From contig OZ023205.1 in the NCBI GenBank assembly GCA_963995525.1, positions 52,920,619 through 52,984,618 on the forward strand: a DNA stretch of 64,000 bases. The letters run 5' to 3'. The notes beneath the pieces were generated by a model. That model was not told the DNA's origin. It did no database searches and was given only the letters and a program-made list of their open reading frames with translations. A program made the translations under genes and the position numbers. Shown piece by piece: positions 1 through 64,000 of the stretch; the first letter of the stretch is position 1; each line of letters starts with the position of its first letter. This DNA comes from Escarpia spicata (Eukaryota; Annelida; Polychaeta; Sabellida; Siboglinidae).

Positions 1-334
1 GCAATCGCTCACTTATTAGCAGGAAGTTCGTCGAATGAGATGTAGTTTACCCGACTTGTGGTTTGATGTGGGAATGTAGCAACTTCAAAGGTATTTGCAA
101 GTAGGCATGCGTGCGTCTGCAATAAGTGCCGATTACAAGTAATGTAGCGGTTGTTTAGTATTGGAATATTGTGTTTACAATTTAAACATTTCGCGGGCGC
201 AACTTTCAAATTCCAAACACTTATTTGGGTTTATTAAAGCCGATTTAAGAGCAATATATCAATAAATTAATTGTAATACAAGAGTGTTAACTAAATTGCC
301 GTGCAGAGTAAACACCCCGACTTGAAATAGAAAA

Positions 335-405
335 AGGAAGCCTTTGGATCATCGAGAGTCAACACTGCTTAATCAATGTGTAACCCGCCTTCCGGATATT
401 AGATG
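335..405 (-). mobile_element. Small fragment of CR1-like LINE 3' end
   Basis: The segment with aaggaagcctttggatcatc and cgagagtcaac closely resembles the 3' untranslated ends of the LINE copies at 51550-51610 and 54625-54660. Nothing else recognisable is seen in 1-930, which should be an intron of synthetase paralogue A. Confidence 0.5.
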
Positions 406-935
406 TCAAGTGATCGTCCTGCGTGAGAATGAAAAGAGGGCGTCTACCACTAGAACTTGAACGAACTTGTTTCGCTGCGGCTACACAATCTGCAGAGGCA
501 GCTTTAAATCACATTAATATTAATATAATTGGAGATGTTACGCTTCTAAAAAGCTAAGCATTTGCAGTTACAATCAAATTTGTAACGTCAGTGGTTTCCT
601 CAGAGTGTGGTCTCAAAAAGGAAGCGTTTAATGAAACCACTGGAGTTCGATATATGTGTTCACGAAGGGGAAACTAAACCAGTAAACAACCAATAAGTGA
701 GCAAAAGGCGAAGTTGCCGGTGCGTCATCAATTCCTTCAAAGAACCGGGGTAGCTTAGTTTAGTTGCTAACACGTCATGGAATGCAGAGGGAGGTGGTCG
801 ATAATACAATTTTGGCAAAAACATTTTGAATTTGAATGTCCAATTGCAGATGCTGTGCGTGAGTGCATCACAGAAGCTAATCGCTAAACGGTCCATGAAA
901 TTCAGTTGCTGTCTGTTAAAAAAGACACTATTTAT

Positions 936-1053
<118 letters not shown>

Positions 1054-1228
1054 CATTAAACATGTGACAGCAGCAAACGGTACGGTTACACAAGTATTAA
1101 CTTTGTTTCGGTGCATAACGCCAAAATCCTTTGTTTCCCTTTAAAGCGCGTACTATAACATAATGTCTAACCTCGGTTGTACATGACGATGATAGTTTAC
1201 TTAGCCAACATTGATGTGTATATGTTAC

Positions 1229-1406
1229 CTTATAGTCCTTTATTATTTTGAGAAACAATTCCGGCGAGAACTGTGGCATTGATACGAGAGACACGCCTGA
1301 TTTCAGCCCAGCAAGAGCAATGCAAGTCTGACCGTAGATGTGAAACCACGGCAGGACTCCTACCAATACATCCTTGCCTGCCACATAATTCATGACGTCG
1401 TGTGTT
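1229..1406 (-). CDS. Paralogue A exon 5
   Basis: 178 nt, acceptor tgtag, donor gtaaca, phases 2 to 0. Encodes [15 protein letters not shown] and [17 protein letters not shown]. The next exon (family motif VPPIxLFLAKHP) is not found between 1 and 1228, so it should lie off the window. Confidence 0.9.
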
Positions 1407-4185
1407 CTACAAACATAAGTAGAAACATTGATAATAAAAGCACCAATGCAAAAACAACTCCAATGATGTCTTTAAAATGTCGCAAACAATAGCATTAGAA
1501 ACAGCATCAGTCCCATTAATACCAAGGCAAATACTTCTTCTTCTTCTTCTTCTTCTCTTCTTCCCGCGTATATCTACACCCTGGATGCGCTGTGGTGTAG
1601 CCACTCGAGGATCGTCAGGTCCAACTCTGCGATGCCAGTTTGGAGTACTGCAGAGGTTGATTGTGTGGACTGCTGAATACACACCGCATTCACATGCAGC
1701 ACTTCCACGCAGTCGCGAACTGCACAGTACTATCGCTATGCAACCGAAACAACTTTAGTAACGGTAACACAACATCATCAGATGCAACTAAGCGTTCGTC
1801 GTATAATTTTGCAAACTCCCAAGAAAAGTGAAATCTATAATATCAATTATTACAAAACAGTTCGTTCTATGTTTGTATGTGCAAACACATCTCCGTCAAT
1901 GTTGCAAGTATCGGGCTGACATTTTGCGTGTGATCTATAGTAGATTTAGACATTTTCTAAATTCATCCGGGGGTGGAGAACTTAGGGGGTTCAACATTTC
2001 AAAAGGTTGTACGTGGAGTTCCAGCCGCGGAATTTAATGTTTTTCTATATAATTGTACAGGTAATTATCCCATGTACAAATATGTTACTGGGTGTATGCA
2101 CACAAATGTCTTAGTTTTTAAGTTATTCACGTTACAAAATCCTGGACGCGTAACCCAGCTGCCTGTTGCTGGTTTCGTCAGCTACACGGGCGAGCGCGTG
2201 CGATTTCTGGCAAAAGGTTGTCCTAACATCTAGGCCAGTGACCAGTTACAATTTATTAATGCGGGTAGTCTGGAAACATTTGGGATGGGTTTGGGGTGTC
2301 TGGAACAAAAATGTTGGGCATTTGAGGTTAGTAGCGTGGCGTGGCGCCACCTGTCGTGTAGAATATACCATGCACGGTGACGCTGGTGTGGATACAAGGT
2401 TCGGGGCTGCGCGGAGGCTACTGGCTGCGGTTTTATTAGCCGTTTGGCAGCTATCTTTTAAATACAAATGCCAAATGATATGTAAACTGCCAAAATGACA
2501 AGTGTGCTATCAGGTGTCAACAAATAAGTAAATACTGTTCATGTTGCATGTATACTATCTTAAAAAACATTTTTAATTGGTATTTTAGCTGAGAATGCAA
2601 CTTAACCTTCCACGTCACATACTGCTGGAGTGGCTATGAGTTAGATACCTGGTCTGATCGATGTTGGCGACGAGGTTGTAATGAGTGAGCATCACTCCCT
2701 TCGGTAGTCCCGTCGTGCCACTGCTGAAGGGAAGAGCGACCAGATCCTCCTGCGGGTCCCAGTCGAGATTCTCCGGGAAGCATTTCCCGTCGTCCTGAAG
2801 GAGAGCAGAGTAAGGACGAAAGCCGGCCGCTTCCCCCAGCACCACGATGTCCTGCAGAGACCGGAAACACGTGTGACTTGTGATGGTGACCGTGGGCATA
2901 GAATTGGGGACGTCGGTAGGGGCAAAGCACCACCGATCCGGCAGTCATTATCCCCACCCTACGGATAACCCAATAAAGTGGGGTGTGCGTAATAAAACTG
3001 ACGTGATTTTTACTAGTGGCGTATCTATAGGATGTCGCGGGAGGTCACAGCGGGCAGTGAGCTTTTATATTCACCCATTTGTGTTCATGTTGAAATGTGA
3101 TGGGGCAACAATGCACACACGCACGCACGCACAATTACGCGCACACACATACGCACACAGAACATTTTAACAATTCATAATGGCTCCACCCTAAATACGT
3201 CATTATTTTGATTGCACTTCGACATTGGGTGGATCACCGTTTTCTGATAGTATGATATTTTAGTTTTAAAGCATCACAACAACAATACAGTTATTGTTTG
3301 GCGATACAGTTAGTTATTAGACTACTTAAAAATATATAAAATTATTCACATTTTTCAAGAGGCCAAATTACACAAAGAATAGGTATTGGGAAATTGAAAT
3401 AATACCACAACAACAATAAGGCCGGTCTTTTATAAAGCCTGATATAAGTAGCACAATAACACACATTTCAGTGCAAACTGCACGTGCGTGCGTCAAGCTG
3501 AAACATTCGACGATTGTTTGCAGTATTACCTGAGGACTAAGATTTGCATCGATCGCTGCCTGTTTTGCTACTTCAATTGTTGCTGATGACGCAACCAGCA
3601 TCTTTGTTTTGGCGAGGGTTAATGTGTATACAAGTTCTCCTGCAAAGAAAATATGCCTTACTGTCATTTCAATACTAAACGTCGTTTAATACAGTTGAGA
3701 CAACTATTTGTCCTCGTCTTGAATTGATATCTAAATTTCCTGTTAATAACGTGTAATGCAATTGTAATTGAACGTTTAGGAACATTCTTGGGAAATCATG
3801 CAGGCCTGACGATGGTTGATGGCCAAGAAACACACTAAGCATAATGCGCAAGTTGGCACCGATTCAAACGTATAGGTGATAGTATATTATCAACGTATGA
3901 CATTTATACGTTAGACTTATAGGCAATACTTTACATTGGTCGGTCGTAGCTCGTACTTTAAAACCATATCGATCATCTGTACTGCGCGAGCATGAGTAAA
4001 TCTTTGCTGGTTAAATGTGCATCGGCTAAGCCCCATTGGTGCAGGCTGGGGTAATACGTTCGCATGGTGATTGGTTTACTGCGCCAACCGCGGAGTAAAT
4101 ACCTAGAAGGTCGACAGTCATATTCGTGCAAATACTCCATCATAGTAAATTCAATATATGTTCGCTTTAGTATATGTATATGCAT

Positions 4186-4233
<48 letters not shown>

Positions 4234-7200
4234 AATGACAGCGGCAATATAATGGCAACTCACCAGGTTTGTATGCAGGACTGACGCTGCTGATGACAGC
4301 GCCAATGGCGACAAACGAGAGATAAATAACGAGAAATTCTGGCTTGTTCTCACTGAACAACGTCACGACATCTCCTTTGCGTATGCCCAGTCTCCATAGT
4401 GCGCTTCCAACCCGCACGATGGCGCTCTGTAGTTCCGCGTACGAAAGTCGATGACCTGTTGTTCCGTCTGTCTGAAACGAGGTGGAATTATTGCTTGAAG
4501 CTAATTGCATTGCATATAGAAAACACTACACGGGTTAATCTACCTACGGTTTTATTATACTTAATGGACACATATATGGTGATACCGCAATTGTTCTCCA
4601 TTAATAAAGATATAGGACTAGAGAACACGAATTAACATTAGTGAAGGAGCCGTGTACATTATATCACATACTACTCATTCGCACAGAGGACTGTAAGTGA
4701 ATGGAATAAATTACCTGCTGGTTGTGAAAACGTTTGTAGCGTGAATATGTTTAGAATAAACATTGACAAATACTTCTGAAAGGGGGCGTTACACGTAGAT
4801 TTAAAAAAGTTAAACTCCAGATTGTTTTGAACTTGGATTCAAAAGACTTTTGTCAGGTTGTAGATAGTTCGGCACTCAGACAGATTAGGTAAGATTGAAC
4901 CTAAGTCTTAGTAATCACACACTTGGGTGGTACAGGTGTCATAACATGTAATCGCAAGAGGCGGTGATGATGACTGTATGATAAAAAACGAACCTATCGG
5001 TTTTGAATGTGGCTAGGCTACTGCAGTGTTGTGGATATATAGTTTGAACACATGTTTTAGTGTTCTGAACCTCAATACTACTCTACGCACTAGGCTTTCC
5101 CAGCTCGTTTCTTCATCGTGAGTCCGGGTATTTTATGTCGAGATGTGTAGTGTATTAATAGCTTATCACGTGTGCAGTCTGTTTAATAAAAATGCGTACT
5201 TTTGTAATCGCTAAAAATACGTTGTCCGTTATACAATTATCCAATAGCTTACGAAACCGGGTGACGCCAACACGTTGTCCTTGGCGATCACGATGACGAC
5301 ACCAAGGCACGAAACACGTGCACCACTTTTGTCTGCTGGGTCTTAAGCCTTCCCCAAATACATAGGCCTACCCATGATTGGTAACTGTCTCGCACGTAAA
5401 ATTGGCAAACTTGTCATGTAAACTAACCGTCAGTGAGCTCGAGCCTGGCTGGACTTAGAACGTTAACGAAACTGTAGCCACGTGTTTAAATAACTCATCA
5501 TTTCCCTACTCAAGTGTAATTAATTGGAGACATGTCGGTTCGTAAATACCTAATGTCATAGTTTGATAATTTCACAAAAATAAAATAAAAAATATGCATA
5601 CCACTATACAACAATAGCATTGTTATTGTTGTTGTAGCTTTGTTGCTATTATGTATTCTTAAATTATTGTGTTAAACCACTGCACCTGTGAACACAAAAG
5701 AAAATACAAATACGTCGTCGAGTGACACCCGCATTGCATTAATAATAATAATAAACTTTATTTATACACCATCAAATCCGGGACTAATGACCCCCGTTCA
5801 CGGGTGTTTACAAATTGCCAATCATATAAGATGCATAAAAACACTTTTAAGAGAACAAATAAGAAAATAAATTAAATTAGCAAACAATATCCTAGTATAT
5901 AGTGTATGCATAATATATAAGCCTAAGTATAGTAAAATTACGGGTAAATGCAATGATAAAATAAACGATTAGCAAAAGTGCTGAACAGCTGAACCTACTG
6001 GAAAAAAATATATATATAATAAAAAAATATATATAAATAAATACAAAATAAATAAAATAAAAGCCTAATTTACATTAAATAATTTGATTAGATACTAAAA
6101 TGTGACCCTGAGATAAATAAGACTAAAATGTATTAAAACTATATGCATGAATAAAGCAACGGTTAAATGATGTCTGGCCATATTAGTTTGAGAACAGAAA
6201 TGTCTTCAATAATTTTCCAAACTGTCTAGTGTTCTCAATCGCGCGTAGTTCCAGAGGCAGAGAGTTCCACAATGTCGGCCCAGCACATGCAAATGCCCGG
6301 TGACCATAACGTTCTAGGGTTACGCGTGGAACATTCAAAAGCAGACCACCTCCAGAGCGTAGGGTCCTGCGTGGTGCGTAACGATGTAGCAGTGACGCGA
6401 GATACACTGGCGTGCCTGCATACAGTGCCGTGTGTACAACCATGAGTAACTTGTACTCGATGCGCTTTCTCACTGGGAGCCAGTGTAGCTGTTGTAGGAC
6501 CGCAGTGATAGATCGCCGGTCACCACGTCGAAGTTGCATCACAACACGAGCGGTTGACCGTTGGACTCTCTCTAGACGGTGCAGCAGACGGTCAGGTATA
6601 CCAAACAGCATCGCATTTCCATAATCAATTCTGGATGTCACAAGTGCATGGACAAGACATTTGCAGACACTGGTCGTCATTGCCCCTCGTACACGAGCAA
6701 TTCTCGAGAGATGGTAGTAAGCACTTCGACATACATTTGCAACCTGCGTCGCCATCGATAAATCAGCATCGATTGCAACACCAAGGTCACGGACGATGGT
6801 CGATGTCGCTACATATTGACCGCATATGTCGACATGATCAATGAGTATTGGTCTGCGCAAGCTCGATGAACGTATAACAATTGCTTCCGTTTTGCTCTCG
6901 TTGAGAACCAGTCCGTTGTCATAGATCCACGTTTTAACTTCACTGATGCAAGCCTCCATTCTGATGAGAGCATTTGTATGCTCAAACGGTGGAAAATCGA
7001 CGTATAACTGCGTATCATCGGCGTACAGATGGTGTTGTACGTCGTGTCGGTTGAGTACATTCGTTAGAGGCGCAATGTAGGCGTTGAAGAGCACCGGCCC
7101 AAGAACCGACCCCTGTGGTACTCCGGATCTCATCACGGTACACCCAGACACTTCTTTCCCGACACGCACGGCTGAGGTACGACCATATAGGTATGACGCC

Positions 7201-9634
7201 AACCACGCATGCGCTTCGCCGCATATGCCATAGCCAAATAGTCTCCGTAGTAAGATATCGTGATTTATTGTGTCGAAGGCTGCTGTTAAATCGAGAAGCA
7301 CAAGAAGTACTCCACGACGAGCATCAATCGCTTGCGCCACATCACTGTGAATGCGTAAGAGTGCTGTCTCCGCACTGTGGCGTTTTCGGTAGGCACTCTG
7401 GTAGACGCCCAGTATGCCATTCTCGTTCAGGAAGCGTTGCAGTTGTCTTCAGACGAAGCGCTCCATTGTCTTCGCCACAAACGAAATGTTCGATATTGGG
7501 CGGAAGTTAGATAGCACATTGACATCAGCACCTCGTTTTTTCAGTACAGGCGTTACAATGGCGTGTTTCATCGACTGTGGGACTAAAGCAGTGGAGAGCG
7601 ACGCATTAATTATGCGTGTAATAACTGGACACAGCACTTTAATGTTCTGTTGAAGGAGTGACGTTGGCAGCGGGTCCAGTTCGCATGACTTGGTAGCAGA
7701 TGCTAAAATGATGTTCTTCACGTCTGCCGGTGAAACAGCTTCGAAACATACTAAACGTGCAGCCACATTCGTCACTACGGCTTCGGTTGACGATTGAGTC
7801 ATAGTGCGGCGCAACGCATCGATCTTCTCGGAGTAACTCTTCTGGAATTTCGCTGCAACAGTAGCTTGTGTAGCGTCCTCGGGTAGCGGTCGGTCTCCAG
7901 CTCGACCAAGTAGTGTGTTTGCGATCTGGTAGACACGTCGGATGTTGCCACCGGCACATGTCATCTCAGTACGGTAGTAATGCGATCGTGCAGTCCTAAG
8001 TGATTTTCGGAATGCGTTGCGCAAACCGGTGTATATTTGACGATGTACAGTCAGTCCAGTTTGTCGCCAGTTTCGCTCAGCACGTCGTAATGCCCGCTTC
8101 TCGTCAGTTAACTCGCTTGTATGCCACGGTGTCTTCGGCCTAGCCGTGATAGTCCGCGAGATTACTGGGGCATGAGCGTTAACGATGCTACGTATGCATC
8201 CATCGTATCGAGTGAGGATAACTTCAGGATTTTGTTCAGGAACGTTAAGATGCGATGCCGCGAGATCTGCGGTAAAACGGCTGCCGTCAATGGCTGAGTA
8301 CTTGCGGTATTGGACGCGTCGCGTCATACGCTCTGGTTTAGGTTGGCGTAATCCTCATTCAATAACACGGTGATCAGTGAGAAGAGTTTTTGGCTCAACT
8401 GTTGTGGCTATGACGTGATATGTTCCCGACGTGATAACCAGGTCCAGGATGTTGCCGCGCTCATGTGTTGCACTTTGCACATGTTGTACAAAGCCATGAG
8501 TCTCCAGTAAATCAGCCAAGTTCATTGCTTCGGCGCATGTGGAATCACAATATCGTGTGTTGAAATCACCACACACGACAGTCTCTGCAGGGTGGGCCGC
8601 GGCGATGAGTAAAACCTTCCCAACGTCATCTAGGAAGGAGCGGAAGTTGGACGTTGGCGGTCGGTAGACAACGATCACGCGAATGGTGCAACCAATACGG
8701 ATATTACGCAGAATAACGCAGCAAGTCTCACTAGCATGAGTATCAATGTCAGCATGTGAAACTAGCTGCAATGTCTTTCGAAATAGTACTCCTACACCAC
8801 CTCCACGACGGGCCCCACTGCGCGGCTGGTGAACGAACGTGAAATCCTCACCGCACAGTTCGGATTCGACAATCGTTTCGCCTTCTGCCAGCCAAGTTTC
8901 CGTTAAGGCGACGACGTCCAGTTCATGCTCGTCGATGTAGTCGCGCACTAGTAGCGCCTGTTTGCGATTGGATCTTGCGTTAATCAGGGCGAACTTCGCA
9001 CAAAGATGAGAGGAGCTTCGCGCAGTGGAAGACCCATTACCCGAGCCCATCGATGTCAGTGCGATCAAGTTGGCACTGTTAACACCAGTTTGTTTATAAA
9101 CAGAATTGACCTGGAGGCACCATCTGCTGGCCACGTTGGTTATTGGTCTGAACCGTCGTCTTATCCCGGCTGTTGTGCCCCGCCTCGTTGGTCGCCGACA
9201 CAAATGCAGTCTCTCAATTGTTTCCGTCCACGGTTGACTAGGCGGCTGCACGCATTTCCATAGATTCACCAACAATGTTCTGGACAACGAACATGCTTCA
9301 GCAGACACTACCACAAGCAGGCAATGTTCTGGTACGGTGAGCGCGGCTTGGCAGCGCAGACATGTATAGTTCAAACAGGTTGATAGTAGCAGCCACGCCC
9401 CAGAATAAAGGGCAGTTTTAAAAGTCACTTTAAAACGTGTGATTAAATATATATATACAGTCACAGACCTTCCATGTGTACGTATTGTATGTTCACGACT
9501 TACAATACACAGCATGAAGATAATCCAGGATTTCAAAACGTTGATAAATAGAGATTATATACAGACCGGGAGCAGCCACACACAGCAGCGCTACAACCTC
9601 GATTTCAGGTGTCGATAACAAAAGACGATATGTA

Positions 9635-9702
<68 letters not shown>

Positions 9703-10135
9703 CGTGCGTGCCTGAGTGCGTACTGTAAAAGGTGTGTTTATATTTTTGTATTGTGGATGTCCAATTGTCATATTCCCCTTTAATTGACACACTCACCAGC
9801 GCTGTTAAGTCCCCATACCGGCCGAAGTCGTCAAACAAGTGTCCCATGAGACTTACGTCAGACGGCAAGGCCAGGTCGGGAAAGGGACTCCGGACGATGT
9901 GGCCGGCTTCGGGCCGAGGGACCGCCGAACTGTACGGGGACAGTCGACCCAACTCCGGGCGCCGGGTCCACGTGCCGCCGCCTGCAACTCCACGACAAGT
10001 CTCCCTGTTCACGTTTCGCAGCAGGCGACTCCGGAATTCAGTCTGTGCAACTCGGCCGAGAAGTCGGAGCGATGTCATAGTGAGCCACAGTCGTGTACGT
10101 GGTCTAAGACTACCTAGTGAGAGCGAGCCGTGCAC
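1229..10135 (-). CDS. 4CL/luciferase-like acyl-CoA synthetase, paralogue A (exons 1-5, 3' part off the left edge)
   Basis: Predicted ANL-superfamily acyl-CoA synthetase: ATP-dependent activation of a carboxylic acid to acyl-AMP, then thioester formation with CoA. Five exons (9797-10135, 4264-4471, 3530-3639, 2649-2851, 1229-1406) are flanked by GT-AG and join in matching phases without a stop. Exon 1 opens with an Arg-rich, weakly acidic stretch that looks like a mitochondrial presequence, then [14 protein letters not shown], typical of the 4CL N-terminus. Exon 4 carries the P-loop [10 protein letters not shown], exon 5 the LPWFHIYGQ segment. The later motifs (YGLTE, GD, catalytic Lys) must lie beyond position 1. 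Substrate cannot be told. A LINE sits in the 5.3-kb intron 1. A paralogue in the same orientation lies at 46.9-61.9 kb. Start is either the Met at 10135 or the one at 10078. Confidence 0.88.
1407..2648. other. Intron of paralogue A; retroelement-like tail
   Basis: Intron between exons 5 and 4. A (TTC)n tract at about 1532-1557 abuts a GC-richer segment to about 1740. Read on the minus strand this ends in (GAA)n, which looks like the 3' tail of a non-LTR element, but no coding remnant was recognised. The rest (1750-2640) holds nothing I can identify. Confidence 0.45.
2649..2851 (-). CDS. Paralogue A exon 4 (ATP/AMP P-loop)
   Basis: 203 nt, acceptor ctgcag, donor gtatct, phases 0 to 2. Carries the signature [17 protein letters not shown] (motif A3). 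Differs from paralogue B exon 4 (60071-60273) at only nine of 203 positions by eye, giving two amino-acid changes, far closer than the other exon pairs. Confidence 0.92.
3530..3639 (-). CDS. Paralogue A exon 3
   Basis: 110 nt, acceptor ttgcag, donor gtaata, phases 1 to 0. Encodes [20 protein letters not shown]..., matching paralogue B exon 3 in length and phase. Confidence 0.87.
4170..4232. repeat. (TA)n microsatellite
   Basis: Alternating TA with occasional TG and CA steps, just outside exon 2 of paralogue A. Confidence 0.9.
4264..4471 (-). CDS. Paralogue A exon 2
   Basis: 208 nt, acceptor tttcag, donor gtgagt, phases 0 to 1. Encodes [20 protein letters not shown] and the SENKPEFLV segment of the N-terminal AMP-binding subdomain. 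The same length and phases are found in paralogue B exon 2 (61673-61880). Confidence 0.9.
4472..5737. other. Intron 1 of paralogue A, 3' part, no gene seen
   Basis: AT-rich sequence between exon 2 and the 3' end of the intronic LINE. No coding similarity recognised. Confidence 0.6.
5738..9350 (-). mobile_element. Nearly full-length CR1/L2-like LINE in intron 1 of paralogue A
   Basis: Minus-strand non-LTR retrotransposon of the Jockey/CR1/L2 group. One reading frame runs from above 9053 to 6183 (endonuclease, linker, reverse transcriptase), interrupted only by two TGA codons. A 445-bp 3' untranslated region ends near 5738 in TTTATTATTATTATTAA, the short simple-repeat tail typical of L2/CR1 3' ends. 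The 5' limit is uncertain: the frame stays open up to 9536, with an Arg-rich run near 9150 that may belong to the element. Confidence 0.85.
6183..9053 (-). pseudogene. LINE endonuclease-reverse transcriptase, two in-frame stops
   Basis: APE-type endonuclease: [45 protein letters not shown] and LTDHR are all visible between 9000 and 8360. Reverse transcriptase: [47 protein letters not shown] and the catalytic box [10 protein letters not shown]-terminal region: [20 protein letters not shown]. The ORF segments ending at 8355 and 7449 stop at TGA and continue in the same frame on the other side, so the protein is intact apart from two nonsense codons. The second follows MERFV and is best read as CGA to TGA (CpG decay). 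The start at 9053 (MGSGNG) is a guess. Confidence 0.85.
9634..9712. repeat. (TG)n microsatellite in intron 1
   Basis: Perfect TG run followed by TGCG variants, 85 bp from the exon 1 donor of paralogue A. Confidence 0.95.
9797..10135 (-). CDS. Paralogue A exon 1 (N-terminus)
   Basis: 113 codons, ending in GCG CTG followed by a gtgagt donor (phase 0). Encodes the putative targeting sequence ([12 protein letters not shown]... from the second Met at 10078) and the start of the AMP-binding domain ([19 protein letters not shown]). It reads straight into exon 2 as [18 protein letters not shown], as expected for the family. Confidence 0.8.
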
Positions 10136-11399
10136 TTGTGTTGTTACAACAATGCACCGACTGACAATGGTTGGTCTATTTATTGCATCATCAATTGCAC
10201 AGTCGAGTGCGTGTCATAGTCATGGAAAAAAGTTGACAATCAGCTGGTTGGTTTACACTGGGACAAAAACGAATAAGGTGCTCTGCTTGTTTGCAGTCTA
10301 ATAATAAATTGTTACAGCTAGAAAATTTACATTTGAGGACTGTTACAGTTACGGGACTGGGTCAAAGTGACCCGAGCGGCGACTTGACCGTATAAGCTGG
10401 ACTATTTTCCAACTAACTCACATCCACCCATGGACCAACGACTGATCTTTTTTATGAATAGAGGTCAGTGACCAACACACCGGTAATATCAGTTATCACC
10501 ATTACGGTGGCGCCATCAGGAGATAACCACTCAATTTTATCAGGGAGGAGAAAGGTGAGGGGGCTTATCCTAAAAAAACCACCCCAATTGTTCACATTGT
10601 TCCACATGCACCATTGTCGGACCAGCGGTAGATATGACCATGACATTTAATTTTTCTGTGGGAGCCAAGCTGGGCTCTCGGTGTGGCGGCCATATTGGAA
10701 AAATCCAAGATGGCCGCCGTCCGGAGTAAGGCTGCGCAATAACTTGAGAACTAAAAGTAGTAGAACCATAAATGAGACCACTTTACAGGGATTTTCGAGT
10801 ACGGAGAATCCATTTCTGGTGTTATTTTGCCGTTTCTAAGTCAATGTCACGTGATAAGGTCAAAGGTAAGGTCATTTTGGCCCAAAATATGGATATTCCG
10901 AGTCAAGAATGTATTGTAGCGTATATATTCATAATCTTAGTGTCATGTTCCATGTACAATTTTTTTAGGTAGACTATAGATGAACTTGGAATGAATCTGG
11001 GATAATGTTCACTTCTGGTCAAATTTGTCAATAATTGCGTAAATTATTGTGTTGATTATTCATATAATATTATTGCTTGAACATCATTTTTTATTATAAC
11101 GTTGGAACCGCTATCCAAAGGCTAAGAACGAAGTCATACAAAGAAGATCAAGGTCAAGATCAATATAATTGTTTATTATAGAAACTTCTCATTATGTACA
11201 ACTGGTTATATAACCCTATCCAAAAGCAGGAACGATATTATTTTAGAAATAAAAACCGACAATCACGACTTGATCCTCTGGCACGTTAGAACCCAAATTG
11301 CCTGATAGGTACGTTGTTCCTCCTGTCGAAAGCAACAAGAACGACCTTTCCGTGCCCAGACGAGGCGAAGGAAAGGTTCGTCCACGGTGCTAGTAAAAA
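10136..11399. other. Upstream region of paralogue A
   Basis: Should contain the 5' untranslated region and promoter of the left synthetase gene. No TATA box or CpG island is convincing. 10440-10980 has an unusual composition (ATGGCCGCC near 10690-10720, ACGTGATAAGGTCAAAGG near 10850) that looks like an old dispersed repeat, but I cannot name it. Confidence 0.4.
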
Positions 11400-11730
11400 G
11401 TTAAGTTCTTATATAGCGTAGTATCTAATCTTCAGGACTGTTCAAAGCGCTTTACAATTTACTTTCTGACAGATAGATCTGTTCAATCGAACAACATTTC
11501 AACTTCCCTGGTAAGCATCCAGCCATACTGCAATTAATGCGCGAATACTATTCGTACAAAAAGATCCATCACTGCCTATAGCCAGGTACTCATTCATACC
11601 ACTGAGTGAACTGGAGCAACGTAGAGTGAAAGAAAAATGCCCAAGGTTTGACACCGCAGCACAGGATTCGAACCCGGGTTCTCTCGGTCGAGAGTCCGAA
11701 GCTCTGGCCACTGCCCCCACTGCGCTCCAC
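11400..11730 (-). mobile_element. tRNA-derived SINE, copy 1
   Basis: On the minus strand the head reads GGAGCGCAGTGGGGGCAGTG (A-box region) and AACCCGGGTTCGAATCC (B box), as in a tRNA-derived pol III promoter. The unrelated body contains TGAATGAGTACCTGGCTATA and GCGCATTAATTGCAGTATGG. The tail reads CAGTCCTGAAGATTAG then TATATAAGAACTTAA. Copy 2 at 56319-56662 shares every block in the same order. Confidence 0.8.
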
Positions 11731-12289
11731 GAAGAGTAAGGAAGCAAAAGATGGCGCGTGGGTATCGCATGTTGCGGTAGTGTTGGAGAAGGGTGAGCTG
11801 GAGAAGGATGATGTGGTAGTAGTAGCCGTGTCCCTGTTCCAAAGTCACGAATTTTGTCAAATCCTTCACGCGGAATACGTATAGACATGGCTAGGCAAGA
11901 TAACGGTTCCTCTGTCAGACACGATGGAGATATTTACTTTCGCCAGTCGTCCCGACCCCTGGAAAAAAGGAACCAAAGTTGGGATACGAAAACAAAATAC
12001 CGTGCTCTTCTTCAAATTCGAGAACCAGCGAGAGCCTCCTCCTTCAGACCGAAAATCGCTCAAGTCGGACATCCTCGCGTACGTCAACGCAGCCAACTGG
12101 CCGCGCCAATCCAGCAAGACAAGCGACAGCTCAGGTGCTCGACATGACTGCCGTCATCCACATGGTACATCCAACCAGACCGGCGACAATTGCTGAGTAT
12201 GAACACCTACATATTGTGCCTTTCCTGAAAGCTCAGATGACCGCCACGGTTGAACGCGTCAGTCTGGGACAACTACCCTGAACAAAGCC
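11731..12289. other. Unassigned sequence between SINE and gypsy relic
   Basis: Several short overlapping frames exist but none resembles a known protein. It could be the 3' part of the neighbouring gypsy element, but no LTR was recognised. Confidence 0.35.
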
Positions 12290-12294
12290 TGAAA

Positions 12295-14003
12295 TCACTG
12301 ACTCGGCGGATTCGTGGGACAAGTGCGCATACTCGAGTCGAGTTTTGGTACCGCGACACTTGTCGCTTCGGATGCAACGGGTTCAACAAATGGGAATCTG
12401 GAAAAGTCATTGATGACTATACGCAGTGTTTCGCCATCGACGTGCGCAAAGTCACAGCTCATCTCTTCACACGGGTTGTCCGGTAATGTAGAAATTTTCA
12501 GTGGTTCGCGACTCATAACCAGTGTGGCTATTTGGCAAGTTGCGCACGACTTGACTTGCGTTTCGATTAGCATGTCCATACTCTCATCAGGGCTTCGTCT
12601 TGACTATGCCGAGATGCCCATCGTGTGCGATATCAACCGTTTTGCTTTGTAGGGTGGCAGGTATCACGATGCGATTTGATTCCAGCAACGCGGTGTCTGT
12701 GCATGTAAGCTCATTCTTAACGTTTTCGTACCTAGTACCATGAGCCATCGTTCGATTCTCGCTGTTGGCTTTGACGAAGGACTGTTGAACAGAGTCACCA
12801 ACAGCCGGTGGTCTGTCACGATCGTGAACTCCTTGCCGTACGTATAGAGATGGAACCGTTTGACTGCCCAACTTATGACCAACGCCTCTCGGTCAATCTG
12901 AGGATATGGCGACTCTGTAGAGGTCAGTGGTCGACTCGCGAAGTAGAGTGGTGTTACCTCTTTCGTCTTTGCATAATTTTGTGTCAGAACGGTTCCCATA
13001 CCGATCGGGCTAGCGTCTACGAAGATCGTCGTAGATTTCTGTGGATCGAAGTACGATAGAGTCGTTTTGGTAGACAATGCCGTTTTGAGTTGCTCGAACG
13101 AGTGTTGTTCATGTTCACCCCATTCCCAGGGTATTCCATCGCAGGTGAGTTTACGCAGTGGACGCGTGACCGTAGCGAAGTCCTTGATGAACCGTGAGCA
13201 AAACGCAGCAGACCTGAGCAAGCTTCGTACTTCAGTCACGTTGTTAGGTGCGTTTACATTTTGCAGAGCCTCGACCTTCTTCGGATCCGGTGACACGCCT
13301 TCTCCACTGAAGATATGCCCGAAGAACAATATACTCGGCACACGGATCAAGCATTTGGAAACGTTCACGGTAAGTTGGTTTTCTTTCAGCCGCCGTAAGA
13401 CACTGCGTAGTCTCTCGTTGTGTTGTGCTTCATTTATGCCGCCAATGTAGATGTCATCGCTCATATTGCGAACGCCTGGGATGTCTCGGATTGCGTCACC
13501 GACCTTCCTCTGAAAGATTTCGGCAGCATATGATAACCAAAAGTTCAGCCTCTTGTATCGGTACAAACCGACATGAGTCGAAAACGTCGTGAGTTGTCTC
13601 CAGTCAGGATGAAGTGGGAACTGATGATACCCTTGATTGAGGTCAAGTTTGCTGAAGATTTTGCATTCATTCAGGTCCACTATGAAGTCGTTGGAATGAT
13701 GTGTCGTTCGCGGATGATTGCTCGGTTGTGTGCCCTCATATCGACGCAGATACGTATCTCATTAGGGTTGTTTGGCTTAGGCACGACCACAATCGGCGAT
13801 ACCCAGGGTGTCGCACCTTCAGTCCTCTCGATTATATCGTCCTGTATGCGTTGTTCTAACTTCTCCTCCACTTGTCGTCTGACATGAAACGGAATGCGAC
13901 GATGATGTTGTGCGACTGGCTTGATAGATTCGTCTACATGAATTCGAACCAGATCTCCAGTATATTCCCCTACGCCAGTGGTGACGTCCTCGAACTCTCG
14001 CAA
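12295..14003 (-). pseudogene. Ty3/gypsy pol: RT, RNase H, N-terminal integrase, frameshifted
   Basis: 14003-13680: IIERTEGATPWVSPIVVVPK and EIRICVDMRAHN, RT fingers. 13680-12664: KIFSKLDLNQGYHQ, catalytic box MSDDIYIGG (Y-x-D-D degenerated to MSDD), FGHIFSGEGVSPDPKKVE, then RNase H (TTIFVDASPIGMGTVLTQ, EALVISWAVKRFHLY, FTIVTDHRLL). 12579-12295: integrase zinc-finger Cys pair (CATCQ) and DFSRFPFVEP. There is a frame change at 13680 (small deletion between IIPTTS and DLNECK) and again at 12664. Confidence 0.85.
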
Positions 14004-14039
14004 TATGTCTGGTGCGTCTATGGTGTTGGCGACTTATAT

Positions 14040-14982
14040 CAGTTTGAGTCGCTGCGAAGTTTTCCAGCTGATGAGAGACCTACTAGGTCATTTTGCCACG
14101 TAGAACGTATAGTGTTGCACATCTCGTGATCGATGTTGAACAGAGGTTTGTCGCTCAATGCCGCACCGACATGAAACGTGTACTGTTCATCACAACCGCC
14201 AGCCTCGTCATCAGATTGCGACTCTACTCGAGTAGTCACTCCTCTAGCTCGCTGCTTCGGTTGCCGGTATTGTTTCTTTGAAGCGGGCTTATCCTTGGTG
14301 GCAACTCTGCTCCTGCACACTTTAGCAAAGTGGTTGAGCTTATTGCAGTTTAGACATTGACCTTTGTGCGGGTAAGATCCCCCACACAGCTACGATTGGT
14401 ATCAGTGTCCGTTTTTGTCATATGATTTGATATGACTACGATACTGAATAGCATTTGAATTTTCTTTCTCGATCTGTGCACTCTGCTCGTCGGCAGTCTC
14501 CATCGCGCGTGCATGTTTGAGAATCTGGTCGAGGGGTAGGCTCTGTTCGATGGATTTACGTCGTAGGCGTGCCGATGTGGTGCCTTGGATCAGTTGACGT
14601 TTAATCTCGAGATTTGCGTCGGTAAATTTATACTTCCTAGCCAGTAGCTGCAGCCTTGTGTAGAACTAAGTTACTTTCTAGTTAGATCTCTGCGCTTCCT
14701 TGCGAAAGTTGTACACATGGTGGTCAACGCATTTGTGTGGTTCAAAATGGTCGGATACATTGGTGTCTGTTTCAGGCTCTGGTGCAGTTAGGGTGTCGAA
14801 AATATCACACACGTCCTCTCCTACATAATGCAGTAACATATGGCCTTCTTCCGGGTTGCCTCTTCAATAGCCATCGCCGCGAACGGGTTATTCAGGCATT
14901 TTTGGTACTTCTCGAAGCGGGTAGGAACGGTCTCCCTTGGTTGAAGATCGAATTCCGGACAGGTGGGTAGGTTTATAGCCAT
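14040..14982 (-). pseudogene. Ty3/gypsy gag and protease region, broken
   Basis: The N-terminal gag portion (RFEKYQKCLNN, AMAIEEATRKKA) fits gypsy gag proteins. A shifted frame gives YKFTDANLEIKRQLIQGT and DQILKHARAME. The zinc knuckle CX2CX4HX4C lies at about 14315-14360. Stops near 14830, 14670 and 14400 show decay. Confidence 0.7.
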
Positions 14983-15364
14983 GGTGTGTATGTTCTTCAT
15001 TTCATGTACAGCGAAATGATACGTTCGGACCCCTATTATCGCTCAGCGAAAGTTTCGAACATCTGTTACATATTCTTTATTCATCAGCGCAACAACATCA
15101 AATCATCCGAGTGTCTGTAGATCCCATCCACACGTCGCCATTGCAATGAATTGTAATGTCTTATACGACGCAAGGCTACAACAGATTGCACTGAAGATAA
15201 ATATTACAGTGTACCAAACTGGTTTTTATTCGTGATCTTTTACCTCCATCCTTATCATTCGACTCCCAGTCGCGGGACCCTGGGCTTAGCCCACCTAAGG
15301 CAATATTTTATATGGAACATGACACCAAGATCGTGAATATACGCCATTGTATACGCGTATTTAT
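14983..15364. other. No gene seen
   Basis: Spacer between the gypsy relic and the next LINE. No feature recognised. Confidence 0.5.
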
Positions 15365-17440
15365 TTCTGGACCGGTTCCCTTGTTTTTTCAAGGAAACAA
15401 ATTTATCGACGATGCACTCTATTTCACTCTTCTATCTTTGCTAAATATTTCCTCATTTCCTTGTATCTTTCTTTGTGAAAATTTATCCTGAACTGCTTTT
15501 TATTATTTCTTTTTGATTTTACTTTGATGATAAAATGTATCTGCGAGTCACTACTTCCCAGTGGCTCGCATAATTTGACATTGTCAACTAATTCATTATG
15601 TGAGGACAAAACTATGTCTAACACATTATCACCCCTGGTTGGTTCTAGCACATGTTGAGAAAAGAAACTGTCTTGTACTAAAACTTAAAACTTGTGGTCC
15701 TCACTCCCCGTACTCTGCAGAGATTTCCATTGTATATGACCATGGTTAAAATCTCCCATAATAATACAGTCCCGTTTGCTAACTTCCCTTATAGCCTTTT
15801 GTACTTTTTAATTCTCTCCTACACTTATGTTTGGACTTCGATAAACTAACCCCACCGTTAACTTTCAATATCCTGTAACTATGTTACATCAAACGGCTTC
15901 TTCGCAATCTGCTTCTCTTTCTAATTATATTAAATAAGACTGGATAGATTCTTTAACATATAAAATAACTCCACCGCCCCTTCTTCCCATATCTTTCTTG
16001 AACATTACATAGCCTGTTAATCCCAATTCGGCATCTGATATATCAGTGGTGGCCCATGATTCGGTTATACCTATTATGCGAGGGTCAATATCTTCTACCA
16101 TAATGTTTAGTTCACTTCTTTTGTTTACTATGCTCCTTGCATTTAATTAAACAAACGCATGTATATCCTGATTCAGAACAGTTTTCCAGGCTGTTCTTTG
16201 CCGATTTATTTCTGCTGGCGTTATCTATGCCTCCAGTTTCAGGCTTCTCTGTGAATCCCCCCTGCCAATCTAGTTTAAATAGATGCAGCCTCTCCCACTG
16301 TCAACATATTGCAGCAAGTTCTCTGAGAAAACTGCTGCCCTTTTCCACTTAGATGGAGGCTATCTCTCATGTACGTATCTTCCCTCCCAACAAAGTATCC
16401 CCATAAATCTACGAATCCCACCCCTTCTTCTTTACACATCTGCTCAACTAGTGCATTGATCGCCATCCTCTTGCAGTTTCTATATGTTGGCCCCCTTCCC
16501 CCCATTACTGACAACATTCCTGAGAGAATAATCTGTTCGACTCTTGTCTTCTTTAACTTCCTCACTAATTGTCTGTACTTATGTACTATCCCAGTTGTTC
16601 CCTCCCTGTCAGCATTATTTGTCCCTACGTGTACTAGTATAGACCCTCCCTTGCCATGCCCCAATACATTCTCTACCCTTTTCAGTCACATGTTCTATGT
16701 GACGTCCTCCCCTTTGCTTAGTGTCTTATCCGTCTTTCTCAGAATAGAGTCGCCCATAACAACCTCTCTTTTCTCAATGCCCCCTCAATCATTGCCTCGG
16801 AGTAGCTCCTTCTCCGGTTTGCATCTGTCTGGTTGTAGTCTTGTTCCCCTGTCTTCTGCTCTCCTGCCACAATCCCGTCCGTTCCATTCTTTCCTGATGC
16901 TGTTTCTCTTGTCACCTTTCCTCCTGTCATCGTCCTTCCCAACTTCTCTTCTGTCACATTTTCTCACTTCCTTTCTTCCCGTCATCTTTCCTTCTCTCCT
17001 CTCCCGTCTCGTTTCCCTCCAACCTCTTTCTCTATGGCCACTTTCTCCCTTGTCACATTCACGCCTGTCACATTTCCTGCCGTCGATCCTCCAATTTCTT
17101 CCCCTCCGATCACCTTCCCTCCTCGCAGTCTTCTTTCCTCGGTCTTCTTGCCACTACTCTGCTCCTTCAGTCTCACGGTATTCCCAACTCTCTCCATTCC
17201 ACCTGTCTCTTTACTAATTCTCATCTTCATCCCCTTCATAATATCTACCAACCTAGCTACCTCATTCTCTAGACATTCCACCTTCCAACAGCCCACGCAC
17301 TGAAAGGTGAATCCCTCTTCCTTGGTCTCTGCCCATGACTACCCACAGACGGATAGGGTAAAATCCACCCAACTGTAGCAGTCGTCGTACACCAGGTGTC
17401 TTTTTGCCTTGACTTGCCGCTTACAAAGCGCCATATCAGA
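15365..17440 (-). mobile_element. CR1-like LINE, ORF1/esterase/endonuclease part (RT absent)
   Basis: Minus strand. From 17434 a decayed ORF begins MALCKRQVKAKRHLVYDDC with later Cys pairs (FQCVGCWKVEC), suggesting a zinc-binding N-terminus. A basic, Glu/Lys/Gly-rich probable coiled coil follows (17296-16750). Then comes an SGNH-type region: MGDSILRKT, ILVHVGTNNAD and DSLHLSGKG. Below 16200 the endonuclease remnant and then NVLDIVLSSHNELVDNVKLC lead to the linker. The copy ends near 15365 in the linker that precedes RT in the 51.5-53.7 kb copy. Frameshifts are frequent. Confidence 0.75.
16275..16770 (-). pseudogene. SGNH/GDSL esterase-like domain of CR1-like LINE
   Basis: Block I GDS (MGDSILRKT, about 16755), block II-III GTNN (HVGTNNADREG) and block V SLHLSGKG are present, in the order expected for SGNH hydrolases. 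Such esterase domains are known in ORF1 or ORF2 of CR1/L2-group LINEs. A short deletion with stop codons lies near 16685-16705. The plus-strand copy at 39394-39880 retains that stretch but has GAS in place of GDS. Confidence 0.7.
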
Positions 17441-20408
17441 ATTTATTTACTAATAATAATCTAATTAGCTATTTAAAATAGTTTAGTCAACTTTGTTTAC
17501 ACTATCCACTGTCTATGTAGTCTTTAAGAGGACTGTTTACTGTGCACAAATGTTACATTTTATGTAAGATTGCCTTGTTTATTTCGGTTACAGTCTTTGG
17601 TTATAGTCACAGCTGACTATCTACCCTATCAGAAATGCTAACTTTACCGGTAGTGACCTAATTTAAATACAATCAATTACTGTACGCTAGATTGCCTTAC
17701 TTATTTAGGTTATACCGCGCCCTAGCGAATACGTGGGACACTAGCTACAATGCCTACATAAACTTAGTTCGCCAGGCTATCGCAAATGCTTAAAGGGCAT
17801 AAAAACATATATTGCATGAATTCATATTATATTACATCCTGCTATCTATTTCCATGCCCACCAAGCCAACAAATTCAATGAATTAGAAATTCCACATTTT
17901 ATGCTGTGCAACCGGACATTTTCGAATATGCATATTTTTGGCGCGCTTTTCGGGATGCCGAGATGTGACGTCACATATGACCGATACTCGCATCAGGTCG
18001 ACCCTTTCCATGAATTCAGAGCATGTTTACAAGGATAGCTTTCGGGTCGAAACGAGCGTCAAAATGAGTTATTGTGCGATATTCCGATGTAATACAAACA
18101 CTAGTCATCATAGAGGAACAAGCAGTTATCTTACGGTTCCATATGAATTCAATTTTATTTAAAACAATGAATGCGAATGGGCCTACAAATCGACTAGGTT
18201 TCGCCGAGCTTGAGCTCGTTTTCAGAATAATTATATTGAATGCAACCAACGGGAGATAATCTACACCAATAAGCATACATAGCAAACATATATTGTATCC
18301 AGCTACAGAAAGTAACGTGTATAATCTCATAATATCACTAGAATATCGATGTATGAAGGAGTTGTACAATTTACCATAACAACTTAAATCGGTCAGTAAA
18401 CAACTGACGAGTTATATACATCAGATTATCACGTCATATCACTAACTTTTATATAATTTATTAAAAACACTGAATTAATAAATAAAAATTATAACACTAC
18501 AAAACATTATGCAATAAACACGAACAGTCTACCCCCTTTAAGTTTATAAATGTTAGACAAAGTATTGAGACATGTCACTACTATCACTGTCTGCATCACT
18601 TGAATTTATCACAGTAGACAATTTCCTATAGTTTTCTATAGATAACTATGCACAAAAATCCTATAGAATATTATTTTTAAAAAGCTATAGAAAATTTCCT
18701 ATAGTTTTCTATAGAAAACTATGCGCAAAAATCCTGTAGTTTTCTATAGAAAATTTCCTATAGTTTTCTATAGAAAATTATGTGCAAAAGTTCTAGAATA
18801 TTTTTTTTTTAACTATAGAAAATATCCTATAGTATTTTCTATAGAATATTTCCTATAGGAAATATCGTATAGGCTATTTCCTGTAGGATATATCCTACAG
18901 AATATATCCTGTAGAAAATATTCTGTATGACATACTCATTAACACAGGTGCACGTTAATCTTCATATGTTTTTATTATATCATAATTATATTCAAAATTT
19001 CCTATACTTTTCTATAGAAAACTGCACAAAAATCCTGTAGTTTTCAATAGATAATCTATAGTTTTTTTGCTAAGGGTGGAAACAGAAAAACAATTTAACA
19101 TACCACAACAGTTTTCAACTTGCACAGCAAACATATTTCTCAATATAATTTATATATGAAAGCAGACTTACTAAAATGTGTATTAGGTCTTTATTGAAAG
19201 TAAGACGATTTGTAAAATGTAAAACATGATTCCACTGTGTTTATTTAAAATATGTCAGTGTCATTCACCAAGATGTGTTTATTATTATGATTAAGTCCCA
19301 TGAGATAATTATTAACTAAATAAAAAGAATACTGGTGGACATGATTTATGTTCTCATCAACACATGGTTGTGTATATAAATAATAAATACAAGTAATGTG
19401 ATTAACAGGATAGGCAGCTAGAATCTTCACTAACACAAATTTTTCATGTAAAGTGAGATAGATTGACTGGACCTCCCAGCCAACATTGCACACATAAAAT
19501 ATTCGCGGGAGTTGCTCTACAGACGTGCTTTAATCGAGCCTGATGATTTGTTGTTCGTATTCCATCTACAAGAGAGATAATTGTACCTCCTAGTGATACC
19601 TTGATATGTTCAACAAGCGCTTTCACTAAAATAATGGGCTCTTAAGAAAACCCATCATTAAACAAAATCCATTATTACAGTTAAGAAACGTTTTTTATTA
19701 TAAACTTAATTGCAAAAAGCCACCGATGACAGCATTTCCGTGAGACTTGAGTGAAAGTGTTGGGGTGACGTGTCCTGGTGGTGACAGGTTTCCATATGTT
19801 CAGACCATTCGTAAGAAGCAAAATTTATGAGCAAAATTAGGTTGACGAGGTAACAAGAATAAATGATACTAACTCCCCCAGGTCTCCTCGCGGTTGCGTA
19901 TTCAGAGATCGTGTTGGTACTGCAAAGATATACCACTTCCTTTCACTGCATCAGTTACACATACAGCGGTTACTTGTCGAATATGAACTAATTATTCTGT
20001 GGTGGCTGCAATACACGGGGCAGGTACGGTATGCACAACAGTCAGTGTCTAATGCATACTACAATGGTCATCTACAGCACAAATTTATGTCTTCATTATT
20101 GCAGGGTCCAGAATCAGGTATTCTGTTTATTGATTCTGCAGACGTGTATAATCGGGGTGGTTGCATGCCTGGATTTAGGTGTTGTACATTATGTCACAGT
20201 ATTGCGGACCGCATGCTATAGTCTCCCTCCCTCATGTATTTTAATAACCTTTCGACATTCTCCCTCCCTCGTTCCATAAAAAACCTATTAAAAAAATATT
20301 TCATATTCACAGTATTTTATTTTACTCATTGCATGACAGAGTAGGCGTAAAATCTCTAACACATTAATTCATAGATATAGCAGTTCATTCTCCAGCCACT
20401 TCAAGGGG
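17441..20408. other. Gene-free AT-rich stretch
   Basis: AT-rich sequence with a degenerate palindrome-rich repeat at 18600-19075. Small frames at 17938-18162, 19444-19626 and 19706-19936 have no recognised similarity and are not called. Confidence 0.5.
18600..19075. repeat. Degenerate repeat built on the palindrome TTTCTATAGAAA
   Basis: About 470 bp in which CTATAGTTTTCTATAG, TTTCTATAGAAA and the spacer ATGCGCAAAAATCCTGTAG recur, partly tandem with a period of roughly 60-75 bp and partly inverted. It decays towards 18960, where CCTATAGG/CCTACAGG variants replace the core. Confidence 0.8.
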
Positions 20409-20500
20409 TCACCGCCGTGGTTTTGTATGCCGTTTAACCACCGTCCAGCCGTCGTCTTCTTCCGTACCATCCATCTTTGTGTCTTCCTGCATCTCTGCAT
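20409..20500 (-). CDS. TSR2: TSR2 terminal exon
   Basis: 92 nt including the stop TGA, acceptor ctgacag, starts in phase 1. DDGWTVVKRHTKPRR matches the DGWTVVRRK terminus of the family. Confidence 0.9.
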
Positions 20501-23217
20501 CTGTCAGTGGAATCACACATCAATATTACTTGTCTGAGTGGTAATTAGAAGATACTCGGAAACATACTATATGTAGCTGGGGAAACTGCTGTATCTAGAA
20601 ATGTGAACAAATACATATGCAAATATGTAGATGCATACATACACACAAGTATATACAGAGGAACCTTGCTTTATGGTCACCTCAGTAATACAGCCACCTC
20701 GCAATTAAGGTCACCCTAGGATAGGTCCCAAATGTTTTCCATATAGAGTAAAGTATAGGAAATTAGTCCCACTAATATGGTCACCTCGCTTTTCCCAGTC
20801 GCGAGGGTGACATTAATAGTGAGGTTTCACTGTACTTGACTGAGTGGTAATTTGATGATACATGGAAACATATCATATGTAGCCTGGGAAATTGTTGTAT
20901 CTAGAAATGTGCACAAATACATGCAATGTCACATGCATGCAAATATGTGGATGCATACACACAAGTATATACTGTATATACAGTCCCTAAATGCATAATA
21001 CACGCACACATGCACGCACAGACGTTTGTCACTTGAATCATACATTTGTGTAATTGTAGTACTTGGCTGAATGGCAATTTGTAGATACTGTACCAATACC
21101 AATTCTTGGAAACCGTAGTATACACAGTCCTTAAATGCATATGAAGTGATGCGCATACACACATATGCGCATAAACGCGCACACATACATTCCTGCATTA
21201 ACTTGTCATCTAACCATACAACCATAAAATAAAACAAGTAATCACCTTCTTTGATTGACGCCATTGCGCCCCCACCACCCGCCTTCGAATGTGCATCCTG
21301 CATTGATGTGCCAGCAGTGCTGCCTCTAGTGGCCGATGCAGTAACTGTACTGCAGGTGGCACCACCTGTCGCTCCAACACACTCGCCGACCTCCATGTCC
21401 TGCAATTTCAGCACAGGTTGTTTCCCGAGAACGCTATTAGAAATTTACAATTAATAAAATAAAAGGCACTATTAAAAAGTGTCAGTTTGTAAGGTTCCAA
21501 TAGTTTCACCAAACTTTAAATATACGTTTTTGCTGTGCAGTTAACAAACAATAGGATTCTCTTATTTTTTTCTTTTTGTTGAGCATCTAAATGAACAGAT
21601 ATGAATTTGGAACAGTCCAGGGTTTACATTGCACATTTGAGCAATTTTTCATTAAACCGAGTGCATAATACAATTAATTAATTTGTACACAACACAATTA
21701 TGCACCAACAAATCTGATTCATGGGTTAAACGATTTGCGGTGGCAGTTTCAAAGGAAGTGGGTCCACATCAATTCAAGTATTTACATACAAAGTAAAATG
21801 ACATTCACTAAACCTCGGATATATATAGCAAAATAGCAAAGAGGTCAGAATGATCAAGGGGGAAGATGGGAGAAAGTGACACACCTGCTCAGATTCATCG
21901 TCAGATGAGTCAGACTCGGAGTCATCTGCACCACGTGTTTGCTGGAGACACTGACCAACATTGGCCGGAGTGAGCAGGTTAATCTTGACCAGTACCTCTG
22001 CTTCCCGCTTCTCAGCACACATCCGGAAGTAACCGCAGATCGACTTGGATATCTGAGTTGAAAACACAAACGGTTTGTGTTCTGCAGTGATTCCATGTAT
22101 GTGTGAACTTCAACAAGACAGTTCTTCATTGAAGTGCTGTAATCTATAATCTATTAATATTTTTACATTTGAGCATTGTAAGCAAATCGTCCAATGTGGC
22201 TTATGTACCTCATTCAGTTCCTTGGATCATTGGCCTGTCATCTATGTTACTCGCAACATATTTGAAAAAAGCAAACAAAGTTAATTAGGTTTTTCAGTGA
22301 ACAAATTGTATGGTGAAATATTCCCAAGAGAGCACAGCTATTACGATTGTAAGGTCAAAATAGCGTAATGATGATTACAGTTGTCCTTGATTTGTTGTTC
22401 TCTGGCTGGGTGTAAGCTACTGATAATTTAACTGAACTTTTTTTATGCTGTCTGACGACGTCATTAATCGGCCATTGTTCAGTAACTTACACGCTAAATT
22501 AATCTCCACCCCACTCTTTGCAAACATCAGTGACAAACTAAATTTAAATCCAACCTACATCTGCAAGGCTTCCATCATCCACTATTGTGTCGAATTCATT
22601 GCAGAGAATTTCTGCAAGGTATTCTTCCAGTTCATATGGTTCTATATCACCTGAAATCCAGGTACAAAAGAAGGATGCACATTAACATTTTACAACCCAT
22701 TAATGATGAAAAATAAATGTAAAATAATTACACCAAACTGATTAAAAGATCGTAATACTGTCCAAGAAATGTTCAACTGCTAATGCAATAAAATTACATA
22801 CATGTCATTTACTGATCAATAAGCTATTGCAGATCCAAGATTTTTTGGATACATACAAATCAGATTGCAATTGCAAGATATGGTTCGTATCAAGAAAAAT
22901 GAAATATTTAAACAAGCACGCAGTTGTGGGTCCTACATGGAGGTTGACGATTTAAAACCCAAACAGTTTACGCAAATACTACCACTTCTTGTTGTACAAT
23001 GAAACTGTTAGTATTTGTAATGAAATCTTTATGAAGATACTTTTTTTTTAATCATTTAATTAAATAAAAAATTTATTCTGGGTTGTGATATTCAATCATG
23101 AAGCAGTTAAAACATGGTTTACTTACCATTTTCCATTAGCCACTGTTCAGTGATGTCCACCATCCAGAGAGCCTTTGCTGTGCTGCACTGTCCACCAAAG
23201 CCATTCTGCACAGCGAG
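20409..23217 (-). CDS. TSR2: TSR2-like pre-rRNA-processing protein (exons 2-6; first exon not found)
   Basis: Homologue of TSR2, which in yeast and human acts in small-subunit biogenesis as the chaperone of ribosomal protein eS26. Five exons (23127-23217, 22559-22650, 21885-22052, 21246-21399, 20409-20500) join in frame to 198 codons. Visible: the WGG domain with LAVQNGFGG, WMVDITEQWL, EEYLAEILCNEFDTIVDDGS; an acidic tract ADDSESDSSDDESEQ; and the family's acidic C-terminus ending EDDGWTVVKRHTKPRR. Human TSR2 has about 190 residues, so only some 15-25 N-terminal residues are missing. A Gly/Ala/Ser-rich stretch (exon at 21246-21399) is lineage-specific padding. Introns contain a MITE and a triplicated segment. 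Confidence 0.9.
20530..21140. repeat. Triplicated ~130-bp segment in a TSR2 intron
   Basis: Three degenerate copies begin near 20526 (acttgtctgagtggtaatta), 20835 (acttgactgagtggtaattt) and 21060 (acttggctgaatggcaattt). All run on into the ATGCATACACAC...TATATAC type of sequence. The pogo-like MITE lies between copies 1 and 2. Confidence 0.7.
20656..20832. mobile_element. pogo/Tigger-like MITE (177 bp)
   Basis: Terminal inverted repeats CAGAGGAACCTTGCTTTATG and, from the other end, CAGTGAAACCTCACTATTAA, followed by GGTCACC/TGTCACC. TA flanks both ends (20654-20655, 20833-20834), as expected for Tc1/mariner-pogo insertion. No coding capacity. Confidence 0.75.
21246..21399 (-). CDS. TSR2: TSR2 exon, low-complexity linker
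   Basis: 154 nt, acceptor ttgcag, donor gtgatt, phases 0 to 1. Encodes DMEVGECVGATGGATC and a Gly-rich run. Weakly conserved, supported by splice sites and phase. Confidence 0.75.
21885..22052 (-). CDS. TSR2: TSR2 exon, central and acidic region
   Basis: 168 nt (56 codons), phases 0 to 0, acceptor aactcag, donor gtgtgt. Ends in the Asp/Ser/Glu-rich tract typical of the linker. Confidence 0.87.
22559..22650 (-). CDS. TSR2: TSR2 exon, WGG domain end
   Basis: 92 nt, acceptor atttcag, donor gtaggt, phases 1 to 0. NEFDTIVDDGSLAD matches the NEFDTVVEDGSL motif of TSR2 proteins. Confidence 0.9.
23127..23217 (-). CDS. TSR2: TSR2 exon, WGG domain start
   Basis: 91 nt, acceptor ttttcag, donor gtaagt, phases 0 to 1. 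LAVQNGFGGQCSTAKALW is the conserved family core. Confidence 0.9.
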
Positions 23218-24739
23218 CTGAAAATAAAAAAACACTTCAAAATCCACATCCTAAAGTACTGTAAGCAATTGTTACACGTAGAACACTATTGTATGATAAT
23301 AATCATACCAGACTGCCTCCACAAACTTTTTTTAAGAAGGTACAGATTGGAGCCCATGTTAGAGATGAATGACAATGATGACTCTTCTGGGCATATCCTG
23401 AGCTCATTCCGAGTTATCGACTGTGTGAGATATTGATCGAATACGACATAAATAGCCGATTAATAATGTTGCAGCATACCAATCCCGGCAAGTAATCATT
23501 TATAATTATACAGTCACCTCGTTGCCTGTTCAAGGTCTGCAATCTTGGGAGATCTCAGGACAATACAGCTACCCTCAGATTAGTATGAATATGACTAATC
23601 AATAACATATAGTATATATGTTATTGATTAGTCATAATGCCTTGATTGTGACACATGTAATAACTTTAAGTTATAATAGTGAGTTTAAAAGCTGAATTTA
23701 AGTTAAATTTTATAATAGTGAGAGCACAAATTGTGCATCCTAATTTGTTATGCCATTTTAACAAAACTTATCAAATTCTTCCATATAAGATCGGGCAAGC
23801 CTTTTGTTGTAAAAATGTCATTTTTGACCTAATACAATTTTGTAATTAAAATCTTGAATCTCAAAATATTACACCTGTCCAAGGACAACAACATGTACAA
23901 TTAGTATGCAAAATATGAGATGGATGTGAACGATAGTTTTTGAGATATCATGTTTTAAAAATGAGGAAATGTGTTGTTATCACCTGGCAGGAGACAAGCA
24001 AAAGTTGAAAAATATAACTCGGGCAAATAAAATATGAAAAACTGGAAGATAAATTTGACATGTGCATATTAAAGTAAGTTTCTTTGAGCTATGTCCTGTT
24101 GTTTGGTTTTATCTTACTTTTTGTGAATGGGTTTCCTTTCCCTGATCACCTTGAGTCAGGGAAAATTTTCAAAACTAAAACTGTTCTGGATCTGAAACCA
24201 GAACAACCATTACATCATAATAAAGTAATTACATAAAGAAATAATGGGATATTTCTAATGTGCTTTAGTTAGAGAGTTAAGTTCTGTAAGAAATATAGCT
24301 CACTTTGTATAAGTATAACTGTTCTATTCATAAAATAATATTAAATTAAAACTATCTGTAATCGCATATTTAACGCAAACATTGTTTCTTTGTAAATTTG
24401 GATATACGTTTTAAAATATATTAGTGTACACTTCAAAATAATTTTGTCACATAGTAAAAGGAACAACCAACATATGTTCTTATCAAAGGTATTGTCGTTG
24501 ATCTCGGCCATTCCACCATCGACACTACTTTATTATATATTATCTTTGCTTTAATTTGACATATAACATATATATTATTTCCAAAGTAGAGTGAGTAGAT
24601 ATTATATAATAAATAAGATTTCCCATGCGTATCCGTAGATCGTAAACACAATTTGAAAGTTTGCCTAAATAGCAATGACACGCCAACATATTCCCGCCGT
24701 TTGTCGACATTCCTGTTTTTTACTATATTTTGTAATTCC
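23218..24739. other. AT-rich stretch upstream of TSR2 exon 2
   Basis: No gene recognised. The first coding exon of TSR2 (about 15-25 codons) should be on the minus strand here or further right, but I found no candidate with a matching phase-0 donor. A perfect inverted repeat (TAATCAATAACATA and its complement) is at 23596-23630. Confidence 0.5.
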
Positions 24740-24866
24740 ATAATCATTTTTAAAAAACATCACGATTTTGTCGCGAAACAGCAGTCAGCTTTCTTGAAAG
24801 ACAAGAAAAGTCAGTTGGTTGAAGGAGAGGTGATAGTCACTGGTGATTTTGTAGAGAATTACTAAT
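24740..24866 (+). pseudogene. Uncharacterised GDFxENY/FSDG-family gene, segment before the array
   Basis: Plus-strand frame reads HHDFVAKQQSAFLKDKKSQL then VEGEVIVTGDFVENY and a TAA where the family has Ser. It runs on in the same frame into the first 63-bp unit as FVVQDAAQ. This is the part that normally directly precedes the sequence amplified in the array. The first unit also has TAA in place of its Tyr codon. The family is widespread in invertebrate genomes, unnamed and often multicopy; the Asp in GDF may be the first acidic residue of a transposase-like active site (inference). Confidence 0.75.
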
Positions 24867-27800
24867 TTGTTGTGCAAGATGCTGCACAGTGCTAACACTG
24901 GACGAATGACCAAGCAACCATACATCTGTTTGTTGTGCAAGATGCTGTACAGGGCTAAAACTGGACGAATGACCAAGCAACCATACATCTGTTTGTTGTG
25001 CAAGATGCCTCACAGGGCTATCACTGGATGAATGACCAAGCAACCATACATCTGTTTGTTGTGCAAGATGCTGCACAGGGCTACCACTGGACGAATAACC
25101 AAGCAACCATACATCTGTTTGTTGTGCAAGATGCCTCACAGGGCTATCACTGGATGAATGACCAAGCAACCATACATCTGTTTGTTGTGCAAGATGCTGC
25201 ACAGGGCTACCACTGGACGAATGACCAAGCAACCATACATCTGTTTGTTGTGCAAGATGCCTCACAGGGCTATCACTGGATGAATGACCAAGCAACCATA
25301 CATCTGTTTGTTGTGCAAGATGCTGTACAGGGCTAAAACTGGACGAATGACCAAGCAACCATACATCTGTTTGTTGTGCAAGATGCCTCACAGGGCTATC
25401 ACTGGATGAATGACCAAGCAACCATACATCTGTTTGTTGTGCAAGATGCTGCACAGGGCTACCACTGGACGAATAACCAAGCAACCATACATCTGTTTGT
25501 TGTGCAAGATGCCTCACAGGGCTATCACTGGATGAATGACCAAGCAACCATACATCTGTTTGTTGTGCAAGATGCTGCACAGGGCTACCACTGGACGAAT
25601 GACCAAGCAACCATACATCTGTTTGTTGTGCAAGATGCCTCACAGGGCTATCACTGGATGAATGACCAAGCAACCATACATCTGTTTGTTGTGCAAGATG
25701 CCTCACAGGGCTATCACTGGACGAATGACCAAGCAACCATACATCTGTTTGTTGTGCAAGATGCCTCACAGGGCTATCACTGGATGAATGACCAAGCAAC
25801 CATACATCTGTTTGTTGTGCAAGATGCCTCACAGGGCTACCACTGGATGAATGACCAAGCATCCATACATCTGTTTGTTATGAAAGATGCTGCACAGGGC
25901 TACCACTGGACGAATGACCAAGCAACCATACATTTGTTTGTTGTGAAAGATGCTGCACAGGGCTACCACTGGATGAATGACCAAGCATCCATACATCTGT
26001 TTGTTGTGAAAGATGCCTCACAGGGCTACCACTGGACGAATGACCAAGCAACCATACATCTGTTTGTTGTGAAAGATGCTGCACAAGGCTACCACTGGAC
26101 GAATGACCAAGCAACCATACATCTGTTTGTTATGTAAGATGCTGCACAGGGCTACCACTGGACGAATGACCAAGCAACCATACATCTGTTTGTTGTGAAA
26201 GATGCTGCACAGGGCTACCACTGGACGAATGACCAAGCATCCATACATCTGTTTGTTGTGAAAGATGCTGCACAGGGCTATCACTGGACGAATGACCAAG
26301 CAACCATACATCTGTTTGTTGTGCAAGATGCTGCACAGGGCTACCACTGGACGAATGACCAAGCATCCATACATCTGTTTGTTGTGAAAGATGCTGCACA
26401 GGGCTATCACTGGACGAATGACCAAGCATCCATACATCTGTTTGTTGTGAAAGATGCTGCACAGGGCTATCACTGGACGAATGACCAAGCATCCATACAT
26501 CTGTTTGTTGTGAAAGATGCCTCACAGGGCTACCACTGGACGAATGACCAAGCAACCATACATCTGTTTGTTGTGCAAGATGCCTCACAGGGCTATCACT
26601 GGACGAATGACCAAGCAACCATACATCTGTTTGTTGTGCAAGATGCCTCACAGGGCTATCACTGGACGAATGACCAAGCAACCATACATCTGTTTGTTGT
26701 GCAAGATGCCTCACAGGGCTATCACTGGACGAATGACCAAGCAACCATACATCTGTTTGTTGTGCAAGATGCTGCACAGGGCTACCACTGGACGAATGAC
26801 CAAGCAACCATACATCTGTTTGTTGTGAAAGATGCTGCACAGGGCTATCACTGGACGAATGACCAAGCATCCATACATCTGTTTGTTGTGAAAGATGCCT
26901 CACAGGGCTACCACTGGACGAATGACCAAGCAACCATACATCTGTTTGTTGTGCAAGATGCCTCACAGGGCTATCACTGGACGAATGACCAAGCAACCAT
27001 ACATCTGTTTGTTGTGCAAGATGCCTCACAGGGCTATCACTGGACGAATGACCAAGCAACCATACATCTGTTTGTTGTGCAAGATGCTGCACAGGGCTAC
27101 CACTGGACGAATGACCAAGCAACCATACATCTGTTTGTTGTGCAAGATGCTGCACAGGGCTACCACTGGACGAATGACCAAGCATCCATACATCTGTTTG
27201 TTGTGAAAGATGCTGCACAGGGCTATCACTGGACGAATGACCAAGCAACCATACATCTGTTTGTTGTGAAAGATGCTGCACAGGGCTATCACTGGACGAA
27301 TGACCAAGCATCCATACATCTGTTTGTTGTGAAAGATGCCTCACAGGGCTACCACTGGACGAATGACCAAGCAACCATACATCTGTTTGTTGTGCAAGAT
27401 GCCTCACAGGGCTATCACTGGACGAATGACCAAGCAACCATACATCTGTTTGTTGTGCAAGATGCCTCACAGGGCTATCACTGGACGAATGACCAAGCAA
27501 CCATACATCTGTTTGTTGTCCAAGATGCTGCACAGGGCTACCACTGGACGAATGACCAAGCAACCATACATCTATTTGTTGTGCAAGATGCTGCACAGGG
27601 CTACCACTGGACGAATGACCAAGCAACCATACATCTGTTTGTTGTGCAAGATGCCTCACAGGGCTATCACTGGACGAATGACCAAGCAACCATACATCTG
27701 TTTGTTGTGCAAGATGCCTCACAGGGCTATCACTGGACGAATGACCAAGCAACCATACATCTGTTTGTTGTGCAAGATGCTGCACAGGGCTACCACTGGA

Positions 27801-30800
27801 CGAATGACCAAGCATCCATACATATATTTGTTGTGAAAGATGCTGCACAGGGCTATCACTGGACGAATGACCAAGCAACCATACATCTGTTTGTTGTGCA
27901 AGATGCCTCACAGGGCTACCACTGGACGAATGACCAAGCAACCATACATCTGTTTGTTGTGCAAGATGCCTCACAGGGCTATCACTGGATGAATGACCAA
28001 GCAACCATACATCTGTTTGTTGTGCAAGATGCCTCACAGGGCTACCACTGGATGAATGACCAAGCATCCATACATCTGTTTGTTATGAAAGATGCTGCAC
28101 AGGGCTACCACTGGACGAATGACCAAGCAACCATACATTTGTTTGTTGTGAAAGATGCTGCACAGGGCTACCACTGGATGAATGACCAAGCATCCATACA
28201 TCTGTTTGTTGTGAAAGATGCCTCACAGGGCTACCACTGGACGAATGACCAAGCAACCATACATCTGTTTGTTGTGAAAGATGCTGCACAAGGCTACCAC
28301 TGGACGAATGACCAAGCAACCATACATCTGTTTGTTATGTAAGATGCTGCACAGGGCTACCACTGGACGAATGACCAAGCAACCATACATCTGTTTGTTG
28401 TGAAAGATGCTGCACAGGGCTACCACTGGACGAATGACCAAGCATCCATACATCTGTTTGTTGTGAAAGATGCTGCACAGGGCTATCACTGGACGAATGA
28501 CCAAGCAACCATACATCTGTTTGTTGTGCAAGATGCTGCACAGGGCTACCACTGGACGAATGACCAAGCATCCATACATCTGTTTGTTGTGAAAGATGCT
28601 GCACAGGGCTATCACTGGACGAATGACCAAGCATCCATACATCTGTTTGTTGTGAAAGATGCTGCACAGGGCTATCACTGGACGAATGACCAAGCATCCA
28701 TACATCTGTTTGTTGTGAAAGATGCCTCACAGGGCTACCACTGGACGAATGACCAAGCAACCATACATCTGTTTGTTGTGCAAGATGCCTCACAGGGCTA
28801 TCACTGGACGAATGACCAAGCAACCATACATCTGTTTGTTGTGCAAGATGCCTCACAGGGCTATCACTGGACGAATGACCAAGCAACCATACATCTGTTT
28901 GTTGTGCAAGATGCCTCACAGGGCTATCACTGGACGAATGACCAAGCAACCATACATCTGTTTGTTGTGCAAGATGCTGCACAGGGCTACCACTGGACGA
29001 ATGACCAAGCAACCATACATCTGTTTGTTGTGAAAGATGCTGCACAGGGCTATCACTGGACGAATGACCAAGCATCCATACATCTGTTTGTTGTGAAAGA
29101 TGCCTCACAGGGCTACCACTGGACGAATGACCAAGCAACCATACATCTGTTTGTTGTGCAAGATGCCTCACAGGGCTATCACTGGACGAATGACCAAGCA
29201 ACCATACATCTGTTTGTTGTGCAAGATGCCTCACAGGGCTATCACTGGACGAATGACCAAGCAACCATACATCTGTTTGTTGTGCAAGATGCTGCACAGG
29301 GCTACCACTGGACGAATGACCAAGCAACCATACATCTGTTTGTTGTGCAAGATGCTGCACAGGGCTACCACTGGACGAATGACCAAGCATCCATACATCT
29401 GTTTGTTGTGAAAGATGCTGCACAGGGCTATCACTGGACGAATGACCAAGCAACCATACATCTGTTTGTTGTGAAAGATGCTGCACAGGGCTATCACTGG
29501 ACGAATGACCAAGCATCCATACATCTGTTTGTTGTGAAAGATGCCTCACAGGGCTACCACTGGACGAATGACCAAGCAACCATACATCTGTTTGTTGTGC
29601 AAGATGCCTCACAGGGCTATCACTGGACGAATGACCAAGCAACCATACATCTGTTTGTTGTGCAAGATGCCTCACAGGGCTATCACTGGACGAATGACCA
29701 AGCAACCATACATCTGTTTGTTGTCCAAGATGCTGCACAGGGCTACCACTGGACGAATGACCAAGCAACCATACATCTATTTGTTGTGCAAGATGCTGCA
29801 CAGGGCTACCACTGGACGAATGACCAAGCAACCATACATCTGTTTGTTGTGCAAGATGCCTCACAGGGCTATCACTGGACGAATGACCAAGCAACCATAC
29901 ATCTGTTTGTTGTGCAAGATGCCTCACAGGGCTATCACTGGACGAATGACCAAGCAACCATACATCTGTTTGTTGTGCAAGATGCTGCACAGGGCTACCA
30001 CTGGACGAATGACCAAGCATCCATACATATATTTGTTGTGAAAGATGCTGCACAGGGCTATCACTGGACGAATGACCAAGCAACCATACATCTGTTTGTT
30101 GTGCAAGATGCCTCACAGGGCTACCACTGGACGAATGACCAAGCAACCATACATCTGTTTGTTGTGCAAGATGCCTCACAGGGCTATCACTGGACGAATG
30201 ACCAAGCAACCATACATCTGTTTGTTGTGCAAGATGCCTCACAGGGCTATCACTGGACGAATGACCAAGCAACCATACATCTGTTTGTTGTGCAAGATGC
30301 CTCACAGGGCTATCACTGGACGAATGACCAAGCAACCATACATCTGTTTGTTGTGCAAGATGCCTCACAGGGCTATCACTGGACGAATGACCAAGCAACC
30401 ATACATCTGTTTGTTGTGCAAGATGCTGCACAGGGCTACCACTGGACGAATGACCAAGCAACCATACATCTGTTTGTTGTGCAAGATGCTGCACAGGGCT
30501 ACCACTGGACGAATGACCAAGCATCCATACATCTGTTTGTTGTGAAAGATGCTGCACAGGGCTATCACTGGACGAATGACCAAGCAACCATACATCTGTT
30601 TGTTGTGAAAGATGCTGCACAGGGCTATCACTGGACGAATGACCAAGCATCCATACATCTGTTTGTTGTGAAAGATGCCTCACAGGGCTACCACTGGACG
30701 AATGACCAAGCAACCATACATCTGTTTGTTGTGCAAGATGCCTCACAGGGCTATCACTGGACGAATGACCAAGCAACCATACATCTGTTTGTTGTGCAAG

Positions 30801-31919
30801 ATGCCTCACAGGGCTATCACTGGACGAATGACCAAGCAACCATACATCTGTTTGTTGTGCAAGATGCCTCACAGGGCTATCACTGGACGAATGACCAAGC
30901 ATCCATACATCTGTTTGTTGTGAAAGATGCTGCACAGGGCTATCACTGGACGAATGACCAAGCATCCATACATCTGTTTGTTGTGAAAGATGCCTCACAG
31001 GGCTACCACTTGACGAATGACCAAGCAACCATACATCTGTTTGTTGTGCAAGATGCCTCACAGGGCTATCACTGGACGAATGACCAAGCAACCATACATC
31101 TGTTTGTTGTGCAAGATGCCTCACAGGGCTATCACTGGACGAATGACCAAGCAACCATACATCTGTTTGTTGTGCAAGATGCTGCACAGGGCTACCACTG
31201 GACGAATGACCAAGCAACCATACATCTGTTTGTTGTGCAAGATGCCTCACAGGGCTATCACTGGACGAATGACCAAGCAACCATACATCTGTTTGTTGTG
31301 CAAGATGCCTCACAGGGCTATCACTGGACGAATGACCAAGCAACCATACATCTGTTTGTTGTGCAAGATGCTGCACAGGGCTACCACTGGACGAATGACC
31401 AAGCATCCATACATCTGTTTGTTGTGAAAGATGCTGCACAGGGCTATCACTGGACGAATGACCAAGCAACCATACATCTGTTTGTTGTGAAAGATGCTGC
31501 ACAGGGCTATCACTGGACGAATGACCAAGCATCCATACATCTGTTTGTTGTGAAAGATGCCTCACAGGGCTACCACTGGACGAATGACCAAGCAACCATA
31601 CATCTGTTTGTTGTGCAAGATGCCTCACAGGGCTATCACTGGACGAATGACCAAGCAACCATACATCTGTTTGTTGTGCAAGATGCCTCACAGGGCTATC
31701 ACTGGACGAATGACCAAGCAACCATACATCTGTTTGTTGTCCAAGATGCTGCACAGGGCTACCACTGGACGAATGACCAAGCAACCATACATCTATTTGT
31801 TGTGCAAGATGCTGCACAGGGCTACCACTGGACGAATGACCAAGCAACCATACATCTGTTTGTTGTGCAAGATGCTGCACAGGGCTACCACTGGACGAAT
31901 GACCAAGCAACCATACATC
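24865..31919 (+). repeat. 63-bp (21-codon) tandem array, 112 units
   Basis: The unit begins GATGCTGCACAGGGCTACCA and ends TTTGTTGTGCAA. From the first GAT at 24878 to the last at 31871 is 6993 bp, exactly 111 x 63, so there is no net insertion or deletion in 112 units. In plus frame 2 each unit reads QDASQGYHWTNDQATIHLFV plus V. Units differ by a few recurrent substitutions (S/A, Q/K, T/M, T/S, silent C/T). Larger blocks are duplicated: rare variants recur at 2205 bp (35 units), 2016 bp (32 units), 1134 bp (18 units) and 378 bp (6 units). A TAA follows FVM at about 26136 and 28341. Minus strand and plus frame 3 are also open for long stretches. The unit is the in-frame continuation of GDFVENY-(S)-FVVQD of the surrounding gene. 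Confidence 0.97.
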
Positions 31920-32285
31920 CGTTTCTGCCTACTATCGAGAAGAAGGAGTAGTCAAGCACAAAACCTTTGTTGTCATCTCCAACTCAATGACACACAACAC
32001 AGTGGTCGTGCATTGCTACCAACGTCACCTGTTACCATTTCTGCATGACAACATGCCTCTTCACCATGTCATCTATTTCTCGGATGGAGATGCATATCAG
32101 TACAAGAATAGAAAGAACTTCTCCAACACCATATTCCACACAGAAGACTTTGATGGTGTTACTGCAGAGTGGCACTTCTTTGCCACGTCTCATGGCAAGG
32201 GCCCATGTGATGGTGTCGGTGGCACTGTGAAACGACTGGCTGTTAGAGCCAGCCTTCAAAAGCCATGTGATGACCAGATCCAGAC
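31900..32285 (+). pseudogene. Uncharacterised GDFxENY/FSDG-family gene, central conserved segment
   Basis: After the last unit (ATIHPF, the family's usual wording instead of ATIHLF) the frame shifts by one base and continues SAYYREEGVVKHKTFVVISN, then HHVIYFSDGDAYQYKNRKNF, EDFDGVTAEWHFFATSHGKG and PCDGVGGTVKRLAVRASLQ. FSDG and the Glu of AEWHFF, with the Asp of GDF upstream, could form a DDE-like triad (inference). The coding sequence is cut at 32285 by a hAT element and resumes in frame at 33612. Confidence 0.8.
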
Positions 32286-33603
32286 CAGACCTGGGGCCGA
32301 AGTACTCGATACTCATGTACTCGAGTACATTTTTGAAGTACTCGTACTCATGAAACTTATGGGTCATGGACTCGTACTCATACTCATTGTACTCAGATTT
32401 TACGAGTACATCTGAGTACTTTTTCAATATGTACTGGGGAAAATAAATATATTTGGTTATAAAAATTTTTTTAAACGTACCTAATATATATAAATGTTCA
32501 ACCATTTTTTTTATACTTTGTTAATTCTGATAGAATACCACCTTACCATCCCTACACATAGTACATTCTCATTCTCTGATAACCATGACTATGATACCCA
32601 AACATGGCAGCATCTTTTCCCAGCCAGAAACACCCTCTTCAGCAAACAATAATTGTAGGCTATCAGTTCAGGCCATAAACCTGTTTGTTTAATTAAGCCA
32701 CCAGGATGTCCATAAAGAGCCAGTTAGCAGTTAACCAACCAATTAGACAGGAAATGCCTTTGATGTAGTCTGGAGACCATGCCACTTGACAGTGGCTGAC
32801 AGTGCTAACTGCTAAGAACAAGAAATGCCAGTCTTCCTCTGCAGAAGTAAGGTAGCTCAAGTCAGGCTGCCTCCTACACTAGTATAATCCCATGCCAGCA
32901 GCCTGGCTAAGAAAGTCCAAAGGGGATGCTGAGCCTGTTATGTGGACATGTGCTAACCCTCTCAACAACTAGTAGTCTATGATCAGAAAATATAAACTGC
33001 AAACTTATAATATCAGCAGATTGCTGATTGTAGAGGTGAGAGAATACCTCAGTCAGCCATGTATTACAGTGACCCACTGCAGTTCTGAGGTTTCCAACTC
33101 TGGCTCAGTTGGTCCCTCACCATCTCAGCATTCCGGCCTCATCAGCCCCAGTTGAAAGGGTATTTAGCATAGCCGAGAAAGTATTCTGCCCTGAACGGTG
33201 CAGCCTGAAAGACTCAACCTGTGAACAACTCATGTTCATTCGGTGCAATGGCAAATAGATGATAAGATCATAGGATGCCACTGAAATGAATGCCATTGAA
33301 GTGAATTTCATTGTTGATGAAATAGAGGTTGTTCTTAGTTTTCCTCATAACAAATGTATCAACTGCCATTGCATATTCACCTATGTTGTGTTATATCATT
33401 TAGATTAATTAAATAATTTAAAAATACGTTATTATTTAATATTTATATATTTTTTAATGTACTTGTACTTTTACTCGTACTCGTGAGAATGTACTCGTAC
33501 TTGTACTCGTACTCAGCTTTTAGCAATGTACTCGTACTCATCCATCATCAAAGTACTCGTACTCGTACTTGTACTCATGAAAATGTACTCGGCCCCAGGT
33601 CTG
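32286..33603 (+). mobile_element. hAT transposon, decayed, 8-bp target duplication
   Basis: Perfect 15-bp terminal inverted repeats CAGACCTGGGGCCGA (32286-32300 and complement at 33589-33603). The perfect 8-bp target duplication ATCCAGAC lies at 32278-32285 and 33604-33611. Removing the element restores the host reading frame (DQIQTPMDL). Subterminal regions are packed with GTACTCGTACTC-type repeats. The C-terminal dimerisation domain of a hAT transposase survives at 33142-33258 (SAPVERVFSIAEKVFCPERC, then EQLMFIRCNGK and stop). The rest of the transposase is gone, so the copy is non-autonomous. Confidence 0.93.
33100..33258 (+). pseudogene. hAT transposase C-terminal dimerisation domain fragment
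   Basis: LSIPASSAPVERVF and CEQLMFIRCN are hallmark words of the hAT C-terminal domain. Only the last ~50 codons remain, closed by TAG at 33256. Confidence 0.85.
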
Positions 33604-34144
33604 ATCCAGACACCAATGGACTTGTTTGTGTGGGCCTCTGGCAACTTGCTGTCCATCAAAGTCATGTCTGTTGACACAGATGAAATCACAGATGAAGAAG
33701 TTAAGTTACGGAACAGATATGCTGATGCTGTTGCAGTAACAGGAACACAACGACTGCACTCCTTCGTTCCTGTTCGAGGATCACGATCTTTGATGGAAGT
33801 GCGCGAGTTCTCAGCAGACACAGAACAGGAGATCATGAAGATTACAAATAAACGAGAACTGTTAGGAGAGGCTGACATTGACGGATCATACATTACGTGC
33901 ACGTATGATGGACAACTGGTGGCTAGCCTATGTGTTGAAGGTGATGCCTATAACCAATGAAACATAAGTCAGCTTTCTTCATCCAGCCAGACCTTCGCCT
34001 ACCTTCACCTTCCCAAGATGCCTTGATGAGCTGATCGTTGGTCAGGATCAGATCTTGACCACTGCTGAACCACTGACTTCAACAGGGCGAGTCTATCAAC
34101 TCAATGCATCAGAAATGAAAGACGCTACTCTTCTTATGAACAAG
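33604..34144 (+). pseudogene. Uncharacterised GDFxENY/FSDG-family gene, C-terminal segment
   Basis: Resumes after the hAT element as QTPMDLFVWASGNLLSIKV, DAVAVTGTQRLHSFVPV, EADIDGSYITCTYDGQ. A one-base shift at about 33915 then gives WWLAYVLKV, and further shifts SFLHPARPSPTFTFPRCLDE, GQDQILTTAEPLTSTGRVYQ and LNASEMKDATLLMNK before a possible donor (AAG|gtaatc) at 34145. Motif order (YDGxWW, HP, TGR.Y) matches family members, so the C-terminus is complete but frameshifted. Confidence 0.75.
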
Positions 34145-34904
34145 GTAATCCAAAAATTATACCACTTTATAGAATAATCCTTTGTTTAGTACTGGCTGGC
34201 TATGGGCAGTGGTGAGTGGTATATATCATATATATATATATATCATATGATATATATATATGATGCCCTTTCTGTGTGATAAGTGTGAAGCAAGTGGTAT
34301 CCTAAAAATGTGGATATAGGTATGTGGTTGAAAGTGTAACCAATGTGGACACCACATGTTACACGTGCAGCCACAAGTTTGCAGCCCCCTATCAGTGCGA
34401 CACATGGTATCCCATCATTGTATAGTTGGATCCAAGTAATACAAAAATTTAACTATGCCAGGATGCATCAAATAGAATGCATGTTGCTTCATTCACAGCT
34501 TGGCACTAAAAACAAATTTACCCTGTTTCCATGTCACAAATTAGGCTTGCCACATCAAACTTCTGTGACGAGACATGTGCACTTACAAATAAACAGTTGC
34601 TACATCAAGGCTACTTTTATGTCTAATATATCTATTTGGTGTGAAATGCTTGCCATTGTTGGCAGCAATTATTGTAAACAATGTACTTGAAATCAACATG
34701 CTAAAAGGTTTGCCAACTCATGAACTTACCCATATATATCATATAGAATTAGTATAATTTTAAACAAACATTCTTCGTTAACCAGTCCCAAAGACTGGAT
34801 ACTTGCTATTATATCTTTTTATTATATTGATAATAAAGGCGCTCATGGCATTGTCATGAGCGTCTCTATGGCGTATACTATTGCATTCCAAATAAGTGTA
34901 CAGG

Positions 34905-35075
34905 TCGGAATAACAGTATAGGGTGGACATGCCTCGGAATTTTAATAAGAATATAGCTCGGAATAACATAGTTAGGGCGGAAATATCTTGAAATTGTAAT
35001 AAGAGTATAGGGCGGAATATTGGTATAAGGTGGAAATTTCTCGAATTTGTAATAAGAGTACAGGGCAGAAATTTC
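34905..35075. repeat. Degenerate ~54-bp tandem repeat
   Basis: Three to four units, each with GGGCGGAAT/A and GTAATAAGAGTATAG-like words. Confidence 0.6.
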
Positions 35076-35524
35076 TTGGAAATATATAAAGGTACACCTT
35101 GGAATAATAATGTAAGCCAGTAATAATGTGGAATTAAGCTGCAATATGTGCACTTACATTGACTCTGATCGTTGCCTAGGCCTATTCCATTAATTAATCT
35201 ATGTGCTAACTGCTAAATCTCTAACACTTTTACACCTATTCCATAACAATTACACGTGTGCAAACAGACTGTTAGAAAAGTTGTTTTGAGTGAAGTATTT
35301 ACAAAAATAGACTGACTGGATACAAATCGTGTAAAAAACATGAAGGCTAGCCTAGGTCAAAAGCCATGCATCTCATCTGTGTTGTGTAAGTCGCTGCATG
35401 GCCAGAGTGTATCAGTGCAAGATCAGGCAGTGTATTAAACTATGCCAGGAGCATTAAGAACATGATATTTCATTGACATGGTTCTTGACCTGATACGAAT
35501 CTTCCGATCGTGAGTATAAGTCTA

Positions 35525-35690
35525 GCCCTGGCCTAGCCAGTAATCTGCCATTAGAACTTTGAGTTTACAGAGTAGGGCCTAGCCCTAGGCCAGGGCCTAG
35601 CCTTGCCCTTGGCTAGGCCAGCAGTGCCGTGGCAGCACTAGCCTAGCCCGGCCCCTGACCTGGTCGGTATCCATGGCCTAGGTTATAATA
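35525..35690. repeat. GGCCTAGCC-rich low-complexity patch
   Basis: Variants of CCTAGCC/GGCCTAG/CCTGGCC recur in both orientations over about 165 bp, giving overlapping palindromes. Confidence 0.75.
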
Positions 35691-36419
35691 TATGTGTAAG
35701 ATTGTTTGACAGTCGTCCAGCTACTAGGCATTATATATTTCACATTAGTAGCCGGGGGGACGACTATAAATTTTGTTTGACACTTGTATCCATTTGTGGC
35801 CGGCCACGCGTTTCAGAAATTGGGCGATAATAAGTATGTTGTAAGATATGTACGTAAACGACATTTCAGCAATGTCATTTATGCATTGTACATTAGCAGT
35901 TGAAGGCTGTAGTACTTCATGCTTACGTGACATCACGTATCACGCACTAAATTACCTGCAGTGCTGTCCAACTGTTAAATACGCTGTTGACAGCTTTGTG
36001 GAATGTGGATTCCGTGGAAGCAGCCATGCTGGTTTGGTGTTTTGGTGAATAATGTCCGTCGTAACCTCGATTACCCTGGCTCCGTAAAGTGGCGCCACTG
36101 TCCTTAATACGAGTGCCTGTAAACACTCTCACATCCTACTGTGACAAAACGATTGGTTATCCAGAATCAGTGTAAGTTACGTTTTTTTTCAATAGATCTA
36201 GATAGATCGTTGAATACTGAATTTGTTGAATCGTTAAATGTTATATTGTTCATTTGTTTATAATATAATAATGTTTATTTCAGACAAAAATCCATAATGT
36301 ATGCAATAATAAATAAATTAATACAAATATATATACACGCATGGAATAAAAAATAGTTGGTTAATAAAAAGTATAAAATGTGCGTTCAACTGTAAGTATA
36401 CAGTTGGGTGGTTTACACG

Positions 36420-37042
36420 TCACAACTGCCGAAATAGCCAAGCAAACGATCCTGACGAAATGCCACCTCGTTTCCTTAAAACTGTTGCAAATCAGCTAGC
36501 TCCATCACTTAGGTGTCTATTCCAACAATCGTATGACCAAACGACAGTGGCGCCAAACACTAGTTACAGCAATCCATAAAACGCCTCCAATGTGGCAATC
36601 TGTCTGTTCAGTTAAAATCACAGCTTTCTCGATTGATGAGAACTGCCATGAAAATCACAGGTTCCACATCTCCCATGATCTCCCTTCAGGAGATTTTTGA
36701 ACAGACACTAAGAAGACAGTCGGTCAAGATTATTTATGATACTAAACATGTGCTGCATAATGAATTTCAGCTCCTGCCATCTGGCGGACGTTATATACCT
36801 CCTCAGTGCAGGCTTATTAGATACAAACACTCATTCGTGCCACTGTCTATTAAACAACTTAATTCATGCTGCCTGCTGCCACAGTGTCACTTGTCGTTTT
36901 AGAATAAATAATGTGTATGCATGTAATGTTTATTATTTATCTGCTGTTTTTATCGAATGGTTTGATGGTTTTATGTACATATTGAAGTCATGTCTGTTCT
37001 CACCCGAGACAGTTGAGACAATAAAGCATTATCTTATCTTAT

Positions 37043-37055
<13 letters not shown>
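36420..37055 (+). mobile_element. LINE (L2-like), internally deleted, 3' end
   Basis: Plus strand: DEMPPRFLKTVANQLAPSLR (reverse transcriptase N-terminal part, about 36440-36520). The copy then jumps to the C-terminal region SVQLKSQLSRLMRTAMKITG-like (about 36605) and NEFQLLPSGGRYIPPQCRL. It ends in GAGACAATAAAGC followed by (TATCT)n, which runs into (TA)n. The copy at 44044-44665 shares the C-terminal part and tail. Confidence 0.8.
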
Positions 37056-37075
<20 letters not shown>

Positions 37076-37130
37076 GTATATATATATATATATGTGTGTA
37101 TATATTTATATATATATAAGATAAGATAAG
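37045..37130. repeat. (TA)n and TATG-rich microsatellite
   Basis: Grows out of the (TATCT)n tail of the LINE; flanked on the far side by its inverse AAGATAAGATAAG. Confidence 0.9.
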
Positions 37131-37386
37131 ATGTATGTGTGTGTATGTGTGTGTGTATGTACGCGTGTACGTACGTTAGTGAGACAACGTGAGAGCTAGA
37201 TAGTGATAGCGCAACAGAACGACAAAACGACAGAGAGTCGAACTTACTTGAGGAACCAAATCCTAACATCCAGGCGCCGCAAGGGTGCGCTAATTGTGCA
37301 AGCAACACAAGCAAATAAATTTATCTCATCATGGACGCCCTACAAACAAATACAGTCGTATAATTTCCTGAATCTCTTTCTCCCCC

Positions 37387-37561
<175 letters not shown>

Positions 37562-38194
37562 AACATAACTTTCTATAATTTAACAAAAGCAAGTATGAAT
37601 TAGTAGTCTTTCAGTTTACCAGTCAGGACGGTAGCTGATATGTATCTTCATCCACTGACACCGAGCACAATGACCCTGTGTAAACAGACCACATATGTAC
37701 AAACGCTATGGCTAAGGTGACGCTGTTGTTTGCATATTCATATTGTAGTCTTAACATGATGTATGCTATGCTACAGACTTTGCACGCAACTTCATTTACG
37801 AGTGATTTGCTTTGGTGTTCAAAGATCACATCTTTAATTGTTTAGTCACAGTTTTACCATTTTTGGCGAAAACGGTTACATTGAAATTTACATAAATATA
37901 ATATACTTACATCAAGATCATCCACAACATTAACAGTAAGGACTATCGGTAAATCCACTAGATTTTATACGGGAATTTACGTGTGTACACAAAGACCCAA
38001 AGCACCGTGCGCCAACGTTATCAAGCCGTGTCTTATGAAGCGCCTGGGCAGGACAACACCACGTGAACGCATTTGGTAGAAGAGCTGCAGATTTACATCA
38101 TTACACGAAACATCAATAGTCTATAAACTATACTGCGTGCAAATCTTGGCGTATACGTACGTACGTACCATGTAGAGATACTAGTTAATGTTTT

Positions 38195-38575
38195 CTTTTA
38201 CGCACACACATGCACACGCACACACACGCACACACAAGCACACACAAGCACACAAGCACACGCACACACAAGCACACAAGCACAGACTCACGTCCACACA
38301 CACACGCACCCACACGCACACACGCACACACGCATACACACGCACACACACGCACACACATACACACGCACCACACACGCATACACACGCGCGCGCACAC
38401 GCACACACTCACGCACACACGCACACACGCACACACGCACACACGCACACACGCACACACACGCAAACAAAAGCCCACAAGCTCATGCATTCGCACTCAT
38501 GCACACACACGCACACATACACATCCACACGCACACGCACACGCACACGCACATGCATACGCACACATAGTTATA
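38195..38575. repeat. Imperfect CA/CACG/CAAG microsatellite
   Basis: About 380 bp of CACACACG, CACAAG and GCGCGC variants. Confidence 0.95.
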
Positions 38576-38829
38576 CATTAGTTATTTAACTGTCGGTGCT
38601 GCAATCGAACCATATTTGAGTGTCAAGTCTGTGTACGTCAGTTCGCGAGTCGAGTTGATTTTGAAATATTTGCCGCTCAGTGACACAGATCGAGTCCTGG
38701 TTGAGGTGGTCAATTTGTAGTTGCGTATCTCGGGGACTTTAGTATCCTCTTTTGTTAAAACTTGCAATTCAATAACTTATCTGAGACAACACATTGATTC
38801 CTTCCTTCCTCGGATTATTTTTTATTATT

Positions 38830-39015
38830 ATTCTTCTACTACCTTTTCTTGCCCTTCTTCTTCTCCTTCTTATTCTTCTTCTTGTAGTTCTTGTTGCTCT
38901 TCTTCTTTATCTTTTTCTACTTATTCTTCTTGTTCTGGTTGTTGTTGTTGTTGTTATTGTTGTTGTTGTTCTTCTTCTTTTTATTATATTTCTTCTTCTT
39001 CTTCTTCTTCTTAGT
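38830..39015. repeat. TTC/TTG trinucleotide-rich tract
   Basis: Pyrimidine-rich TTC runs interrupted by (TTG)n at 38935-38970. Confidence 0.95.
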
Positions 39016-39390
39016 CGTCGTGTATTGTTCCTGTTGCAACCTTAGGCGATGATAATTCTCCATTTCACTCGATCGCAGGTGTTCTACGTTGTTCAACTCA
39101 ATATTTCCGGTTGTAATTATGTATTTTTATGATCACGTGGCCTAAATGCTACATTTGTCTTTTCCATGTTTTGCACGTAATCTAATTTTTCAGAAGTACA
39201 TTATATTCAAAACCTTAAAAACATCTTCGTTATTTTACAGAAAGTAGGCGAGCACACGAATACGAGCACACGCAACACCAGCACATACGCCCCCAAATAC
39301 ACACAATAGTAAGTCAAAGTCTTCATAGGTTTGCATACTAGTTTATAAGTAATTCACATGAATATGACATACATTCATGTGTGTCATGTG

Positions 39391-42652
<3,262 letters not shown>

Positions 42653-42654
42653 CA

Positions 42655-43654
42655 TGCTAATTCTCACTCATTTCTTTGTTCTTCTTTAATTCTTTTCTGT
42701 CTTCAATCTTAGTGTGTCTTTGCTTATCCATGGTTGTTTCTGCCTCCTCTTTGTGGTGTGTTTGTTGGCTGATTCCATAATGATGTTCCTAATTTCTACT
42801 GCCAACTCCTCCGGTTCCTTCTCTTCAGCTACTGCCTGTAATATTTCGAAACGATTCATAACCTCTACACGGTATCCTTCTTTGATATCACTGACGTCAT
42901 ACCTCACTATCTCTTTCCCTCTCTTCGCCTTTCTTAATTTTATCGTAATCTTGGCGCTTAACAATTCATGGTCAGAGCCACAATCGGCTCCCCGTAATGC
43001 ATTTGCGTTAAACACAGACGTCCTCCGTCGTTTTTGTATCAATATAAAAAGTCGATTTGATTTCTGTTCCGACCATCTGGTGTTGTCCAAATGTTCAATC
43101 TTCTTTGATGTTGTTTGAAGAACGTATTAGTGATCATCAGTTCATTCTCTATGATAAACTGAAGTAGTCTATCTCCTCTCCCATTTCTCTCATATTTCGC
43201 CGATATTTCCATTCTCTTCTTCGTTTTGACAACTGCCAACTTTTATATTGAAATTGCCCATTAGTAGTGCCATGTTTCTCTTATTTACCTCGTCAACTGT
43301 TCGGTGTAGTGTATCATAAAAAGTTTCTGTTAGGTCATCATCTGCGGTGCTCGTTGATGTATAAATTTCAATACATGTTATATTCGTGGATTTTGCTCGT
43401 ATTCGTATGATAATAATTATGTCGTTGACTGGATTGTATCCTAATAGTGCATGTCCAGTTTTCTTTGACAGATAGAACGCACCACTACTCATTCCTGGTA
43501 TAGTTGCTCCTGAGTATACAAACTTTCCTCCTGAATCCGGGCGAAAATATCCTTGTCTGACCAAGATGTGTTTCGCAATCCCTAATATATCTACCCCATA
43601 TCTTTCTGCTTCTGATGTTACCATTTGTAATGTCCCTCGACTCGTGTTTCTCAT
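42655..43654 (-). mobile_element. RTE-like non-LTR element, endonuclease part
   Basis: Minus strand: RGTLQMVTSEAERYGVDILG, PDSGGKFVYSGATIPGMSSG, YLSKKTGHALLGYNPVND, TSTADDDLTETFYDTLHRTV, LLMGNFNIKVGS (family word GDFNAKVG), QRRLNIWTTPDGRNRNQIDF and GADCGSDHELLSAKI, the endonuclease motifs in order. One or two frameshifts lie near 43190 and 43070. The linker follows (EGYRVEVMNRFEILQAVAEE, KRRQKQPWISKDTL). No RT follows. Its 5' end merges with the 38-bp repeat. Confidence 0.85.
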
Positions 43655-44044
43655 GTTACCATTTGTAATGTCCCTCGACTCGTGTTTCTCATGTTACCAT
43701 TTGTAATGTCCATCGACTCGTGTTTCTGATGTTACCATTTGTAATGTCCCTCGACTCGTGTTTCTGATGTTACCATTTGTAATGTCCCTCGACTCGTGTT
43801 TCTGATGTTACCATTTGTAATGTCCCTCGACTCGTGTTTCTGATGTTACCATTTGTAATGTCCCTCGACTCGTGTTTCTGATGTTACCATTTGTAATGTC
43901 CCTCGACTCGTGTTTCTGATGTTACCATTTGTAATGTCCCTCGACTCGTGTTTCTCATGTTACCATTTGTAATGTCCCTCGACTCGTGTTTCTCATGTTA
44001 CCATTTGTAATGTCCCTCGACTCGTGTTTCTCATGTTACCATTG
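43613..44044. repeat. 38-bp minisatellite, about 11 units
   Basis: Unit ATGTTACCATTTGTAATGTC continuing CCTCGACTCGTGTTTCTG/C, nearly perfect (one CCCTCG to CCATCG change and G/C at the last base). The first unit is also the 5' codons of the adjacent endonuclease relic (minus strand NTSRGTLQMVT), so the array arose from that sequence. 38 is not a multiple of three. Confidence 0.95.
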
Positions 44045-44668
44045 ATAACAAGCTTAGCTGGAATATCCGTGTTCATAGTGTGTGTTCCAAAGTCCACCAG
44101 CGGTTGTACTTTCTCCGCAGACTGAGAGCTTTCGGTGTCAATGAGCATATACTTGTTCTTTGTTATCACTCCATTATGGAAAGCATACTACGCTATGGGA
44201 TTACTGCTTGGTTTGGCAATATGTCGGTTCAGTTAAAATCACAGCTTTCTCGATTGATGAGAACTGCCATGAAAATCACAGGTTCCACATCTCCCATGAT
44301 CTCCCTTCAGGAGAATTTTGAACAGACACTAAGAAGACAGTCGGTCAAGATTACTTATGATATAAACATGTTCTGCATAATTAATTTCAGTTCCTGCCAT
44401 CTGGCAGTCGTTATATAACTCCTCGGTGCAGGCTTAATAGATACAAACACTCATTCGTGCCACTGTCTATTAAACAACTTAATTCATGATGCCTGCTACC
44501 ACAGTGTCACTTGTCGTTTTAGAGTAAGCATGTATTGTTTATTAGTTATCTGCTGTTTTTATCGAATGGTTTTATGTACATATTGAAGTCATGTCTGTTC
44601 TCACCCGAGACAAATTTATCAACTCCATAGTTGAGACAATAAAGCGTTATCCTATCTTATCTTAACTA
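44044..44668 (+). mobile_element. LINE (L2-like) 3' end
   Basis: Plus strand C-terminal region: VHQRLYFLRRLRAFGVNEHI, LCYHSIMESILRYGITAWFG, SQLSRLMRTAMKITG, frameshift at about 44365, then LNRYKHSFVPLSIKQLN-like. The 3' end ACAATAAAGC with (TATCT)n is the same tail as at 36420-37055. Confidence 0.85.
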
Positions 44669-44679
44669 CCGACTCATAT

Positions 44680-44860
44680 CATTGGCCTAGCTGCTTGTGC
44701 TGCAAAATCTTGGAACACGTAATCCCAATTAAGTCATGTCGCCAAACATCTTAACACTCTTAACATCCCCATTAATGAACAACATGGGTTCAGGAACTGC
44801 CTCTCTACTGTAACACAGCTAATTAATGTCTGGTCAGAAACACTAAATCTTTTAATGAAG
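44680..44860 (+). mobile_element. Reverse transcriptase fragment
   Basis: With frameshifts, plus strand gives KILEHVI, NTLNIPINEQHGFRNCLSTV and TQLINVWSETLN, matching the RT fingers region of LINEs (EQHGFR). Confidence 0.55.
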
Positions 44861-45020
44861 GTATGAGCATCTCAGTTGAGTGATGCTTTTTAAATCCAAA
44901 CTGGTTGGCATACGTTGTGAAGAAAACGCTAACCCTTGATAATATTAAAGATTCAAATAATTTATTAACAATTGTTGCAAGAACAATAGGTATATAGTTA
45001 TTGTTATCAAACAAATCACC
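44849..45020 (-). mobile_element. Reverse transcriptase fragment, opposite strand
   Basis: Minus strand: PIVLATIVNKLFESLILSRV and NQFGFKKHHSTEMLI, the typical LINE RT words (NYRPI.L....K..E, NQFGFK..HST). Confidence 0.75.
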
Positions 45021-45117
45021 AGCTGTTGTGTAATAGTTAAGTAGTTATTTTTGTCGTTATTGTGTTAATTAATCTTGACTGTATAACTTATATTATACAG
45101 TATACACATATTTATCG

Positions 45118-45324
<207 letters not shown>

Positions 45325-45329
45325 CATGA

Positions 45330-45620
45330 CATTATACACACGTTCATTGTTCTGCGTGCCCGCAGGCTGGCATCTTTGATGTATGAATCCTCTGGTAGGT
45401 AGGTGCATGATAGTCTGTGTTCTTGAATGCAAGTCACAAAAATGTCAAAATCATTAACGTGTTTGTTGAGATCTTCCATGGCACTCGTCGAAGATAGACT
45501 GCGACCGTCGAGATTCCAAATGAGGGTGTTTTTCTCGGGGCAATAAAGTCCTGTTCTTGGTCTCACACAAGATGGGATCCGTCCTTGCGGTTTGGAGATG
45601 TCATCCCAAGAAGGACCCAA
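45330..45620 (-). mobile_element. Non-LTR endonuclease N-terminal fragment
   Basis: Minus strand: TLIWNLDGRSLSSTSAMEDL, NKHVNDFDIFVTCIQEHRL and YLPEDSYIKDAS resemble the start of APE-type endonucleases (WNVRSL...QET). Confidence 0.6.
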
Positions 45621-45624
45621 AACT

Positions 45625-46166
45625 CAGCGTACAAGGACTATTGTTGTGTGAACTCACCACTTTTCAAATAACTACTACCACTGTGCATCCCTATTGTTTC
45701 ATATTTATTTCCGAGACACCAGGATGCCAAGCAAGACGACCAATTTCCCTATGAGTTTGACTCCAACTTTACCTGCCTGTCTTGATTGAACCTACTAGAG
45801 TCATACGTCCCCCGCCACTCACACGCACGCATACACACGCGCACGCACGTACACACGCGCGCGCGCGCTCACACACACACAGGTGTATAGAGCCCTCTTC
45901 ACTGCGACCAGTTGGTAGTCGTATGAAAGTATATGTATACATGTCATTCCATTATGTGAATCGCTTTGATTGGTAATAATTTACATAAAAAGCAATAAGA
46001 AGAAGTGTAATTATTATCATTATTATGTATAGGGCCAAACAATACAAAAACAATATTATATATATATATTTATATATAAAATATGGTTTTTGTTTATACA
46101 TATATATATATATATATATAAAACGGTTTTAATGTTTGACCTTATAGCTATAAAAGTGTTTGCGTG

Positions 46167-46201
<35 letters not shown>

Positions 46202-46863
46202 ATGTTGGTATGTAATTATATCACGTGACAATTTAGTAAAAATATAATTACTTACTTTAATGGAATAGTATGCAACACAATTATTTTATTAGTTTGTTTA
46301 TTGTCCCAGGTATGAACAAACATAACAATACAGTGGCACGTATTCACTTCAAATCTTTCATAGACGTCACCCCTGGAAGACATACATTAATTCCAACATA
46401 AATATACCCATAGAAAACATTCATTTCAATATACTCAATTTCTTTGGAAATACTTCAGTTATGCTGTAATTACTACTTGATGAATATTCGATCACATTTG
46501 TTGGCCGCAGTCTATAGCGAATTGCTTATTTACATAATATTATAGCTGAGTAAACTCAGGAAATTATCAAAACGACAGCTTATGGATTATGGGGCCTATA
46601 TGCACATAGCACACAATTACCAAGGGTATGAGTTTACCATTATGCGGCAACAACTGCCTAGTAATATATTAACAATTGTATTTTTTTAAATAACATTACA
46701 ACACAGCCACTGTAGAAGATTTGTGGAGTATCGTATTAATACGAAGGAACTGCTAATTACAGTAATATTTACTTCATTTGATGATCACGCGAGAAATATA
46801 TGATGAACGCCGTTTAATCCATTTCACAGGTTAGCATATTTCTTAACCAGTTACAACGTTTTA
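45625..46863. other. 3' flank of paralogue B, no gene seen
   Basis: CA/CG-rich tract 45818-45885, AT-rich tract 46055-46120 and a (GTGC)n tract 46145-46202. No coding similarity. Confidence 0.6.
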
Positions 46864-61880
<15,017 letters not shown>

Positions 61881-62852
61881 CTGAAGCGTACAGTGAAACC
61901 TTCATAATACGGATATTTTGAGCCCCAATGTGTGTGTGTTTGTGTGTGTTTATGTGTTTGTGTGTGTGTTTGTGTATGTGTGCGTGAGTGCGTGCGTCCG
62001 TCCGTGTGTGCACGCGCATGTGTGCATGCCTGCTTACGTGCGTGTCCCGATTAACCAGTTTACTGAATCATGCACGTTAGTAATTGTCGCATATTTAAAT
62101 CACCAGGTCACAGAAGACATCGCTTTACGGACGTACGCGTTCGAGGACGGTGGTTACGTCGTAACCACGTATCGACGGGAAATTAAATTGACATAGTGAC
62201 GCCACCTTTGGAGTGGAACATATATTAATGCACATTGGAGATATTGCGGATATCAGAAACGGACAGTGTAACGTCGTGGCAACCATGTCACGTCAGTTCA
62301 TTCGGGTGCATAGGCGTGGGAACGGGGGGGGGGGGGGGGGTGGCGCAGCTGCCCCTGGAATTTCTCCGGGGGCAGACATATGGTTCTGCCCCCCCCCCAT
62401 TAAATGTGAGCAAGAACGTTTGTTTTTGTGGCGATCGAGCGTCAATCTAAATTTTATGAGACGATTAATGTGTATTTTTTCGACTGTGAAAGATGTGTGC
62501 AATTGGAGGGCAGACACATGGTGTGTTGTCCCCCCCCAGCGAAATGTACGAAACTAATTACGTTGTTCTTTCCCGGGTGATTAATGTGAATAGTTGCCAT
62601 CATTTTAGTTAATGAGACTGTTAACATTTAATTACATCTTTGCACAGGTATTTTATTATCTACTTAATATGCATGATGTCCAACACCGGGTTCCAAATGG
62701 TTCACATGTTATGACCACATAGGCGTACCATAACTCTTCCATTTTAGTGCTTGTTTGTCACATGACCAGAAAAGCAGACGACGCACTAGATTGCAAAGTC
62801 AATTTTACATGGATATAAATATCAACCGTGGCGATAACTAGCGAGATGTTAA
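61881..62852. other. Upstream of paralogue B exon 2, no exon 1 found
   Basis: CAGTGAAACCTTCATAATAC at 61890 resembles a lone pogo-type terminal repeat. TG-rich tract 61928-62045. A poly-G (about 62324-62341) and a poly-C run near 62390 may mark an old MITE. Nothing coding is recognised. Confidence 0.4.
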
Positions 62853-63235
62853 GGGCCTAGTACACTGCTCGGCGGCGACAGCAAAACCTCGACGGCAAAG
62901 CAGCAAAGCGCGAGCAGAACTTAGTACACAGAGCGCGGCAATCTTCAACGGCATATGTAAATTTGTCACGTGAACAGTTTGTGGATGCTATAAAAGATGG
63001 CGGTCCAAAGTATCAATCGAGAGGAGGAATCGTTACTCCTACTGTTGTTAGCCAGAAGGCAAAGACAACGCAACCACCGAAGACGAAAGCGACGTGTTTC
63101 ACTATGGGTACATGAAACTCTTCAGAAGAGAAACAACTTTCGATAATTCCATAGGCTTGTCCGTGAACTGGGCAGTTACGATGATCGGTTTTTACGTACT
63201 TTCGTGTGTTACAAGAGCAGTTTGCTGTAGGGGAA
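62853..63235 (+). mobile_element. PIF/Harbinger transposon 5' end with nuclease N-terminus
   Basis: GGGCCTAGTACACTGCTCGG follows TTAA, as expected for a Harbinger terminal repeat with a 3-bp TTA/TAA target duplication. An ORF from 62997 reads MAVQSINREEESLLLLLLAR and RRKRRVSLWVHETLQKRNNF, then a TAA, FHRLVRELGSYDDRF, a frameshift, and FRVxQEQFAV-like words, matching the N-terminus of Harbinger nucleases (W.HP....R...G.F..L..EL). The catalytic DDE region is absent before 64000. Confidence 0.7.
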
Positions 63236-64000
63236 GTGCACCGATATTGAACCCCCTAAATTCCGAGCCCTCTTTCTCTATTCCTGTACGTGAAATCAAG
63301 GATTATTAAGGATCAGGCCACGAGTTACTACAAGCTCTGTGTGCAAGCAGGAAATAGAGTCAATGCATTTGTTATTTTGTCCACAAAATGCAAAACAGTG
63401 TTTTTTTAATAATTGGTCCGATTTGAGTAACAGGTGACATATATTGGACTACAGTGGTCCTGATATTGGACCAGGTCGTCCAATATAGGTGCTTCTGGTT
63501 CAATATACGTCATCTGTCTTGATGCTTTGAAAGAAACCAAGGTTCAGCACCCACTTCAGAATTATAAGAAGATAGTCGCTTAATGCATAAATCACGAAAA
63601 CTACGGCGTTCCAGTAAGCATACTGTAGCGTATTTCGTCTAAATACACTATATATTTACAAAACACGACATAACCATAAGATGGCGGAACAGGAACTACT
63701 TTTTATAGTATCCAATTATGGATCATTACGCCGATACAAAACAATAGTAATTACGCATCAACATGTAGTTCTAAATACACAACATTTCCTCCCCAATTAG
63801 TTTAGTAATCCCTACTGGAGATATGATACCCTTATATTTCACATTTTGAAGCAAACATAGCAAAGTTCTAACAGCAAGGAAAAATAACTTTGTTCGTTCT
63901 AGAAAAATAACAGTAGTCATGATCTAGTACAATTACTGTCCTAGTTCTGCGTTAGTCAGCGTCATTAATATGAATGTTAGTAACAAGTAATGTTCCACTT
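63236..64000. other. No gene seen
   Basis: AT-rich sequence to the window end. GTCCAATATAGG/ATATTGGACCA words near 63430-63500 form a short inverted repeat. Exon 1 of paralogue B not recognised here. Confidence 0.5.

What the first reader, a model, noticed from the sequence alone, without database searches (positions are those of the whole stretch)
24865..31919. A 112-unit, 63-bp array is an in-frame amplification of 21 codons of the gene it lies in
Upstream of the array the plus frame reads GDFVENY and runs in the same frame into the first unit (FVVQDAAQ..HWTNDQATIH). After the last unit the gene continues with IHPF and then YYREEGVVKHKTF. In the family as I know it these segments are directly adjacent and the HW.N.QAT.HPF stretch occurs once. 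So one 21-codon segment of a coding exon has expanded to about 112 copies and 7 kb. That is either a runaway coding minisatellite or a protein with a giant repeat domain.
Basis: partly seen in the sequence, partly recalled or inferred. Interest (0 to 1): 0.88.

Follow-up and report, generated by a model that had tools for sequence, protein, structure and literature searches.

The report
Dead transposon's 63-base stutter, 112 copies
A 63-letter piece of the predicted enzyme code of a broken jumping gene stands here 112 times in a row, with stop codons in its reading frame; it likely grew by misaligned copying that began between two short matching sequences, and no giant protein would come from it.

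Summary
The array is real: 112 units of exactly 63 bp at 24866-31921. It lies in a decayed DNA transposon, not a host gene. The window's own genome (1.06 Gb, unnamed) holds 17 further loci with the unit, carrying 1, 2, 3, 5, 10 or 33 copies. Of eight copies with both inverted ends, six have a perfect 4-bp target duplication. The giant-protein reading fails: TAA precedes unit 1, 5 of 112 units hold in-frame stops, the frame shifts after unit 112, and substitutions fit neutral expectation. In single-unit copies TTTGTTG stands at both edges of the 63 bp: the likely seed of duplication, though such short repeats are common in the element. Two- and three-unit copies have their own target duplications, so the seed travelled by transposition; arrays then likely grew separately (private variants) and in blocks (35 units duplicated exactly). 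Close precedent: a Chenopodium satellite from a CACTA transposase (PMC7320549). Unexplained: no indel in 174 array units, where 8-10 were expected.

The parts
24754..24865 (+). 5' remnant of the transposase-like gene (HDFVAKQQSAF...GDFVENY, then TAA at 24863-24865); the element's more upstream part is missing here
   Evidence: blastn to 16 copies (86-95%); the other copies extend further left; no further upstream part found in the window with 4 copies as query
24866..31921 (+). array of 112 units of 63 bp (FVVQDAAQGYHWTNDQATIHL and variants)
25715..27989 (+). first copy of an exact 2,275-bp block (holds units 15-49)
   Evidence: exact run at a shift of 2,205 bp = 35 units
27920..30194 (+). second copy of the block (holds units 50-84)
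31922..32285 (+). 3' continuation of the transposase-like gene (YYREEG...FSDGDAYQYKN...HGKGPCDGVGGTVKR), in another frame than the units
32286..33603 (.). nested hAT-like insertion: 13-bp inverted ends CAGACCTGGGGCC, 8-bp duplication ATCCAGAC (32278-32285 and 33604-33611)
   Evidence: other copies lack it. The name hAT-like rests on recalled knowledge (8-bp duplication, CAG ends)
33604..34258 (+). transposon sequence resumes
   Evidence: about 92% to several copies
34259..34731 (.). stretch absent from other copies
34732..34878 (+). last piece of transposon in the window; no 3' inverted end follows

Best explanation
The array is 112 tandem 63-bp copies of one stretch of a predicted transposase gene inside a broken DNA transposon, its reading frame is interrupted by stop codons, and it likely arose by a tandem duplication between two TTTGTTG motifs 63 bp apart followed by unequal exchange and block duplication. 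Shown: the element (inverted ends GGGTGATTCCATGTCA..., 4-bp target duplication), the single-unit state in other copies, copies with 2, 3, 5, 10, 33 and 112 units, stops and frameshift, neutral substitutions, an exact 35-unit block duplication. Inferred: the two motifs (codons for FV in SFVVQ and in HPFV, 21 residues apart) were the first misalignment point; a copy that already had two or three units was spread by transposition in trans; single insertions then expanded or shrank on their own. By a predicted model of a relative, the unit corresponds to the hairpin between strands 1 and 2 of the RNase H-like core, directly after the first conserved Asp.
Against: Direct repeats of 7 bp or more within 15-250 bp are common in these copies (101, 20, 18 and 83 pairs in four copies; base shuffles gave 52.5, 14.9, 16.7, 47.4), and longer ones did not expand, so the motif allows but does not prove the seed. 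Several tree nodes are weak (36-73% support), so gains and losses of units cannot be told apart. Some variants are shared between arrays (38C>T, 24G>A, 43G>A and others with L013; 52A>T with L014 and L016), so some unit diversity may predate separate growth. The window copy itself lacks both inverted ends. Foldseek gave no match at E 0.001 or better (best 4.4e-3), and the loop 365-371 of the model is below pLDDT 50. Zero indels in the arrays are not explained by this account.
Confidence: 0.87

Rival explanations
1. A living gene with a giant repeat domain of 21-residue units, read as protein.
For: Unit length is a multiple of 3, no indel in 112 units, open stretches of 734 and 1202 aa in the unit frame.
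Against: TAA before unit 1, stops in 5 of 112 units, frameshift after the array; minus strand as open; substitutions at neutral expectation, stops included; the copy is truncated and holds other insertions; other arrays also carry stops (7 stop types over all loci).
Confidence: 0.02
2. An independent satellite that transposon copies picked up.
For: Arrays of the unit sit at many places on several chromosomes.
Against: All 18 loci with the unit carry the same transposon flanks, and nine hold just one unit in its place in the gene; the unit is homologous to the conserved segment of the protein family in its proper place.
Confidence: 0.03
3. Growth by rolling-circle copying of an excised circle or by break-induced replication rather than by unequal exchange.
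For: An exact block of 35 units was duplicated at once (2,275 bp identical) and an exact 6-unit block near the left edge (units 2-7 = 8-13).
Against: Unequal sister exchange gives such blocks too; no extrachromosomal form was looked for and none can be with these tools.
Confidence: 0.25
4. The length of 112 units, or at least the doubled 35-unit block, is an assembly artefact.
For: The two 2,275-bp copies are identical; no reads were at hand.
Against: Different units stand at both edges and between blocks; arrays of 33 and 10 units stand elsewhere.
Confidence: 0.1

Closest known systems
CficCl-61-40 satellite of Chenopodium, from a tnp2 fragment of the CACTA-like transposon Jozin (PMC7320549; abstract and sections 5 and 8 read)
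   Same: A short piece (about 40 bp there, 63 bp here) of a transposase-coding region is the start monomer of tandem arrays still attached to the incomplete transposase; arrays of different length, up to 94 monomers, at different contigs.
   Different: Plant CACTA element and a genome-wide major satellite there; here another transposon type, at most 18 loci found, and intermediate stages (2, 3, 5, 10, 33 units) within whole, dated insertions; 7-bp motif at the edges.
Tetris / TIR-220 of Drosophila virilis (PMC4079207; passages seen)
   Same: Tandem units inside a DNA transposon, few in most copies, long arrays (up to 66 in the paper's words) in some; growth inside the element.
   Different: Units lie in the terminal inverted repeats and carry no coding sequence; here they lie in the catalytic core region.
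Sola / Sola2 DNA transposons (PMC10741241 and PMC3627910; passages seen)
   Same: 4-bp target duplications (mostly A+T rich), transposase with three conserved Asp.
   Different: No named Sola sequence was at hand, so sequence kinship was not tested.
Coding minisatellites of animal genes (recalled, no call)
   Same: Unit of whole codons amplified within a reading frame.
   Different: Frame broken and neutral here.

Membership tests
Tandem array derived from a transposable element | monomer homologous to one part of a transposon, in place between its flanks | tested here: met
Tandem array derived from a transposable element | copies of the element with a single unit exist | tested here: met
   9 of 18 loci
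Tandem array derived from a transposable element | expression or effect of the array | not testable with these tools
   no RNA or chromatin data
Coding minisatellite / giant repeat protein | continuous reading frame through flanks and units | tested here: not met
Coding minisatellite / giant repeat protein | substitutions constrained (fewer non-synonymous and stop changes than neutral) | tested here: not met
   53/22/7 of 82 against 54.8/22.2/5.0
Cut-and-paste DNA transposon with DDD/E transposase | inverted ends and target duplication of fixed length | tested here: met
   8 of 14 scanned copies with both ends; 6 of 8 perfect 4 bp, one with one mismatch, one without; the window copy lacks both ends
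Cut-and-paste DNA transposon with DDD/E transposase | RNase H-like fold with three acidic residues | tested here: met
Sola superfamily | 4-bp target duplication | tested here: met
   definition from PMC10741241 and PMC3627910
Sola superfamily | sequence kinship with named Sola transposases | not tested
   no named Sola protein was found in the held libraries; no Pfam family matched the intact relative
Kolobok superfamily | TTAA target duplication (PMC9587614, passages) | tested here: not met
   TTGT, TATT, AAAT, ACAA, CTCT, ATTT

The most novel reading that the evidence does not exclude
A transposon family that scatters a ready-made minisatellite seed: a duplicated hairpin of its own transposase core rides along with transposition, so that each landing starts a separate run of array growth, and a register-keeping copying process purges every unit of odd length. 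The genome then holds a dated series of 1, 2, 3, 5, 10, 33 and 112 units from which the growth law of satellites can be read.
Probability: 0.33. Interest if true: 0.55.

Novelty: new member of a known kind. Interest (0 to 1): 0.37.

Why it matters
It gives a graded series of one array at nine stages inside insertions that can be dated by their flanks, so models of satellite birth (first duplication, spread of the seed, growth by blocks, loss) can be tested on one family. It also warns that a long open frame in a repeat whose unit is a multiple of three is no sign of a protein, which matters for gene prediction. The absence of indels in units with neutral substitutions is a small testable puzzle about how arrays are copied.

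Tried and rejected
Giant repeat protein: rejected. Unrelated genome-wide satellite: not seen. Hairpin-driven slippage: the unit folds no better than shuffles (z -0.10, 0.30, -0.98 for three units). Pfam on the short pieces of the window gave no family for the two flanks and only repeat-like chance matches for the units; the intact relative L030 has no Pfam family and no PDB relative by sequence. Foldseek against PDB: nothing at E 0.001 or better; VIA-align then gave integrase cores. Papers: searches; the search for coding minisatellite, transposase, microhomology and array expansion together gave no paper, which is no proof of absence in print. The founding paper on Sola is not held. That the transposon resumes beyond the broken C3 loci was looked for in 2.8 kb behind one of five (L039): no match.

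Limits: the unit search looked only at the window's own genome, which is unnamed and has no relatives here, so neither age in years nor variation between individuals or species is known. The protein search scored 150 of 730 candidates. L023 and L024 were left out of the tree (too few columns) and, with L025, out of the substitution count.

Full report
What is there. Tandem Repeats Finder gives one array, 24866-31924, period 63, 112.0 copies, 95% matches, 0% indels. Cut at 63 bp the array is 112 units at 24866-31921, 22 distinct sequences. The unit reads FVVQDAAQGYHWTNDQATIHL in the frame of the upstream GDFVENY. But TAA (24863-24865) stands between GDFVENY and unit 1, units 1, 2, 8, 21 and 56 hold in-frame stops, and after unit 112 the frame ends at 31951; YYREEGVVKHKTF is in another frame, since the window copy is one base shorter there than single-unit copies such as L019 and L020. 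With a unit of 63 bp every frame is open or closed over long stretches; the minus strand is open for 1197 aa.

What it lies in. A search of the window's own genome (G000, 1,060,511,957 bases, 1,097 contigs, unnamed) with two units gave 94 matches, which I group into 18 loci, all 18 first-look candidates scored. I fetched the 17 others (L009-L025). All carry the same flanks, L023 and L024 only short pieces of them. Compared with each other the copies form a repeat of about 3.3-3.5 kb with ends GGGTGATTCCATGTCAAATCAATCAG and their inverted form. Of 14 copies scanned for both ends 8 have them; 6 of the 8 have a perfect 4-bp duplication (TTGT, TATT, AAAT, ACAA, CTCT, ATTT), L011 has one mismatch, L025 none of 4 bp. 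This is a cut-and-paste DNA transposon. The window copy is a fragment: 24754-24865, array, 31922-32285, a nested hAT-like insertion 32286-33603 with 8-bp duplication ATCCAGAC, 33604-34258, foreign 34259-34731, 34732-34878; neither inverted end is left.

Unit numbers. Window 112, L013 33, L014 10, L011 5, L009, L010, L015 and L016 3 each, L012 2, and L017-L025 one each. In single-unit copies the sequence runs ...TACTCA-TTTGTTGTGCAAG...CATCCG-TTTGTTGCCTACTATCG... So TTTGTTG stands at both edges, 63 bp apart (found in L018, L019, L020 and L022, the four scanned; up to 9 bp in L020). It comes from two FV codon pairs, SFVVQ and HPFV, 21 residues apart. A misalignment between them gives exactly the unit seen. 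Such short repeats are common in the element (101, 20, 18 and 83 pairs in the four copies), so the motif is a fitting seed, not proof.

No coding constraint. Counted once per locus, 82 substitution types against the common unit were seen in 15 loci (L023-L025 left out): 53 non-synonymous, 22 synonymous, 7 stop; expected without selection 54.8, 22.2, 5.0.

How it grew. The largest step visible is a block: units 15-49 and 50-84 are identical, 2,275 bp without a mismatch at a shift of 2,205; units 2-7 equal 8-13. Before the block there were likely 77 units. Majority variants are private to each array: 10C>A in 38 and 18T>C+19G>T in 55 of 112 units here, in 0 of 33 in L013; 25G>A in 17, 9G>A in 12, 44A>G in 10 of 33 in L013, in 0 of 112 here. 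Rarer ones are shared (38C>T, 24G>A, 43G>A and others; 52A>T also in L014 and L016). Mean distance is 3.0 of 63 within the window array, 3.6 within L013, 4.7 between. On a tree of the flanks of 16 of 18 copies the change between one and more units needs 3 steps; 3.55% of 2000 shuffles need as few; several nodes are weak. Copies with 2 or 3 units have four different target duplications. So the reading is: a first duplication in one lineage, carried on by transposition, later growth or loss at single sites. Direction of single changes cannot be fixed.

What stays open. In 174 units of the nine arrays no indel is seen, against 51 distinct (72 locus-level) substitution types. In the flanks, simple stretches left out, indels are 0.16 (0.13) per substitution, so 8.3 (9.5) were expected; P(0) 2.6e-4 (7e-5), Fisher 0.0014 (0.0004). 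More than half of the flank indels come from the non-coding left part; the coding parts give about 0.10. Selection on frame is excluded by the stops and the neutral spectrum. Either the copying process drops units out of register, or few true founder units make the counts less independent than assumed, or sequence polishing smoothed units.

Known or new. Arrays from transposons are well known (PMC9659126, passages). The closest is the Chenopodium satellite from about 40 bp of a CACTA tnp2 transposase (PMC7320549, abstract and sections 5 and 8): same principle. Tetris (PMC4079207, passages) shows few units in most copies and long arrays in some. I therefore file this as a new member of a known kind; its merit is the graded series.

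Noticed in passing
L034-L038 (five loci on C3): Five near-copies (93-99.9% alike) in which the transposon stops exactly at the first base of the unit and other DNA follows; in the 2.8 kb behind one of them the transposon does not resume. The unit edge may be a breakage point.
   Followed up: partly
L023 around 4938 and L024 around 4894: Short deletion derivatives in which the end of the single unit is joined to the 3' end region of the transposon.
   Followed up: no
window 24866-31921, L009-L016: No indel in 174 array units although neutral substitutions are many; 8-10 indels were expected from the flanks.
   Followed up: partly
window 32286-33603: Non-autonomous hAT-like insertion with CAGACCTGGGGCC ends and GTACTCGTACTC-rich interior inside the transposon copy.
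   Followed up: partly
window 43610-44043: Another minisatellite: 38 bp, 11.4 copies, 98% alike.
   Followed up: no
window 34891-35064: 53-bp tandem repeat (3.3 copies) right behind the end of the transposon fragment.
   Followed up: no
L032, minus strand, behind the transposase-like frame: A relative whose downstream frame is a run of PPTQHTKE-like repeats.
   Followed up: no
P0022, P0033, P0035, P0037, P0038, P0044, P0094, P0118; P0111: Members of this transposase-like family carry a Ulp1-type peptidase domain (PF02902), one an OTU domain (PF02338); the core itself has no Pfam family.
   Followed up: no
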